Part shown: positions 1 to 64,000 of the stretch, in pieces | How positions within the stretch are numbered: the first letter of the stretch is position 1 | How the letters are laid out: each line of letters opens with the position of its first letter | Assembly: GCA_025210515.1 (NCBI GenBank) | Contig: JAOARM010000012.1 | Span: 1-64,000, forward strand | Origin: Vallitalea sp. | GTDB lineage: Bacteria > Bacillota > Clostridia > Lachnospirales > Vallitaleaceae | DNA: 64,000 bases | Direction: 5' to 3' | Translations under genes and position numbers: made by a program | The notes under the pieces: model-generated | The model's input: only the letters and a program-made list of their open reading frames with translations | Databases searched by the model: none | What the model was told of the DNA's origin: nothing

Positions 1-409
1 GGTATAGGGTGTTATAATAACGCAAACCGTCCGCTTCTCAGGGTAAGGCAAGTTATTCTAATACCCTATACCCTGACCTCTTCACACATAAACTATCACT
101 CTTCTAAAATTAACAACTTTTAATTTTCTAAATCAATCAAATCTAATTAACTCTCCCATACAGAAGGGTATAGGGTGTTATAATAACGCAGACCGACCGC
201 TTCTCAGGGTAAGGCAAGTTATTCTAACACCCTATACCCTGACCTCTTCACACATAAACTATCACTCTTCTAAGATTAACAACTTTAGTTTTCTTAAGCA
301 ATCAAATCTAATAACTCTCCCATACAGAAGGGTTTAGGGTGTTATAATAACGCAGACCGTCCGCTTCTCAGGGTAAGGCAAGTTATTCTAACACCCTATA
401 CCCTGACCT
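1..409. repeat. three tandem copies of a 164-166 bp unit containing a palindromic core
   Basis: Copies begin at 1, 167 and 331. Each holds an imperfect palindrome of about 78 bp whose arms read GGTATAGGGTGTTA and TAACACCCTATACC, with a further AATAAC/GTTATT pairing inside and a loop of about 30 nt. About 85 bp of AT-rich flank is duplicated with it, so this is a tandem array and not only dispersed hairpins. The palindrome termini resemble those of the dispersed elements at 22162, 42617 and 50405, but the interior differs. It lies downstream of dapF and may be transcribed from it. The array may continue to the left of the window. Confidence 0.9.
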
Positions 410-424
410 ATATAACAAAACAAT

Positions 425-1255
425 CTACAACATCCATTCCCCTTCAAACACCGTAACCGCAGGCCCAGACATATAAACATGATTACTCTCTTCATCCCAC
501 TCAATAACAAGATCTCCTCCAAGTAATCTAAGTACCGCCTTTCTCTTAGCCAACTTATTAAGAACCGCACCAACCAAAGTCGCACAAGCTCCCGTACCAC
601 AAGCAAGAGTTTCACCAGAACCTCTTTCCCATACTCTCATTTTAAGTGTCTCATCATCAATAACTTGTACAAATTCAACATTAATCTTCTTAGGGAATTT
701 ACTATGTACCTCAACAATTGACCCTACTTCTTCAAGAGGAAAATGTTCTGTATCATCAACAAAAGTAATAGCATGTGGATTACCCATTGATACACATGTA
801 AATTCATAACTTTCACCAAGTACATCAATCTTCTCTTTAACAGGATAATTATCACTAATCACAGGAATATCTTCCGCTTTTAAAATAGGTTCACCCATAT
901 CTACTCTTGCATAAGTTACTTTATTATCTTTAATGGTCATATCAAGTATTTTAATACCCGCTAAAGTATCTATTGTAACAGTAGTATTATCTGTCATTTT
1001 ATTATCATAAACATACTTTCCAACACATCTTATAGCATTACCACACATTTCCGCTTCTGAACCATCAGCATTAAACATCCTCATTCTAAAATCCGCATTC
1101 TCTGAAGGAAGAATAAGCACAATTCCATCAGAACCTACTCCAAAATTTCTATTACTCATTTGAATTGATAGTTCACTTGGGTTATTAATCTCTACTTCAA
1201 AACAATTAATATAAATATAATCATTCCCACAACCATGCATCTTAGTAAACTTCAT
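425..1255 (-). CDS. dapF: diaminopimelate epimerase
   Basis: Interconverts LL- and meso-diaminopimelate in the cytoplasm, for lysine and peptidoglycan synthesis. The 276 residues match the usual family length. Both catalytic cysteines of this cofactor-independent racemase fold are visible: Cys71 in MCGNAIRC and Cys219 in [21 protein letters not shown] (157-161) and the N-terminal MHGCGND are also typical. The start is supported by GAGGTGG just upstream. It is followed at its 3' end by the tandem palindromic repeats and preceded by yunB on the same strand, with a 112-nt gap. Confidence 0.97.
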
Positions 1256-1367
1256 CTAACCACCTCACTCTTTCTTATAATTTATATAATAAATTCATTA
1301 ATTAACTATAGTAGTTCTATTTACTAACACTATAATATTATATCTAATATTTACTATAAAATCAATA

Positions 1368-2084
1368 TTAATTCACTTTATTATATTCTCCTGGAGCTAC
1401 ATCTAGTACATTGCTTTCTGGTACATTAACATAATTAGGAGGCACTGTACCATTAATGATTCTATCTACTAAAGTTACTTGCTGAGTAACTGTTACTTTC
1501 TCAGAAGCAAGAGGAACAACCACTTGCATAGTAGTCTCAATATTTAACCAAACTCTATGATTAATTTGATTAATTCCTGTAGAACGAAATTCTCTATCAT
1601 AATTAATAGTTGCAGTTCCATAAGGCATTATCTCAATATTAATATCAGGACCACTATTAGCAAGAACATCACTTCCAATAAGATGACCTGCTGGAACAGG
1701 TATTTTTTCATCAGAATATCTATCTACTTCTTCTGATATCTTACTAATAATATCAGCACATATTTCATTTATCGTAATAGTATCAATTCCACAAGATACT
1801 ATTTCACCATTATCATTATAATTATAAGATACTAATTCATTAGTATCAATTTGTCTCTCTTCTAAAGTTTTCTTTACTGCATCATTAATTGACTGGGTAG
1901 CTATTGTCTTAATCTTTAATTGTGCCATAGCTACTACAACAGGTAATATTTTTTCATCTATGTATTCATATACGAAATATGTCAATAATGCTAATAAAGA
2001 TAATAAAATAAAGAAATATCCCATAAAACGCTTTTTTTTATTTTTACGTTTTCTAGGTTTTCTACCTTTAATATTTCTTCTCAT
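1368..2084 (-). CDS. yunB: sporulation protein YunB
   Basis: A 238-residue protein with a very basic N-terminus (RRNIKGRKPRKRKNKKKR), one membrane segment at about residues 20-41 and an extracytoplasmic domain. Features typical of YunB are PVPAGHLIGSD and the long C-terminal region with a conserved inner-surface arrangement. In Bacillus yunB is a sigma-E-dependent gene needed for efficient sporulation; its biochemical role is not known. The start is preceded by AGAGG. Nothing in the upstream 200 bases was clear enough to call a sigma-E promoter. Confidence 0.85.
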   Translation of the reverse strand: MRRNIKGRKPRKRKNKKKRFMGYFFILLSLLALLTYFVYEYIDEKILPVVVAMAQLKIKTIATQSINDAVKKTLEERQIDTNELVSYNYNDNGEIVSCGIDTITINEICADIISKISEEVDRYSDEKIPVPAGHLIGSDVLANSGPDINIEIMPYGTATINYDREFRSTGINQINHRVWLNIETTMQVVVPLASEKVTVTQQVTLVDRIINGTVPPNYVNVPESNVLDVAPGEYNKVN

Positions 2085-2283
2085 ATTTTCTGCCTCTATT
2101 CGTAGAAACGCTTATTTAAGTATATGATTTGTGTTTCTAATTAGTGTCTGTACAATGAAAATAGAGTATATATGATATATGAATAAAGTGTTAATAAATA
2201 TTAAATTTACCTTAAAATCGATCTTTTACTTTCTATATCTTAGTATATTTGATATAATATCATCTGTATGAAGGAGGCAAACT

Positions 2284-4914
2284 ATGAATTTTAGTAAGGA
2301 ATCTAATAATAAAAAGAAAAAAGAGCTTGAATCAAAATCAAGCAAAGCAACTAAAAGTATAAGCACATCATTTGTAAAAATATTGGCTTTTAGTTTATTG
2401 TTGTTCGTCATTGTAGGTGTTTGTGCTGGCTTAGGATTCGTGAAATCCATTATCGACGCTGCTCCCGAAATTAATGTAGAAGATATTGTGCCAAAAGGAT
2501 ATACATCATTTGTATATGATGAACATGGTTCACAAATTGTTCAATTACAAGGTGCTAATAGAATTTTTGTTGAACTTGATGAAATACCTGAGTATCTTAG
2601 AGATGCTTTTGTTGTAACTGAAGATGAACGATTCTTTAGTCATAACGGAATTGATTTAAAAGGTATAATGAGAGCTATTTTTACTAATATAAAAGAAAAA
2701 AGTCTAAGTGAAGGTGCTAGTACAATAACACAACAATTAATTAAAAATAATGTGTTATCAACTAAAAAGGATTTTGAAAGAAAAATCCAAGAACAATATC
2801 TAGCTATTCAACTTGAGAAAAAATCAGACAAGTCTACAATACTTGAAAACTATCTTAATACAGTTGCTCTAGGTAGAGGAACTACAGGTGTTCAAGCTGC
2901 TGCCCATAAATATTTTAATAAAGATGTACAAGACTTAACTATAGCTGAATCAGCTGTTATTGCTTGTATTACCCAAAGACCTACTTTTTATGACCCAGTT
3001 ATTAATCCTGAAAACAATAAGAAAAAACAACTTGTTGTACTAAAGAAAATGCTTGAACAAGAAAAAATAACAGAAGCACAATATAATGAAGCTATTAACG
3101 AAGATGTATATAACAATATACAAATAGTTAGTAAGAAATTCGATAATTCTTCTAATTATTCATATTATGTTGATGAAGTGATACAAAGAGTAAAAAATGA
3201 TTTAACGATACAAAAAGGATATACTGAAAGTCAAGCTTACAACTTAATATATCGCGGAGGACTTAGCATCTACATAAACCAAGACTTAGAAATGCAAAAG
3301 ATTATGGATGAAGCTTATATGAACGAAGATAATTTTCCTCCAAAAAATGAAGACTATGGTGTAAAACTACAATATAGTTTATCAGTTAATAAACAAGGTA
3401 CTACAAAACATTATTATAAAGAAAACGAATTTGATACAGATCAAGAAGCTCTTGATTATATTGAACAACTTAAAAGCGAGTTAGTAGGTACTGGAGATAA
3501 AATTGTAGCAGAAAAACCTATTTTTGTTCCACAACCTCAATCTGCAATGGCAATTATAGATCATCATACAGGATATGTAAAAGCTATAGCTGGTGGTAGA
3601 GGTAAAAAAGTTGGTAATCAATTATTTAATAGAGCTACTGAAGCAGAAAGACAACCTGGTTCAACATTTAAAATACTAGCAGCATATTTACCTGCTATAG
3701 ATACAGCTGGATATACTTTAGCCACTGTACATGATGATGTACCTACCACTTTCCCTAATCAAAAACGTAACTGGCCAAAGAACTATTATCCTAAATATAA
3801 AGGTTTATCCACAGTAAGACTTGGAATTATAAAATCTATGAACATACTTGCTGTAAAAACCCTTAACGATATTGGTATTCAAACAGGATATGATTATTTA
3901 CTTAACCTAGGATTTTCTACATTATATGATAATGAAGAAATCAATGGGCAAAAATATACTGATAAAGGTTTAGCTCTAGCTCTTGGTGGTATAACTAAAG
4001 GGGTTACTGTATTAGAGTTAACAGCTGCTTATGGTGCTATCGCTAATAATGGTGTATATATTGAACCAACATTCTATACAAAAGTATTAGATCATGAAGG
4101 TAATATTTTATTGAAAAAAGAACCTGTAACTCGTACTGTAATGAAAGAAACAACAGCATTTTTATTAACTAATGCAATGGAAGATGTTCTTAGAACAGGT
4201 GGTACGGGTACAACGGCAAGATTTAGTGGAATGCCAATCGCAGGTAAAACAGGTACAACAACTTCTGAGAGAGATATTGTATTTGCAGGTTATACTCCAT
4301 ATTATTCTGCTGTTGTATGGGAAGGATATGATACACCTAAGAAGCAACGATATAAACGAGGATACCACAAAATGTTATGGAGAGATATTATGGAGAAAGT
4401 TCATAAAGACTTACCAAGAAAAGAATTCACAAGACCATCTGGTATAGTTACTGCTAAGATATGTACAGAATCTGGAAAATTAGCTGTAGAAGGATTATGT
4501 GATCATGACCAAAGAGGTTCTACAGTAAGAACTGAATATTTTGCAAAAGGAACTGTTCCAACTGAACAATGTGATGTACATTATAAATTAACAATATGCA
4601 AAGACTCAGATTTATTTGCTACAGAATATTGTCCAGAAGAAAGCAAAGAAGAAAGAGTGTATATTCAGCGTCCAGTTCCACTTACTCCTGAAAACTTTGA
4701 TCCTCATAGGCCTCCAAATATAGAAGATATTAAGTATGAATTACAACCTTCTAAAATTGGAGAATATTGTAATATACATGGACCAATTATTCAACAGCCT
4801 GATGTTAATTTACCAACTGATTATATAGAACCAACTGAACCAAATAACGGTGAGACTACTACACCTACTGAACCACCTATATTTACACCATTAACACCTA
4901 ATACTACACCTTAA
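2284..4914 (+). CDS. bifunctional class A penicillin-binding protein (copy 1)
   Basis: Polymerises lipid II and crosslinks peptidoglycan at the outer membrane face. It has a basic cytoplasmic tail, a membrane anchor at about residues 32-56, and a GT51 transglycosylase (EDERFFSHNGID with Glu113, GASTITQQ, RKIQEQYLAIQLEK). The transpeptidase has S460xxK in PGSTFK, an SMN motif and K655TGTT. The C-terminal 150 residues are Cys-containing and end in a Thr/Pro-rich tail. The start follows AAGGAGG. A TATAAT box at 2253-2258 is a likely -10, but the -35 is weak. A second copy lies immediately downstream (5096-7822), so this is a tandem duplication. Confidence 0.95.
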   Translation: MNFSKESNNKKKKELESKSSKATKSISTSFVKILAFSLLLFVIVGVCAGLGFVKSIIDAAPEINVEDIVPKGYTSFVYDEHGSQIVQLQGANRIFVELDEIPEYLRDAFVVTEDERFFSHNGIDLKGIMRAIFTNIKEKSLSEGASTITQQLIKNNVLSTKKDFERKIQEQYLAIQLEKKSDKSTILENYLNTVALGRGTTGVQAAAHKYFNKDVQDLTIAESAVIACITQRPTFYDPVINPENNKKKQLVVLKKMLEQEKITEAQYNEAINEDVYNNIQIVSKKFDNSSNYSYYVDEVIQRVKNDLTIQKGYTESQAYNLIYRGGLSIYINQDLEMQKIMDEAYMNEDNFPPKNEDYGVKLQYSLSVNKQGTTKHYYKENEFDTDQEALDYIEQLKSELVGTGDKIVAEKPIFVPQPQSAMAIIDHHTGYVKAIAGGRGKKVGNQLFNRATEAERQPGSTFKILAAYLPAIDTAGYTLATVHDDVPTTFPNQKRNWPKNYYPKYKGLSTVRLGIIKSMNILAVKTLNDIGIQTGYDYLLNLGFSTLYDNEEINGQKYTDKGLALALGGITKGVTVLELTAAYGAIANNGVYIEPTFYTKVLDHEGNILLKKEPVTRTVMKETTAFLLTNAMEDVLRTGGTGTTARFSGMPIAGKTGTTTSERDIVFAGYTPYYSAVVWEGYDTPKKQRYKRGYHKMLWRDIMEKVHKDLPRKEFTRPSGIVTAKICTESGKLAVEGLCDHDQRGSTVRTEYFAKGTVPTEQCDVHYKLTICKDSDLFATEYCPEESKEERVYIQRPVPLTPENFDPHRPPNIEDIKYELQPSKIGEYCNIHGPIIQQPDVNLPTDYIEPTEPNNGETTTPTEPPIFTPLTPNTTP

Positions 4915-4946
4915 TATAATATCATTACGATAAGATTTATTATAAT

Positions 4947-4995
4947 AAGAAGCTTTCCATTAGCAAATAAAATTTGCTAATAGAAAGCTTCTTTT
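4947..4995 (+). terminator. rho-independent terminator after first PBP
   Basis: A long near-perfect hairpin (AGAAGCTTTC, then ATTAGCAAAT and its complement) ends in a T-rich run. It separates the two PBP genes into different transcription units. Confidence 0.8.
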
Positions 4996-5095
4996 ATTAT
5001 GATAATTTACTGTAATTATGAATAATAAGCTACTAAAAAAGAAATCCTTTTAATATACATTATATGGATTTCACATTATATTAAGGAGCTTTTAT

Positions 5096-7822
5096 ATGAA
5101 TTACAGTAAAGAATCCACCAAGAAAAAAGAAAAAGACCTAAACTCTAAGACAAAAAAAGTAAAAAAATCAATAAGCACGTCATTTACAAGAATTATTTTA
5201 TTTCTCATATTATTATCTCTTGGTATATTTATATGTGCTGGACTTGGGATAACGACAGCTGTTATAGATTCTGCACCTAAAATAGATTATAATAAAGATA
5301 TTATGCCAAAAGGATATACTACATTTATATATGATCAGATAGAAAAAGAAATAGCTAAGATTCATGGTACAGATGCTAACAGAATATACGCTTCTATGGA
5401 TAAGATTCCAAAACATCTATGTGAAGCATTTATAGCTATTGAAGATGAACGTTTCTATACACACAAAGGAATTGATTTTAGAGGAATATTTAGAGCTATT
5501 ATTAAAAATATAAAAGAAAAAAATTTAACTGGAGAAGGTGCTAGTACTATAACTCAACAAGTTATTAAAAATAATGTCTTAACTAGTGAACAAACATTTG
5601 AGCGAAAAATTCAAGAACAGTATCTTGCTATTGAACTAGAAAAACGAGTAAATAAACAAACTATTTTAGAAAGTTATCTAAATACTGTAGCACTAGGTAG
5701 AGGAACTAACGGTGTACAATCAGCTTCCCTAAGATATTATAACAAAGATGTATCTAAACTCACTATTGCTGAATCAGCGGTACTTGCTGGTATAACTAAA
5801 TATCCAACTAGGTATGATCCAATATCTAATCCTGATAATAATCGTTCAAGACAAATAATAGTTTTAAAGAAAATGTTAGAACAAAAATCAATCACACAGG
5901 AAGAATATGATGAAGCAATAGAAGAAGATGTTTATTCAAAAATACAAGTAGTGTCAGAAAAAAATACTAAAACTAATTCTAACTACTCATATTTTGTAGA
6001 TGAAGTTATTAAGAGAGTAAAAAATGATTTAGTTACAGAAAAAGGCTATACAGATAACCAAGCCTACGACTTAATCTATCGTGGTGGGCTTAATATATAT
6101 ATAACTCAAGATAAATATATGCAAAATATTGTTGATAAAGAGTTTCTTGATGAATCAAATTATCCTCCTAGAAATGAAGACTACTTAGTGAAATTAATAT
6201 ATAGTCTTTCAGTGCAAAAAAAAGATGATACTATTAAAAACTACTATAAAGAAAAAGAGTTTAAAACAGACGAAGAAGCTAAAGCCTATATTAATGAACT
6301 AAAAAAATTATGGGTTCAAGAAGGAGATTCAATTATTTGTGAATCACCTATATTAGTTCCCCAGCCTCAATCAGCTATGGTAATTATTGATTATCACACA
6401 GGTCATGTTAAAGCTATCGCTGGAGGAAGAGGCGAAAAAGTTGGTAATCAATTATTAAATAGAGCAACAAGTTCAAGACGTCACCCTGGGTCAACTTTTA
6501 AAATATTAGCTGCTTATCTTCCAGCAATAGATACTGGTAAATATACATTAGCTACTGTACTAGATGACGTTCCTTTTACTTATACTCCTTATGAAGATTC
6601 TACTCCTTGGGACGTTCATAATTGGTATGATAGCGATAAATATAAGTATAACTATAAAGGATTATCTACTGTACGTGAAGGTATTACTTGGTCCATGAAC
6701 GTTCATGCAGTAAAAACAATATTGGATGTTGGTATTGATAAATCATTTGACTATCTATTAAACTTAGGCTTCACCTCTTTAGTTGAAAGCAAAGTAATAA
6801 AAGGGAAAACTTACACTGATAAAACACCATCACTTGCACTAGGAGGTCTAACAGAAGGAGTAAGTTTATTAGAATTATCTTCTGCTTATGGAGCAATAGC
6901 CAATAATGGTAAATATGTTGAACCTATATTCTATACAAAAGTATTAGATCACGATGGTAATATTATTTTTGAAAACAAACAAGCAAAACCTCGACAAGTA
7001 ATGAAAGAGACTACTGCATTCTTACTTACAGATGCAATGACAGATGTTATTAAAAAAGGTACTGGAACTATAGTCAAATTTAGAAATGTTAGTATGCCTA
7101 TTGCTGGTAAAACAGGAACTTCCTCAGAAAAAAAAGACCTTGTATTTAGCGGCTATACTCCTTATTATGTAGCAAGTATATGGCAAGGATATGATACTCC
7201 AAAAGACCAAGTATATAAAAAAAGTTATCATAAAATACTATGGAGAAAGATTATGGAAGAAATTCATAAAGGCTTACCTAGAAAAGAATTTAACAAGCCT
7301 GCTGGTATAGTTACCACATCCATATGTAAAGAATCTGGTAAACTAGCTGTTAAAGGTCTATGTGATAAAGACCCAAGAGGTTCAACAATAATTACTGAAT
7401 ACTTTGAGAAAGGTACAGTGCCTACAGAGACTTGTGATGTTCACCATAAACACACTATGTGCTATGCTTCTAACCTTTTTGCAAATGAATACTGCCCTGA
7501 TGATAATAAGTATGAACGAGTTTTTATTGCAAGACCTAATCCTTTAATTAAATCAACATGGGATACACAAAACCCACCTAGAATAGAGGATGCTCAATAT
7601 GAACTTCCTGATATAATAGATAAATACTGTAATGTTCATACATCAAAAAGAATAAAAAAACATATTAAATTACCTTTTGAATTTTTTAAAAACAATAACT
7701 TGACTGATGAAGATATGTATTATATTAATGAAGAAGAGGAAACTAATACACAAGATAATAATAATTTACCTTATACAAACGATGACTATTATTCACCACC
7801 ACCATTTATTTATCAAGAATGA
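5096..7822 (+). CDS. bifunctional class A penicillin-binding protein (copy 2)
   Basis: Paralogue of the gene at 2284, with the same domain order: basic N-terminus, membrane anchor at about 30-52, GT51 domain with Glu116 in EDERFYTHKGID, and transpeptidase with S466xxK in PGSTFK, SMN and K672TGTS. Its transpeptidase has extra residues around DDVPFTYTPYEDSTPWD, and its C-terminal tail is acidic and Asn/Tyr-rich where copy 1 has Thr/Pro. These differences suggest divergence in function. AAGGAGC precedes the start. It is separated from copy 1 by a terminator, so expression may be independent. Whether one copy is sporulation-specific cannot be read here. Confidence 0.95.
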   Translation: MNYSKESTKKKEKDLNSKTKKVKKSISTSFTRIILFLILLSLGIFICAGLGITTAVIDSAPKIDYNKDIMPKGYTTFIYDQIEKEIAKIHGTDANRIYASMDKIPKHLCEAFIAIEDERFYTHKGIDFRGIFRAIIKNIKEKNLTGEGASTITQQVIKNNVLTSEQTFERKIQEQYLAIELEKRVNKQTILESYLNTVALGRGTNGVQSASLRYYNKDVSKLTIAESAVLAGITKYPTRYDPISNPDNNRSRQIIVLKKMLEQKSITQEEYDEAIEEDVYSKIQVVSEKNTKTNSNYSYFVDEVIKRVKNDLVTEKGYTDNQAYDLIYRGGLNIYITQDKYMQNIVDKEFLDESNYPPRNEDYLVKLIYSLSVQKKDDTIKNYYKEKEFKTDEEAKAYINELKKLWVQEGDSIICESPILVPQPQSAMVIIDYHTGHVKAIAGGRGEKVGNQLLNRATSSRRHPGSTFKILAAYLPAIDTGKYTLATVLDDVPFTYTPYEDSTPWDVHNWYDSDKYKYNYKGLSTVREGITWSMNVHAVKTILDVGIDKSFDYLLNLGFTSLVESKVIKGKTYTDKTPSLALGGLTEGVSLLELSSAYGAIANNGKYVEPIFYTKVLDHDGNIIFENKQAKPRQVMKETTAFLLTDAMTDVIKKGTGTIVKFRNVSMPIAGKTGTSSEKKDLVFSGYTPYYVASIWQGYDTPKDQVYKKSYHKILWRKIMEEIHKGLPRKEFNKPAGIVTTSICKESGKLAVKGLCDKDPRGSTIITEYFEKGTVPTETCDVHHKHTMCYASNLFANEYCPDDNKYERVFIARPNPLIKSTWDTQNPPRIEDAQYELPDIIDKYCNVHTSKRIKKHIKLPFEFFKNNNLTDEDMYYINEEEETNTQDNNNLPYTNDDYYSPPPFIYQE

Positions 7823-7911
7823 TTAAGTTTTTGTTTTATCTTATTATTCTATGCTAAACCTAATGAAGAATTATAATATTTATTAAGCTATAATATTATT
7901 TATAAAATAAA

Positions 7912-8011
7912 GGGGCTGTCGCATAATATATTTTTAACGTCAATATCAAAGGAAGGTAGTCTACCTTCCAAAACTTATAGCCATCCAAAAAATATATTAT
8001 GCGACAGCCCC
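7912..8011. repeat. 100-bp inverted-repeat element with 24-bp perfect ends
   Basis: The arms at 7912-7935 and 7988-8011 are perfect complements (GGGGCTGTCGCATAATATAT with TTTT, and its reverse). A second hairpin, GGAAGGTAG/CTACCTTCC, sits in the centre at 7951-7969. It lies between the convergent second PBP gene and spoVAE, so it could act as a two-way terminator. It is far larger than a terminator needs to be, and its GGGGCTGTCGCA ends look like transposon termini. A MITE-like origin is possible. No clear target duplication was seen. Confidence 0.8.
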
Positions 8012-8023
8012 ATTTCATATCTT

Positions 8024-8383
8024 TTATTTTGTATCTTTTGGGTTAAATATTATTGCCGCAAGATAACCAAATAATAAAGCTGCTGCTAAAGCTCCCGAAG
8101 TAGCTGTTAATCCTCCTGTAAAAACTCCGATAAATCCTGATTTACTTACTTCTTCCATAACACCTTTACCAAGTGCATAACCAAAACCTATCAGTGGAAC
8201 TGTAGCACCTGAACCTCCGAAATCTACTACATAATCATATAATCCTAAGCCTGTTAAAAAAGTTCCTACAGTAACATATATAACTAAAATTCTAGCAGGC
8301 ATTAACTTAGTTTTATCCATTAAAATCTGTGCTATCACACATATTACTCCACCAGTAAAAAAAACTTTAACATAGTCAAGCAT
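8024..8383 (-). CDS. spoVAE: stage V sporulation protein AE
   Basis: A small integral membrane protein of 119 residues with about four hydrophobic segments. It is a subunit of the SpoVA channel that moves dipicolinic acid with Ca2+ into the forespore and out again at germination. The family pattern GLYDYVVDFGGSGATVP is clear and related to the one in SpoVAC. It is the last gene of spoVAA-AB-AC-AD-AE, 24 nt after spoVAD, and its start follows GAAGGGA. Expression in the forespore from sigma-G is expected from the family. Confidence 0.93.
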   Translation of the reverse strand: MLDYVKVFFTGGVICVIAQILMDKTKLMPARILVIYVTVGTFLTGLGLYDYVVDFGGSGATVPLIGFGYALGKGVMEEVSKSGFIGVFTGGLTATSGALAAALLFGYLAAIIFNPKDTK

Positions 8384-8407
8384 ATAATCCCTTCTTTCAT
8401 ATTTTCA

Positions 8408-9418
8408 TTAATTATTTTCAATTACTACTGCATGAGCAATTCCCGGTATAGTTTCTCCTTGGAAACTACTAATTGGACTTAATAATGCACCAGTAGGAAT
8501 AAATAATACTCTATTAAAAGTTTTTTTAGCCATTTCTTTTAGAATATATCCTGTAAGAGTAACAGCTGAACATCCACAACCACTACCGCCTGCATGAGTA
8601 TCTTGTTTTTCATTATCAAATATTTCTACTCCACAATCAATATAATTGCTAGATAAGTTGTAACCTTCTTTATTTACTAATTCAATTACTAATTCTTTTC
8701 CTATTGTTCCTAAATCTCCTGTAGCAATTAGATCATAATCAGAGGGACTCCTTCCAGTATCTTTGAAATGTGTTACCATTGTATCTGCTGCTGCTGGTGC
8801 CATAGCCGCTCCCATATTCATTGCATCTTTTATCCCAAGATCTATAATTTTACCTGGTGTCACATGTGTTACTTTCGGACCTATTCCTTGATTACCTACT
8901 ACAACTGCACCACTTCCTGTTACCGTCCACGTTGCAGTTAATGGACGTTGATTTCCTAATTCTAATGGAAATCTGAATTGTTTTTCAGCTCCGCAAAAAT
9001 GACTTGAAGTAGATGCCACACAATAGTTAGCAAATCCTCCTTCTACTGTCATAGATGCTAATATAAGTGATTCACCCATAGTAGAACATGCTCCATATAA
9101 TCCAAAAAAAGGTTTATTCATATCTCTAATAGCAAAGTTACTTGCTGTACACTGATTTAATAAATCACCTGAAAAAATATATCGTATATCATTTTTAGTT
9201 ATATTAGAATTATCTATTGCAAGATTAATAGCTGTTTTTAAAATTTTACTTTCTGCTTTCTCCCAGCTTTCTTCTCCCCACAATGAATCTTCCAGTATCT
9301 GATCAAAATAGTCTTTTAATAATCCTTCTCCTTCTTTTGGCCCTACAACATTACCATATCCAACTATAATAGGTGGATTATTAAAAGCTATCGTTTGTTC
9401 ACCTAGTTGATTTTCCAT
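8408..9418 (-). CDS. spoVAD: stage V sporulation protein AD
   Basis: A soluble, thiolase-fold SpoVA subunit of 336 residues that binds dipicolinic acid at the forespore membrane. Family hallmarks are FGLYGACSTMGES, TATWTVTGSGA, DLIATGDLG and the C-terminal HAGGSGCGCSA. The start follows AAAGGATGAG. The gene sits between spoVAC and spoVAE as in Bacillus and most Clostridia. Confidence 0.96.
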   Translation of the reverse strand: MENQLGEQTIAFNNPPIIVGYGNVVGPKEGEGLLKDYFDQILEDSLWGEESWEKAESKILKTAINLAIDNSNITKNDIRYIFSGDLLNQCTASNFAIRDMNKPFFGLYGACSTMGESLILASMTVEGGFANYCVASTSSHFCGAEKQFRFPLELGNQRPLTATWTVTGSGAVVVGNQGIGPKVTHVTPGKIIDLGIKDAMNMGAAMAPAAADTMVTHFKDTGRSPSDYDLIATGDLGTIGKELVIELVNKEGYNLSSNYIDCGVEIFDNEKQDTHAGGSGCGCSAVTLTGYILKEMAKKTFNRVLFIPTGALLSPISSFQGETIPGIAHAVVIENN

Positions 9419-9469
9419 ATTATCTCATCCTTTCTGTAAAAGTAACAATATACTTATAACTTAATTTAT

Positions 9470-9925
9470 CTATCCTATTCCAATCATATAATGTATTAAT
9501 CCTACAATCACAGAAGATATAACTCCATATACTACTACTGGACCTGCTATAGTAAATATTTTCGCTCCTACTCCAAATACATAGCCTTCTCTTTTATATT
9601 CAATTGCTGGTGAAACAATAGAATTAGCAAATCCTGTTATTGGTACTATAGATCCTGCACCAGCTCTTTTACCAATACTGTCATATAAATCAAGTCCTGT
9701 TAATAATGCTCCTAGAAAGACTAGAATAATACTTCTAAATGTTGCAGCATCATCTTTTGTTAATCCAACTATTTCAATTAATATATCATTAATACCTTCA
9801 CCTATACAACAAATAATACCACCAACTATGAAAGCCCATATGCAATTTTTTAATAAAGTTGGTTTGGGCGAAGATTGATCTACTAATTTCTGATATTCTT
9901 TTTTTTGTTCATTTATTCCTGACAT
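9470..9925 (-). CDS. spoVAC: stage V sporulation protein AC
   Basis: An integral membrane SpoVA subunit of 151 residues. It has a polar N-terminus ending YQKLVDQSSPKPTL, then about four membrane segments and the repeated GLDLYDSIGKRAGAGSIVPITGF pattern shared with SpoVAE. In Bacillus SpoVAC acts as a mechanosensitive channel component for dipicolinate release. The start follows GAAGGAG. The 51-nt gap to spoVAD fits co-transcription. Confidence 0.95.
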   Translation of the reverse strand: MSGINEQKKEYQKLVDQSSPKPTLLKNCIWAFIVGGIICCIGEGINDILIEIVGLTKDDAATFRSIILVFLGALLTGLDLYDSIGKRAGAGSIVPITGFANSIVSPAIEYKREGYVFGVGAKIFTIAGPVVVYGVISSVIVGLIHYMIGIG

Positions 9926-9945
9926 ATTATCTCCTTCAATCTATA

Positions 9946-10380
9946 CTAATTTTTATAATTAAAAAAACCTGGTATAAGCCAATACAATAATGATCCTGTT
10001 AATTTACCTAATGCAAGTGATACAATAAAAAATGACATACCTATTTTAATATGCAAACGCCTAGTCAGTATTGGTATTACATCTAGAACTTCTGCTAGAG
10101 ATACAGCCAAACTTCCAACAAATATACCAGCAAAAAAACCATATAAAATTGTAGCAACTATACCTATATTAAGACTAATATCTGATATCATAACGATTGT
10201 TCCAAGTATACCACCAATCATAATACTATCTTCATAAATGGTCATATATTTTTGTGTACATGTTTTTTGTGCTAATCTAGGAACAACACCAATAATTGCA
10301 ATAAATGCAAATACTCCACCTGCTACAATAACTCCACCAGAAAACCCAATAAAAATTAATAAAATATATGAGCCAATCAT
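9946..10380 (-). CDS. spoVAB: stage V sporulation protein AB
   Basis: A 144-residue membrane protein with about four hydrophobic helices, starting MIGSYILLIFIGFSGG. The central ARGL-type pattern typical of SpoVAB is present as SLAVSLAEVLDVIPILTRR. It belongs to the five-subunit SpoVA operon. Its ATG lies one base after the spoVAA stop codon, implying translational coupling. spoVAA and spoVAB are often missing from Clostridia, so keeping the full five-gene operon is informative. Confidence 0.88.
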   Translation of the reverse strand: MIGSYILLIFIGFSGGVIVAGGVFAFIAIIGVVPRLAQKTCTQKYMTIYEDSIMIGGILGTIVMISDISLNIGIVATILYGFFAGIFVGSLAVSLAEVLDVIPILTRRLHIKIGMSFFIVSLALGKLTGSLLYWLIPGFFNYKN

Positions 10381-10381
10381 A

Positions 10382-11008
10382 TTAATTTTTCCCTTCTTTA
10401 CTAAGAGTCTCTATAATGCAATCTTCCACATCTCTTTCATATAACCTCATTTCCACTTCTATAGGAGTAGGATCATCTGTTAATCTTTTAGAAGAAAAAT
10501 GATTAAAGAAAACAATAATTCCTACTGCTAAACCAATTGAATATGGAATTTCTATCAGTATTGGATTTTCATTTTCTTTTCCAAGAAACAAACTATATAA
10601 TCTAACAAATACATCTGGAACAGCCGCATCTGTATGAAATGTCATAATAGCTATTCCCCCACCTGCAAATAAAATTAAGCAAACAAAAATTACTTTTAGT
10701 ATATTAATAACATCTTTACTTTTAGTTTGTTTTGATTGGGGTTGATAAGAAACTATAATATCTTCTTCTCCAACATTATGAATAACTATATCTTCATATT
10801 TGTCTTGTATTTTATCAATAACTTGCAAAATAGATAATAAATAATTATTTTTCTTATTTCTATTATGATTGATTGTTAATACTTTTATATTTTTAATCTC
10901 GTTTATAATATCTTTTTTACCCTCAACATCTGCAATATCACTTATTAAAACATCTTTTTTCCCTATAATGATAGCTTTTTTATTAGCTTTTATATATATA
11001 TTAATCAT
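10382..11008 (-). CDS. spoVAA: stage V sporulation protein AA
   Basis: A 208-residue protein with an N-terminal soluble domain of about 105 residues starting MINIYIKAN, then two membrane segments at about 105-125 and 150-170. The FNHFSSKRLTDDPTPIEVEMRLYE ending is the recognisable SpoVAA C-terminus. It is the first canonical spoVA gene, one base downstream of a 49-residue membrane-protein gene. RBS GAGGA lies inside that small gene. Confidence 0.88.
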   Translation of the reverse strand: MINIYIKANKKAIIIGKKDVLISDIADVEGKKDIINEIKNIKVLTINHNRNKKNNYLLSILQVIDKIQDKYEDIVIHNVGEEDIIVSYQPQSKQTKSKDVINILKVIFVCLILFAGGGIAIMTFHTDAAVPDVFVRLYSLFLGKENENPILIEIPYSIGLAVGIIVFFNHFSSKRLTDDPTPIEVEMRLYERDVEDCIIETLSKEGKN

Positions 11009-11009
11009 T

Positions 11010-11159
11010 TTATATCATTCCTCTATTATAGGTACAATTTACAAATGTTCCTTGATATGTTACATCCCTTTCTTTATTCATATAAAAATAAGTAATAACA
11101 GATACTAAGACTAATACAAACATAGTAAATATTAATAAAAATTTCTTTCTCTGTTCCAT
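11010..11159 (-). CDS. small single-pass membrane protein at head of spoVA operon
   Basis: A 49-residue reading frame, MEQRKKFLLIFTMFV... to ...NCTYNRGMI, with a strong AGAGGTG RBS and one N-terminal hydrophobic segment (about residues 7-26). It ends one base before the spoVAA start and carries the spoVAA RBS, so it looks like the true first gene of the operon. I do not recognise a family. It may be an accessory SpoVA peptide or a signal-anchored small protein. Confidence 0.65.
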   Translation of the reverse strand: MEQRKKFLLIFTMFVLVLVSVITYFYMNKERDVTYQGTFVNCTYNRGMI

Positions 11160-11294
11160 TAAATCACCTCTAATATAATTTTAATATTTCTTGTATAATA
11201 TTTTTTGAAAAATTAACCTTAACTATTCTGGTAATTACAAGAAAAGTCACTATTTTAGTATTAAGTGAAGTTAGAAAATAATATAGATTTTCAT

Positions 11295-11341
11295 AAAAAA
11301 AACCAAAAGCCAAAACAAATGTATTTTTAGCTTTTAGTTTT
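11295..11341 (-). terminator. terminator after sigF
   Basis: On the minus strand, AAAACTAAAAGCTAAAA pairs with a later TTTTGGCTTTTGGTTTT and is followed by a run of T. It lies between sigF and the spoVA operon, so the spoVA genes have their own promoter. Confidence 0.7.
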
Positions 11342-11357
11342 ATATTTAATAAATTGT

Positions 11358-12074
11358 TTATGAAAGTTTTTCTCTTATCTGATTCAATATTTTTTTCTCT
11401 AATCTTGAAACTTGAACTTGTGATATACCTATCTTATTTGCTATTTCTGTCTGGGTTTTATCTTTGTAATATCTTAATACAATTAATTCCATTTCTTTCG
11501 GTGATAATTGTTTAATTACTTGCCTAAGTGCTATTTTATCAAGCATTCTTGTATTTTCGTCTGCACTTTTTTCTAACTTATCTATTAAAAAAATAGGATG
11601 TCCATCTCCTTGATGAATAGTTTTATATAATGATTCCACTTCTGCGTTGGATTCAAGTGCCATAACAATTTCTTCAACTGATATACCTATTTCATGTGAT
11701 ATTTCATCAATAGTTGGTTCTCTACCTAATTTTTTATTTAACATATCTTTATTAATTCGTACTTTATTAGCTATTTCTTTTAGTGAGCGACTAACTTTTA
11801 TCATGCCGTCATCTCTCATAAATCTTTTAATTTCACCCATTATCATAGGAACAGCATATGTTGAAAACTTGACTTCGTAAGATAAATCAAATTTATCAAT
11901 AGCTTTTAATAATCCTATACTACCTATTTGAAATAAATCATCTAATTCATATCCTCTATTAGAAAATCTCTTTACTATACTCCATATAAGTCCTATATTT
12001 TCTTCAACAATTGTTTCTCTTGCAAGATGATTACCATCTTGACATTCTTTTATTAATTGTAGTGTTCTATCCAT
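11358..12074 (-). CDS. sigF: RNA polymerase sigma-F factor
   Basis: The forespore-specific sigma factor, 238 residues. Region 2 reads ENIGLIWSIVKRFSNRGYELDDLFQIGSIG in overlapping form, and region 4 has ELIVLRYYKDKTQTEIANKIGISQVQVSRLEK as the DNA-binding helix-turn-helix. The internal FSTYAVPMIMGEI motif is typical of SigF/SigG. It is third in spoIIAA-spoIIAB-sigF and is held inactive by SpoIIAB. The start follows AAGGTG. Confidence 0.96.
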   Translation of the reverse strand: MDRTLQLIKECQDGNHLARETIVEENIGLIWSIVKRFSNRGYELDDLFQIGSIGLLKAIDKFDLSYEVKFSTYAVPMIMGEIKRFMRDDGMIKVSRSLKEIANKVRINKDMLNKKLGREPTIDEISHEIGISVEEIVMALESNAEVESLYKTIHQGDGHPIFLIDKLEKSADENTRMLDKIALRQVIKQLSPKEMELIVLRYYKDKTQTEIANKIGISQVQVSRLEKKILNQIREKLS

Positions 12075-12086
12075 TTTAACACCTTC

Positions 12087-12524
12087 TTAAAGCTCTTCAA
12101 GACTTACTAGCTTCTTTCTCATAATTATTTTTGATCCCACACCTGGTTTTGTTTCTACTTCTATTTCGTCCATAAAAGTTTCCATAACTGTGAATCCCAT
12201 TCCAGAGCGTTCTAATTCAGGTTTTGAAGTAAATAATGGTTCTCTAGCCTTGCTTACATCATCAATACCTTTTCCAAAATCTTTTATTTCTATATATACT
12301 TTATTATCAAGTAGTTTACAATACATATGAACTTTACCTGTATAATCTTCATATCCGTGAATAATAGCGTTAGTTACTGCTTCTGAAACTGCTGTTTTTA
12401 TATCAGATAACTCTTCTAATGTTGGATCAAGTTGTGCTACAAATGCTGCAATTACGACTCTTGCAAATGACTCATTTTGTGATTTACTACTAAATTCTAT
12501 ATTCATTTCATTTTCGAATTTCAT
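12087..12524 (-). CDS. spoIIAB: anti-sigma-F factor and serine kinase SpoIIAB
   Basis: Binds and inhibits sigma-F and phosphorylates SpoIIAA. This is a GHKL ATPase of 145 residues from the chosen start. The N box [25 protein letters not shown] and the [13 protein letters not shown] lid segment are visible. The open frame extends 11 codons upstream (to 12557), but AGGGGGAT lies directly before the ATG at 12524, giving the usual family length of about 146. It is 12 nt upstream of sigF. Confidence 0.95.
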
Positions 12525-12556
12525 TGTTATCCCCCTAATCATAAGTTCATAATTCA

Positions 12557-12901
12557 TTAATTACTTGCTATACTTTTAATAGCAGTATCAACATTATCAT
12601 ATTTATTAATTATCCTATATAACCCAGATAATTTGAATATTCTATCCATTCTTTCATTGACATTAGTGATAACAACTGTACCACCCATATTTTTAATATT
12701 TTTATATCTCCCCATAATAACTCCTATACCTGAACTATCCATGAAATTAGTTTCTTCAAAATCAAAAATAACACACTTAATATTTTCACTAATAATTAGT
12801 TTATCTATTTTGTCTCTAATAATACTTGCATTATGGTGATCTAGTTCTTCTGATACATTCACTACTAAGTTTCTATTAATTATTTTACATTGAACACTCA
12901 C
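12557..12901 (-). CDS. spoIIAA: anti-anti-sigma-F factor SpoIIAA
   Basis: A STAS-domain partner-switching protein. Dephosphorylated SpoIIAA frees sigma-F from SpoIIAB in the forespore. The phosphorylation site is in [13 protein letters not shown], with Ser57 equivalent to Ser58 of Bacillus. The GTG start at 12901 is chosen because AAAGGAGG precedes it by 7 nt, giving 114 residues. The longer frame to 12949 has no RBS and would add an unusual basic N-terminus. First gene of the spoIIA operon. Confidence 0.95.
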
Positions 12902-12971
12902 AAAATTTCCTCCTTTTGTAAATCTTTTCCATATTCTTATTTTCTCCATTAATTTCCAATTTCCTTTTTTT

Positions 12972-13009
12972 CATAAAAAAATAGGCAGAAATTTTTCCAC
13001 CTATTTATG
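12972..13009 (-). terminator. terminator after TPR protein gene
   Basis: On the minus strand AAATAGG and CCTATTT form a hairpin followed by a T run, 17 nt after the stop codon at 13026. It separates the TPR/folC unit from the spoIIA operon. Confidence 0.7.
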
Positions 13010-13025
13010 TTATCTTTATAATTTA

Positions 13026-14432
13026 TTAATCTCTCTTTAAATAATCAATAAAATCTTCTGCATCATCTTTAAATTTGGATCTTGGATATTTTTCTACTAA
13101 TTCTTCAAAAAGTGCTATAGCTTCTTCTTTTTGACCTAACTTTTGATAACTTCTTGCTGTATAATAAAGTATATCATCAAGATAATCAGTACTTATAGCA
13201 AATTTCTTAGCTGTATTAAGCTCTGTTATAGCCTCTTCATAATACTTATTATTTTTATAATTTTTACCTTTGATATATAACTTATATCCATTATTATATG
13301 CATTTCTAGATAGTTTAGGATATAGTTCACTAACTAATTTATCATATAACTGCTTTGATGCTGCTGATTTTAAATCATCTCTTCTAATAATTGATAATCC
13401 ATTAGCTGCTGATATTTCCTCATCATCTAGATAAAATACAATTGCATTTTGTAATTCATCCATAGCTTCATAATGTGATGTTTTGCTTTGAAATTCATTT
13501 ATCATTATATTTTTTTCTTCTATACTAGTTTTTAATTGCTTATTTTCTTTCTCAAGTGTATTTTTTTCTTCATTGAACGTACTTTCTTCAGCAACCAGCT
13601 GATCTCTTAATTTATGAATTTCGTCAGTATTACTTTTAACTTTACCTGGTACAATTAAGAAAAGAGTAACTAAAAGCCCAATAACTATACCAAAAATAAT
13701 ATATACAAATTGTAATATTGATGAATTAACTCTAGACTCTTTCTTGGGTGTGTTTCTTACAGATACAGGCTCTTGTACTTTATCAACTCTATGCAAGTCT
13801 TCTTCATTATCTTGAGATTCCGCTGTAATACTTTCATAATATTTTAATGCAATATAATTATTTTTATCAATTGATAGCACTTTTAGTAAGTATTTTTTAG
13901 CCTTTGCTATATTATTATCATGTATGTAACAAAGAGCAAGTAAGCAATATGCTTTTATAAATCTGGGATTAAGGCTAATAACCTTCTTTAATTGAATAAT
14001 AGCTAAATCTTCACTTTTTTGTTGAATTTGATAAATTGCTTGATTATATTTTTTTATAGCAGAATTAAGTGTATCTAACTTATGTTGATTACGATGTATT
14101 TTATCAATATAGTATTCTGCTATATTTTCATTTCCTTTAATATTTTTACTTATAACCCATTGTTGAAGAGCTGATACAACTTCTCCTATTTCAAAATATA
14201 TAAGACCTAATAAATTACGTGCTTCGATATTATTTTTGTCTAGTTTTAAGCTTCTGTTAAGAACACTAATTGCACCACTAAGATCTCGAAGTTTTGCTTT
14301 TTGTAAACCTTCATTATATAATAATTTAGATGTATTTTGAATCTTTTCATATATATCCATTTTTAATCCACAGTTTTTACACTTGTATTCATTATCCAAT
14401 TCTTTTCCGCATTTTAGACATAGTTTACTCAT
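13026..14432 (-). CDS. zinc-ribbon and TPR membrane protein
   Basis: A 468-residue protein. The N-terminal CxxC...CxxC ribbon (CLKCGKELDNEYKCKNC, residues 5-21) is followed by several tetratricopeptide repeats (about 30-200), a membrane segment (about 240-262), a coiled coil (about 270-315) and more TPR-like helices including YDKLVSELYPKLSRNAYNNG and YEEAITELNTAKKFA. TPR proteins act as scaffolds; no partner can be named from sequence. RBS GGTGGGAT. It lies 14 nt after a small acidic ORF and downstream of folC. Confidence 0.8.
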   Translation of the reverse strand: MSKLCLKCGKELDNEYKCKNCGLKMDIYEKIQNTSKLLYNEGLQKAKLRDLSGAISVLNRSLKLDKNNIEARNLLGLIYFEIGEVVSALQQWVISKNIKGNENIAEYYIDKIHRNQHKLDTLNSAIKKYNQAIYQIQQKSEDLAIIQLKKVISLNPRFIKAYCLLALCYIHDNNIAKAKKYLLKVLSIDKNNYIALKYYESITAESQDNEEDLHRVDKVQEPVSVRNTPKKESRVNSSILQFVYIIFGIVIGLLVTLFLIVPGKVKSNTDEIHKLRDQLVAEESTFNEEKNTLEKENKQLKTSIEEKNIMINEFQSKTSHYEAMDELQNAIVFYLDDEEISAANGLSIIRRDDLKSAASKQLYDKLVSELYPKLSRNAYNNGYKLYIKGKNYKNNKYYEEAITELNTAKKFAISTDYLDDILYYTARSYQKLGQKEEAIALFEELVEKYPRSKFKDDAEDFIDYLKRD

Positions 14433-14446
14433 ATTATCCCACCACT

Positions 14447-14593
14447 CTAATTATCTTCATTTTTAATTTCTCTAATCATTTCTTGCAGAATATCAGATAT
14501 ATCCTTTGAATCATATGCGTATATAGATTCTTCTGCCTCATCGATTTCTAGACATGGTTTGAACTTCTTAATTTCTTCATCAAAATTAATCAT
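14447..14593 (-). CDS. small acidic protein between folC and TPR gene
   Basis: A 48-residue frame (MINFDEEIKKFKPCLEID... to ...REIKNEDN) with a perfect AGGAGG RBS. The RBS overlaps the end of folC and the start codon is one base after the folC stop codon. The peptide is acidic and probably helical with no membrane segment. I do not recognise a family. Tight coupling to folC supports translation. Confidence 0.65.
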   Translation of the reverse strand: MINFDEEIKKFKPCLEIDEAEESIYAYDSKDISDILQEMIREIKNEDN

Positions 14594-14594
14594 G

Positions 14595-15905
14595 TTATTC
14601 CTCCTTTTGTTTAATATAAGTTAATCTATCTTTTATATAACCAACTAGATAAAGTGAACCAATACAACAAAACATATTTCCTTGAAGACTTAGTTTGTTT
14701 ACGCAGTCAATAGCATTATCTACATTAGTAAATACGTTAACATCTGTAAATCCAGCTTTGTTACATTCATCTGCAAGTAAATTTAATTTTGCTGTTCTGT
14801 CACTATTAATCTCAGTTAAAAATACTTTATTTATATTATTACATTTTTTTAGCTCTCTAATCATTTCATCATATGGCTTATCTTTTAAACTTCCAAATAA
14901 AATATTTATTTCCTGATTTCCAACTAAATTATTAATGTCCTTTACAAACATTCTAATGCCTAGTGTATTATGAGCTCCATCTATTATAATATTATTTGTC
15001 AAATATTCCATTCTACCTGGCCATTTAAAGTTTTTTAGCCCTGTTAATATTGATTTATCCGTTATAATTATACCTTTATTTTTAATAACTTCAATTACAG
15101 TAAGTGCAATAGAGGCATTAAGAATTTGGTAATTTGCTATTGTATTTATAAAAATCCTATCATATTTATAATACTTGTTATTTATAGAAAAATCAATTGT
15201 TTTCTTGTTCTTATTCAAAATTTTATATTCATATTTATCATAACTATAGAGTTTTGATTTTTTTTTGTCGCATTCAGTTTTTATTACTTCAAAAACCTTT
15301 TCATTATCATAGTATAAGACCGTTTCGCAACCTTCTTTTATTATTCCAGCTTTTTCTCCTGCGATTTCTTCTAAAGTATTTCCTAATATATGAGTATGGT
15401 CATATCCTATAGGGGTAATTACAGAAACTATAGGGCTACTTATAATATTAGTTGAATCTAGCCTTCCACCAAGTCCTGTCTCTAATATAACGTAATCTAC
15501 ATTTTCTTTTTTATAATATAAAAATGCTATAGCCACAGCTACTTCAAAAAATGTAGGATGATTGTAACCACCATTAACCATATAATCAATTTTTTCTTTT
15601 ACTAATGAAAATATATTAGTAAGTTCTTCATCTTCAATATCTATATTATTAATTTTAAATCTTTCATTGAATTTAATTAGATGTGGCGAAGTAAACAAAC
15701 CTGTTTTATATCCATTTTCACATAATATATATGAAAGCATAGTGCATACTGAACCTTTTCCGTTAGTCCCCGCTACATGAATAATTTTCAAATCTTTTTC
15801 TGGATTATTAAGTAAATTAAGAAGTGTTTTTATATTATCAAGACCAGATTTGACACCAAATTTAGGTATGTTCAAAATATAGTCTATAGATTCTTCATAG
15901 TTCAA
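14595..15905 (-). CDS. folC: folylpolyglutamate synthase / dihydrofolate synthase
   Basis: Adds glutamate to folates with ATP in the cytoplasm. The Mur-ligase fold is shown by HVAGTNGKGSVCTML (P-loop, about 43-57), GLFTSPHLIKFNERF, ILETGLGGRLDSTNII and the C-terminal IIDGAHNTLGI. The length of 436 is normal. The TTG start at 15905 follows GGAGG. It heads a three-gene run with the small ORF and the TPR protein. Confidence 0.95.
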   Translation of the reverse strand: MNYEESIDYILNIPKFGVKSGLDNIKTLLNLLNNPEKDLKIIHVAGTNGKGSVCTMLSYILCENGYKTGLFTSPHLIKFNERFKINNIDIEDEELTNIFSLVKEKIDYMVNGGYNHPTFFEVAVAIAFLYYKKENVDYVILETGLGGRLDSTNIISSPIVSVITPIGYDHTHILGNTLEEIAGEKAGIIKEGCETVLYYDNEKVFEVIKTECDKKKSKLYSYDKYEYKILNKNKKTIDFSINNKYYKYDRIFINTIANYQILNASIALTVIEVIKNKGIIITDKSILTGLKNFKWPGRMEYLTNNIIIDGAHNTLGIRMFVKDINNLVGNQEINILFGSLKDKPYDEMIRELKKCNNINKVFLTEINSDRTAKLNLLADECNKAGFTDVNVFTNVDNAIDCVNKLSLQGNMFCCIGSLYLVGYIKDRLTYIKQKEE

Positions 15906-16096
15906 AAAAAATACCTCCGTTATTGTAGTTATATATTTTGTCTAGCTTCCTTTATAATAATATAACTATATATGTGGATATTCAAGTGATATTTTAATTA
16001 AATACTGGATTTTAATATACTTTTAATTTTAAGGAACATACAACAAGTTTCTTAATTTGACTATATATTTAATAACACTCACTTTACCCTGTTTGC

Positions 16097-16126
16097 TTGA
16101 CATAAAACTACTTTTTTTGCTATACT
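16097..16126 (+). promoter_or_regulatory. sigma-A-type promoter upstream of chemoreceptor gene
   Basis: TTGACA (16097-16102), an 18-nt spacer and TATACT (16121-16126). It lies in the 394-nt divergent gap between folC and the chemoreceptor and would give a leader of about 165 nt. I saw nothing else clear in this gap. Confidence 0.6.
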
Positions 16127-16299
16127 ATGCAATATATCAAAATATACTTTTGTACTTAATGACCAAGATAATTCTTACGATTATAATAATATCATAATTG
16201 ATATTTTAGAAATGTATAAAATATTATTTTGATTATGTAACTAGTTAATAAAATGTTGACAAAAACAGTATAAAACACTAATGGTTTGGAGTGAAGAGA

Positions 16300-18006
16300 T
16301 TGTTTAAAATTAAAAAGCTATCATCAAAAATAACTATATCATTTGTTATTATTGCAATCCTAACAAGTGTCTGTGGCTACATTTCTTTGAATGGGTTAAA
16401 GACCTTGAAGGATCTGAATAAGAAAATGTACCAACACCCATATGCAGTAAGTACATCTGTTTTAAAAATTGAAAGCTATATGGTTAAAATTCATAGAGAA
16501 ATGAAAGATTTATCGAGAGCAAAAACAATAAGTCAAATTAATGAGCATGTTGCTACTGTTGATACCTATGAGCAACAAGCATTAAATGAATTCAATATTG
16601 TTTACGATAAATTTATGGATGAAAAATATCTGGTTGATAAAGCTTTTAATGTTTTCAAAGATTGGAGAAATATAAGAGACAATACAATCCGCTATACCAA
16701 AAGAGGGGATACAGAAAAAGCCTTTGCAATAACAAAAGGTATAGGTTCTGAACATGTTGCATTGATGTCTGAGAGCATTGATACATTATTAACTATTGCT
16801 CAAAATGATGCCGATAATTTTTTTGACAGTTCTACATCAACATCTCAGAGTATCACCGTAGTACTCTTTTCAACAATTTGTATCACTTTATTATTTATCA
16901 TTTTCATCACAATCACCACAGTAACCAATTTAAGAAAACGATTCCGTATAACTACAAAAATGATTAATAACTTAGCTCAAGGTGACGGAGACCTTACTAA
17001 GACCATAGAAGTAACAAAAGAAGATGAACTAGGAGAAATGTCAATTTTACTAAATATATTTATTAATAAGATAAGAGAGACAGTCAGTGAAGTTATTACA
17101 GATTCAGAAACTCTTGAAAAATTTAGCATGATGCTTAATACAACTGTTACAGAAGCTAATTTAAGAATGAATGAAATATTTGATTCAGTAAATAGTATAA
17201 GCGACAATATTCAGGATGTAGCAGGGATTTCTGAAGAAACTACAGCAAGTATCGAAGAAATGGCAAGTAATGCTGATTTAATCAGCATGGAATCTAATGA
17301 GTCATTTGAAAATTCTAAACAGGTACTAGAAGCAACAAATGAAGGTGCAAGACTAATTGAAGGTGTGGTTGAATCCATTGACGAAGTAAAAAAATCATCA
17401 TTATATGTGTCACAAGTTATTAATGATTTGAAAATATCTTCTGATAAAATCAGTAATATCGTCTTAATGATGACTAATATATCTGACCAGACTAATCTTC
17501 TTGCTCTCAATGCCGCAATTGAGGCAGCTAGGGCTGGTGAAGCTGGCAAAGGATTTGCCGTTGTGGCAGAAGAAGTTCGTAAGCTTGCTGAAGAAAGTAA
17601 AACATCAGCTCATAATATAACAAATCTAATTTCTGATATCCAACAAAAAATTGATAATACAAATAACATAATTATGGAAGAGAGTGACTTAGTCAAAAAA
17701 AGTGTCAATAACGCTCATTCTACAAGTCAGGCATTTGATAAAATTCAAGATCTAGTGAATGGCATCTCATTTAAAATTGAAAACATTGCCCAATCTTCTA
17801 ATCAACAATCAACTATTTCAAATGATATGACAAAGGCTATGGATAGCTTGACTAATCAAACACAAAATAACGCAAGTTCCTCACAACAAATAAATGTTGG
17901 TATCGAAGAACAGGCACTGGCTTTTAAAGAAATTGAATCTAATGTGGAAGAATTAAATAACATTGTGAAAAACTTAAAACATCAAACAGATAAATTCAAA
18001 GCGTAG
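16300..18006 (+). CDS. methyl-accepting chemotaxis protein
   Basis: A transmembrane chemoreceptor of about 568 residues. From the N-terminus: membrane segment (about 10-30), periplasm-facing four-helix-bundle-like sensor (about 35-180, no recognisable Cache fold), second membrane segment (about 185-210), HAMP domain, and signalling domain whose hairpin tip reads [24 protein letters not shown] at 16300 is preferred because GGAGTGA precedes it by about 6 nt; GTG at 16291 is in frame but overlaps that RBS. The next gene, 67 nt downstream, is a solute-binding lipoprotein. Confidence 0.92.
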
Positions 18007-18073
18007 ATAATTTACTCTATCAGATTATTAGAATAGTTAAATTCAATAAACATTCGTATTGGAGGTTCTTATA

Positions 18074-19045
18074 ATGAAAAACAAAAGATGGATACTCTTA
18101 GTTACAGCCATGTTAGCGATAGTAACAACCTTGGCGGCATGCCATACAGGTGGAGTAACCCAAAATGATAAGGAAACAGTAAAAATTGCATATTTACCAA
18201 TCACTCACGCCGTTCCTCTTTTTGTGGAGCAAGAATTGTTCCAAGATGATTTTAAAAATGTGGACTTAGAGTTAGTTAAATTTAGCTCATGGGCGGATAT
18301 CTTGGATGCATTAAATACAGGTGATGTTCAAGGTGCTTCTATTCTCGTTGAATTAGCACTGAAAGCAAAGGAACAAGGTGCAAATATTAAAACAGTGGCA
18401 CTTGGTCACAGAGAAGGAAATGTAGTTATTGTATCTGATGAAATTAATTATGTAGATGATCTTATTGGAAAGTCATTTGCTATACCACATGTTAATTCGG
18501 CACATAACATCCTTACATATAAAATGCTTACAAATGCTGGTTTCAATCTTGATGAAATGAATATTATATCTATGCCACCAGGCAAAATGCCAAAAGCGTT
18601 GGTTTCAGGTGAGATAGCAGGGTATTGCGTTGCAGAGCCTTTTGGTTCACGTTCAGTAGTTACTGGTAACGGTAAAGTGTTATTTAAGTCATCTGAATTA
18701 TGGAGTAATTCAGTGTGTTGCTCCTTAGTATTATCAGATGAGTTCATTAATAATAATCATGACGCTGCACAAGAATTAGTAAATAAGTATTTAATTGCAG
18801 GTGAAAAAGTACAGCAAGAAGATGAAGAAGATAAAGAAATTAAAGAAATCGTTAAAAAATATCTAAATGTAAGTAATGAGGAGCTAGACTTATCGTTACA
18901 ATGGACTTCATATGAAAATCTTACATTTAACAGGGCTGACTATGATAACATGATTTATTATATGAACAAAATGAAACTATTAAATAACCCACCTACTTAT
19001 GAAGATTTTGTTGATAATTCTTTTATTGAGAATATATCAAAATAA
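18074..19045 (+). CDS. ABC-type solute-binding lipoprotein (NrtA/SsuA/ThiY-like)
   Basis: An exported lipoprotein of 323 residues. The signal peptide ends in the lipobox LAAC with Cys23. The mature part begins VKIAYLPITHAVPLFVEQELF, and later AGYCVAEPFGS is typical of the nitrate/sulfonate/bicarbonate and thiamine-precursor binding families. ATG at 18074 follows GGAGG. No permease or ATPase gene is nearby; the only partner is the chemoreceptor upstream. It may present a ligand to that receptor or use a transporter encoded elsewhere. Confidence 0.85.
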   Translation: MKNKRWILLVTAMLAIVTTLAACHTGGVTQNDKETVKIAYLPITHAVPLFVEQELFQDDFKNVDLELVKFSSWADILDALNTGDVQGASILVELALKAKEQGANIKTVALGHREGNVVIVSDEINYVDDLIGKSFAIPHVNSAHNILTYKMLTNAGFNLDEMNIISMPPGKMPKALVSGEIAGYCVAEPFGSRSVVTGNGKVLFKSSELWSNSVCCSLVLSDEFINNNHDAAQELVNKYLIAGEKVQQEDEEDKEIKEIVKKYLNVSNEELDLSLQWTSYENLTFNRADYDNMIYYMNKMKLLNNPPTYEDFVDNSFIENISK

Positions 19046-19099
19046 CACTAGTTTTGTATATAACACATTTTATTATATATACTATTTAAAATAAAAAGA

Positions 19100-19126
19100 A
19101 GGGGCTTCTCATGAGAGATAGCCCCT
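19100..19126. terminator. two-way terminator between lipoprotein gene and valS
   Basis: AGGGGCT...AGCCCCT with an inner TCTCATGAGA hairpin lies between convergent genes. The minus strand reads into a T-rich run, which fits termination of valS. Confidence 0.75.
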
Positions 19127-19131
19127 ATATA

Positions 19132-21771
19132 TTATTTAACTAAACTGGCAAGTCTTTCTTTAACCTGCTCCATCATACTTGAGTATTTCTCAAGCTTAGC
19201 TTTTTCTTCAGCTACAACTTTCTCTGGTGCTTTACTTATAAATCTTTCGTTTGCTAACTTCTTATTTACTCTATCAAGTTCTCCTTGAAGTTTTTTCTCT
19301 TCGTTTTGTAATCTTTCTATTTCTTTTTCAATATCTACTAATTCTGCAAAAGGCATAAATATTGTACCATCTTCTATCACTGCTGATACAGCATCTTTGT
19401 CAATTCCATCTTCATTATCTTGAATAATAACTTCACTAGCATAACCGAGTGTAGCAAAGAATACTTTTCCTTTTTCAAAAGTATTTCTTACTTCTTCTTT
19501 ATCTGAAACTACAAATACTTTTGCTTTCTTTGATGGTGGTACATTCATCTGTGCTCTTACATTTCTTATACTTCTTACAGCTTGCTTAATAAGTTCTATT
19601 TCTGTTTCTTCAGCTTGAAAATTCCACTCTTCTTTGAACTCTGGCCAGCTTGAAACCATAATAGACTCTTCTCTATCTTGTAAGAATGAAAATATTTCTT
19701 CTGTAATAAAAGGCATATATGGATGAAGCAATTTAAGTGAATTAATAAGAACATTTTTAAGTGTCCAAAGTGCTGCCGCCTTTGTCTCATCTTCTTCATT
19801 ATATAGTCTTGGTTTAACCATCTCTATATACCAATCACAAAATTCTTCCCATATAAAATCATATAATTTAGATACTGCTATTCCAAGCTCATATTTATCC
19901 ATATTATCTGTTACATCTTTTGCTAATGTATTTACTTTAGATAATATCCATCTATCAGCAGGTGTTAACTCATCAAGAGCTACTTCTCTCTCCTCAGTAT
20001 TTTCAAGATTCATTAATATAAATCTTGAAGCATTCCATATTTTATTACCAAAGTTTCTACTTGCTTCTACTCTTTCATCATAGTAACGCATATCATTACC
20101 AGGTGCATTACCAGTCATAAGTGTAAGTCTTAATGCATCAGCACCATATTTTTCAATAACTTCTAATGGATTAATACCATTACCTAATGACTTACTCATT
20201 TTTCTACCTTGTGAATCTCTTACTAGTCCATGAATAAGTACAGTATCAAAAGGTAATTTACCCATGAATTCTATAGAAGAAAATACCATTCTTACTACCC
20301 AGAAGAATATAATATCATAACCTGTTACAAGAACATTAGTTGGGAAGAAGTAATTAAGCTCATCTGTATTATCTGGCCAGCCTAGTGTTGAGAAAGGCCA
20401 TAATGCTGAACTAAACCATGTATCTAATGAATCTTCATCTTGATGTAAATTAGTACTAGAGCATTTACTACATTTTGTTGGCTTATCTTTACTTACAATA
20501 ATTTCTCCGCAATCATCACAGTAATAAGCAGGTATTCTATGTCCCCACCATAGCTGTCTAGAAATACACCAGTCTCTTATATTTTCTAACCAATTAAGAT
20601 ATATTTTACCATAGCGCTCTGGAACAAACTTTAATTCTCCTGTTTTTAGTGCTCTAATAGCAGGTTTTGCTAACTCTTCCATTTTCACATACCATTGTTG
20701 TTTAAGTAATGGTTCTATAACACACTTACATCTATCATGTGTACCAACATTATGTGAATGCTCTTTTACTTTAACTAGTAATCCTTGTTCTTCTAGGTCT
20801 TTTACCATTTGCTTTCTAGCTTCGTATCTATCAAGCCCTTGATATTTACCACCTTTTTCATTAATAGTTCCATCATCATTCATAACATTAATACGTGAAA
20901 GATTATGTCTTACTCCTACTTCAAAATCATTAGGGTCATGAGCTGGCGTAATCTTAACTGCACCTGTACCAAACTCTTTATCAACATACTTATCTGCAAC
21001 TATTGGAATCTCTTTGTTAACTAATGGTAGAATTACATTTTTACCTACTAGATGTTCATATCTTTCATCTTCTGGATGAACTGCAATAGCCGTATCTCCA
21101 AGCATTGTTTCAGGTCTTGTTGTAGCAATTTCAATAAATTCATCTGTTCCTACTATAGGATAATTAATATGCCAGAAATGTCCATTTTTCTCTTCATGTT
21201 CAACTTCAGCTTCTGAAATGGTTGTCTGACATACAGGACACCAGTTAACTAATCTAGCACCTTTATATATATAACCTTTTTCATAATATTTAATAAATAC
21301 TTCTTCTACTGCTTTTGATAGCCCTTCATCAAGAGTAAATCTCTCTCTATCCCAATCACATGATGAACCTAGTTTCTTTAATTGATCAACTATAACTCCA
21401 CCATATTCTTCTTTCCAGTCCCATGCTCTTTCAAGAAATTTCTCTCTTCCTAAATCCTCTTTAGTTAGTCCTTCTTCTGCCATCTTGTTAACAATCTTAA
21501 CTTCTGTAGCAATACTTGCATGGTCTGTTCCTGGTTGCCATAATGTACTATAGCCCTGCATTCTTTTGAATCTAATAAGAATATCTTGCATAGTATTATC
21601 AAGTGCATGTCCCATGTGTAACCTACCAGTAATGTTTGGTGGTGGAATCACGATAGAAAAAGGCTTCTTAGTCTTATCTACCTCAGCATGAAAATATTTG
21701 TTATCTAACCATTTCTGATATAACCTTCCTTCAACATTGGAAGGATTATAAGTCTTATCTAAATTTGCCAT
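19132..21771 (-). CDS. valS: valyl-tRNA synthetase
   Basis: Charges tRNA-Val, with an editing domain. A class I enzyme of 879 residues. The HIGH box is in [14 protein letters not shown] (about residues 44-57) and the KMSKS loop in [11 protein letters not shown]. Two cysteine clusters, NWCPVCQTT and YCDDCGEI...CSKCSS, are probable metal sites. The C-terminal coiled-coil arm ([16 protein letters not shown]) is typical of ValRS. RBS AGGAGG. The upstream T-box has a GUA (Val) specifier, so expression rises when tRNA-Val is uncharged. Confidence 0.98.
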
Positions 21772-21829
21772 AATCTTTTCCTCCTAAAAAATATTAATTA
21801 TTTATTGTTATAATTTACTGAAAGCTAAT

Positions 21830-22045
21830 TTAAAATAAAATAACAAGAAGTGCTCCAACAATAACTAAAAGCCCTCCAATAATCTGAGTGACTATAGAAC
21901 CATTATTTAATAATGCCAAAAATTCTTCATGGTCTTGTTTATTAGGATTATATTTCAATTGTTTTTGATTTTTCTTGACCATTAATTTAGCACCATAGAA
22001 AATAATAGCACCAACCACCACAAGAATAATACCTATAATTTTCAT
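21830..22045 (-). CDS. small two-pass membrane protein in valS operon
   Basis: A 71-residue protein with hydrophobic segments at about 3-20 and 52-71 separated by a charged loop (KKNQKQLKYNPNKQDHEEF). RBS AAAGGGGTG. It lies between the T-box and valS, so it should share the tRNA-Val-responsive transcript. I do not recognise a named family. Confidence 0.7.
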   Translation of the reverse strand: MKIIGIILVVVGAIIFYGAKLMVKKNQKQLKYNPNKQDHEEFLALLNNGSIVTQIIGGLLVIVGALLVILF

Positions 22046-22161
22046 AACATCACCCCTTTATCTATTTTTTCACTGACTATCTTTCGTCACTTTAACATAC
22101 TTATAATAATCTCTATTCTAACTATGAAAAACAACACTTCATCACTAAATATGCCTAAGCC

Positions 22162-22289
22162 TAACCATGCTACTAGCGGAGAATGTATAGGGTAATATGT
22201 AGCACGAGCCAGGACGGCGAGGTCAGCTGTTTTAAACACGGACGTTTAACTAGCTGACGGAATATTCCCTATACATTCGGAGCGGAAAC
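22162..22289. repeat. dispersed palindromic element, copy A
   Basis: A 128-bp element. The outer stem is AATGTATAGGG/CCCTATACATT and the inner hairpin is GTCAGCTG...CAGCTGAC with GTTTTAAAC facing GTTTAAC. About 90 percent identical to copy B at 42617-42744 and related to copy C at 50405-50520. It lies between the T-box terminator and the small membrane gene, so it would be present in the valS read-through transcript. Outer-stem changes between copies are compensatory. Confidence 0.9.
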
Positions 22290-22313
22290 TACCACCTATG
22301 CTTCATCATTAAA

Positions 22314-22560
22314 TCAAAAAAGACCTCATCATCCTAACCTAAGGACGACAAAGCCGTGGTACCACCTTAATTCTTATATCATCATAACTAACAATATAAA
22401 ACTCTAATAACTAATAACGAAGTCACCCGTCTAATCCTACTTAATATTTCTATTCAGATTAGCTGCTAAAAAGCTACCTTCTGTTTGCCACGAATAGAAA
22501 ATCTCCCAGCACATGGATTTTCCTCTCTAAAAACTGTACAAACATACTCCTCTTTCTCAC
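22314..22560 (-). promoter_or_regulatory. T-box riboswitch, valine specifier
   Basis: On the minus strand the T-box sequence GGTGGTACCACGGC lies at 22366-22353. It is followed by a terminator hairpin (GTCGTCCT with AGGATGAT) and six T at about 22320-22315. Stem I has AGAGAGG and GCTGGGAGATTTTC features, and the specifier region AGAAGGTAGC holds GUA (22477-22475), a Val codon followed by G. UGGU would pair with an ACCA end with discriminator A, as in tRNA-Val. A TTGACA (22614-22609) and TACCAT form a plausible promoter overlapping the end of the neighbouring gene. Confidence 0.95.
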
Positions 22561-22600
22561 TGCATTTAACTTATAATTATAATATATGGTATATTAATAG

Positions 22601-23752
22601 CTATATTTTGTCAAGGCTATTAACTATTTTTGTTATTTCTTTACTCTCTGTAGTATCATTTTCTTTAATATCTAATAATATTTTACGTATTAATGTAATT
22701 TCATTTTCATATTCATCTATCTGATTTTTAATTGTTATTCTATTCTCATCTACTTCTTTTCTATAAATATCTCTAGATCTCTTATCCACATATTTAGCAA
22801 TATTCTCAAAAAACATATTAGGTATCAATATATTATTATTCTTCAATAATCTTTCTATATCATTTTCAATAGCTAGAATGTTAGTAGATATTTTATGAAT
22901 GCTATGTCTATCGTTTATATTCTGTTTATATTGATCCCATTTATATTCTAAAATCTCACTACTTTTAACTTTGTATTTTTTGTATTCATATGTTAAAAAT
23001 TGCTCATTATGTACATATTTTAACTTTATTTTATTAAGCAATTCAACTGCTCTTTGCCTTAACAATATATTTTTCTTAATTTCGTGAACAACATATCTTC
23101 TAAAAATATAAATCCACAATCCAAAAAATCCTATTATAACAATCATTATAACTGAAGGAATAAATATATCAATATTATTATTAGTATATATAATTGTTAA
23201 TGCCAATGTGGAAATGGCAAAAATAGAAAGTAGAATAATCATTAAAACCTTAATGACACTCTGAGTTTTTATAAGTTTTTCTTGTCTGTATAATAACTCT
23301 CCTTTTTCACCTTCTATATAATTAATATCACTCTTTACATTTCTTTGTTTTTCTTCAACTACTCTGATATCTTGTATTACCTGTGAAATATCTTCTTTAT
23401 ATTCTCCAAGATATTCTAGTTCATCACTTGTAACACTTAACCGATTTCTATATTGTTGTTTATCTTCTATTGTACCTATATATGAATAAGCTAAATTCTC
23501 AAACTCATTTAAACTCTTAGAATTCATCTTTTCTATTTGTTGAATACCTGTATATGTTTTTGTTATATTTTCATATTCATGTATTACTCTTTCTTTTTCA
23601 TTTCCAGCTGTTGTAAATTTCTTGCATAAATGATAAGCACTATCTATATTGTTGTAAAGATTATCAGTATCTATACCTAAATAATCTTTCTCATCTATTT
23701 GAACTTCTCTTTTCCAATTAAATATTTTTTTTAACTTAGAAAGTAATCCCAT
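22601..23752 (-). CDS. coiled-coil membrane protein of unknown function
   Basis: A 383-residue protein from ATG at 23752, chosen because AGAGG precedes it by 8 nt; the frame opens eight codons earlier. It is rich in Lys, Glu, Ile and Asn. Long helical coiled-coil regions (about 60-165 and 220-375) flank a pair of hydrophobic segments (about 168-190 and 198-218). Both long domains should therefore be cytoplasmic. No known domain recognised. The last bases overlap the valS T-box promoter. Confidence 0.7.
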   Translation of the reverse strand: MGLLSKLKKIFNWKREVQIDEKDYLGIDTDNLYNNIDSAYHLCKKFTTAGNEKERVIHEYENITKTYTGIQQIEKMNSKSLNEFENLAYSYIGTIEDKQQYRNRLSVTSDELEYLGEYKEDISQVIQDIRVVEEKQRNVKSDINYIEGEKGELLYRQEKLIKTQSVIKVLMIILLSIFAISTLALTIIYTNNNIDIFIPSVIMIVIIGFFGLWIYIFRRYVVHEIKKNILLRQRAVELLNKIKLKYVHNEQFLTYEYKKYKVKSSEILEYKWDQYKQNINDRHSIHKISTNILAIENDIERLLKNNNILIPNMFFENIAKYVDKRSRDIYRKEVDENRITIKNQIDEYENEITLIRKILLDIKENDTTESKEITKIVNSLDKI

Positions 23753-23918
23753 ATTTGATACCTCTTTCATAAACAACCTTTATAACAACATGCTAATTGA
23801 CTAGTCATATTATAATATTATCTTAATTATATTCTGGTAGACATTATGTGTCAAGATAAACCCTTTTTTATTACTTATCCCCTTTCTCTGCATGCTTTTA
23901 AATATTATAATAATAATC

Positions 23919-23944
23919 TGCAACGTAAATAATTATTCTACGTC
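23919..23944 (+). promoter_or_regulatory. ECF-type promoter of the sigma/anti-sigma operon
   Basis: TGCAAC (23919-23924), a 16-nt spacer and CGTC (23941-23944) match the AAC-N16-CGTC pattern used by Bacillus ECF sigma factors of the V/M/W/X type. It lies 43 nt before the sigma gene, so the factor is likely autoregulated. Confidence 0.7.
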
Positions 23945-23986
23945 TATATAAGTGAAAGCTTTCAATTTAAGAAGGAGGTAGCCAAG

Positions 23987-24547
23987 TTGACGGATTCCGA
24001 AATAATAAGATTACTTACTAATCGTTCAGAAAATGCTTTAGTTGAACTACATAAAAAATATGGGAAATATTGCAATAAGATAGCAATCAATATTTTGAAT
24101 AATCATGAAGATAGTGAAGAATGCTTAAATGATGCTTATTTACAAGTTTGGAATAGTATACCCCCTAACAATCCAAAGTCACTATTAGGATATTTAGGAA
24201 AAATAACTAGAAATGTATCATTAGATAAATACAGAGCAAAATCTGCTAAAAAAAGAGGTGGTACAGAAATTGAATATATTCTAGATGAGCTAAAACTATG
24301 TATTCCATCAAATAATAGTGTAGAAAAAGAATATGAAAGCATTGAACTTAGAAATCAAATAAATAGCTTTTTACATTCTATTGAGCCACAGAAACGCACT
24401 ATATTTGTAATGCGATACTACTATGCTTATAACATTAAAATCATTTCTAAAAAATTAAGATTAAACGAGAATACCGTAAAATCAATATTATATAGAACTA
24501 GATTAAAATTAAAAGAATATTTTCAGGAAGAGGGTATAAGCTTATGA
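23987..24547 (+). CDS. ECF-family RNA polymerase sigma factor (SigV-like)
   Basis: A 186-residue ECF sigma factor. Region 2 has NILNNHEDSEECLNDAYLQVWN and region 4 has TIFVMRYYYAYNIKIISKKLRLNENTVKSILYRTR. The TTG start follows AAGGAGG. It overlaps the downstream anti-sigma gene by four bases (ATGA), and an ECF-type promoter lies upstream. Pairing with an RsiV-like protein suggests a SigV role in cell-envelope or lysozyme stress. Confidence 0.93.
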   Translation: MTDSEIIRLLTNRSENALVELHKKYGKYCNKIAINILNNHEDSEECLNDAYLQVWNSIPPNNPKSLLGYLGKITRNVSLDKYRAKSAKKRGGTEIEYILDELKLCIPSNNSVEKEYESIELRNQINSFLHSIEPQKRTIFVMRYYYAYNIKIISKKLRLNENTVKSILYRTRLKLKEYFQEEGISL

Positions 24548-25374
24548 AAAAAGAAGAGAAACTTTTTGAAATGATAGGTCTGATTGATGAAAATATATTA
24601 AAGGAGACTTTAGAAATGGAAAATAAAAATAAAGTAGTTAAATTACCAAAGAAAATTATTAAAATTGTAGCTTCAGTAGCTGTTATTGCATCAATAATAT
24701 TACCTAACACTTCCTCATCTATTGCAAATGCAATGAGTGAAATACCACTAATAGGAAAGTACTTTGAAGTTGTTACAATAAGAAATTTTAATGAAACTAA
24801 AGGAAATAATACAATTAATGTAGAAGTTCCATCTATTAATACAACAGATATGAATGATAACAAAGAAGAAGTAGCATCTAACCTTAATAAATCTGTTGAA
24901 GAATATACTAATGACATAATAGAAAATTTTAAAGAGAATACTAAAGGTGACTTAGGTTCATTAGACCTCTCATATGAAGTAATTCATAATACAAATAAAT
25001 GGTTTACTCTCAAAATATTTGCAACTGAAATTCAAGCAAGTGGACATGAAATAGTTAAATATTATCATATAAATAAAATCACTGATAAAATAGTTAATCT
25101 ATCAGATATTTTCTCTAATGACTCCGATTACATTAGTAAAATAAGTTCTTATATAAAAGAACAAATGCAAATTAGAATAAAAGAAAACGATGAATCATTT
25201 TTTATTATGGAAATAGATGGGGAAGGTTTTTCAACAATAGATAAAAACCAGAATTTCTATTTTGATGAAAATGGAAATCTTATTATCGTTTTTGACGAAT
25301 ATGCTGTTGCTCCAGGATATATGGGTACCCCAGAATTCATTATACCTACAAAAATAATTGATTATAAATTTTAA
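24544..25374 (+). CDS. RsiV-like anti-sigma factor
   Basis: A single-pass membrane protein of 276 residues with a short cytoplasmic N-terminus, a membrane segment at about 38-56 and a large extracellular domain. The C-terminal part (NLSDIFSND...EFDEYAVAPGYMG-like pattern, read here as VFDEYAVAPGYMGTPEF) is the DUF3298/RsiV fold. In Bacillus RsiV binds lysozyme and is then cleaved, releasing SigV. Whether this protein senses lysozyme is inference. It is translationally coupled to the sigma gene. Confidence 0.85.
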   Translation: MKKEEKLFEMIGLIDENILKETLEMENKNKVVKLPKKIIKIVASVAVIASIILPNTSSSIANAMSEIPLIGKYFEVVTIRNFNETKGNNTINVEVPSINTTDMNDNKEEVASNLNKSVEEYTNDIIENFKENTKGDLGSLDLSYEVIHNTNKWFTLKIFATEIQASGHEIVKYYHINKITDKIVNLSDIFSNDSDYISKISSYIKEQMQIRIKENDESFFIMEIDGEGFSTIDKNQNFYFDENGNLIIVFDEYAVAPGYMGTPEFIIPTKIIDYKF

Positions 25375-25433
25375 TAGTTAATTATTTTATATAATATCAC
25401 TATCCTCTATATTATTAATATCCTTTTAAAACC

Positions 25434-25461
25434 TTGCTTTTTCTATGTTAATTAGTATAAT
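25434..25461 (+). promoter_or_regulatory. sigma-A-type promoter of aminotransferase gene
   Basis: TTGCTT (25434-25439), a 16-nt spacer and TATAAT (25456-25461), about 37 nt before the RBS and start codon at 25505. Confidence 0.55.
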
Positions 25462-25504
25462 GTATATTAAGATTGAGACAAATAATTTATGAGGAAGTGA
25501 TATA

Positions 25505-26602
25505 ATGTCAAATACTAAAAATCATTTTCATGGTAGTGATTTAGAAAAAATAGAATCTATTTATAATATTAAGAAAGAAGAGATTATTAATTATAGTGGT
25601 AATGTAAATCCACTTGGTGTTTCAAAAAAACTTCTTGCGAAATTATCTAACCATGTTGATGTTATAGGCTCATATCCAGATAGAGATTATACTGCACTAA
25701 AAGAACAAATAAGTAATTATACTGGAACTGATTTCAATAGTATTATTGTTGGTAATGGCTCAACAGAACTAATTTCTTTATTTATAAGTATGATTAACCC
25801 AAAAAAAGCTCTTATTATCGGCCCAACTTACTCTGAATACGAACGTGAAATTTTTCTTGGAGGTGGGTCATCACATTATTATCGTCTAAAAGAAGAATTA
25901 GACTTTAATCTGGAAATAGAGCATCTAAAAAACAACTTAACTGATGATATAGATATATTAGTTATATGCAATCCTAACAACCCTACTTCTACATCTATAT
26001 ACTCAGAAGATATTAGGAAGATATTAGATCACTGTAAAGAAAAAGATATATATGTAATGATCGATGAAACATATGTAGAATTCACAAAAGAAATGGATAA
26101 AATAACATCTGTAGGACTTACAAAATACTATAACAATCTATTCATAATAAGAGGAATCTCTAAATTCTATGCTGCCCCAGGACTTAGATTAGGTTATGGT
26201 ATTTGTGGTAACAAAGAAATTATATCAAAAATAAATAGTCTTAAAAATCCATGGACAATTAATTCATTAGCAAGTTATGCAGGTGAAGAAATGTTTAATG
26301 ACGAACAATATATACAAGAAACAAGAGATTTAATTTCTACAGAACGCGATAAAATATATAACACATTAGTTACATGGAATAATATTAAAATCTATACTCC
26401 AACTACTAATTTTGTACTAATTAAAATCTTAAAAGAAGATATGGATTCTCATAAGCTTTTTGAACATCTCATTAATAAAAAGTTAATGATTAGAGATGCT
26501 TCCACTTTTCCATTTCTTAATTCAAAATTTTTCAGATTTTGTTTTATGAAACCAGAGGAAAACGAAATGCTATTGAATGAATTATATACACTTCTAAAAT
26601 AA
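25505..26602 (+). CDS. PLP-dependent class I/II aminotransferase, CobD/HisC-like
   Basis: A fold-type I enzyme of 365 residues. Visible features are the N-terminal FHGSDLEKIESIYNI and INYSGNVNPLG typical of the CobD-like branch, GNGSTELI, CNPNNPTS, DETYVEF, and the PLP lysine in IRGISKFYAAPGLRLGYG. CobD makes aminopropanol phosphate for cobamides and HisC makes histidinol phosphate. There are no cobalamin or histidine genes nearby, so the exact substrate is undecided. It carries its own promoter, RBS GAGGAAGTG. Confidence 0.85.
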   Translation: MSNTKNHFHGSDLEKIESIYNIKKEEIINYSGNVNPLGVSKKLLAKLSNHVDVIGSYPDRDYTALKEQISNYTGTDFNSIIVGNGSTELISLFISMINPKKALIIGPTYSEYEREIFLGGGSSHYYRLKEELDFNLEIEHLKNNLTDDIDILVICNPNNPTSTSIYSEDIRKILDHCKEKDIYVMIDETYVEFTKEMDKITSVGLTKYYNNLFIIRGISKFYAAPGLRLGYGICGNKEIISKINSLKNPWTINSLASYAGEEMFNDEQYIQETRDLISTERDKIYNTLVTWNNIKIYTPTTNFVLIKILKEDMDSHKLFEHLINKKLMIRDASTFPFLNSKFFRFCFMKPEENEMLLNELYTLLK

Positions 26603-27020
26603 AAATTAATAAAGTTATAAAAAAAATTATTTTATTGAATAGATAAAAATATATATGGATATACTAAATATTACAGGGATGCAAAAGTGATTCATTTTAT
26701 GATAGCTCTTTTATGAATAATAAATTAGCCTTTATATATGGATCAATATCAACCTTCTTCTGGTCTTTATATAAGGGCTAGTTATATAAATTGGTTGTAT
26801 ATTATTAGGTTACTGAGTGTCCCTGTTTACAATATGTTCTCCCCCACATAAGAATACTACATCTGTAGTATTCTTTTTTTGTTACCCATATATTATCTAA
26901 GTACAAGTTTAAATAATTTCAAGAAAATTTCTATCAATAGTACTTATGTTTTCATATAATAAAAGTAATAATAGGCTTTTTTATGAATAATAAAATCGCC
27001 ACTATATAGTGAGGAGACAT
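26603..27020. other. 418-nt gap upstream of split sleC, with repeats and hairpins
   Basis: It holds a hairpin at about 26726-26783 (TAGCCTTTATATA facing TATATAAGGGCTA), the terminator at 26850-26881, and a duplicated 22-nt segment. The segment TTTTATGAATAATAAA...GCC occurs at 26709-26730 and again at 26979-27000 with 20 of 22 bases identical; the second copy ends next to the sleC RBS. CATATAATA at 26953-26961 fits a sigma-K -10 (CATANNNTA), but the -35 is not convincing. Confidence 0.5.
26850..26881 (+). terminator. rho-independent terminator upstream of sleC
   Basis: AAGAATACTAC, a four-base loop and GTAGTATTCTT form a perfect 11-bp stem followed by a run of T. It isolates sleC from the aminotransferase transcript. 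Confidence 0.85.
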
Positions 27021-27932
27021 ATGAAACCAAATCGAATTTATCCTGCTGAGACTTCTACTCAATCTCTAGGAAAGCTTACTCTTAACGCTGTAACTCAGCT
27101 AGGTGCAAAACCTGTTGCAGACGCAAAAGTTACGATAAAAAAAACTACTCCTGGTAATGAATCAGTTGACGTGTTAACAACAAATGACTTAGGTCAAACA
27201 GCACCTATTGAGTTGGAAGCTCCACCTATTGATTATAGCCTTGAACCAAATAGTCCGAAACCCTATTCAGAATATAATATAGAAATAGAAGCAAATGATT
27301 TTGAAACTGTAAAAATAGCTGGAACTCAAATTCTAGGAAATCAATTGGCTATACAAGATGTATCTATGATTCCATCAGTAGAAGTATCTGGAATAAGACT
27401 TACTCAACAAAAAGATGAAGTAATAGCAATAGGTCCTCATACTCTATATGCCGATTATCCACCTAAAATTCCTGAAAGTGAAGTTAAAGAAGATGTTGAA
27501 AATAGTTTAATTGTACTTGACAGACCTGTTGTACCTAGTGCAATAATAGTACATGATGGCACACCTGATGATACTACTGCACCTAACTACTTTGTTCCTT
27601 TTAAAAGCTATATTAAAAATGTAGCATCTTCAGAAATATATTCTACATGGCCTGAAAGCACAATCCAAGCTAATATACTAGCAATTCTATCATTTACCCT
27701 TAATCGCGTTTACACAGAATGGTATAGAGCAAAAGGAAAAAACTTTACAATAACATCATCAACTGCATATGACCATAAATTTATTTTTGGTAGAAATATT
27801 TACAAAAATATATCAAATATAGTTGATCAGTTATTCATTAATTTTATTTCTAGACCAGGTGTTAGGCAGCCTATTTTCACACAATATTGTGATGGAATTC
27901 AAGTTCAATGCCCTAATTGGATGACCTTATAG
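27021..27932 (+). CDS. sleC: spore cortex-lytic enzyme SleC, N-terminal part (gene interrupted)
   Basis: A 303-residue open frame. It holds the SleC prepro region (GKLTLNAVTQLGAKPVADAK), YPPKIPESEVK, and the SpoIID-like catalytic core with SYIKNVASSEIYSTWP, NRVYTEWYRAKGKNF, SSTAYDHKFIFGRNI and TQYCDGIQVQCPNWMT. It ends abruptly at Leu-stop just after WMT, in bases belonging to the inserted element. The remaining C-terminus lies 6.5 kb away at 34413. Splicing at GATGACC gives 428 residues, the size of clostridial SleC. ATG at 27021 follows AGGAGA; a GTG at 27009 is in frame but has no RBS. SleC degrades spore cortex peptidoglycan during germination after activation by Csp proteases. Confidence 0.92.
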   Translation: MKPNRIYPAETSTQSLGKLTLNAVTQLGAKPVADAKVTIKKTTPGNESVDVLTTNDLGQTAPIELEAPPIDYSLEPNSPKPYSEYNIEIEANDFETVKIAGTQILGNQLAIQDVSMIPSVEVSGIRLTQQKDEVIAIGPHTLYADYPPKIPESEVKEDVENSLIVLDRPVVPSAIIVHDGTPDDTTAPNYFVPFKSYIKNVASSEIYSTWPESTIQANILAILSFTLNRVYTEWYRAKGKNFTITSSTAYDHKFIFGRNIYKNISNIVDQLFINFISRPGVRQPIFTQYCDGIQVQCPNWMTL

Positions 27933-27936
27933 TAAT
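27909..27936. other. left junction (attL-type) of sleC element
   Basis: The core GATGACC lies at 27920-27926, with predicted crossover dinucleotide TG at 27922-27923. The left half (GCCCTAATTG) is sleC sequence. The right half (TTATAGTAAT) is element sequence and supplies the stop codon of the truncated gene. Confidence 0.85.
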
Positions 27937-28077
27937 AGTGGTAAATCTTTACACAAAATATGTTTATTATTTACTAAAATGGTGATAATAAGCTTATATT
28001 GAATATCAATGATATAATTAAATCTGTAAAATCAAGTTACCCATTACAGAATTATCTTATACTAAAAAGGTGATAAT

Positions 28078-29202
28078 ATGTGGAAAAAAATATTATGTTT
28101 ATTAATGTCAGTACCCATTATTCTTACTACAGGATGTTGGGATTCAAGAGATATTAATGAGAAATGTATAGTTATTTCACTTGGTGTAGATTATGTTGAT
28201 GAAATGGTTGAGTTCTCTGGTGAAATCGTTAAGCTTACAAAAGCTAAAGGAACAGAAGGAAGTTCAGAAGCTACAGGAGTCTATACACTGCTTTCATATG
28301 GAAAGACATTTGAAGAAGCAAGAGTCAATTATAATTCTAACAATCCATTTCCAACATTTCTTGGCGCAACTAGGGTTGTTGTATTTGGTGAAGATTATGC
28401 TAAACTTGGTATAGAATCCTATCTCAACAGAGTTGATAGTTTATATGATTATAGAAAAACTTTACTTCCTTGCATAAGCCGAGAAGCAACAAAAGATATT
28501 TTTGAAATGGATACACAAAAAGATCTTGCAGTTGGATTTTTAATTGATGATATATTAACTCATCTAAAAGAAGAAGGTCAAGCTATATGTCCTAATATAG
28601 GTAACTTACTTTCTGTTATTGCTTTTGGTTCAGAAGGTTATCTTATTCCATATATAGGTAATGAATTAAACGATATTAAATACCTAGGTCTATGTGTCTT
28701 TAAAGATTCTAAACTTGTTGATATTATCAATATTGAAGATACTAAAGCAATATTATATGTTGTAGGAAATAACACTAAATTTATTGAGCTTATTCCAAAT
28801 CCAATCAATAATAAAAACAAATATTCTTTTCGAGTTACAATAGATAAACGCAAAATCAAAACAGATTACGAAAATGATACCCCTATAATTAATATATCAT
28901 TAAATCTTGATGCGGAATTACGTTATCAGTACTACATCGATCCTATTACTGATGATATGATAAAACAGTTTGAAGATGACATATCAAAAAAAGTAACTGA
29001 TGAAATATTTAATATGATTAAAAGAGCTCAAAAAGATTTTACATGCGATATATTTTCATTTGGAGAAATTTTCAAATCTCAACATTTAAACCAATATAAT
29101 AAAATTAATTGGGAAGATGCTTTCCAAACAGCTATAGTTAATATTGATGTAAAAACAACTGTAGTTAATCAAAACCTAAAAAGTGCCAAAGAAAAGGAGT
29201 GA
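28078..29202 (+). CDS. germinant receptor C subunit (GerAC/GerKC family lipoprotein)
   Basis: A lipoprotein of 374 residues. The signal peptide ends in the lipobox TTGC, followed by WDSRDINEKCIVISLGVDY, a hallmark of the GerAC family. The C-terminal domain (about 215-360) has the conserved FKSQHLNQYNKINWEDAF region. The C subunit sits on the outer face of the inner spore membrane with the A and B subunits. RBS AGGTGATA. First gene of the operon inside the sleC element; the start of the operon is 145 nt from the left junction. Confidence 0.93.
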   Translation: MWKKILCLLMSVPIILTTGCWDSRDINEKCIVISLGVDYVDEMVEFSGEIVKLTKAKGTEGSSEATGVYTLLSYGKTFEEARVNYNSNNPFPTFLGATRVVVFGEDYAKLGIESYLNRVDSLYDYRKTLLPCISREATKDIFEMDTQKDLAVGFLIDDILTHLKEEGQAICPNIGNLLSVIAFGSEGYLIPYIGNELNDIKYLGLCVFKDSKLVDIINIEDTKAILYVVGNNTKFIELIPNPINNKNKYSFRVTIDKRKIKTDYENDTPIINISLNLDAELRYQYYIDPITDDMIKQFEDDISKKVTDEIFNMIKRAQKDFTCDIFSFGEIFKSQHLNQYNKINWEDAFQTAIVNIDVKTTVVNQNLKSAKEKE

Positions 29203-29206
29203 AGCG

Positions 29207-30331
29207 GTGAACTCTTCATTAACTGGTAAACAAATCTCTTATTTATTGTTTGGCATTACTATGGGTTATGCCGTCTTATCCATTCCAAAAAATGTTGCAG
29301 AAAAAGGAGGTACTGGTGGCTGGATGGTAGTAATTGTTGGCGTTATTATTACTATTGTGTTGTCACAAATGTTTATATATGTAGGAACTTACTTCACTAA
29401 TGAGACAATGGATGAATACCTTCCAAAACTTACAGGAAATTTCATTTCCTATTGTATTATAATTATTTTTGCTATATATACATTTTTAGTTGGTACTTTG
29501 ATTGCCAGATTAACTTGTGAAACAATAAGACTTACTATGTTAATTCATACTCCTGTATGGGCTTTGTGTGTTTTATTATTATTTGTATCATTCTATTCTA
29601 TGACGAAAAGTTTTCAATCTTTAGGTCGTATTGCCGAGATTTTTGGAATGATTATTATTATATTTGGAATTATGATTTTTACAATTATTTTTACACAAGG
29701 AAAGATTACTAATATTAAACCTATTTTTGCATTTAGTGAAATTGATTTTTTTGGAACACTATCAGTTATTGGATTCTCATTAACTGGTTTAGAAATATTT
29801 CCTATAATTCCAATGCATAATAACAAAAAAGAGATATCTAAAAATATAATTATTATTCAATTAATTATTGGATTTATGTATATTCTTATTATTGAGTGTT
29901 GTATTTCTGTAATGGGTGTGGAGAGTATTATTAAATATGAAGAAACTCTGTTCGCAACTATGAGAAGAATTGAGCTACCTCAACTACAATTTCTTAAACG
30001 TATAGATGGTATTTTTTTAATTGTATGGTTATTAGCTCTATATTTCACTGTATTATATGAATGTTATATTACAGTATATTTTACTGAAAAATTAATTAAA
30101 GTAAATAAAGCTAGTGATAAAAATAAAAATATTATTATATTAATAATATTTATAATTTCAATTATTGTGTGTCTAGCTCCATCAAGCCTTCTTGAAACTA
30201 AATCAATATTAAATATTATAGGCTATGTTGGTATAGGAATTAATATAGGTTTACCTCTTATACTATTTATACTTACTAAACTAAAGAAAAATAAAAAAAC
30301 AAGGTTTTCTATAGACAAAAAACATAATTAA
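29207..30331 (+). CDS. germinant receptor B subunit (GerAB/GerKB family), first copy
   Basis: An integral membrane protein of 374 residues with about ten hydrophobic helices in an APC-type transporter fold; the B subunit is the germinant-binding candidate. Typical features are LTGKQISYLLFGITMGYAVLSIPKN in overlapping form and GWMVVIVGV. The GTG start at 29207 follows AAGGAG, overlapping the end of the C-subunit gene. An in-frame GTG at 29183 lacks an RBS. It is clearly paralogous to the gene at 31791. Confidence 0.93.
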   Translation: MNSSLTGKQISYLLFGITMGYAVLSIPKNVAEKGGTGGWMVVIVGVIITIVLSQMFIYVGTYFTNETMDEYLPKLTGNFISYCIIIIFAIYTFLVGTLIARLTCETIRLTMLIHTPVWALCVLLLFVSFYSMTKSFQSLGRIAEIFGMIIIIFGIMIFTIIFTQGKITNIKPIFAFSEIDFFGTLSVIGFSLTGLEIFPIIPMHNNKKEISKNIIIIQLIIGFMYILIIECCISVMGVESIIKYEETLFATMRRIELPQLQFLKRIDGIFLIVWLLALYFTVLYECYITVYFTEKLIKVNKASDKNKNIIILIIFIISIIVCLAPSSLLETKSILNIIGYVGIGINIGLPLILFILTKLKKNKKTRFSIDKKHN

Positions 30332-30353
30332 ATATGATAAGGATGTTTATAAT

Positions 30354-31778
30354 ATGATTACTAATAAATATAACAAACATATCAATAAAACAAGATTAAA
30401 AGAATCAGGCATTAGTTCAAGATATCTTAAAGTTAATGATACTACTATTATTGTTTTATTTATAGAACAACTTACTGATAGAGCTGCACTTACTTCTTCT
30501 ATTATAAAACCTTTAGTTCTTAACACTACTAAAAATTTAACTATAGATAAGCTGATGCATTCCGTTATTTTTATGGATGATATGATTACAGATACAGACG
30601 AAAATAAGTTAATAGATTATATATTAAAAGGTCAATCTATTATTATTATTCCCACAGATGAAAAATACTTAATTGCTAATACATTAAAAGTTGAGAAACG
30701 TCAGATACAAGACCCTAGTATTGAAAGTACTATTAAGGGTGCTCGTGATGCCTTCACGGAAAACTATGATAATAATATTTCATTAATAAGATATAGATTA
30801 AAAGACCCTAAGTTACGTATTGATGAATTTGAAATTGGTAAACGTACTTTAACGACAGTTTCGGTTATCTATATTAAAGACATAGCCAATGATGCAATAG
30901 TACAATCTATAAAAGATAAATTATCTAAAATAGATATAGACGGTATATTAGAATCTGGTTATATTCAAAAATATATTTTAAATAATCCACATAACTTTTT
31001 CCCTCAAACTGGTATAGTGGAACGTTCTGATATTGCTTGTGCAAATATATTAGATGGAAAAGTTATCATTCTCGTTGAAGGTGGTAATCTTGCTCTTGTA
31101 TTACCTAAGACATTTATTGAATTTATCGATGCTAGTGATGATCATTATGATAATATAGTTATTAGTATATTTTCAAAATGTATTAGAATATTATGTATAT
31201 TTATTTCATTATTTTTAACTTCACTATATGTGGCAGTTGTTAGTTTTCATCCAGATATACTTCCTGCACAATATATTATTAGTTTAGCTACCTCAAGAGC
31301 CACTGTTCCTTTTAATGCATTTCTAGAAGCTTTTCTAATGGAATTAGTTGCAGAAATTCTTAGAGAAGCAAGTATTAGACTTCCAAAGCAAATAGGACCC
31401 GCAATTGGAATAGTAGGAACTATCGTTATAGGGCAAGCCTCAGTTGCTGCAGGTCTTATTAGCCCTTTATTAGTTATAATTGTGTCTTTATCCTTAATGG
31501 GCTCATTTGCCACAGCTGATTATACTATTACTAATACTATGAGAGTTATTAAATTTTTGATGATAATTATTACTAGTATTTTTGGATTATTTGGATTTAC
31601 TATGGGTATTATATTAATTACTATTAATATCTGCTCTATAGACAGCTTTGGAGTTTCTTATGTTTCACCTTTGTCACCATTTAATTTTACTAGTATAAAA
31701 AACTTATTTCTTAGCGACTCTACTTTATCTAATAAAAGACCTTCTTATTTGAAAACAAAAGATAAGACTAGGCATTAA
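30354..31778 (+). CDS. germinant receptor A subunit (GerAA/GerKA family)
   Basis: A 474-residue protein with a large cytoplasmic N-terminal domain (about 1-275) followed by four or five membrane helices. Conserved GerA segments are FFPQTGIVERSDIACANILDGKV, LVEGGNLALVLP, SFHPDILPAQYIISLATSRATVPFN in overlapping form, EAFLMELVAEILREASIRLPKQIG and IGQASVAAGLISPLLVI. RBS AAGGATG. It lies between the two B-subunit genes. Confidence 0.96.
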   Translation: MITNKYNKHINKTRLKESGISSRYLKVNDTTIIVLFIEQLTDRAALTSSIIKPLVLNTTKNLTIDKLMHSVIFMDDMITDTDENKLIDYILKGQSIIIIPTDEKYLIANTLKVEKRQIQDPSIESTIKGARDAFTENYDNNISLIRYRLKDPKLRIDEFEIGKRTLTTVSVIYIKDIANDAIVQSIKDKLSKIDIDGILESGYIQKYILNNPHNFFPQTGIVERSDIACANILDGKVIILVEGGNLALVLPKTFIEFIDASDDHYDNIVISIFSKCIRILCIFISLFLTSLYVAVVSFHPDILPAQYIISLATSRATVPFNAFLEAFLMELVAEILREASIRLPKQIGPAIGIVGTIVIGQASVAAGLISPLLVIIVSLSLMGSFATADYTITNTMRVIKFLMIIITSIFGLFGFTMGIILITINICSIDSFGVSYVSPLSPFNFTSIKNLFLSDSTLSNKRPSYLKTKDKTRH

Positions 31779-31790
31779 GAGGTGAACTGA

Positions 31791-32888
31791 TTGAATAAAT
31801 CATTAAGTAATAGCCAAATATCATTTATTGTATTTTGTTACACAATTGGATATGGTATTGTATCTCTTCCAAAAAATACAGCTATGAATCTTGGCACTAG
31901 TGGCTGGATTGCAATTGTCATTGGGGATTTAATATTACTTTTCTCTGCTTTTTTATTTCTATACTTAGCAAAGACTTTTAACAATAACACAATATATGAA
32001 TACAGTGAAATTCTCACCGGTAAATTAATAACATATATTATTATATTTATATTTTGTATATATTCTATTTCAACTGCTTCGATTATAACAAGATTATCTG
32101 CTGAAACAATTAAACTTACAATTTTAATAAATACTCCTTCTTGGGCTTTATCACTTATACTACTATCAGTAGTCTTGTATACACTAATTAACGAAATTAA
32201 TATATTAGGAAGGGTTTTTCAAGTAATTGGTATATTTGTTTTAATCACTATATTTTTTACCCCAGTCATTATATTCACTCAAGGTGACATAACTAATATA
32301 AAACCATTTTTTTCAGGGGATATAAAATCAATGATTGATACATTGCCAAGCATAATTTTTCCATTTGTTGGTATAGAGATATTATCTGTAATACCTCTTG
32401 ATTTTAAGAAAAATAATAAACATATTTCGTTGTATATAGCGTTAACTATTTTATTGATAGGAATACTATATGTTATGATAGTAGAATCATGTATCTCTGT
32501 AATGGGAACTAAGAGTATAATAAACTATGAGGATGCATTATTTGCGACTATAAGACGTATCGAATTTGATTTTTTACAGTTCTTAAAAAGATTTGATTCT
32601 ATATTTGTTATTACTAGGCTATTTATTATATATAGCTCAATTGTTTTATCACTCTATATACCTGTTTATTTGCTTAATAAACTATTCCCAAGTATATATA
32701 GAAATTATATTGTAATAACTGTCATTATAATAACATATGTAAGTGGACTTATTCCAAAAACTATGGATGCTTTAAGAACAATACTTAATTATGTTGGATA
32801 TATAAGTATTATTGTTATTATTGTTATCCCTCTATTACTTAGTATAATAACATTAATTAAAAAAAACAGAAATAATAACGCATTATAA
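31791..32888 (+). CDS. germinant receptor B subunit, second copy
   Basis: A 365-residue membrane protein with the same APC-type layout as the gene at 29207 (ISFIVFCYTIGYGIVSLPKN, GWIAIVIGD, EDALFATIRRIEFDFLQFLKR). TTG start after AGAGGTGA, 12 nt after the A-subunit gene. A receptor operon with two B subunits could give alternative receptors with different germinants. It ends 20 nt before the convergent recombinase gene. Confidence 0.93.
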   Translation: MNKSLSNSQISFIVFCYTIGYGIVSLPKNTAMNLGTSGWIAIVIGDLILLFSAFLFLYLAKTFNNNTIYEYSEILTGKLITYIIIFIFCIYSISTASIITRLSAETIKLTILINTPSWALSLILLSVVLYTLINEINILGRVFQVIGIFVLITIFFTPVIIFTQGDITNIKPFFSGDIKSMIDTLPSIIFPFVGIEILSVIPLDFKKNNKHISLYIALTILLIGILYVMIVESCISVMGTKSIINYEDALFATIRRIEFDFLQFLKRFDSIFVITRLFIIYSSIVLSLYIPVYLLNKLFPSIYRNYIVITVIIITYVSGLIPKTMDALRTILNYVGYISIIVIIVIPLLLSIITLIKKNRNNNAL

Positions 32889-32908
32889 TTTACATCACCA
32901 GAGCATTA

Positions 32909-34342
32909 TTATTTCATAATATAATATTCTATAATAATTGTTTTATCATATGAGTTAACTATGATTTTCTTAATAAATGACATTATAGCTATCCTTTTGT
33001 TATATTCTATTAGACTCTTTATATCAGTTATTTCAGATTGTTGGTTATATAGCTTATCATTATTTATATTTTCTTGTGCTGACTTTATAAGGCTATTTAA
33101 CTTATGTTCTTGTTGTTGAATTAATTTTTTATTTTGTCTATATTCTTCTAATGTATCTATTTGATTTATGTAAGCATCTCTAGCAAGGTTATATTTATTT
33201 ACAATAATTGCTTGCTTTTTATATAGATATTCTAACTCACTGTTACTATTATTTTTCTTATTACTTATAATTAACTCTATTATATTCATATCTTCATTGA
33301 TTTTTTTCATTATTGCATCTTCTATTGTCTTAACTTTTATATAATTAGATTTTGTACATGAGCCTTTTAGATATTTATTACATCTAAAATATTCATATTT
33401 ATGATTTACTTTAGTATATGTCATAGTCCCTCCACAAAATGGGCACTTCAATATACCTGCTAACCAATGCCTATAATCAGAATTATGTTTTGTATTTACT
33501 ATAGTTAGTTTTTCTAGTTTATTAATTCTTGATTTTGCACTCTCCCATAGTTTTTTATCAATAATAGGAATATGATTTCCTTTTGCAATAATCCAATCTT
33601 CTTTATTGTTCTCTTTATTATTATTTCTACAATTCCATCTTACATCTCCATAATAAAATGGATTTCTCAAAATATATTTAATAGCTCTTGATTCAAATAA
33701 GTGTCCTTTCTTAGTACGATATGATAAGTCATTAAGGTAAGTGGCAATTTGTCTATATGACATAGATTCATTAACAAATTTATCATATATAATCCTAATA
33801 ACTTCTGCTTCATTTTCAACTATAGTAGGCACTTTACCTTTTAATTCAACTTTATATCCATAAGGAGGGCTTCCTTGAAAACCTCCTCTTTTAGCTTTTT
33901 CTGTCATTCCTTTTCTAACTTCATCGGCTAAATTAAGGCTATAGTATTCTGCCATTGCTTCTAACATACTTTCAAGAATTATAGAAAACTTATCATCTTC
34001 TATTTGTTCCGTAATGCTTATTACTTTTATTCCATATTGCTTTTTTAGTAGAGATTTATATACTACACTATCTTCTCTATTTCTTGAAAATCTATCAAAT
34101 TTATGAACTAATATAAAGTCAAAAGGTCTTGGTTTCTTCTTAGCGTAATTAATCATTTTCATAAACTGTGGTCTTTTTTCTGCTTTTCTACCTGAAAATC
34201 CTTCATCTATAAATATATGCTGTGCATCAATGGCTATATTATTTTTCTCTGCATATTTATATATTGCACTTTTTTGTGCATCTGGTGAAAATTCCAGTTG
34301 CTCATGTGTACTGACTCTTATATATATAGCTCCTTTTTGCAT
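32909..34342 (-). CDS. large serine recombinase
   Basis: A 477-residue site-specific recombinase. The N-terminal resolvase domain begins KGAIYIRVSTHEQLEFSPDAQ, with catalytic Ser11 and the arginines of HKFDRFSRNRED. Next come the recombinase domain (GSPPYGYKVE), a zinc ribbon (CPFCGG...FRCNKYLKGSC) and a coiled-coil region (about 360-440) of the kind that controls integration versus excision in this family. ATG at 34342 has GGTGA upstream; the frame opens at 34384 without an RBS. It lies 70 nt from the right junction, as expected for the element's own recombinase. It is similar in type to SpoIVCA, which excises skin. Confidence 0.96.
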   Translation of the reverse strand: MQKGAIYIRVSTHEQLEFSPDAQKSAIYKYAEKNNIAIDAQHIFIDEGFSGRKAEKRPQFMKMINYAKKKPRPFDFILVHKFDRFSRNREDSVVYKSLLKKQYGIKVISITEQIEDDKFSIILESMLEAMAEYYSLNLADEVRKGMTEKAKRGGFQGSPPYGYKVELKGKVPTIVENEAEVIRIIYDKFVNESMSYRQIATYLNDLSYRTKKGHLFESRAIKYILRNPFYYGDVRWNCRNNNKENNKEDWIIAKGNHIPIIDKKLWESAKSRINKLEKLTIVNTKHNSDYRHWLAGILKCPFCGGTMTYTKVNHKYEYFRCNKYLKGSCTKSNYIKVKTIEDAIMKKINEDMNIIELIISNKKNNSNSELEYLYKKQAIIVNKYNLARDAYINQIDTLEEYRQNKKLIQQQEHKLNSLIKSAQENINNDKLYNQQSEITDIKSLIEYNKRIAIMSFIKKIIVNSYDKTIIIEYYIMK

Positions 34343-34350
34343 ATGATCAC

Positions 34351-34377
34351 CATATATTATTTTATTAATAATATATG
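34351..34377. promoter_or_regulatory. inverted repeat in the recombinase upstream region
   Basis: CATATATTAT and ATAATATATG are perfect 10-bp arms around TTTATTA. They lie between the recombinase start codon and the right junction. On the minus strand CATATATTA also fits a mother-cell sigma -10 (sigma-K CATANNNTA, close to sigma-E CATACANT). The -35 is weak, so it may instead be an operator or RNA hairpin. Confidence 0.4.
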
Positions 34378-34399
34378 ATTGCATTTCATTTTTTAACCC

Positions 34400-34432
34400 A
34401 ATAACTATAAAGATGACCCAATGGGGTAGTAA
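34400..34432. other. right junction (attR-type) of sleC element
   Basis: The core GATGACC lies at 34412-34418 with TG at 34414-34415. The left half (AACTATAAA) is element sequence. The right half (CAATGGGGTAG) resumes sleC in frame. Confidence 0.85.
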
Positions 34433-34799
34433 ATATCGTGGAGATATAGGAAATAACGCTATCGAAATACTTAGATATTTCTATGGAGAAGATATTTATA
34501 TTAATACAGCAGAAGAAGTAATGGGTATACCTGAATCCTTCCCAGGCTATAACCTTAGTGTAGGTTCTACTGGTGCACCTGTTAGAACTATACAATCACA
34601 ACTGAATGCTATTTCAAAAAATTATCCAGCAATTCCTAAGTTAAAAGTTGATGGACAATATGGACAAAAAACAAAAGATGCTGTTGAAACATTCCAGAAA
34701 GTATTCTATCTTCCTGTTACAGGTATTGTTGATTACCCAACATGGTATAAAATATCCGATATCTTCGTTGCTGTTACAAGATTAGCTGAATTAGCTTAG
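34413..34799 (+). CDS. sleC: spore cortex-lytic enzyme SleC, C-terminal part (gene interrupted)
   Basis: Codes for the last 126 residues of SleC plus the MT shared with the core. It starts QWGSKYRGDIGNNAIEILRYFYG and has a peptidoglycan-binding domain (VGSTGAPVRTIQSQLN, KVDGQYGQKTKDAVETFQ) and the end WYKISDIFVAVTRLAELA. An ATG exists at 34413 only because the core is ATGACC; there is no RBS, so it is unlikely to be translated alone. The preserved frame and undamaged sequence suggest selection on the joined gene. Confidence 0.92.
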   Translation: MTQWGSKYRGDIGNNAIEILRYFYGEDIYINTAEEVMGIPESFPGYNLSVGSTGAPVRTIQSQLNAISKNYPAIPKLKVDGQYGQKTKDAVETFQKVFYLPVTGIVDYPTWYKISDIFVAVTRLAELA

Positions 34800-34807
34800 A
34801 AACAAAT

Positions 34808-34838
34808 GGAGCTGTCTCATTATGAGGCAGCCCTTTTT
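34808..34838 (+). terminator. terminator after sleC
   Basis: GAGCTGTCTCA and TGAGGCAGCCC form a stem followed by five T, 9 nt after the sleC stop codon. Confidence 0.8.
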
Positions 34839-34977
34839 ATTCCATTCTATTATTGATAGAATTATCATTATAAGTATTCTTCATATCTATAACTTTTGTA
34901 TTTTGAACTAGTTCATTATTGATGTATTTAAAAGGTTGATTAAGTATTCTAGCATCCTTCTCTTCTTGTGATAACAT
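34837..34977 (-). CDS. possible small protein
   Basis: A 46-residue frame (MLSQEEKDARILNQPFKYI... ) with AGGAT five bases before the ATG, 14 nt after another small frame. It is polar and Asn-rich with no known family. Its end touches the sleC terminator. It could be real or chance. Confidence 0.35.
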   Translation of the reverse strand: MLSQEEKDARILNQPFKYINNELVQNTKVIDMKNTYNDNSINNRME

Positions 34978-34991
34978 GTCTTATATCCTAA

Positions 34992-35126
34992 TTATTCTTT
35001 TTCTTCTAAAACAGTTTCAATTTCTGGTTGAGATAACGAATCATCTTTATCATTAACTACATTAATTCCTAATACTATTAAAATAAAAATTAATAGTGTA
35101 ACTAAAAATATTATTATCTTTTTCAT
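34992..35126 (-). CDS. small single-pass membrane peptide
   Basis: A 44-residue frame (MKKIIIFLVTLLIFILIVLG... then an acidic tail ending VLEEKE). GGAGGG lies 12 nt upstream. One N-terminal hydrophobic helix. It lies just downstream of the LytTR regulator gene, so it could belong to that unit. No family recognised. Confidence 0.45.
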   Translation of the reverse strand: MKKIIIFLVTLLIFILIVLGINVVNDKDDSLSQPEIETVLEEKE

Positions 35127-35170
35127 ATTCTGATAGCCCTCCTTATTTCTTAATAAAATTGCCATATTTT

Positions 35171-35905
35171 TTAGATGTTACCAAATCTTTCTTCTAGTAC
35201 ATTTGCCTTATCTTTTGTCAATAGCGCATCTATATCACAGTCTTTAAATTTAACAATATATGTCCATCTTCCATAAACTGATATTGTTGATATTTTATCA
35301 ATTCTAATTATATAAGATTTATGACTTCGTATAAAATCTTGCTTTGGTAGTATATTTTCCATTTCAAGAAGTGTTTTATTAATCACATATTTACCCTTTT
35401 CAGTTACAATAACTGTAGATCTATTTTCTCTTTCAATTAATATAATTTCTTCTGGTTTAATTAATACCATGCCATCTTTTATTTTAAGTAATATTTCTTC
35501 TTTCTCTAATTCTCTATCTACATATTTTATCTGTGATGTACCTAATAATGATTGATTAATTTTGTTAATTGTCTTATGTAATCTATCTAACTTAAATGGT
35601 TTTACTATATAATCATAGGCATATAATTCAAAAGCCTCTGACATGTAATTTACATGAGCTGTTATAAAAACAATCATACATCTAGGGTTAATGTCAAGAA
35701 TTAATTTAGCTGCTTCAATACCATCAAGTCCCGGCATATCAATATCTAAAAATGCTGCATCTATTTTATTGTTATCAACTGCCAAAACAGCTTCTTGACC
35801 AGTTGATGCCTGTGCTACTATTTGAATATCTTCTATTTTATTAAGAGCTTTCTTTAGTATGAATCTCATATTACTGTCATCGTCTGCGATTAATACTTTT
35901 AACAC
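35171..35905 (-). CDS. LytTR-family response regulator
   Basis: A 244-residue two-component regulator. The receiver domain has Asp9-Asp10 acid pocket residues, phospho-acceptor Asp54 in AFLDIDMPG, and the conserved Lys in IVKPFK. The C-terminal LytTR DNA-binding domain has IILIERENRSTVIVTEKGKY and FIRSHKSYIIRIDKI in overlapping form. GTG start after AAGGAG. Its likely partner kinase is at 37581-38471, on the other side of floA-nfeD, all on the same strand. Confidence 0.93.
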   Translation of the reverse strand: MLKVLIADDDSNMRFILKKALNKIEDIQIVAQASTGQEAVLAVDNNKIDAAFLDIDMPGLDGIEAAKLILDINPRCMIVFITAHVNYMSEAFELYAYDYIVKPFKLDRLHKTINKINQSLLGTSQIKYVDRELEKEEILLKIKDGMVLIKPEEIILIERENRSTVIVTEKGKYVINKTLLEMENILPKQDFIRSHKSYIIRIDKISTISVYGRWTYIVKFKDCDIDALLTKDKANVLEERFGNI

Positions 35906-36005
35906 TAGTCTTAGACTCCTTTTTTCTCAAGCTTATTGGTTTAGATAATATTTCATTCATTATAATGGCTTTTTTCAATTCTTTTTTTGATATATCTACT
36001 TTCAT
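35877..36005 (-). CDS. possible small basic protein between floA and regulator
   Basis: A 42-residue Lys/Arg-rich frame (MKVDISKKELKKAIIMNEI... ending SINRRR). Its ATG directly follows the floA stop codon, and GGAGATG lies in the floA tail. It overlaps the start of the regulator gene by 29 nt, which would couple translation. No family recognised. Confidence 0.45.
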   Translation of the reverse strand: MKVDISKKELKKAIIMNEILSKPISLRKKESKTSVKSINRRR

Positions 36006-36968
36006 TTATTGTTCATCTCCAATTGATTTTCTCATAGATGTATCTGCCTTAACATTTTCAATATTATAATAATCCATAATACCTAAATTACCTTTTTTAA
36101 ATGCATCTGATATAGCTAAAGGTATTTCTGCTTCCGCTTTTACAACTTTTGCTCTCATTTCTTCTACTTTTGCCTTCATTTCTTGCTCTTTAGCAATAGC
36201 TATTGCTCTTCTTTCTTCTGCTTTAGCTTGAGCTATTTGCTTATCTGCTTCTGCTTGTTCAATCTGCAATCTGGCTCCAATATTTTTACCTAAATCAATA
36301 TCCGCTATATCAATAGACAAAATTTCAAAAGCTGTGCCTGAATCTAATCCCTTACCTAAAACTCTTTCTGAAATTAAATCTGGATTTTCAAGAACTACTT
36401 TATGTGAATCTGCTGAACCAACAGTAGTAACAATTCCTTCACCAACTCTAGCGATAACAGTTTCCTCTCCTGCTCCACCTACCAGTCTATTAAGATTAGC
36501 TCTAACTGTTACTCTTGCAACTGCTTTCACTTCTATACCATCTTTTGCAACTGCAACAACAAGTGGTGTTTCAATAATTTTAGGTTTTACACTCATTTTA
36601 ACAGCTTCTAATACATTACGTCCTGCTAAATCAATGGCAGCAGCTCTTTCAAAAGTTAGCTCTAATTCTGCTCTATGTGCTGCAATTAAGGCATCCACTA
36701 CCTTATCTACATCTCCTCCAGCTAGAAAATGTGATTCAAGTTGATTAACAGATAATGTTAACCCTGCTTTTGTTGCCCGGATAAGTGGTAATACAATTCT
36801 AGTAGGTCTTACTCTTCTTAATTTCATACCAATAAGTGTCAATAAACCAATTTTTACATTTGATGCAATAGCTGCTATCCACAACCGCACTGGAATAACA
36901 CTTACAAATAATGCTATAACTAATACAATTATACCTATTACAATTAATACACTTGTGATATTTCCCAT
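36006..36968 (-). CDS. floA: flotillin-like protein FloA
   Basis: A membrane scaffold of functional membrane microdomains, 320 residues. An N-terminal membrane hairpin (about 5-27) is followed by the FloA-specific [19 protein letters not shown] stretch (here [17 protein letters not shown]), [17 protein letters not shown], and a long Ala/Glu helix ([18 protein letters not shown]). ATG at 36968 follows GGGAGG; an earlier in-frame ATG at 36983 lacks an RBS. It pairs with nfeD 27 nt upstream, the usual flotillin-NfeD pair. Confidence 0.95.
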
Positions 36969-36995
36969 ATTATTTCCTCCCAAATATTACTAATT

Positions 36996-37463
36996 TCATG
37001 CCAGTTTCTTAACAATTATTTTATTTCCCTTAACATTACTTACAATAACTTTTGAACCTTTTGATATAAAGTCACCATTGGTTATAACGTCTAATCTTAC
37101 ACCATCAAAATCAGCATTACCACTTGGTCTAAGTGGCGTCAGTGCAACACCCTCTTTGTCTAAGAAAAATAATAAATCATTTTCTTGTTCATCCATTTTA
37201 AGACTTTCTTCTAGAATTATTGGATTGCCTTTTTTCAACATTATTTTATAAATAATAATTAATAATAAAATTGCAATCACTAAAATGAATAGAAATAATA
37301 TAACCCCTTCCATAAAACTTTTAGAAGTTATAATGACTCCTGCTAAGATGGATACTATACCTATACATCCTATTATACCAAAATTAGGTATAATAATTTC
37401 TAGTCCTAATAGTATAATACCAAGTATTATTAAGCTTAATGAAATGATATTAATGATATCCAT
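36996..37463 (-). CDS. NfeD-family membrane protein
   Basis: A 155-residue short-form NfeD. Three or four N-terminal membrane helices (LIILGIILLGLEIIIPNFGIIG) are followed by a small OB-fold domain from about 100 (GVALTPLRPSGNADFDGVRLDV, VSNVKGNKIIVKK). NfeD proteins partner flotillins. RBS GGGAGGTG. First of the nfeD-floA pair. Confidence 0.9.
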   Translation of the reverse strand: MDIINIISLSLIILGIILLGLEIIIPNFGIIGCIGIVSILAGVIITSKSFMEGVILFLFILVIAILLLIIIYKIMLKKGNPIILEESLKMDEQENDLLFFLDKEGVALTPLRPSGNADFDGVRLDVITNGDFISKGSKVIVSNVKGNKIIVKKLA

Positions 37464-37580
37464 CTATACACCTCCCTTTTCTTGATTAAGCTTAACTTTA
37501 TCATACACTTAATTTATATTTGTTCAATACATTTTGTTTTAGTTATACATTTTTATGTTTGAAATGTCACTTAAATTATC

Positions 37581-38471
37581 TTATACTTTTTCCTTAGGTA
37601 TTCTTATAGTAAAAACTGTTTTATCATCTATTCTCTTAATATCAATATTACTGTTATATTTATCTAAAATATCCTTAACAATATATAATCCAATTCCATG
37701 CTCTTGGTTATTCTTTTCCTTAGTTGTAAAACCTTCTTCAAATAATTTATCCATATATTCTATCTTTATTGGGTTACCTACATTATGCACGCTTAACTGA
37801 TAACTAACTAAGTCTTCCTCTATCATTATACGAACATTTCTATTGCCATTGTATTCAATTGTGGCTCTAAAAGCATTATCAATGAGATTCCCAAGACATC
37901 TGCATAACTCCCATTCAGGTATTATTAAGTTACTTAATCTTGTTGTTATAATTACTTGATATTGTATATGTAGTTTGTCAGCTTCATTTGATTTTGCTTG
38001 TAATAGTGCATTAATTGCTACTTTATCAGTTTTAATATTTTTATTTAGCTTTCCTATATGTTCATATATTTTGTTCAAGTACTCTACACATTCATTATAC
38101 TCTTCTAATTCCATCAAGCTATATATAATCTGAATATGATTTAAAAAATCGTGTCTTTGCATTCTTAAATCTCTATTAAGTTTCTCAATATATGAATAGG
38201 CTTCTTCTCTTAATTTAATTCTTTCTTTCCATTTCTTTAATTGAATTACATCTCTCATAACTAAATAACCATTAACAATCATCAATATGACTAAAATCAA
38301 AATAATAAAATCTGTATTAATATTTAGTTTTAATTTATGAAAGACATACTTACCTACTAGACGATATATCATTATAATAAATAGCAATATAACTTGAAGA
38401 ATATACAGTATTTTAATGTATTTGACGATATTATGAATTTTGCTATCTTCACTTCTTTTATATATAAACAT
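37581..38471 (-). CDS. sensor histidine kinase (GHKL, SpoOB-type dimerisation helix)
   Basis: A 296-residue kinase with two membrane segments (about 20-38 and 52-72), a linker, and His107 in RMQRHDFLNHIQ, the H box of AgrC/CitA-like and SpoOB-alpha kinases. The ATPase domain has NLIDNAFRAT (N box) and HGIGLYIVKDI (G box). There is almost no extracellular sensor, so it may sense the membrane. Probable partner of the LytTR regulator at 35171, with nfeD-floA between them. RBS GGAGG. Confidence 0.9.
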   Translation of the reverse strand: MFIYKRSEDSKIHNIVKYIKILYILQVILLFIIMIYRLVGKYVFHKLKLNINTDFIILILVILMIVNGYLVMRDVIQLKKWKERIKLREEAYSYIEKLNRDLRMQRHDFLNHIQIIYSLMELEEYNECVEYLNKIYEHIGKLNKNIKTDKVAINALLQAKSNEADKLHIQYQVIITTRLSNLIIPEWELCRCLGNLIDNAFRATIEYNGNRNVRIMIEEDLVSYQLSVHNVGNPIKIEYMDKLFEEGFTTKEKNNQEHGIGLYIVKDILDKYNSNIDIKRIDDKTVFTIRIPKEKV

Positions 38472-39005
38472 TATACTTCCTCCATATGATATTCTGATAC
38501 GTAAATGTTTTTCGTAGCAAACTTTTAATATAAGAAAGCTTTCTTAACTTTAAAAATACTTCTGCTAAATCAACTATTAAGATAATAATCCTGTAACAGA
38601 AGCGTTAATTATACGAGCTTAATCTCGTATACCAAATCTAAAAATTATCTGTAAGAAAATATATACTTAAATAGATATTTATATCTACTAATTATATTAT
38701 ACCTATTTATATTAATCAAATGTTACTAATCTATGTTTAACGAATATCACCAACTATAGTAAGTTGTATTAATATATAATTAATGATTTACTAATAACAA
38801 TCTGTATGTTTTGTATATAGTATAATTCAATATACTGTTACATTATCAATCCAATACAATAAATCGTTAAATATATAATAATTATATTAAAAAAATATAT
38901 TTTATGTTAGAATAAATTATAATTTTGAATTGCTGCATATAACTTTTTAAATTAATTAGCTATTTATAAAATAATTATATACTATAAACGTTAAGGATAA
39001 AATTT
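38472..39005. other. 534-nt AT-rich divergent gap without recognisable gene
   Basis: Lies between the kinase and amidase genes. I see only short palindromes such as AAGAAAGCTTTCTT near 38533 and ACGAG..CTCGT near 38614. No coding frame, riboswitch or clear promoter pair could be supported. Confidence 0.5.
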
Positions 39006-39917
39006 ATGAAAAATAAAATTGAGAAAAAAACTATTATATCCAATGTTAAATTAATTATAAATAATAAAAAAAATATTTCTGAAGTTGCCAATGAACTTAA
39101 CGTAAGCGTTAAAGTGGTTAGTCATTGGATAAGTATATATCAAAGCAATAAAAAGAAAAAAAGAATACTTATAGTCTTTGGCTTATCAGTATTTCTTCTT
39201 ATTTGTTTACCAATTATGCTATTGATATTTCCATCAAATCAGACAACTTCTGCATCACAAAAAACTTTATCTATTTTACCACAAAAAGAAAATGTTATCT
39301 CTATTACAACTGGTACAGTATTTATTGATCCTGGGCATGGATTTTCTGATCCCGGTGCACAGTCTCCCGAAGAATTAGGCATTGATTTAGTAGAAAGTGA
39401 AGTGGTACTTGATATAGGTAACAGAGTTGCAGAAATATTAAAGATGTATGATTACAATGTGATTATGTCAAGAACTGAAAATTATAATGAAGTTCAAGAA
39501 AATAAATTTTATAAAGTTTCATTAGAAAATAGAGTTAAACAAGCAGAAGAAAGTAATTCAGAAGTATTTATTTCATTACATATTAACGTTTATGAACAGT
39601 CATCAGAAATAAATGGATATGATATATATTATTGTGAAAAAGATGAATCATATAATTCCACAACAGAAAAATTTGCAAATGAAATTAGTGAAAGTTTTAT
39701 TGATAATACAGGTATTACAGATATCAACATACATATGACACCACGTAATGAATCATTTTACGTAACAAGAAAAACAACTATGCCATCTATTCTATTTGAG
39801 ATGGGCTATGCAACTAATGTATCAGACGCAACTAGACTTTTGGATAATGATTTCAAAAAAAAGCTATCTGTATCAATAGCAAAGGGAATAATTAATTATT
39901 TTAACCAAGTTGATTAG
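39006..39917 (+). CDS. membrane N-acetylmuramoyl-L-alanine amidase with N-terminal helix-turn-helix
   Basis: A 303-residue protein. The N-terminal 45 residues look like a helix-turn-helix (ISEVANELNVSVKVVSHWISIYQ), then come a membrane segment (about 57-78) and an Amidase_3 domain. The zinc and catalytic motifs are FIDPGHGFSDPGA, ESEVVLDIGNRVA, ISLHIN and LFEMGYATN. It cleaves the muramic acid-peptide bond outside the membrane. A DNA-binding-like segment on a wall hydrolase is unusual. RBS AAGGA. Confidence 0.9.
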   Translation: MKNKIEKKTIISNVKLIINNKKNISEVANELNVSVKVVSHWISIYQSNKKKKRILIVFGLSVFLLICLPIMLLIFPSNQTTSASQKTLSILPQKENVISITTGTVFIDPGHGFSDPGAQSPEELGIDLVESEVVLDIGNRVAEILKMYDYNVIMSRTENYNEVQENKFYKVSLENRVKQAEESNSEVFISLHINVYEQSSEINGYDIYYCEKDESYNSTTEKFANEISESFIDNTGITDINIHMTPRNESFYVTRKTTMPSILFEMGYATNVSDATRLLDNDFKKKLSVSIAKGIINYFNQVD

Positions 39918-39961
39918 ATGTTTTAGTAACTACTAAAATATTATGATATTTGTAATTAAAA

Positions 39962-40032
39962 ATAGACTCTAATAACTAATATACTTCATTTTTAATCAAT
40001 TAAGAACTTAAGAAATAAGTTATAGAGTCTAT
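39962..40032. terminator. large hairpin between convergent amidase and pyrE
   Basis: ATAGACTCTAATAACT pairs with AGTTATAGAGTCTAT across a 40-nt loop. It can terminate from both sides. It is the likely end of the pyrimidine operon. Confidence 0.6.
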
Positions 40033-40094
40033 GTTATTTTGTATATTGTTTTTCTATATTAACTACTGGCAACATATAACTGGGCTGATATTAA

Positions 40095-40769
40095 TTATTC
40101 GCCTCTATATATATTATAATAAGCCTCAATACTTTTCTTCATTTCATCATCTATTAATACTTGTCCATTAATTTCTCTATTATATAAATGCTCTACAACT
40201 TCATCCATTGTTACGATAGCACAAGTTTTCATGTTAAACTTGTCAGCTAATTCATTAAGTGCACTTTCTTCTCCTTGCCCTTTTTCCATTCTATCAACTG
40301 ATATAATTAAACCTTTAACATCTACATTGGCGTTTGCTTTAAGAATAGGCATAGTTTCATATATAGATGTTCCTGCTGTTGTAACATCTTCTATGATAAT
40401 TACTTTGTCTCCATCTTGTAACTTGCTACCAAGTAAAATACCTTTGTCTCCATGGTCTTTTATTTCTTTTCTATTAGAACAATATGCAACTTCTTTATCA
40501 TAACTATTACTAAGTGCAACTGCTGTTGATACACATAATGGAATTCCTTTATAAGCAGGGCCAAATAATACATCATAATCATTGTCAAAATTATCTACTA
40601 TAGCTTTTGCATAGAATTCACTTAATCTACTTATCTGACTTCCTGTTCTATAATTCCCTGTATTAACAAAAAATGGCGTTTTTCTACCACTCTTAGTTGT
40701 AAAATCACCAAAAGTTAATACTCCACATTCTACCATAAACTCAATAAAATCTTTTTTATACTGTTCCAT
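40095..40769 (-). CDS. pyrE: orotate phosphoribosyltransferase
   Basis: Makes OMP from orotate and PRPP in the cytoplasm. 224 residues with the PRPP-binding loop VIIIEDVTTAGTSI and FFVNTGNYRTG, GPAYKGIPL, typical of the clostridial form. RBS GGAGGGA. Last gene of the operon, 48 nt after pyrD. Confidence 0.96.
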   Translation of the reverse strand: MEQYKKDFIEFMVECGVLTFGDFTTKSGRKTPFFVNTGNYRTGSQISRLSEFYAKAIVDNFDNDYDVLFGPAYKGIPLCVSTAVALSNSYDKEVAYCSNRKEIKDHGDKGILLGSKLQDGDKVIIIEDVTTAGTSIYETMPILKANANVDVKGLIISVDRMEKGQGEESALNELADKFNMKTCAIVTMDEVVEHLYNREINGQVLIDDEMKKSIEAYYNIYRGE

Positions 40770-40817
40770 ATTATTCCCTCCATTTAGAATGATTATATTA
40801 TTATACTTAATTATTTT

Positions 40818-41720
40818 CTACTGTACTGCCCCAATTAACTCATTAATATCTTTAATTCCCATATCCTTCATATAAGCTTCTATTCCTTCAACTACTTCTA
40901 CTGTAGCTCTTGGATTCATGAAATTTGCTGTTCCTACTGCAACACCTGTTGCTCCTGCTAGAAGAAACTCAACTGCATCTTCTCCATTACAAATCCCTCC
41001 AAGTCCTATAATAGGTAATTTAATACTATTATAAACTTGATTAACCATTCTAATTGCAACTGGTTTTATTGCAGGCCCAGAAAATCCTCCTACTCTATTA
41101 GCTAACACTGGCTTTCTTTTATATATATCTATCTTCATCCCAAGTAATGTATTAATTAATGAGACAGCATCCGCTCCCCCTGCTTCAACTGCCTTAGCTA
41201 TTTCGGTAATATCTGTTACATTAGGACTTAATTTAACAATTAGTGGTTGTTTTGCATGCTTCTTAACTTCACTAGTAACATATTCTGCCATCTTAGTATC
41301 TGTACCAAAAGCTACACCACCCTCTTTCACATTAGGGCATGATATGTTAAGTTCAATCATATCAATATCAGCATCTTGTAATTTCCTAGTTACTTCTACA
41401 TACTCATCAACAGTTTTTCCTGCTATATTAACTATAATATTAGTATTATATTGTCTTAGAAAAGGAATATCTTCCTTAATGAAAATATCAACTCCGGGAT
41501 TCTGAAGTCCTACTGCATTAAGCATTCCTCCATATGTTTCAGCTATTCTAGGTGCTGGATTTCCAAGCCACTCATTACTTGCTACCCCTTTTACAACAAC
41601 TCCGCCAAGCTTATTAATATCTATATATGATGCATACTCTTTACCTGAACCAAAAGTACCAGAAGCTGTCATAACGGGATTATGAAATTTAACTCCTGCA
41701 ATATTAACTGAAGTATTCAT
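40818..41720 (-). CDS. pyrD: dihydroorotate dehydrogenase B, catalytic subunit
   Basis: Class 1B FMN enzyme, 300 residues. NPVMTASGTFGSG, LNAVGLQNPGV, ELNISCPNVKEGG (with the active-site Cys) and GLGGICNGEDAVEFLLAGA are characteristic. It works with PyrK to use NAD. Its ATG shares one base with the pyrK stop codon. Confidence 0.97.
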   Translation of the reverse strand: MNTSVNIAGVKFHNPVMTASGTFGSGKEYASYIDINKLGGVVVKGVASNEWLGNPAPRIAETYGGMLNAVGLQNPGVDIFIKEDIPFLRQYNTNIIVNIAGKTVDEYVEVTRKLQDADIDMIELNISCPNVKEGGVAFGTDTKMAEYVTSEVKKHAKQPLIVKLSPNVTDITEIAKAVEAGGADAVSLINTLLGMKIDIYKRKPVLANRVGGFSGPAIKPVAIRMVNQVYNSIKLPIIGLGGICNGEDAVEFLLAGATGVAVGTANFMNPRATVEVVEGIEAYMKDMGIKDINELIGAVQ

Positions 41721-42496
41721 TAAAATATTACCTCCTTAGCATCAAAAACTGGGCCATCTTTACAGACTTTTTTATAAGTATATCCTATCTCTGTATCTGC
41801 TTTTATTTTACATATACATCCAACACAAGCTCCTATTCCACAACCCATTCTCTCTTCTAATGATATCTGAGCATCAATATCTAATTCTTCTGCCATGTTT
41901 TTTACGGCTACTAACATTGGTTTTGGACCACATGAATAAATTATATCTCCTTGTACTCCTACTTTCTTCATTAAGTCAGTAACTGTACCTTTTTCTCCTA
42001 CTGAACCATCATCAGTAGCGATATGAACTTCTGCATATTTTTCAAATTCTTTCACTAAGAATGAACCAGTCCTAAATCCAAGAAATACTTTCTTCTTACC
42101 TGGCAGATTTTTTACAAGTTCAAGTAGAGGTGGAGTACCTACTCCTCCACCAACAATTATACTCTCTTTACAATCTTTTATATCAAATCCATTACCAAGT
42201 GAACCTAATATATCCACTCTATCTCCAGCTTGTAAACTTGAGAACTCTTTTGTCCCATTACCTACTACCAAATATACAATCGTTACTAATCCTTCTTCTC
42301 TATTAACCTCACATAAACTTATAGGTCTTGGCAATATTCTACTTTCTGACTTGCAATATACATTAATAAACTGCCCCGGTTTAGCTTCATTAGCTACTTG
42401 CTCTTGTTTTATTATCATTTTATATACGTTATTAGCTATTTCTTCATTAGAAATTATTAATGCTGACTGTTTGCTCTTAGAATTATCTTGACACAT
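41720..42496 (-). CDS. pyrK: dihydroorotate dehydrogenase B, electron-transfer subunit
   Basis: An FAD and 2Fe-2S protein of 258 residues that passes electrons from PyrD to NAD. RPISLCEV and GGGVGTPPLLEL are the flavin and nucleotide motifs. The cluster cysteines are in ERMGCGIGACVGCICK plus a later Cys. ATG at 42496 follows AAAGGAG; the open frame begins 16 codons earlier without an RBS. The palindromic element B lies between it and carB. Confidence 0.96.
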   Translation of the reverse strand: MCQDNSKSKQSALIISNEEIANNVYKMIIKQEQVANEAKPGQFINVYCKSESRILPRPISLCEVNREEGLVTIVYLVVGNGTKEFSSLQAGDRVDILGSLGNGFDIKDCKESIIVGGGVGTPPLLELVKNLPGKKKVFLGFRTGSFLVKEFEKYAEVHIATDDGSVGEKGTVTDLMKKVGVQGDIIYSCGPKPMLVAVKNMAEELDIDAQISLEERMGCGIGACVGCICKIKADTEIGYTYKKVCKDGPVFDAKEVIF

Positions 42497-42616
42497 ATAA
42501 TCTCCTTTCAATGCTCCTATTCTAAAAATACTAGTTAAGCCCATATACTTTATATAAAAATTTTTATCTTTATCTATTACAGTTAATTATATATCTAACC
42601 CAATATTCTCCCAAGG

Positions 42617-42744
42617 TAACCATGATACTAGCGTAGAGTGTATAGGGTAATATGTAGCACGAGCCAGGACGGCCAGGTCAGCTGTTTTAAACAGGACGTT
42701 TAACCAGCTGACGGAATATTACCCTATACACTCGGAGCGGAAAC
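42617..42744. repeat. dispersed palindromic element, copy B
   Basis: A 128-bp element with perfect outer stem AGTGTATAGGGTAATAT/ATATTACCCTATACACT and inner hairpin GTCAGCTG...CAGCTGAC around AGGAC. It is inside the pyr operon, between carB and pyrK, so it is transcribed. See copies A and C. Confidence 0.9.
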
Positions 42745-42794
42745 CCCCATGTATCTCATATACCTAACTAATATTCCCTATCTCTATTTAAAAA

Positions 42795-45700
42795 CTACTC
42801 TCCAAGATTATAAACTTCCGTATCCTCTTCTTTTATATCTGCATTCATAATATCCACTAATCCCCTAGCAGTATCTAATGAAGTAAGCACTGGTACAGAA
42901 GCTTCAATTGCAGCTCTCCTTATTCTAAATCCATCTCTAGTTGAATCATTAGCTTTTGTAGGAGTATTTATAACTAAATCTAACATACCACTCCTTATTA
43001 AATCAAGTATATTTGGAACTCCTTCACTAATTTTTTTAACAACTTGTACTTTGATACCGTGTTCTTTCAGTATATTAGCTGTACCCTCAGTAGCTACAAA
43101 TCTATATCCTTTATCTATGAATTTCTTAGCTATTGGAATAAACTCCTCTTGGTCATAAGGTTTAATAGTTGCTAATATAGTTCCATTTTCTTTTGGTATA
43201 TTCATACCTGAGCCTATAAATCCTTTGTACAAAGCTTCTTCAAATGTCTTACCTACTCCAAGCACTTCTCCTGTTGATCTCATTTCTGGCCCTAGACTTA
43301 CTTCTACATCTGGTAACTTCTGAGTTGAAAATACTGGTACTTTTATTGCTACCTTCTCTGACTCTTTGTATAATCCTGTACCATAACCTAAGTCTTTTAA
43401 TTTACTTCCTAGCATTGCTTTTGTAGCTAAATCAATCATAGGAACTCCTGTAACTTTACTAATATAAGGAACAGTTCTTGAAGACCTTGGATTAACTTCT
43501 ATAATATATAGTTCCTTTTCATATTCTATATATTGAATATTAATCATTCCCACTACTTTTAGTGCTATAGCAATTTCTTTTGTTTGTTTTAGTATCTGTT
43601 CTTTTATTTCCATGGAAATATTATTTGAAGGATATATTGATATACTATCTCCTGAATGAACTCCTGCTCTTTCAAGATGCTCCATAATTCCAGGTATTAA
43701 TATATCTTCACCATCACATATGGCATCTACCTCTATCTCTTTTCCTATAAGATAACGGTCTATTAGTACTGGATTCTTGCTATCTCTTTCAAAAGCTTGT
43801 ATTAAATATCTTCTTAACTCTACTTCATCGTAAGTAATTTCCATTCCTTGTCCACCTAGAACATATGAAGGTCTAACAAGTACAGGATATCCTAAAATAT
43901 TAGCTTCTTCTAAACCTTCCTCTAAGTTCCATACCGCTTTTCCTTTTGGTCTTTCTATGCCTAAGCTTTCCATTAACTCATCAAATTTCTCTCTATCTTC
44001 TGCTTCATCTATTTGCTCTGGTTTCGTACCTAGTACATTGATATTCATTTCATTTAGAAATCCTGCTAACTTAATAGCTGTTTGTCCACCAAACTGTAGT
44101 ATTACCCCATCTGGCTTTTCTTTTTCAATAATATTAAGTACATCCTCTTCTGTAAGTGGCTCAAAGTATAGTTTATCAGCTGTATCAAAATCTGTACTAA
44201 CTGTCTCTGGATTATTGTTAGCAATGATAGTCTCTATTCCTGCTTTTTTTAATGCTAATATGCTGTGTACACTACAATAATCAAATTCTATTCCTTGTCC
44301 TATTCTAATTGGCCCTGAACCTATTACCAATACTTTTTTCTTAGCTGATACTTCTACTTCGTCATATTCATCATAAGTTGAGTAATAATATGGTGAAAGC
44401 GCTTCAAACTCTCCTCCACATGTATCTACCATCTTAAATACTGCTTCTATATGATATGCCTTTCTAAGATTATACACTTCTATAGGTTTACACTGTACAA
44501 AATCCGCTATGGCTTTATCTGAAAAACCTTTTTTCTTAATCTGTAGCATCCATTCTCTATCTATTTCATCAATTGATTTCGTTCTAAGCATTTCTTCTTC
44601 ATCAATAATACCTTTTATCTTATTTACAAAAAACTCATCCATTCCTGTAATTTTACACACTTTATCTATTCTGTAATTTCTTCTAAGCAACTCAGCTAGG
44701 TCGAATAATCTTTCATCATCTGGAATCTGAACTCTTCTTTTTAACTCATCTAGACTTCTTGTAACTGCTTTTTTATGATATAGACTGTATTGTCCTATTT
44801 CTAGTGAACGTACTGCTTTTAATAATGCTGACTCAAAATTATTACCTATTGCCATTACCTCACCAGTTGCCATCATCTTAGTACCTAATGTTTTTTTGGC
44901 TCTTCTAAATTTATCAAAAGGCCATTTAGGTATTTTAATAACGCAGTAATCAAGAGTAGGCTCAAAACAAGCTTTTGTCTTCTTCGTTACAGCATTACTA
45001 ATTTCATCAAGCCCATATCCAAGTGCGATTTTTGTTGCTACTTTTGCAATTGGATATCCCGTTGCTTTTGAAGCTAATGCTGATGAACGACTTACTCTAG
45101 GATTAATTTCTATTACAGCGTATTCATAACTTTCTGGATGTAGTGCTAGTTGGACATTACAACCTCCTTCAATACCTATTGCATTAATGATATCAATTGA
45201 TGCTTTTCTTAGCATCTGATATTCTACATCTGATAATGTTTGTGAAGGTGCTACTACTATACTATCTCCTGTATGAACACCAACTGGGTCAATATTTTCC
45301 ATGTTACATACAGTTATACAATTACCAAATGAATCTCTCATTACTTCGTATTCTATTTCTTTCCAACCTTTTATAGATTTCTCTAAAAGGACTTGTCCTA
45401 CTCTACTTAGTTGTAATCCTGTCGCTAATATTTGCTTTAGTTCTTCTCTATCTTCGGCAATTCCTCCGCCACTTCCTCCAAGAGTATAAGCTGGTCTTAC
45501 AACTACTGGATAACCAATCTTAGCGGCAAATTCTACTCCTTCTTCCATAGTAGTTACAATTTTACTTTCTATTACTGGTTGACCTATTTTTTCCATTAGT
45601 TTCTTGAAGTCTTCTCTATCTTCTCCTTCTTTAATGGCTTCTATAGATGTTCCTATTACGCTAACATTGTACTTATCTAATATTCCTGTATCAAATAACT

Positions 45701-46001
45701 CAACTGCAAGGTTAAGCCCAGTTTGACCACCCATTCCTGCAATTAAGCTATCTGGTCTTTCAATCTTAATAACTTTTTCAATATATTTTAGTGTTAGTGG
45801 TTCTATATATACTTTATCAGCAATTTCTTTATCTGTCATTATAGTTGCTGGATTACTATTAATTAATACAGTCTCAATTCCTTCTTCTCTAAGTGCTTGA
45901 CAAGCTTGTGTTCCAGAGTAATCAAATTCTGCTGCTTGTCCAATTACTATAGGTCCTGATCCAATAACTAAAACTTTTTTAATACTTGTATCTTTTGGCA
46001 T
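42795..46001 (-). CDS. carB: carbamoyl-phosphate synthase large subunit
   Basis: 1,068 residues, normal length. Two duplicated ATP-grasp halves each start with a [16 protein letters not shown] motif. The C-terminal region from about 930 ([18 protein letters not shown]) is the allosteric MGS-like domain. Makes carbamoyl phosphate from ammonia delivered by CarA. RBS GGGAGG. 68 nt after carA. Confidence 0.98.
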
Positions 46002-46069
46002 TCAATATTCCTCCCTATGTATTATATCTATATATATTCAAATGTATGCTGACAACTCTATATGTAATA

Positions 46070-47131
46070 TTATTTTATATTCATAACCTCTACAAATTCA
46101 TCAAATATTCCATCTGTATCATAAGGCCCTGGACAAGCCTCTGGATGAAATTGAATACTATATATTTTATTTTCTTTGTGCTTCATACCTTCTATAGTAT
46201 CATCATTCATATTAATATGAGTGACATCTACATTTTCTGGTAATCCTTCTTTTGTTACAACGTATCCATGATTCTGAGATGTAATCATAATTCTATTTTT
46301 TGCAATATCTTTGACAGGGTGATTTGCACCTCTATGTCCAAATTTTAGTTTTTCTGTATTTCCTCCAAGTGCTAATGCTATTAATTGATGTCCTAAACAT
46401 ATTCCCGTAATAGGCTTTTGCCCTATTAATTTTTTAATTTCATTTATTGAATCTTGAATGTCTTTTGGATCTCCAGGCCCATTAGATAAGAAAATACCGT
46501 GTGGGTTAACTGATAATATTTCTTCTGCTTTTGCAGTGGCTGGGAATATAGTCATCTTGCAACCTCTTTCTCTAAAAGAGTTAATTATATTATTTTTGAT
46601 TCCAAAATCCATTATTGCTATATGTAATCCTTCTCCCTCAATGACTTTGACCTCTTTAGTAGTCACTTCTTTTACTGCTGTTGTATTATTAAAGCTGTCA
46701 AGTTGAAGCTTAATTTGACTATCAGTTAAATCCCTAACTGTTATAATTCCTTTCATTGTTCCATGATTTCTTATAATCTTAGTTAAGGCTCTAGTATCTA
46801 TGCCTTCAAGCCCTAGAATTCTATTCTCTTTTAGATACGTATCTAATTCAAATTCGCATCTCCAATTACTTGGATTATTACATTTTTCTCTTACAATAAA
46901 TCCTCTAACTTTAACTTCTTTCGATTGCATATCATCAAGGTTTATTCCATAATTACCTATAAGAGGATATGTCATCGTTACTATTTGTCCATAGTATGAT
47001 GGATCAGTAAGTACTTCTTGATATCCTGTCATTCCTGTATTAAATACAACTTCACCAACTGTTTCTTTCAGATAGCCAAAAGCTCTACCGTGAAAAACTG
47101 TTCCATTCTCTAGTATTAATCTTGCTTTCAT
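46070..47131 (-). CDS. carA: carbamoyl-phosphate synthase small subunit
   Basis: The glutaminase subunit, 353 residues. Class I amidotransferase motifs GICLGHQLIALALGG (nucleophile Cys) and IQFHPEACPGP (His/Glu) are present, after the CarA N-terminal domain (FNTGMTGYQEVLTDPSY). RBS AAAGGGG. It lies 19 nt after pyrF. Confidence 0.98.
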   Translation of the reverse strand: MKARLILENGTVFHGRAFGYLKETVGEVVFNTGMTGYQEVLTDPSYYGQIVTMTYPLIGNYGINLDDMQSKEVKVRGFIVREKCNNPSNWRCEFELDTYLKENRILGLEGIDTRALTKIIRNHGTMKGIITVRDLTDSQIKLQLDSFNNTTAVKEVTTKEVKVIEGEGLHIAIMDFGIKNNIINSFRERGCKMTIFPATAKAEEILSVNPHGIFLSNGPGDPKDIQDSINEIKKLIGQKPITGICLGHQLIALALGGNTEKLKFGHRGANHPVKDIAKNRIMITSQNHGYVVTKEGLPENVDVTHINMNDDTIEGMKHKENKIYSIQFHPEACPGPYDTDGIFDEFVEVMNIK

Positions 47132-47150
47132 ATTACATATACCCCTTTCT

Positions 47151-48074
47151 CTATCGTACTCTATTCAAATCATCCCTCATATTAATAACTGCTTCTCTAG
47201 AAGCTTTTCCGAATTCCTCTGGTTTAAACTTTATCTTATATTCTTCTTTAGTATATGCCGCAATAATACCTCTTGAAGAATTTACTATTGCTCCTAATCC
47301 ATCACTGTTAAAGCATCCTGCTAAATCTTCTGCTGTAGCTCCTTGTGCTCCGTAACCCGGTACTAAGAAAAATGTCTTTGGCATAATTTTTCTAAGCTTT
47401 TTACTTTGTTCTGGATAAGTCGCTCCCACTACTGCTCCAACTCTACTATATCCAAGCTTACCCATGGATTGCTCACCCCATTTTGCTACTAAACTTCCTA
47501 CTCTTTCATATATTTTATCTCCACCAGTTATTAAGTCCTGTATTTCTCCACTGTTAGGATTAGATGTTTTTACTAGTACAAATAATCCTCTGTCATATGT
47601 GTTACAGTTACCAATATAAGGCTCTATTGAATCATAACCTAGATATGGATTAAGAGTAATAAAATCTTCTTTGTATATCTCTATTTCTTCATCTTCAATC
47701 TTAACTCTACCAATATGTCCATCTGAATACGCTTGTGCTGTTGATGCTATATCACTTCTTTTAATATCTCCTATTACTATTAAACCTTTTTCTCTAGCGT
47801 AATTAATTGTTTCTAGATAAGCACTAAGTCCTTGAACTCCATACTGCTCGTACATAGCTATCTGTGGCTTAACAGCTGGAACTAAATCATATATGTTGTC
47901 AATTATTTCTTTATTGAAGTTAACTAATGCATCTGCTACACCTTCTAATGTTTTTCCATATTTTTCATATGAAGCTGTCCTTATATAATCTGGCACAAAA
48001 TTTAGTCTTGGGTCAAGTCCTACTACTGTTGGGTTATTCATTTCCTGCATTTTAGTTATTAATTTATCTATCAT
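47151..48074 (-). CDS. pyrF: orotidine 5'-phosphate decarboxylase (long type 2)
   Basis: Converts OMP to UMP. 307 residues, the longer subfamily rather than the 240-residue form. Catalytic residues are in GDIKRSDIASTAQAYS. TVVGLDPRL and the phosphate-binding LVPGYGAQGATAED are typical. RBS GGAGG. It lies between pyrC and carA. Confidence 0.96.
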   Translation of the reverse strand: MIDKLITKMQEMNNPTVVGLDPRLNFVPDYIRTASYEKYGKTLEGVADALVNFNKEIIDNIYDLVPAVKPQIAMYEQYGVQGLSAYLETINYAREKGLIVIGDIKRSDIASTAQAYSDGHIGRVKIEDEEIEIYKEDFITLNPYLGYDSIEPYIGNCNTYDRGLFVLVKTSNPNSGEIQDLITGGDKIYERVGSLVAKWGEQSMGKLGYSRVGAVVGATYPEQSKKLRKIMPKTFFLVPGYGAQGATAEDLAGCFNSDGLGAIVNSSRGIIAAYTKEEYKIKFKPEEFGKASREAVINMRDDLNRVR

Positions 48075-48172
48075 ATTATTTCCTCCTATAGTGTTCTATA
48101 TTTTTATTTTGTTATTTTTAATATCTTTTCTAGTAAGCCGTTACTTCTTAGTACAATCTACTGCTTACATTA

Positions 48173-49456
48173 TTAAATCTCTTTATCTTCATAACGAACT
48201 TTCCCATTTACAATAGTCCATTTAATCTTTCCTCTTACTTTTCTATTATGAAATGGGCTATTATTACTTTTTGAATGAAACTCATTTGTATTGATTATAT
48301 ATTCTTCTGTAGGATTTATAATAGTAATATCTGCAATTTTGCCCTCCTCTAATATTCCTTTATCTATTCCTAGCATCTTGGCTGGATTGTAACTCATCTT
48401 TTTTATTAGTTCTATTGGCGTTAATATATCTGTTTCTACCAACTCTGTTATACCTAATGGAACTGCTGTTTCAAGTCCAACTATACCATTTGCTATTTTT
48501 TCATAATCACCACTTTTTTCATCAATATGGTGTGGCGCGTGGTCTGTAGCTATTATATCTATAACGTTATTTTGTAGAGCTTCCTTAATGCATTCTACGT
48601 CTTTCTTACTCCTAAGTGGGGGATTCATCTTAGTATTCCCATTATCTAATGTCACATCTTCCTCTGTTAATGTAAAATGATGTGGGCAAACTTCTGCTGT
48701 TATATCTAATCCTTTCCTTTTAGCATCTTTCAGTAATTCTACACTACCTTGTGTACTAATATGACACAAGTGAAGTCTTGCTCCTGTCTTATTAGCAAGC
48801 ATAATATCTCTTGATACAATTATATCTTCTGATTCCGAAGGAATTCCTTCTACTCCTAATCTCTTGGACATCTCACCTTCATTCATTATACCTTTATGAG
48901 CTAAGTTTTCATCTTCACAGTGAGATAATATAGGAATACTACATTTACTTGCTCTTTCCATTGCATCATTTAATAATTTTGCATTCATTACTGACCTTCC
49001 GTCTTCACTTAGTGCACATACTCCTGCTTTAGCCATTTTCTCGATATTAACTAACTCATTTCCTTTTTGTTCTAGTGTAATAGCTCCTATTGGAAGAACA
49101 TTAACTATTGCGTCTTTTCTAGCTTTATCTTTTATATAATCAACTAGCTCTGCTGTATCTATGGCAGGATTTGTATTAGGCATTGCACATATTGTTGTAA
49201 ATCCACCTTTTGCTGCACTTTTACTTCCTGTCTCTATCGTTTCTTTATATTCATATCCTGGCTCTCTTAGATGAACATGTACATCTATTAGTCCTGGAGT
49301 TACCCAACAGCCGTTGGCATCTAGTATTGTATCAACATTCATATTAATATTTTGTTCAATTTTAACTATCTTATTATTTTCTATTAGAACGTCTAATCTA
49401 TCATAAGTATTTGTTGATGGGTTAATCACTACACCATTTTTAATTAGTGTTTTCAT
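48173..49456 (-). CDS. pyrC: dihydroorotase
   Basis: Zinc amidohydrolase of 427 residues that closes carbamoyl aspartate to dihydroorotate. Metal ligands are in GLIDVHVHLREPG, ILSHCED, RLHLCHIST and IATDHAPH. First gene of the operon behind the PyrR-type leader. RBS AAGGAGG with an 11-nt spacing. Neither pyrB nor pyrR is in this window. Confidence 0.97.
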   Translation of the reverse strand: MKTLIKNGVVINPSTNTYDRLDVLIENNKIVKIEQNINMNVDTILDANGCWVTPGLIDVHVHLREPGYEYKETIETGSKSAAKGGFTTICAMPNTNPAIDTAELVDYIKDKARKDAIVNVLPIGAITLEQKGNELVNIEKMAKAGVCALSEDGRSVMNAKLLNDAMERASKCSIPILSHCEDENLAHKGIMNEGEMSKRLGVEGIPSESEDIIVSRDIMLANKTGARLHLCHISTQGSVELLKDAKRKGLDITAEVCPHHFTLTEEDVTLDNGNTKMNPPLRSKKDVECIKEALQNNVIDIIATDHAPHHIDEKSGDYEKIANGIVGLETAVPLGITELVETDILTPIELIKKMSYNPAKMLGIDKGILEEGKIADITIINPTEEYIINTNEFHSKSNNSPFHNRKVRGKIKWTIVNGKVRYEDKEI

Positions 49457-49544
49457 ATAATACTAACCTCCTTATATTATTAATATGCATAATTATTTAA
49501 TCAAGAAAAGCTATTATGCCTAGTTTTGCATGGCAAATTTCTGC

Positions 49545-49614
49545 GATAAGAAAGTTTCCTTAGGTTAATGAAAAGCTTTTACTTCATTAACTATCTGGAG
49601 AAACTTTCTTATAG
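49545..49614. repeat. 70-bp hairpin in the pyr leader
   Basis: TAAGAAAGTTTC arms with an inner TTAATGAA/TTCATTAA pairing. It lies between the leader terminator and pyrC. No T run follows on the minus strand, so it is not a simple terminator. It may stabilise the read-through mRNA or be a repeat element. Confidence 0.6.
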
Positions 49615-49668
49615 TATAAAAAAAGGGAATAAGTATGATAACGAATTATTATCATATTTATTCCCTTT
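49613..49668 (-). terminator. attenuation terminator of the pyr operon
   Basis: On the minus strand AAAGGGAATAAATATGATAA pairs with TTATCATACTTATTCCC and is followed by seven T. It lies between the PyrR-type loop and the first gene, the expected position for an attenuator. Confidence 0.85.
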
Positions 49669-49812
49669 GAATATTGTATATTTATTTTTTTGAATTACTA
49701 ATGAGGACAGAATATAAGTAGTTATTTCTGCCTTATTAATTGCCATTATTAAACTTAATGTATGTTTTTTAACACAATAAAAGAACGCATGGATGTCTCG
49801 CATCATAATTTC

Positions 49813-49845
49813 CTCCCTTGCTGGTCTCTCTGTACCAAATTAAAG
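49813..49845 (-). promoter_or_regulatory. PyrR-binding-loop-like RNA element
   Basis: The minus-strand sequence UGGUACAGAGAGACCA can form a UGGU/ACCA stem around ACAGAGAG, over a bulge and a lower CCUU/AAGG stem. This fits the PyrR binding loop (consensus around CNGNGAG then AAGG). When UMP-bound PyrR holds it, the downstream terminator forms. Core at 49816-49836. Confidence 0.8.
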
Positions 49846-49896
49846 GTCGACTTGCGTACTGTCGATTATCTAGCTATTTTTATTTACTTCTGTAAA

Positions 49897-49925
49897 ATTT
49901 TATCATATGTTTATTGTTGTGTCAA
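49897..49925 (-). promoter_or_regulatory. sigma-A promoter of the pyr operon
   Basis: Minus-strand TTGACA (49925-49920), a 17-nt spacer and TAAAAT (49902-49897). Transcription should start near 49890, about 45 nt before the PyrR-type loop. Confidence 0.85.
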
Positions 49926-50005
49926 GGTATTTATTTCTCTTGTATATTAAGTTTCTATTGTATATTATATCTAATTATATATAAAGTTTCTTGTCTGAAT
50001 GTCCG

Positions 50006-50203
50006 TAGATATATAGGTATATAAAACTTGTTCATGTTAAAGAATTAAAGAAAAACTAAGCTCATTCCAAGATAAATACCTAAAATTTGAAAACTCCCGT
50101 TGGTCAGACATTCAAATTTCTTAACGGTATTTATCTTTCCATTCACTAAGATTTTCTATTTAATTCTTTAATAAATCACATGTTTTATATACCTATACAT
50201 CTA
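50006..50203. repeat. 198-bp imperfect inverted repeat
   Basis: Arms of roughly 85 bp. TAGATATATAGGTATATAAA at the left matches the complement of the right end, and internal blocks TTAAAGAATTAAA and AGATAAATACC also pair. It lies between the pyr promoter and palindromic element C. Not coding. It may be a MITE-like remnant or a large hairpin. Confidence 0.75.
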
Positions 50204-50404
50204 CTAGGCTCATTGATTTTCCAAGCTTTTGTTACTTAGTCGTTCACGCAACTATACATTTTTTATTATTCAATATAACTTCAAAACATAAATTAATAAT
50301 CTTCATACTCATAACCAAACTAATCACTAGTTCTTTCACTATAATATCCCGTACTACAGTATGCATCTACAATAATTATCATACTTAAATCAATCAACTA
50401 GCCC

Positions 50405-50520
50405 AACGGAAAGGGTATAGGGTAATATGGAGCACGAGCCACGGACGGCGAGGTCAGCTGTTTTAAACAGGACGTTTAACCAGCTGACGGAATATTACCC
50501 TATACCCTTGGAGTGGAAGC
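50405..50520. repeat. dispersed palindromic element, copy C
   Basis: Related to copies A and B, with outer stem AAGGGTATAGGGTAATAT/ATATTACCCTATACCCTT and the same inner GTCAGCTG hairpin. It ends 5 bp from the first CRISPR repeat. It lacks the extra TAACCATG..ACTAGCG flank seen in A and B. Confidence 0.88.
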
Positions 50521-50525
50521 TTTAG

Positions 50526-51279
50526 AATATGTTACATCTTATGTTAAGGTTCAACCTATATTTTAATTCCATGTCCTGCATTATTAATTCCTATTTCAAT
50601 ACATCCTATGTTAAGGTTCAACATGATAAAGTGACATCTAATTTTAACCGTTTAATTTAATTTCAATACATCTTATGTTAAGGTTCAACAATAGAGATAA
50701 TGCCCTAAGAATGATTAGGGAAGTATTTCAATACATCTTATGTTAAGGTTCAACAAGAAGCCGATGATATTAACCCCGAAGTATGGCAAAATTTCAATAC
50801 ATCTTATGTTAAGGTTCAACGAAATATGGCAATTAAACAGAGATTCACTTGATTTATTTCAATACATCTTATGTTAAGGTTCAACAGGTTGTACAATAAT
50901 TTAAAAGTTTTAAATCAAGATTTCAATACATCTTATGTTAAGGTTCAACATGGAAATATGGGGAACAGGAAGTGTTAAATTTGTAGTATTTCAATACATC
51001 TTATGTTAAGGTTCAACTTATTTTGCTACCACCAGTTGGAATGTCTTCGACTATTTCAATACATCTTATGTTAAGGTTCAACCACATATCTATTAGCACA
51101 TTTAAAAGATAGAGAATGATTTCAATACATCTTATGTTAAGGTTCAACCTTCCACTATGGTTTTCATTGCAACTACAAGCTGTATTTCAATACATCTTAT
51201 GTTAAGGTTCAACAGATACATTGTTACCCATGTTGACTCATTATGAACAATTTCAATACATCTTATGTTAAGGTTCAAC
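50526..51279 (-). CRISPR. orphan CRISPR array, 12 repeats, 11 spacers (I-B-like repeat)
   Basis: The 30-nt repeat starts ATTTCAATACATCTTATG and ends TTAAGGTTCAAC. Starts are 50526, 50593, 50660, 50725, 50791, 50856, 50920, 50988, 51053, 51119, 51184 and 51250, with spacers of 34-38 nt. The first repeat has five mismatches and the second one, so the left end is the old end. The complement ends ATTGAAAT, like I-B 5' handles, so transcription probably runs right to left with the leader beyond 51280. No cas genes are in the window. Confidence 0.98.
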
Positions 51280-51472
51280 CATTATAAATCCAACACTCTT
51301 ATTTCTAATTATACTCCACAACCCCCAATATTACAACAATTGCTTAATTTTTTTCCACCTAACTTAACTAATAAACCCAAACTCTATAAAATATCCTTAA
51401 CCCCTTATTATATAAGGCATTAGATAATTGTCTGAATTATCTAACCTGGAAAAAGTTAATTATTAAGCATAT
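51280..51472 (-). promoter_or_regulatory. probable CRISPR leader region
   Basis: AT-rich non-coding stretch next to the intact end of the array. It contains a perfect hairpin, TTAGATAATT/AATTATCTAA, at about 51419-51443. Assigned as leader from the direction of repeat decay; no promoter was clearly identified. Confidence 0.5.
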
Positions 51473-51520
51473 GTAATAAAAAGAATTTTATAACCCTACA
51501 ATTATAAAATTCTTTATTAC
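51473..51520 (-). terminator. terminator after CBS-domain gene
   Basis: AAAGAATTTTATAA and TTATAAAATTCTTT form a long stem with an 8-nt loop; T-rich sequence follows on the minus strand. It separates the CBS gene from the CRISPR leader. Confidence 0.7.
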
Positions 51521-51545
51521 GTATTTACATAATTAATACTATTAC

Positions 51546-51971
51546 TTAGCTAAATGTATTAGAACTATCTTCAGTAATATCATTTAATACATCCCCAGCT
51601 TCATCTTCTCTTGTATGTGATAAATCTTTTAAAGAAATTATTCCTACTACACCTTCATCTTGTACTACTGGTATTCTCTTCACTTGATTATGTGCCATTA
51701 GATGTGCAACTTCTTCAACATTCATATCTGGAGTTGCAGTTATTACATCTTTTGACATTACTTCTTTACATTTAACTTGACTAGAATCTAAATCTTCAGC
51801 TACAGTTTTCAAAACAATATCTCTATCTGTTACAATACCTACTAGATGTTCATTTTCTTCTACAGGTAATGAACCAATATCAGCATCTCTCATCTTGACA
51901 GCTGCTTCTTTTATAGACGTATCTCCACAAACTGAAACTATATCAGAAGTCATTATCTCTTTTGCCTTCAT
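51546..51971 (-). CDS. paired CBS-domain protein
   Basis: A 141-residue protein made of two CBS motifs (MKAKEIMTSDIVSV...GIVTDRDIVLK and KEVMSKDVITATPD...GIISLKDLSH) with an acidic tail. Such proteins bind adenine nucleotides and regulate partners. ATG at 51971 has AAAGGTG nine bases upstream. It follows two PII-like genes and a cation/proton antiporter on the same strand. Confidence 0.9.
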   Translation of the reverse strand: MKAKEIMTSDIVSVCGDTSIKEAAVKMRDADIGSLPVEENEHLVGIVTDRDIVLKTVAEDLDSSQVKCKEVMSKDVITATPDMNVEEVAHLMAHNQVKRIPVVQDEGVVGIISLKDLSHTREDEAGDVLNDITEDSSNTFS

Positions 51972-52153
51972 ATATAACACACCTTTCTATAATTATATCT
52001 AAGCTAAATTAAGTGTTAACCTAATATAACCTATATAGATATTATTAAGAAAAATATAATTTTATATTCTATAATTTTTAATGTATTAATCCATTAATAA
52101 AAAATACAATTAAAAAAAGCACAGAAAAGCAATAGCCTTTCTGCACTTATAAT

Positions 52154-52510
52154 CTATCCTCTAATTCCATGACTTTTATAAATCGGAACTGTAAACATAA
52201 TACCTTTTCCTAATTTATTTTTGTCCAAATCTAATACTTTTTCAATTTCATTCATAACCTTATTAGCAACTTCCTCTGATGGTAACGCAACAAAAACTGT
52301 TTTATTATATTTCTTGTTATCCACATTACTCATTGAGCCAAACATCATGGAAGAAGAAAAGCTCATATCATATCCTTCAATTCCAGAAATTCCATAGGTG
52401 TCAACTACAGTATATCTAGATATGTCCAATTGAGCTAATTTCTTTTTAATGGTTTTTGTTTTCTTAATATCATTTACTACAATAAAAAGAATATATTTAC
52501 AATCTAGCAT
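52154..52510 (-). CDS. PII-like protein (second of pair)
   Basis: A 118-residue protein with ferredoxin-like pattern KYILFIVVNDI..., a loop of about 20 residues rich in Ser/Met/Gly (YDMSFSSSMMFGSMS), NKTVFVALPSE and GIMFTVPI. It is paralogous to the gene at 52543. The central loop corresponds to the PII T-loop, but the classical uridylylation Tyr site is not clear. Likely a nucleotide sensor for the antiporter. Confidence 0.65.
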   Translation of the reverse strand: MLDCKYILFIVVNDIKKTKTIKKKLAQLDISRYTVVDTYGISGIEGYDMSFSSSMMFGSMSNVDNKKYNKTVFVALPSEEVANKVMNEIEKVLDLDKNKLGKGIMFTVPIYKSHGIRG

Positions 52511-52542
52511 ATATGACCCTCGTTTCTAATCCTTATGGAATT

Positions 52543-52959
52543 TTAATAATACTCACTTTCAAATTCTTTTGCCATAAGTTTTTTATTTTCTCTACTTTCA
52601 ATATGACGTTCTAACTCTCCACCACGCATATGTGTAACTGGTAGTACAAACATAATTCCTTTATTTGGTCGTTTCATATCGCCACCAAGAATTTTTTCAA
52701 TATGGTTCATAACACAATCTACTTGTTCTTCTCTTTCAATTACAGAGAATACAGTTTTATTATACTGTGTATCACCATCAATTGTTTTCATTAATCCACC
52801 AATTACAGGTATACTATATATATCTTTGTTAATAGCAGTAGCACCCATACTATCTATAACCGTTGCTCCTCTTATACCTAATTGTTTCATTTTGAATAAA
52901 ACTTCTGGTAAATATTCAGGTTCATTTAATACTATAAACAATACGTACACCAATTTCAC
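52543..52959 (-). CDS. PII-like protein (first of pair)
   Basis: A 138-residue protein (MKLVYVLFIVLNEPEYLPEV), with GATVIDSMGA, NKTVFSVIEREE and GIMFVLPVTHMRGGE, followed by a charged tail. The GTG at 52959 overlaps AAAGGAG, so TTG at 52953 may be the true start. Adjacent to the antiporter at 53154. PII-like proteins next to transporters commonly gate them in response to nucleotides; that role here is inferred. Confidence 0.65.
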   Translation of the reverse strand: MKLVYVLFIVLNEPEYLPEVLFKMKQLGIRGATVIDSMGATAINKDIYSIPVIGGLMKTIDGDTQYNKTVFSVIEREEQVDCVMNHIEKILGGDMKRPNKGIMFVLPVTHMRGGELERHIESRENKKLMAKEFESEYY

Positions 52960-53153
52960 TCCTTTATTTATATTCTCTTAGCAATATATAATTTACTCAT
53001 AGTAAGAATATTATATATCTGCTTAATAATGATAAACTTATTTTAATATTTTATTACAATTCTTTCTTTTTTATTATCAAATTATAATGTATATGTAGAG
53101 TAATCACTAAGAATTATTAATAGCTTGCGTTTAGGATACTATTTATAATTATA

Positions 53154-54389
53154 CTATTCTCCTCCACACACTTCAACTGGTTTTTCTCCTTTAAAAAGTA
53201 ATTTCAAAAGAGGTGGTGTAACTATTGTAGAAATAATAACAAGTAATACTACACTTGTAAATGTCTCATCTTTTATTATTCCACTTTTTAGCCCTTGATT
53301 AGCTACAATCAATGCAACTTCGGCTCTGGCAATCATTCCAATACCTACTTGAAGAGAATGTTTTGGGGAAAAGCCTGATAATCTAGCTCCTAAACCACAT
53401 CCAACTATTTTACCAAAAACAGCTAAAAATACAATTACTAATGAATATCCTATGTAATTAATAATGTCGCTTGTAATAACAGCACTAAGTCCTATACTTA
53501 CGAAAAATATTGGTGTGAATAATGCATAAGCAAAAGATTGTACTTTATTAACAATTCTATGTCTATAAGGAGTTGTAGCAAATGCTACTCCTGCAAAATA
53601 AGCTCCTGTAATAGCTGCAACACTAAACATTTCAGCAACATATGCAAATATAAAACATAATATTATTGCAAATGTAATTATTCGATCTCTCCATACTGAA
53701 CCTTGAGCAAATTTTGTTATTCCTTTAGATATAATTATACCTGCAACAATTGCAAGAACGAAGAATGAAACTATATTAATTAATAACTGTGAAACACTTG
53801 TATTAGCTCCTGGGTTAACCATACCAGATACAACAGCTAATAAGATAATTCCAAGAACGTCATCGATAATAGCTCCTCCAAGTATTGATATACCTTGTCT
53901 ACTTCCCATTTGTTTAAGATCTCTTAGTACTGAAACAGAGATACTAACAGAAGTAGCTGTAAGTATTGTACCAATATAGAGAGCAAACATTAATTGATGA
54001 TGTGAATCTCCATCTGGTAAGTAATTCTTAAAAAATAACAAAGGTATTATTGTCCCTAGTGCTAATGGTAAAGTAACTCCACCAAAAGCTATCATAGAAG
54101 CACCTTTTCCTGACGCCTTTAGCTCTTTTAAATCAGTCTCTAGACCAGCTAAAAACATAAGAAAAACTACTCCAATTTGTGATATTTGATGAATTAAATG
54201 ATTATCTCCATCTACTAAATTAAATACAGTAGGTCCAATTATTATTCCAACTAAGATTTGTCCCAAAACTGGTGGCATAGATATCTTTGATGCTAACCAT
54301 CCACCTGTCGCGGCTGCTATTAATAAAATAGCTAGTTGTAATAAAAAATGATACTCTTCTGCATGTTCCATCATAGCTGCAAAATCCAT
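53154..54389 (-). CDS. CPA2-family cation/proton antiporter
   Basis: A 411-residue membrane protein with about twelve helices (Kef/NapA-like, without a TrkA-N domain). Typical motifs are QILVGIIIGPTVFNLV, FLMFLAGLETDLKELK, ISILGGAIIDDVLGIILLAVV (the double Asp of the ion site) and GIGMIARAEVALI. RBS AGGAGG. The following PII-like and CBS genes may supply the missing cytoplasmic regulation. Confidence 0.93.
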   Translation of the reverse strand: MDFAAMMEHAEEYHFLLQLAILLIAAATGGWLASKISMPPVLGQILVGIIIGPTVFNLVDGDNHLIHQISQIGVVFLMFLAGLETDLKELKASGKGASMIAFGGVTLPLALGTIIPLLFFKNYLPDGDSHHQLMFALYIGTILTATSVSISVSVLRDLKQMGSRQGISILGGAIIDDVLGIILLAVVSGMVNPGANTSVSQLLINIVSFFVLAIVAGIIISKGITKFAQGSVWRDRIITFAIILCFIFAYVAEMFSVAAITGAYFAGVAFATTPYRHRIVNKVQSFAYALFTPIFFVSIGLSAVITSDIINYIGYSLVIVFLAVFGKIVGCGLGARLSGFSPKHSLQVGIGMIARAEVALIVANQGLKSGIIKDETFTSVVLLVIISTIVTPPLLKLLFKGEKPVEVCGGE

Positions 54390-54539
54390 TGTAATGCCTC
54401 CTAAAGTATAATTTTTATCGCACTAGAATAGATTTTACTCCTATTATGACTAATATTCAATGGTAATAATGTTGAATATCACTAAATTATGCATTTTTTT
54501 TTGGCAATAGTGCACAAAATATACTTACTAGCAAAAAAA

Positions 54540-54571
54540 ATAACCAAAGTTATTTAGGTAACTTTAGTTAT
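54540..54571. terminator. terminator after prfA
   Basis: ATAACCAAAGTTA and TAACTTTAGTTAT form a stem, followed on the minus strand by eight T. It lies 13 nt after the prfA stop codon. Confidence 0.85.
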
Positions 54572-54583
54572 TTTATAATATTA

Positions 54584-55657
54584 TTATTCACTTTGCATGT
54601 TTTTCAACTTTTCTGCTTGATCAGCTGTTATTAGACTATCAACTACTTCTTCAATATCTCCATCTAGAATTCCATCTAGTCTATGCAACGTTAATTTTAT
54701 TCTATGGTCTGTAACTCTACCTTGGGGGAAGTTATAAGTACGGATTTTTTCACTTCTATCTCCAGTACCTACTTGACTTTTTCTGTTCTGTGCAACCTCT
54801 TTTTGTTGCTTTTCTTGTTCTATCTCATATAATCTAGCTCTTAGTACTTTAAGTGCTTTATCTTTGTTTTTCAACTGTGATTTTTCATCTTGACAAGTAA
54901 CAACTAACCCTGTAGGTAAATGAGTAATACGAACAGCAGAGTCTGTTGTATTAACACATTGACCTCCATTACCTGATGATCTATATACATCAATTCTAAG
55001 ATCATTCATGTTAATCTGAACGTCAACATCTTCAACTTCTGGAAGGACAGCAACTGTTACAGTAGAAGTATGTATTCTTCCTCCTGATTCTGTGACAGGT
55101 ACTCTCTGCACTCTATGAACGCCACTTTCGTATTTTAATTTTGAATAAGCACCTTGACCTTGAATCATGAAAACAGCTTCCTTAAAACCACCTACGCCAC
55201 TTTCATTTAGACTCATAGTTTCTACTTTCCATCTATTTCTTTCCGCATATCTTGAATACATTCTAAATAATGAAGCAGCAAATAGTGCAGCCTCATCACC
55301 ACCTGCTCCACCTCTAATTTCAACAAAAACATTTTTATCATCATTAGGGTCTTTTGGTAATAATAATACTTTTAATTCTTCTTCTATTCTAACTAGATTA
55401 TCTTTACTTTCATTTAATTCTTCCTTAGCCATTTCTTTCATTTCTGGGTCATCTTCTTCTTCAAGAATAGCTAAACTATCTTCAATATTAACTTTATTAG
55501 CTTTGTACTCTTTATACTTTTCAACAATAGCAGATAAATCGCTATGCTCTTTCATAAGTTTACGCCATCTGTCTTGTTTACTAATAATTTCTGGATCATT
55601 TATCATTTCTGATATTTCTTCAAATCTACTTACAATTCCGTCTAATTTACCAAACAT
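54584..55657 (-). CDS. prfA: peptide chain release factor 1
   Basis: Releases finished proteins at UAA and UAG. 357 residues with [13 protein letters not shown], the PxT-region [19 protein letters not shown], and the GGQ motif in [17 protein letters not shown]. Here GGQ is followed by Cys where most have His. RBS GAGAGGTG. It is next to prmC, its methyltransferase. Confidence 0.97.
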
Positions 55658-55714
55658 AATTACACCTCTCTAAATCTGATAGTTATTTATTTATAATAGG
55701 GTAGATTGTATCAT

Positions 55715-56575
55715 CTATAAAGGTCTATAAACACCTTTAACAACTCTATTAATTCCAGCTAAATCTTTTATAATCTCAATATCTGTATAACCATAATCTT
55801 CTAGAATATTTTTAACTTCTATACTTTGATTATGTCCTACTTCATATAAAATATAGCTTTTTTTTGTTGCAAAATCTTTCACCTGTTTTGATATCTCTCT
55901 ATAAAAATACAACCCATCTTTTCCTCCGTCTAAAGCATTAATAGGTTCATGATCTTTTACTTCAATCATTAAATCATTAATATCATCTTTTTTTATATAG
56001 GGAGGATTAGATATAAAAAGTTCATATTCAATATCTTTATCTACATTACTTAATAAGTTACTTTGGATAAAAGTTATTCTATCAGAAACTTCATTAGCTA
56101 TAGCATTTTTCTTAGCGATTTCTATTGCTTTATCAGAAATATCTACAGTAGTAGCTATAACCTCTTTGCAGTTTTCGCATATACTTATTGGTATACAGCC
56201 ACTTCCTGTTCCAATTTCTAAAATATTAATTATATTATTACCTTCTATACAGTTAATAGCTTCAAGAACAAGAACCTCTGTATCTTGTCTTGGTATTAAT
56301 ACATTTTTATTAACTATAAAATCAAGCCCCATAAACTCTTGATGTCCAATAATATATTGAAGTGGTTTTTTATCAGCTCTTAGTCTGATTAGCTCCATGT
56401 ATTTGTCTATCTGCTCTTTTGTTAATTCTTCATTACCATTTATTATTATATATACTTTATTAACATCTAAAACATATTCTAATAGTAAATTAGCATCTAT
56501 CTTAGCATCAGATACTTGATTTTCTTCTAGATATTTTATTCCGTTACTCAGCACATACCTTATGGTCTTCTTCAT
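55715..56575 (-). CDS. prmC: release-factor glutamine methyltransferase
   Basis: Methylates the Gln of the GGQ motif in release factors. 286 residues with the SAM motif ILEIGTGSGCIPI and the catalytic FISNPPYI. It overlaps the yqhQ-like gene by 32 nt. Sits 57 nt upstream of prfA, its substrate gene, a classic pairing. Confidence 0.96.
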   Translation of the reverse strand: MKKTIRYVLSNGIKYLEENQVSDAKIDANLLLEYVLDVNKVYIIINGNEELTKEQIDKYMELIRLRADKKPLQYIIGHQEFMGLDFIVNKNVLIPRQDTEVLVLEAINCIEGNNIINILEIGTGSGCIPISICENCKEVIATTVDISDKAIEIAKKNAIANEVSDRITFIQSNLLSNVDKDIEYELFISNPPYIKKDDINDLMIEVKDHEPINALDGGKDGLYFYREISKQVKDFATKKSYILYEVGHNQSIEVKNILEDYGYTDIEIIKDLAGINRVVKGVYRPL

Positions 56576-57479
56576 CTGTATTCAAGACCCCTTTCAAAGC
56601 TGCAATAGCAACCTCTATTTGAGAATCATCTGGCTCTCTTGTTGTTAGATTCTGTAGCCATAGTCCTGGTTTACTTACTAATCTAGCAATCCATGAATCA
56701 GATCTTCCTAACCATTTAATTACTTCATAAGATAATCCAGCAATTAGTGGTAAACATAATAACCTAACTGCAAGTCTTAACCAAAATGTTCTAACATCAA
56801 TAATCATTAATACTAATATACTCATAAGTACAACAATAAGCAAGAAATTAGTTCCACATCTTTTATGTAATCTAGAGTGTTTTTTAATATTCTCTACAGT
56901 TAATTCTTCCTCGTGCTCTAAACAATTAATTGATTTATGCTCTGCACCATGATATTGAAATACTCTTTGTATATCTTTCATTAATGATATTATTTTAAGA
57001 TACACTAGAAAAATAATAACTCTTACAACACCGTCAACTAAATTAATTAAGCTAGGATAAGGAAGTAAGTTTTTTAGTAATTGAGAAATTCCTAAAGGTA
57101 ATACTACAAATAAACCAATAGCTAATACCATGGCTAATACAACGGAAAATCCGATTAGAACACTATCTAACTTATCGCCAAAAACCTTCTCAAGAAATTT
57201 ATCGAATTTACTTGGCTGACTATTTTCTTCTTCTACTTCAAAGAATTCAGCTGAGTAAGTAAGTATTTTTGTACCTATTACTAAAGATTCAACAAAAGCT
57301 AACATTCCACGAAAAATTGGAAGTTTGAAAAGCTTTAGTTTTTCTGAAAAACTCTTATATTCTTTTTTATCAATTATTATTTCTTTATCTGGCTTTCTTA
57401 CTGCTACTGCATAGGTGCTTTTATTTTTCATCATAACACCTTCTATTACAGCCTGCCCACCAACGTTAACAGGTTTCAT
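56544..57479 (-). CDS. DUF1385 (YqhQ-like) membrane protein
   Basis: A 311-residue membrane protein. VNVGGQAVIEGVMMKNKSTYAVAVRKPD-type N-terminus, four membrane segments, and EYHGAEHKSINCLE (here FQYHGAEHKSINCLEHEEELT) are characteristic. RLHKRCGTNFLLIV is also conserved. Function unknown; it is often linked to rpmE, prmC and prfA as here. RBS GGAAGTGA. Confidence 0.92.
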   Translation of the reverse strand: MKPVNVGGQAVIEGVMMKNKSTYAVAVRKPDKEIIIDKKEYKSFSEKLKLFKLPIFRGMLAFVESLVIGTKILTYSAEFFEVEEENSQPSKFDKFLEKVFGDKLDSVLIGFSVVLAMVLAIGLFVVLPLGISQLLKNLLPYPSLINLVDGVVRVIIFLVYLKIISLMKDIQRVFQYHGAEHKSINCLEHEEELTVENIKKHSRLHKRCGTNFLLIVVLMSILVLMIIDVRTFWLRLAVRLLCLPLIAGLSYEVIKWLGRSDSWIARLVSKPGLWLQNLTTREPDDSQIEVAIAALKGVLNTDEEDHKVCAE

Positions 57480-57624
57480 AAGTAATCACTTCCATATTCT
57501 ATATTATATTTTCAAATACTCAAATTTGACTTATTAAATTATAACATGTATTAATTTATTTATCTACTTGAGATAGAAATATATATTGTTCTAGTAATTG
57601 AATTAGTTAATATAAGAAAATAAA

Positions 57625-57650
57625 AAGTTGAGGAAATTCATCCTCAACTT
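57625..57650 (-). terminator. terminator after rpmE
   Basis: AAGTTGAGGA and TCCTCAACTT form a perfect 10-bp stem, followed on the minus strand by T. Lies 9 nt after the stop codon. Confidence 0.85.
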
Positions 57651-57658
57651 AGTTATAA

Positions 57659-57871
57659 TTAGTTATTTTCTTGACTTATACCATATTTACGATTGAATTT
57701 ATCAATACGGCCACGAGCAGAAACTGCTTTTTGAGTACCAGTGTAAAATGGATGACATTTTGAACAAATCTCAACATGAATGTTGTCTTCAGTTGAACCA
57801 GTAACAAATTCATTACCACAGTTACATTTTACTGTAGCTTCATGATATTTTGGATGAATTCCTTCCTTCAT
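57659..57871 (-). CDS. rpmE: 50S ribosomal protein L31
   Basis: A 70-residue zinc-type L31. [19 protein letters not shown] and the ligands CxC...[10 protein letters not shown] are visible. The start at 57871 follows AGAGGTGA; the open frame extends six codons further upstream. The zinc form normally replaces or precedes the zinc-free paralogue under zinc sufficiency. Confidence 0.97.
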
Positions 57872-58022
57872 TTGTTTCACCTCTTTCAAATATTAACATT
57901 TAATATTATATGCCGACATACGTCGAACTTATATTTCTAAACAGCTTTTATATTATACCATATATAAAACCATCATGCAACACTTTTTACTATTAATTTG
58001 ACTATAATAAAGTCAATATATT

Positions 58023-59582
58023 CTATCTATATTTTTCAAGCAAATTCTTATTAATAGTATTGAAGAAATCAATGTTATTTTTGGATTTAATAAATACTTT
58101 TAAAATACTTTCTATAACCTCATCTGAACGCATATTACTGCTTGCTTTTCTAAGTTTATAGACTGCATCCATCTCATCTTTTGTATATAGTAAATCTTCT
58201 CTTCTTGTACCAGATTTAGAGATATCAATAGCAGGGAATATTCTTTTTTCTGATAGTTTCCTATCAAGAACTAACTCCATATTTCCTGTTCCTTTGAATT
58301 CTTCAAATATTACTTCATCCATCTTACTTCCAGTTTCTACAAGTGCAGTAGCTAATATAGTTAAGCTACCACCTTCTTCAATATTTCTCGCTGCTCCAAA
58401 GAATTTCTTAGGCATATGTAATGCCGCAGGGTCTAACCCTCCAGATAAAGTTCTTCCGCTAGGTGGAATAGTTAAATTATACGCTCTTGCTAATCTAGTT
58501 ATACTATCTAATAGAATAAATAAGTCTTTCTTTTGTTCTACCATTCTTTTCGCTCTTGCTAATACCATCTCAGAAACTCTTTTATGATGGTCTGGTAACT
58601 CATCAAAAGTAGAATAAATTACCTCAACATTATCACCTTTTATAGATCGTCTTATATCTGTAACTTCTTCTGGTCTTTCATCTATTAATAAAACAATAAG
58701 ATGTGCATTTTTATTATTAGTAGTAATTGCATTTGCAATTTTTTTAAGTAACGTTGTTTTACCAGCTTTTGGCGGTGCCACAATCATACCTCTTTGCCCT
58801 TTTCCAATAGGTGCAACAAAATCTATAAGTCTTGTTGAATATTGAGATGGAACTGTCTCAAGCCTAAGTCTTTCATTAGGGAAAATAGGTGTTAAATCTT
58901 CAAAATTAGGTCGTTTTGCCGCATTAGTAGGTGAATCCCCATTAACAGATTGAACATACAATAAAGCTCTAAATTTTTCATTTTCTTTTGGTACTCTTAT
59001 ATTACCAATAATTAAATCACCAGTTTTTAGATTAAATCTTCTAATTTGTGATGGAGATACATATACATCATCTTCTCCAGGTAAATAATTCGCACATCTA
59101 ATAAAACCGAACCCATCTGGTAATACTTCAAGAACTCCAGAAGCAATTTCACCACTGTTCAAATCTTGAAAATCAGAAGGAACTGTTTTAGTTGGCTTAA
59201 CTGTTTTCTTGATTTCTCTATTATATTGCTTTCTATTATCGTTATTTTCATCAACTTTTGAAGTCTCATTTTTTTTGATTTCAGTATTTTTTTGATTATT
59301 ATATATCTTTTTTACTTGCTCTTTTTTTTCATTAGTCTTGATAATTTGTTTTGTTTTATCTATTGATTTTTCTTCTACTTTTTTATGTGTTTTATTTTCA
59401 TGTTTTGACTGTACTTGTTGTTCTGCAGTTTTTTGATTTTGATTTTCTTGTTTTTTTGCTTCAACTTCAGTAAGTATTTTAACCAGTTCCGCTTTTTTAA
59501 ACGTAGTAATACTTCTAATTCCAATTTCTTTAGCTTTAACTCTTAATTCTGCTAAAGTAAATTTGTTGAAATCTGTACTCAT
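58023..59582 (-). CDS. rho: transcription termination factor Rho
   Basis: A hexameric RNA helicase of 519 residues. The N-terminal helix domain ([15 protein letters not shown]) is followed by a Lys/Asn/Gln-rich insert (about 45-145), the RNA-binding cold-shock domain ([21 protein letters not shown]) and the RecA-like core with Walker A in [13 protein letters not shown] and [12 protein letters not shown]. The low-complexity insert makes it about 100 residues longer than E. coli Rho. RBS AAAGGGGTG. Confidence 0.97.
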
Positions 59583-59781
59583 CTGAGCACCCCTTTCATT
59601 TGTATAATTATACTCCTCTAACTGCTATGTAAATTCTTCCCATATTATATTATATACAAATACTTTTCAATTTTATATTTGGATCAATACTGATAAGTCA
59701 TACGAAACAGATTAGGATATGCTAATATAAGATAAATAATATTTATATAAGATTATTTAAAACTACCTGATATATAGATTA

Positions 59782-59816
59782 TACCACAAAAAAGCGAATT
59801 AACACCTTTTTGTGGT
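59782..59816. terminator. hairpin in the rho-fba gap
   Basis: TACCACAAAAA and TTTTTGTGGTA flank a 14-nt loop. It lies 43 nt after the fba stop codon and may end that transcript. The remaining 276-nt gap shows no gene. Confidence 0.55.
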
Positions 59817-59858
59817 AAATTTTAATAATTTTTATAAGATAATATATCAACCTTATTA

Positions 59859-60710
59859 TTATACGCGGTCGTAACTACCAAACATTCTTATTTTTGTTTT
59901 AACAACTTCCTTGATTGCTTCTGAAGTTGGTGCTAACATTTTTCTTGGATCATATACATCTGGTTGTTCCTTAACAATTTTGTGCATTGCTTTTTGGAAT
60001 GCTACACGTAAATCTGTATCAATATTAATTTTGTTAACTCCTAGTGATACAGCTTTTTTAATATCTTCCTCAGCTACTCCAGATGCACCATGTAATACGA
60101 TTGGCATATTAAGTCTTGACTTAATTTCTTTTAATCTATCAAAATCAAGTTCTGGATCTCCTTTATATACACCATGTGCAGTTCCGATAGCAATTGCTAA
60201 ATAATCAACGCCTGTTTTTTCTACAAATTCAACAGCTTCGTCAGGATCTGTCATTGTTGCATCTTTTGCATCAACTTTAACGTGATCTTCTACTCCACCA
60301 ATTTTACCAAGTTCAGCTTCAACTGATACACCCATTGGATGAGCAATGCTAATAACTTGCTTTGTAATATCAATGTTTTGTTCAAATTCATATTTTGAAC
60401 CATCAAACATTACAGATGTCCAACCATCTCTTAAACATTTCATAACTACATTCCAATCTGTACCATGATCAAGATGTAGCGCTACAGGAACAGTAGCTTT
60501 TTCAGCTAGTTGTCTTACAATAATAGCTATTTCTTCACTACCTGCATAAGATATAGCACTTTGGCTTGTTTGAATAATTACTGGTGATTTTTCTTCTTCT
60601 GCAGCTTCAATAACTGCTTTTGTCATTTCTAGGTTACTTGTATTAAATGCACCTACAGCATAACCTTCTTCATGAGCCTTTTGTAATATTTCTTTTCCTG
60701 TTACTAGCAT
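59859..60710 (-). CDS. fba: class II fructose-bisphosphate aldolase
   Basis: Zinc-dependent glycolytic aldolase, 283 residues. LHLDHGTDW and VMFDGSKYEFEQNI hold zinc ligands and substrate contacts; AIGTAHGVYKGDP and VLHGASGVAEEDI are conserved. The GatY/KbaY tagatose aldolases are close, but genomic isolation and the sequence favour FBA. ATG at 60710 follows AAGGAGG by 9 nt; the open frame extends to 60764. Confidence 0.93.
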   Translation of the reverse strand: MLVTGKEILQKAHEEGYAVGAFNTSNLEMTKAVIEAAEEEKSPVIIQTSQSAISYAGSEEIAIIVRQLAEKATVPVALHLDHGTDWNVVMKCLRDGWTSVMFDGSKYEFEQNIDITKQVISIAHPMGVSVEAELGKIGGVEDHVKVDAKDATMTDPDEAVEFVEKTGVDYLAIAIGTAHGVYKGDPELDFDRLKEIKSRLNMPIVLHGASGVAEEDIKKAVSLGVNKINIDTDLRVAFQKAMHKIVKEQPDVYDPRKMLAPTSEAIKEVVKTKIRMFGSYDRV

Positions 60711-60861
60711 ATCATTTTTCCTCCTTGTATATAAACATAATATGTTATTAATTAATTTAAGCAAGTTCTATTTAGATACAATCCCAATACACTTATTAAA
60801 TATATAATTTCATTATATCCAAGTAATTGTATCATAACTTACTATACTATTGCAATCATTT

Positions 60862-62190
60862 CTATGCCAAAATTAATGTTGCAATTTTAAAAAATATTAG
60901 TAGTGTTGTAACATCCACTATTGTAGTAATTAATGGACTTGCCATTATAGCTGGATCAAGTTTCAGTTTCTTAGCTACAATTGGAAGAGTACCACCTATA
61001 ATAGCTGCAAATGTAGTTGTACATATTAGTGTTAACCCAACCATAATAGCTTTGAATATATCTTTATCAGTTAAATAAATTCTAATACAGTTAAGCATCC
61101 CAAGTGTTGTACCAACCATTAATCCAACTCTAATTTCTTTCCATAATACTCTAAAAATATCTTTGAATTTAATTTCCCCAAGAGTTATACTTCTTATTAC
61201 TAATGTTGCTGATTGTGCTCCAGCATTACCACCAGTTGACATAAGCATAGGAGTATATATTGCAAGTGCAAATTGCATAATAAGATTATTATTAGCATTC
61301 ATTACTAACTCTGTTAAATAAGCTGAAAACATAAGTATAACAAGCCAAGTTAATCGCTTCTTAGCCAACACATATGTTGAGGCATCTAGATATTCTACTT
61401 CTGTAGGCTCAATAGCTGCCATACGTTGAAAATCCTCTGTTGTTTCTTCTTCAATTACATCTACAACATCATCTATAGTAATAATACCAACAAGTCTATT
61501 TTCATTATCCACTACTGGTAATGAAAGCAAATCATATTTCTTGAAAACATCTGCAATAAATTCTTGATCATCATGAGTATTAACGTATATTACATCTGTT
61601 TCCATTATATCTGAAATAATAGCCTCAGTATCACTTAAAACCAAATCTTTTAATGATACGATACCTTCTAATCTCCTCTTGTTACCAGTAACATAACTTG
61701 TATAGATCGTTTCTTTATCAAGACCAATTTTTCTTATGCGATCCATTGCTTGATTAACTGTCATTCCTCTTTTTAGACCTACAAATTCAATTGTCATAAG
61801 GCTTCCAGCTGAATCATCTGGATAGTTCAAAAATTGGTTAATTAACTTACGCTCTGTAATTGTAGAATATTGTAATATTCTTTTTACAATATTAGCTGGA
61901 ACTTCTTCTATTAAGTCAATTTTATCATCAAAATTAAGTTCATTTATTATGTCTTCTAGTTCATTATCACTGACTAATGATGATATTTCAGATTGCCTTT
62001 CTACATCTAAAAACGAAAATACTTCTGCTGCAATTTCTTTTGGAAGCAAACGAAAAATAAGTAATGATTCTTTAACATCTAACTCTTCAAGTAATTCAGC
62101 TATATCAGCTTCTTGAATCTCTATAAGACTATTTTTAATATCTGAGAATTTTCTTTCATTGATTAATTGTGTCAAATTTCTTATATCCAA
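60862..62190 (-). CDS. mgtE: MgtE-family magnesium transporter
   Basis: A 442-residue Mg2+ channel. An N-terminal helical domain (about 5-125), two CBS domains (ETDVIYVNTHDDQEF and GIITIDDVVDVIEEE) and about five membrane helices, with the pore motif MSTGGNAGAQSATLVIRSITLGE read in overlapping pieces. The TTG at 62190 is chosen because AAAGGGAGG lies 7 nt before it; ATGs at 62223 and 62220 are in frame but have no RBS. Confidence 0.93.
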   Translation of the reverse strand: MDIRNLTQLINERKFSDIKNSLIEIQEADIAELLEELDVKESLLIFRLLPKEIAAEVFSFLDVERQSEISSLVSDNELEDIINELNFDDKIDLIEEVPANIVKRILQYSTITERKLINQFLNYPDDSAGSLMTIEFVGLKRGMTVNQAMDRIRKIGLDKETIYTSYVTGNKRRLEGIVSLKDLVLSDTEAIISDIMETDVIYVNTHDDQEFIADVFKKYDLLSLPVVDNENRLVGIITIDDVVDVIEEETTEDFQRMAAIEPTEVEYLDASTYVLAKKRLTWLVILMFSAYLTELVMNANNNLIMQFALAIYTPMLMSTGGNAGAQSATLVIRSITLGEIKFKDIFRVLWKEIRVGLMVGTTLGMLNCIRIYLTDKDIFKAIMVGLTLICTTTFAAIIGGTLPIVAKKLKLDPAIMASPLITTIVDVTTLLIFFKIATLILA

Positions 62191-62213
62191 ATTAAGTCCT
62201 CCCTTTATGATTT

Positions 62214-62346
62214 CTACCATCATACATAAAAGAAGTATTGTATTTTATTTTCAACAATTCCTTAGTCTAGGGATGGTAGAATACTTTTTATATGATTATT
62301 ACTACTCCCAGGTCCTGAATCCATACTACCATCTCCTTTATTATAT
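62214..62346 (-). promoter_or_regulatory. mgtE leader with three-part alternative pairing
   Basis: The octamer GATGGTAG occurs in the leader RNA at 62333-62326 and again at 62221-62214, and its complement CTACCATC lies midway at 62279-62272. The middle segment can pair with only one of the two at a time (8 bp with the first, 10 bp with the second). The first copy overlaps a leader-peptide RBS. The second lies just before the mgtE RBS. No known M-box was recognised. Confidence 0.45.
62262..62324 (-). CDS. possible 20-residue leader peptide of mgtE
   Basis: The frame MDSGPGSSNNHIKS... ends SLD-stop and has AAAGGAGAT 5-6 nt upstream of its ATG. It ends 71 nt before the mgtE start. It contains two Pro codons and acidic residues, loosely recalling Mg2+-sensing leader peptides. 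The short length means chance cannot be excluded. Confidence 0.4.
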   Translation of the reverse strand: MDSGPGSSNNHIKSILPSLD

Positions 62347-62608
62347 ATTCTTCTTTAAATCTATATATACTAAAAATATATTTTAGATATTAGTTTCTTC
62401 CAATTGATACTTTACTACACTCTATTAATATTGTCCATATTTTATTTTAGTAATTATTATTGAATCTATTATTATTTTTATCAAATTATCTCTTATCTGC
62501 TTTTACTACATAGTAATAGGCTACATATAATTATTCTTGTAGTTCACTCATTTTATGGTATAATTTGTATATGTCAAGATTATATACTACATATTTTAGG
62601 GGGTACCT

Positions 62609-63145
62609 ATGCAGTTTTTCACAATAATTTTAAAAAATCTTATTGGATATGATGGTCTAATTATATTGCTAGCTGTAGTTAACTTTTTCTTTTTTTTGCC
62701 CAAACTAAAAGAAGCTAATGTAAAATTAGAACAATCATTACAACCAACAATTTATATCCCTATTGAACAAATAATAAAATCTATAGGACAATCAAATAAT
62801 TCTGAATTAGATTTGCATTTATTACGCAAGCTAAAAGAAAGAGAAACAAAATGTTATCATATCTTTGTTTCAATCACTAATATATTCCCTCTTATGGGTA
62901 TTTTAGGTACTATTATATCTTTGCTTAGGCTTGCATCATTTTCAAATGATATGATTATGTTTAATTTTACTACAGCACTTACGTCAACTTTCTGGGGATT
63001 AGTTTGTGCAATCATATTCAAAGCAATAGATGGGATATTATCACCCAAAATAGCTTTTAATGAAGATAATTTTAATCTATTAATAAGTAGAATTGACAAC
63101 TATACGCGTACAGGTGATTGTAATGAAGCAAAAAATATTTCTTGA
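62609..63145 (+). CDS. MotA/TolQ/ExbB-family proton channel protein
   Basis: A 178-residue protein with an N-terminal membrane segment (about 15-30), a cytoplasmic segment, and two helices in the C-terminal half (FPLMGILGTIISLLRL; TSTFWGLVCAIIFKAI), the conserved core of ExbB/TolQ/MotA. It should form the stator ring around the downstream ExbD-like protein. RBS AGGGGG. Promoter TTGTAG-16-TATAAT at 62537-62564. Confidence 0.8.
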   Translation: MQFFTIILKNLIGYDGLIILLAVVNFFFFLPKLKEANVKLEQSLQPTIYIPIEQIIKSIGQSNNSELDLHLLRKLKERETKCYHIFVSITNIFPLMGILGTIISLLRLASFSNDMIMFNFTTALTSTFWGLVCAIIFKAIDGILSPKIAFNEDNFNLLISRIDNYTRTGDCNEAKNIS

Positions 63146-63863
63146 TTTAACACCATTGCTAGATGTGGTCTTAATATTATTATTCGCATTTATGTTAAAT
63201 GTAAACGTAGCTAATTCAGAAAAGGATAATAAAATCCAAGAGAAAAATCAAATAAACGCCACATTAAAAGAGACAATTAATGATAAAAACGAGCATATTA
63301 AACAATTACAAAGTAATATTCAAAATCTGAATCAAATGATTAATAAACTACAAAATAATATGGATGAACTTTCATTTGATACAGCTAATGAAAAAGAAAC
63401 AATTAAAAACATCTCAAATAATCTTGCAAAATGGTTCAAAGATAATCAATATAAACTTGATAATATTACTAATGAAGATAGTATTAATTCATTAATAGAT
63501 GAAGACTCTCTTCTAAAGCAATTATCGAAATATGAAACTATATCAAAAAAATATTTTTTTATTGATATTAAGTTAAAATCAAGTAGCAACAAGCTATTTA
63601 TAAATGGCGAAGATACTAAAACGTTTATTTCTCTTGAAGAAATATTGACAGATGATGCCAAAAATAATAAAAAAGAACAAGTAAAAGATATAATTGAAAA
63701 AGTTATTGATAATAGAGAAGGTGGTTATACTTTTATACTAATAACACTTAGTGAAGAGGATAATGTTTATAGATATGCTTATACTTTAGTTTGGGAAGCT
63801 ATAAAAGATATAGAACAAAAACATGGAACAGATAAAATATTCAAAGCTAAATATGTTTTATAA
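63123..63863 (+). CDS. ExbD/MotB-like membrane protein with coiled coil
   Basis: A 246-residue protein. The N-terminal helix carries a membrane Asp, as in ExbD/TolR/MotB (KIFLDLTPLLDVVLILLFAF). A coiled coil follows (about 40-95), then a C-terminal domain without an evident OmpA-like motif. ATG at 63123 follows AGGTGA and overlaps the ExbB-like gene by 23 nt, so the two are coupled. The pair should form an ion-driven motor of unknown work. Confidence 0.75.
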   Translation: MKQKIFLDLTPLLDVVLILLFAFMLNVNVANSEKDNKIQEKNQINATLKETINDKNEHIKQLQSNIQNLNQMINKLQNNMDELSFDTANEKETIKNISNNLAKWFKDNQYKLDNITNEDSINSLIDEDSLLKQLSKYETISKKYFFIDIKLKSSSNKLFINGEDTKTFISLEEILTDDAKNNKKEQVKDIIEKVIDNREGGYTFILITLSEEDNVYRYAYTLVWEAIKDIEQKHGTDKIFKAKYVL

Positions 63864-63917
63864 AATTATAAATTAATTTTAATCATATGAAATATGACAT
63901 AAGAAAGGATGACCTTT

Positions 63918-64000
63918 ATGGTAAGGAACCGTAGAAGAAGAAATAATAAAGCAAAAAGGTTTTTTGTAACAGTAATTGTTTTAGGTTTACTTGTTTTTTT
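63918..64000 (+). CDS. membrane protein, partial at window end
   Basis: The reading frame starts ATG at 63918 after AAAGGATGA and continues to the window edge. It begins MVRNRRRRNNKAKRFF and runs into a hydrophobic helix (VTVIVLGLLVFF). Very basic N-terminus and a signal-anchor. Probably the third gene of the motor operon; its function cannot be told from 27 residues. Confidence 0.6.
   Translation, partial: MVRNRRRRNNKAKRFFVTVIVLGLLVF

Follow-up and report, generated by a model that had tools for sequence, protein, structure and literature searches.

A germinant-receptor operon within a serine-recombinase element that splits sleC in Vallitalea

The window, a 64,000-nt stretch of DNA from Vallitalea sp. 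(contig JAOARM010000012.1), contains a sleC gene that is divided into 302 and 126 codons by an insert of 6,492 bp, measured from core to core (Table 1). The N half continues for one extra codon beyond the 302 and then meets a stop. A copy of GATGACC is present at each junction, the two copies being 6,492 bp apart, and the insert encodes a large serine recombinase (LSR). These features had been described in a first-pass annotation of the DNA and were all found again in the sequence. When the halves were joined at the GATGACC core, a single open frame of 428 aa resulted, in agreement with the in-frame gene of 428 residues that the annotation had predicted. Its statement that the recombinase gene begins 70 nt inside the right end also holds, counted from the inner ATG at 34342.

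Table 1. Features of the split sleC locus (positions in the window)
Feature	Position	Strand	Evidence
Possible sleC -10 box, mother-cell type, CATATAATA	26953..26961	+	68 nt before ATG; matches CATANNNTA; candidate
sleC 5' part, 302 codons	27021..27926	+	phmmer 9h68; 75-79% identity to uncut Vallitalea SleC
GATGACC core, left junction (attL)	27920..27926	+	sequence comparison of element ends
GerAC-type germinant receptor subunit	28078..29202	+	Spore_GerAC, TIGR02887
GerAB-type subunit (first)	29183..30331	+	Spore_permease, TIGR00912
GerAA-type subunit	30354..31778	+	GerA, E 1.3e-146; orthologs in 4 sister genomes
GerAB-type subunit (second)	31791..32888	+	Spore_permease, TIGR00912
Large serine recombinase (LSR)	32909..34384, likely start 34342	-	Resolvase, Recombinase, Zn_ribbon_recom; start by relatives
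Possible recombinase -10 box, CATATATTA	34369..34377	-	35 nt before likely start; candidate
GATGACC core, right junction (attR)	34412..34418	+	sequence comparison of element ends
sleC 3' part, peptidoglycan-binding domain	34413..34799	+	ATG at core (34413); PG_binding_1; phmmer 9h68 350-476

Both halves are related to known SleC. They matched adjoining residues of the solved pre-pro-SleC structure 9h68 (61-351 for the N half, E 2.2e-90; 350-476 for the C half, E 1.2e-41; phmmer). Over its full length the joined protein shared 77-81% identity with the SleC of five other Vallitalea genomes, and its alignment with these uncut relatives was gap-free at the junction. The C half in the window is stop-free and shares 76-87% identity with uncut Vallitalea SleC, which is within the range of uncut pairs; since the insertion may be young, this conservation alone proves little. 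The host genome (3.5 Mb in 50 contigs, 94.8% complete) holds a single copy of sleC, so that the intact second gene which the first-pass annotation had named as evidence against its reading was absent from it. As a side observation, two adjacent and similar large genes elsewhere in the window (2284-4914 and 5096-7822) resemble class A penicillin-binding proteins by eye.

The remainder of the insert is one GerA-type receptor operon in the order C, B, A, B, with genes for all three subunit types (A, B and C) present in the element. A domain search of its five genes (four Ger genes and one recombinase gene) detected no phage gene, and we dropped the identification of the element as a prophage for that reason. 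The GerAA protein is encoded once in its own genome. Its orthologs, at 73-81% identity, were found in four of five sister Vallitalea genomes, and among the matches listed, the other GerA proteins of the genus were at most 36% identical to it. In G001, G002, G004 and G005 the receptor operon lies outside and upstream of an uncut sleC, adjoining an aminotransferase gene in all of these except G004, where it is one gene farther off; the first GerAB gene is missing from the operon of G001 and G002. At these slots upstream of sleC the window has no receptor operon. By eye, a gene for an ECF-type sigma factor and a second gene are seen beside the aminotransferase gene of the window (23987-25374), at the place where three sister genomes have the ger operon; a sigma factor gene with a partner is also found in the sleC element of G055, to which this pair may be related.

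Compared with G004, GerAA (81% identity) is about as similar as the two halves of sleC (79 and 87%), the aminotransferase (78%) and pyrE (84%), and thus gives no sign of recent import from afar. A plainly foreign origin of the cargo was dropped because the sister genomes have orthologs of the receptor. SleC identity sets the window and G003 apart from the four genomes with the operon outside. The operon may have been transferred from another Vallitalea.

The first-pass annotation had proposed a search of related genomes for an uninterrupted sleC. The gene was uncut in all five other Vallitalea genomes examined, with frames of 431-446 aa that read C(P/E)NWMTQWGSK across the split codon. Gene order in G003 is the same as in the window (aminotransferase, sleC, LytTR regulator, FloA, NfeD, histidine kinase, pyrE). 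The annotation had also expected GATGACC at the uncut site of relatives, which was found in part: GATGAC is common there, but the next base is T or A and not C.

The recombinase of the window carries the full set of domains, and its relatives begin at an inner ATG equivalent to 34342, 70 nt from the core. The ends of the element form an inverted repeat around the core that pairs at 14 of 18 positions and was equalled in only 1 of 1000 shuffles. Core identity and inverted repeats were analysed in 13 elements, with those of [Ruminococcus] torques and G393 left out. Twelve of the 13, including that of the window, had an inverted repeat about the core (shuffle fraction ≤0.012; the exception, G305, gave 0.139), and in ten the two ends shared 7-14 identical core bases, with fewer in G009, G282 and G357. 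The consensus of mother-cell-type -10 boxes is CATANNNTA. A candidate box of this type precedes sleC, and a similar CATATA(A/C)T lies upstream of sleC in the seven other genomes compared. The candidate box of the recombinase gene is weak, as CATANNNTA arose in 8.3% of shuffled versions of the 100-nt stretch. A reading of the boxes as promoters is weak.

No room for a separate directionality factor was seen in the element of the window, where neighbouring genes are at most 144 nt apart. Such factors are described for SPbeta, the C. difficile skin element and gin. In L035, L077 and L082, an ORF of ~50-60 codons that ends at the recombinase start is a possible directionality factor, and no similar ORF is found at that place in the window. 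The factor may be a small ORF overlapping other genes or may be encoded elsewhere; that it is missing is the main mechanical worry for excision.

To place the split in a wider context, 392 genomes of the order were surveyed, at least 229 of which had a match to the SleC N half. Including the window, sleC is cut at the identical codon in at least 15 genomes (14 others). Among the matches listed, 14 rows had a frame shorter than 390 aa; an LSR element splits 12 of them, and the other two, G028 (in-frame TAG, no insert) and G277 (degenerate), were left out before counting. In the insert-free sleC of G028 (L079), the TAG stands where W-M-T-Q-W has its second W, two codons beyond the ATG of the core. 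The 80 named loci comprise 74 uncut and 4 split genes (one of them G009 again) and 2 unclassified ones (L163, L173).

In ten of the 15 split genomes the halves are on the same contig, 3.7 to 36.6 kb apart (31.5 kb in [Ruminococcus] torques ATCC 27756), and in five they are on two contigs. Each of the 15 has an LSR no more than 0.7 kb away from a half; in G113 it is only a piece at a contig start. All 15 split genes were stop-free and without frame loss when joined; apart from the window, where the join was made at the core, the homologous codon was used, so that the frame follows from this choice and the informative point is that the halves are stop-free. The junction reads W-M-T-Q-W in 14 of the 15 and W-M-R-Q-W in G009. 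Together with the inverted repeat at the element ends, the 14 other genomes split at this codon argue that the split in the window is more than chance. Two of the genomes, G305 (L080, L188, L191) and G357 (L081, L189, L192), have their halves on separate contigs among seemingly ordinary chromosomal genes, and the stretch in between may be very large or rearranged. Twenty-five IMG/VR loci with the SleC N half were also inspected: 17 are cut at the same codon, some of these looking like near-copies, six continue into the C half and two are unclear (L227, L235).

G080 and G061, which belong to one genus, have a common 7.8-kb element in sleC, its common descent being assumed from shared gene order. 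Between the two genomes, the separated sleC halves share 93.3% and 91.4% identity and have Ka/Ks values of 0.018 and 0.032, compared with 0.015-0.021 for three intact flanking genes; synonymous sites are saturated, and the ratios are therefore rough. Cargo and LSR of the same element share 40-74% identity. Decay would be expected in a gene interrupted for such a time, yet these halves are conserved, which suggests that they are probably used as one gene. With both halves under selection in this pair and the C half conserved in the window, we dropped the idea of a dead insertion.

The nearest relatives of the sleC recombinases outside sleC are those of a Cys-rich gene. Thirteen LSRs from sleC and 11 from the Cys-rich gene form one clade (100/99), separate from four other LSRs of the window's own genome, whose branches are very long. 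Nine sleC LSRs form a clade of their own (100/99), and the LSR of the window falls outside it. Target labels are clustered on the tree (0 of 500 shuffles as low). A match to the LSR at 1e-90 or better was present in 54 of the 392 genomes. At the best 30 loci, the neighbouring gene piece belonged to sleC (7), the Cys-rich gene (7), cotJC (9), an NMT1-like gene (4) or a polysaccharide deacetylase gene (2, one assigned by Pfam and one by eye), and L246 was left without a host gene assignment. Of the nine cotJC assignments, three come from Mn_catalase matches, two from homology to those three and four from CotJA/CotJB beside a CotJC-like start seen by eye (two of these four being near-copies).

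Several further splits were noted in passing. Related LSRs split cotJC, of the coat manganese catalase family, at L244, L249, L251-L256 and L263, and at L251 and L263 the second piece seems cut again. The Cys-rich gene, which had no Pfam family and whose relatives bear the source names 'hypothetical' or 'uncharacterized', is in two to three pieces with one or two LSR elements at L036-L045 (G001-G005, G007, G008). The sigK gene is present and uncut in the genome of the window; skin-like splits of sigK were seen at G002:C14:95739-107627 (halves 11.2 kb apart) and G005:C21:67493-73776 (5.6 kb).

Cargo was compared over nine sleC elements, all or most of each being covered. Germination genes were found in two of them, that of the window and L113 (Anaerocolumna sp.), which encodes a protein like the protease CspB (L113:13486-15192; 4i0w, E 1.1e-72). 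CspB is reported to mature pro-SleC in C. perfringens and C. difficile (PMC3789822). Other elements carry an acetyltransferase gene (G009), a sigma factor gene with a DUF4367 protein partner (G055), an SMR transporter gene (G035), or genes for pilin-like proteins and sortases (assigned by Pfam in G061 and by homology in G080). The inserts of G253 and G378 contain genes judged phage-like by eye.

We consider it likely that the LSR excises the receptor-bearing element during sporulation, most probably in the mother cell, giving an intact sleC there; by analogy with skin, gin and SPbeta, this is our best reading of the locus. In Bacillus, germinant-receptor operons are expressed in the forespore under sigma-G. 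The recombinase would join attL and attR at GATGACC and free a 6.5-kb circle. Excision would occur in the mother cell, the compartment in which SleC is made under sigma-K in C. difficile, and the forespore chromosome would stay unrearranged, keeping the receptor operon and handing on the split gene. SleC would then come from the excised locus of the mother cell and the receptor from the unexcised locus of the forespore. In C. difficile, sleC is assigned to the mother-cell sigma-K regulon (PMC3789822), and mother-cell expression of sleC in the window is taken by analogy with it; elements of this kind are described as leaving the mother-cell chromosome, the spore chromosome being unrearranged (PMC4191935).

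The first-pass annotation had put sleC forward as a further target of developmental rearrangement; it mentioned neither the receptor operon inside the element, nor the recurrence of the split at this codon, nor the related LSRs in other genes. The part of this proposal that concerns rejoining into a working gene is well supported by the same split in at least 15 genomes, the five uncut sisters, the single copy and purifying selection in G080 and G061. We infer the mother-cell timing from the place of sleC in the sigma-K regulon of C. difficile and from the known systems. Related LSRs in cotJC (9 of the best 30 loci) and the uncut sigK of the genome favour our best explanation. The presence of LSRs of this clade in genes not known as spore genes (NMT1-like, 4 of those loci) counts against it, as do the four SleB/CwlJ-type hydrolase genes of the genome. 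We also propose, tentatively and as a possibility, that the element is a developmental DNA switch enclosing the host's own receptor, such that the locus would exist in two versions per sporangium; germ-line loss of the cassette would then mean loss of the receptor, tying the element to germination of its host.

It is also conceivable, and in our view unlikely, that the element excises and restores sleC outside development, randomly or on stress during growth, and that germinating spores stem from element-free cells. The prophage-like inserts seen by eye in G253 and G378 and the 17 of 25 IMG/VR loci cut at this codon speak for such a course and make ordinary phage excision likely for the phage-like inserts; the weak promoter reading of the element also speaks for it. 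Against it, the element of the window has no phage gene, and a line from which it was excised would lose its single-copy receptor operon.

More doubtful still is a dead end, in which a mobile element has entered a conserved target codon, sleC is lost, and germination proceeds by SleB/CwlJ-type enzymes or scarcely at all. Conserved gene segments are common targets of integrases, and LSRs of the clade also reside inside genes of no known spore role. The genome of the window has four SleB/CwlJ-type hydrolase (Hydrolase_2) genes, so that spores might germinate without SleC. Such a fate, however, fits poorly with the strong selection on both separated halves in G080 and G061, despite their saturated synonymous sites, and with the stop-free halves and intact frames of all 15 split genes. 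That no rearrangement takes place, the halves acting as two polypeptides or the split being an assembly error, is very improbable: the C half does have its own ATG at the core, but the split lies within the most conserved stretch of SleC, recurs identically across 15 separate assemblies, accompanied by an LSR and an att site with an inverted repeat, and has both junctions far from the ends of a 111.7-kb contig.

Excision in the mother cell would place sleC beside the split spore genes already described, namely sigK, spsM, spoVFB, spoVR, gerE and yabG (PMC5025042, PMC4191935, PMC5595907, PMC10747680). Like the sleC element, skin (sigK; B. subtilis, C. difficile) is an insert in a mother-cell gene with an internal serine recombinase and in-frame rejoining, and it is reported to stay uncut in the spore (PMC5025042, PMC4191935). 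Unlike skin, the sleC element targets a germination enzyme and not a sigma factor, is without phage genes, has no directionality factor that we could find, and carries a germinant-receptor operon. The gin element (gerE, Bacillus cereus) is likewise a non-phage intervening element in a mother-cell gene, described as rejoined in sporulation (PMC5595907); it is described as 28.6 kb long, encoding GirX as its directionality factor along with three recombinases, whereas the element of the window is 6.5 kb with one recombinase and no such factor found. SPbeta in spsM (PMC4191935) and yin in yabG of C. botulinum (PMC10747680) are reported as prophage or prophage-like inserts that split spore genes. 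The larger sleC inserts of G253 and G378 resemble this type, from which the element of the window differs in its different target gene and its freedom from phage genes. A literature search of open-licence PMC papers found no paper on a split sleC, which is no proof of absence. On our reading, sleC would be a new target, and the receptor operon a new cargo, of a known kind of rearrangement.

If our reading is true, a germination-enzyme gene joins the few spore genes known to be split and later rebuilt, a single codon has been struck again and again in an order with members from the human gut, and an element of this kind holds a receptor from the same pathway as the gene it interrupts. A cultured type strain, [Ruminococcus] torques ATCC 27756, is available for testing this reading. 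Viral contigs can bear halves of host spore genes at their ends, and a strain whose genome shows a split sleC is not necessarily unable to germinate.
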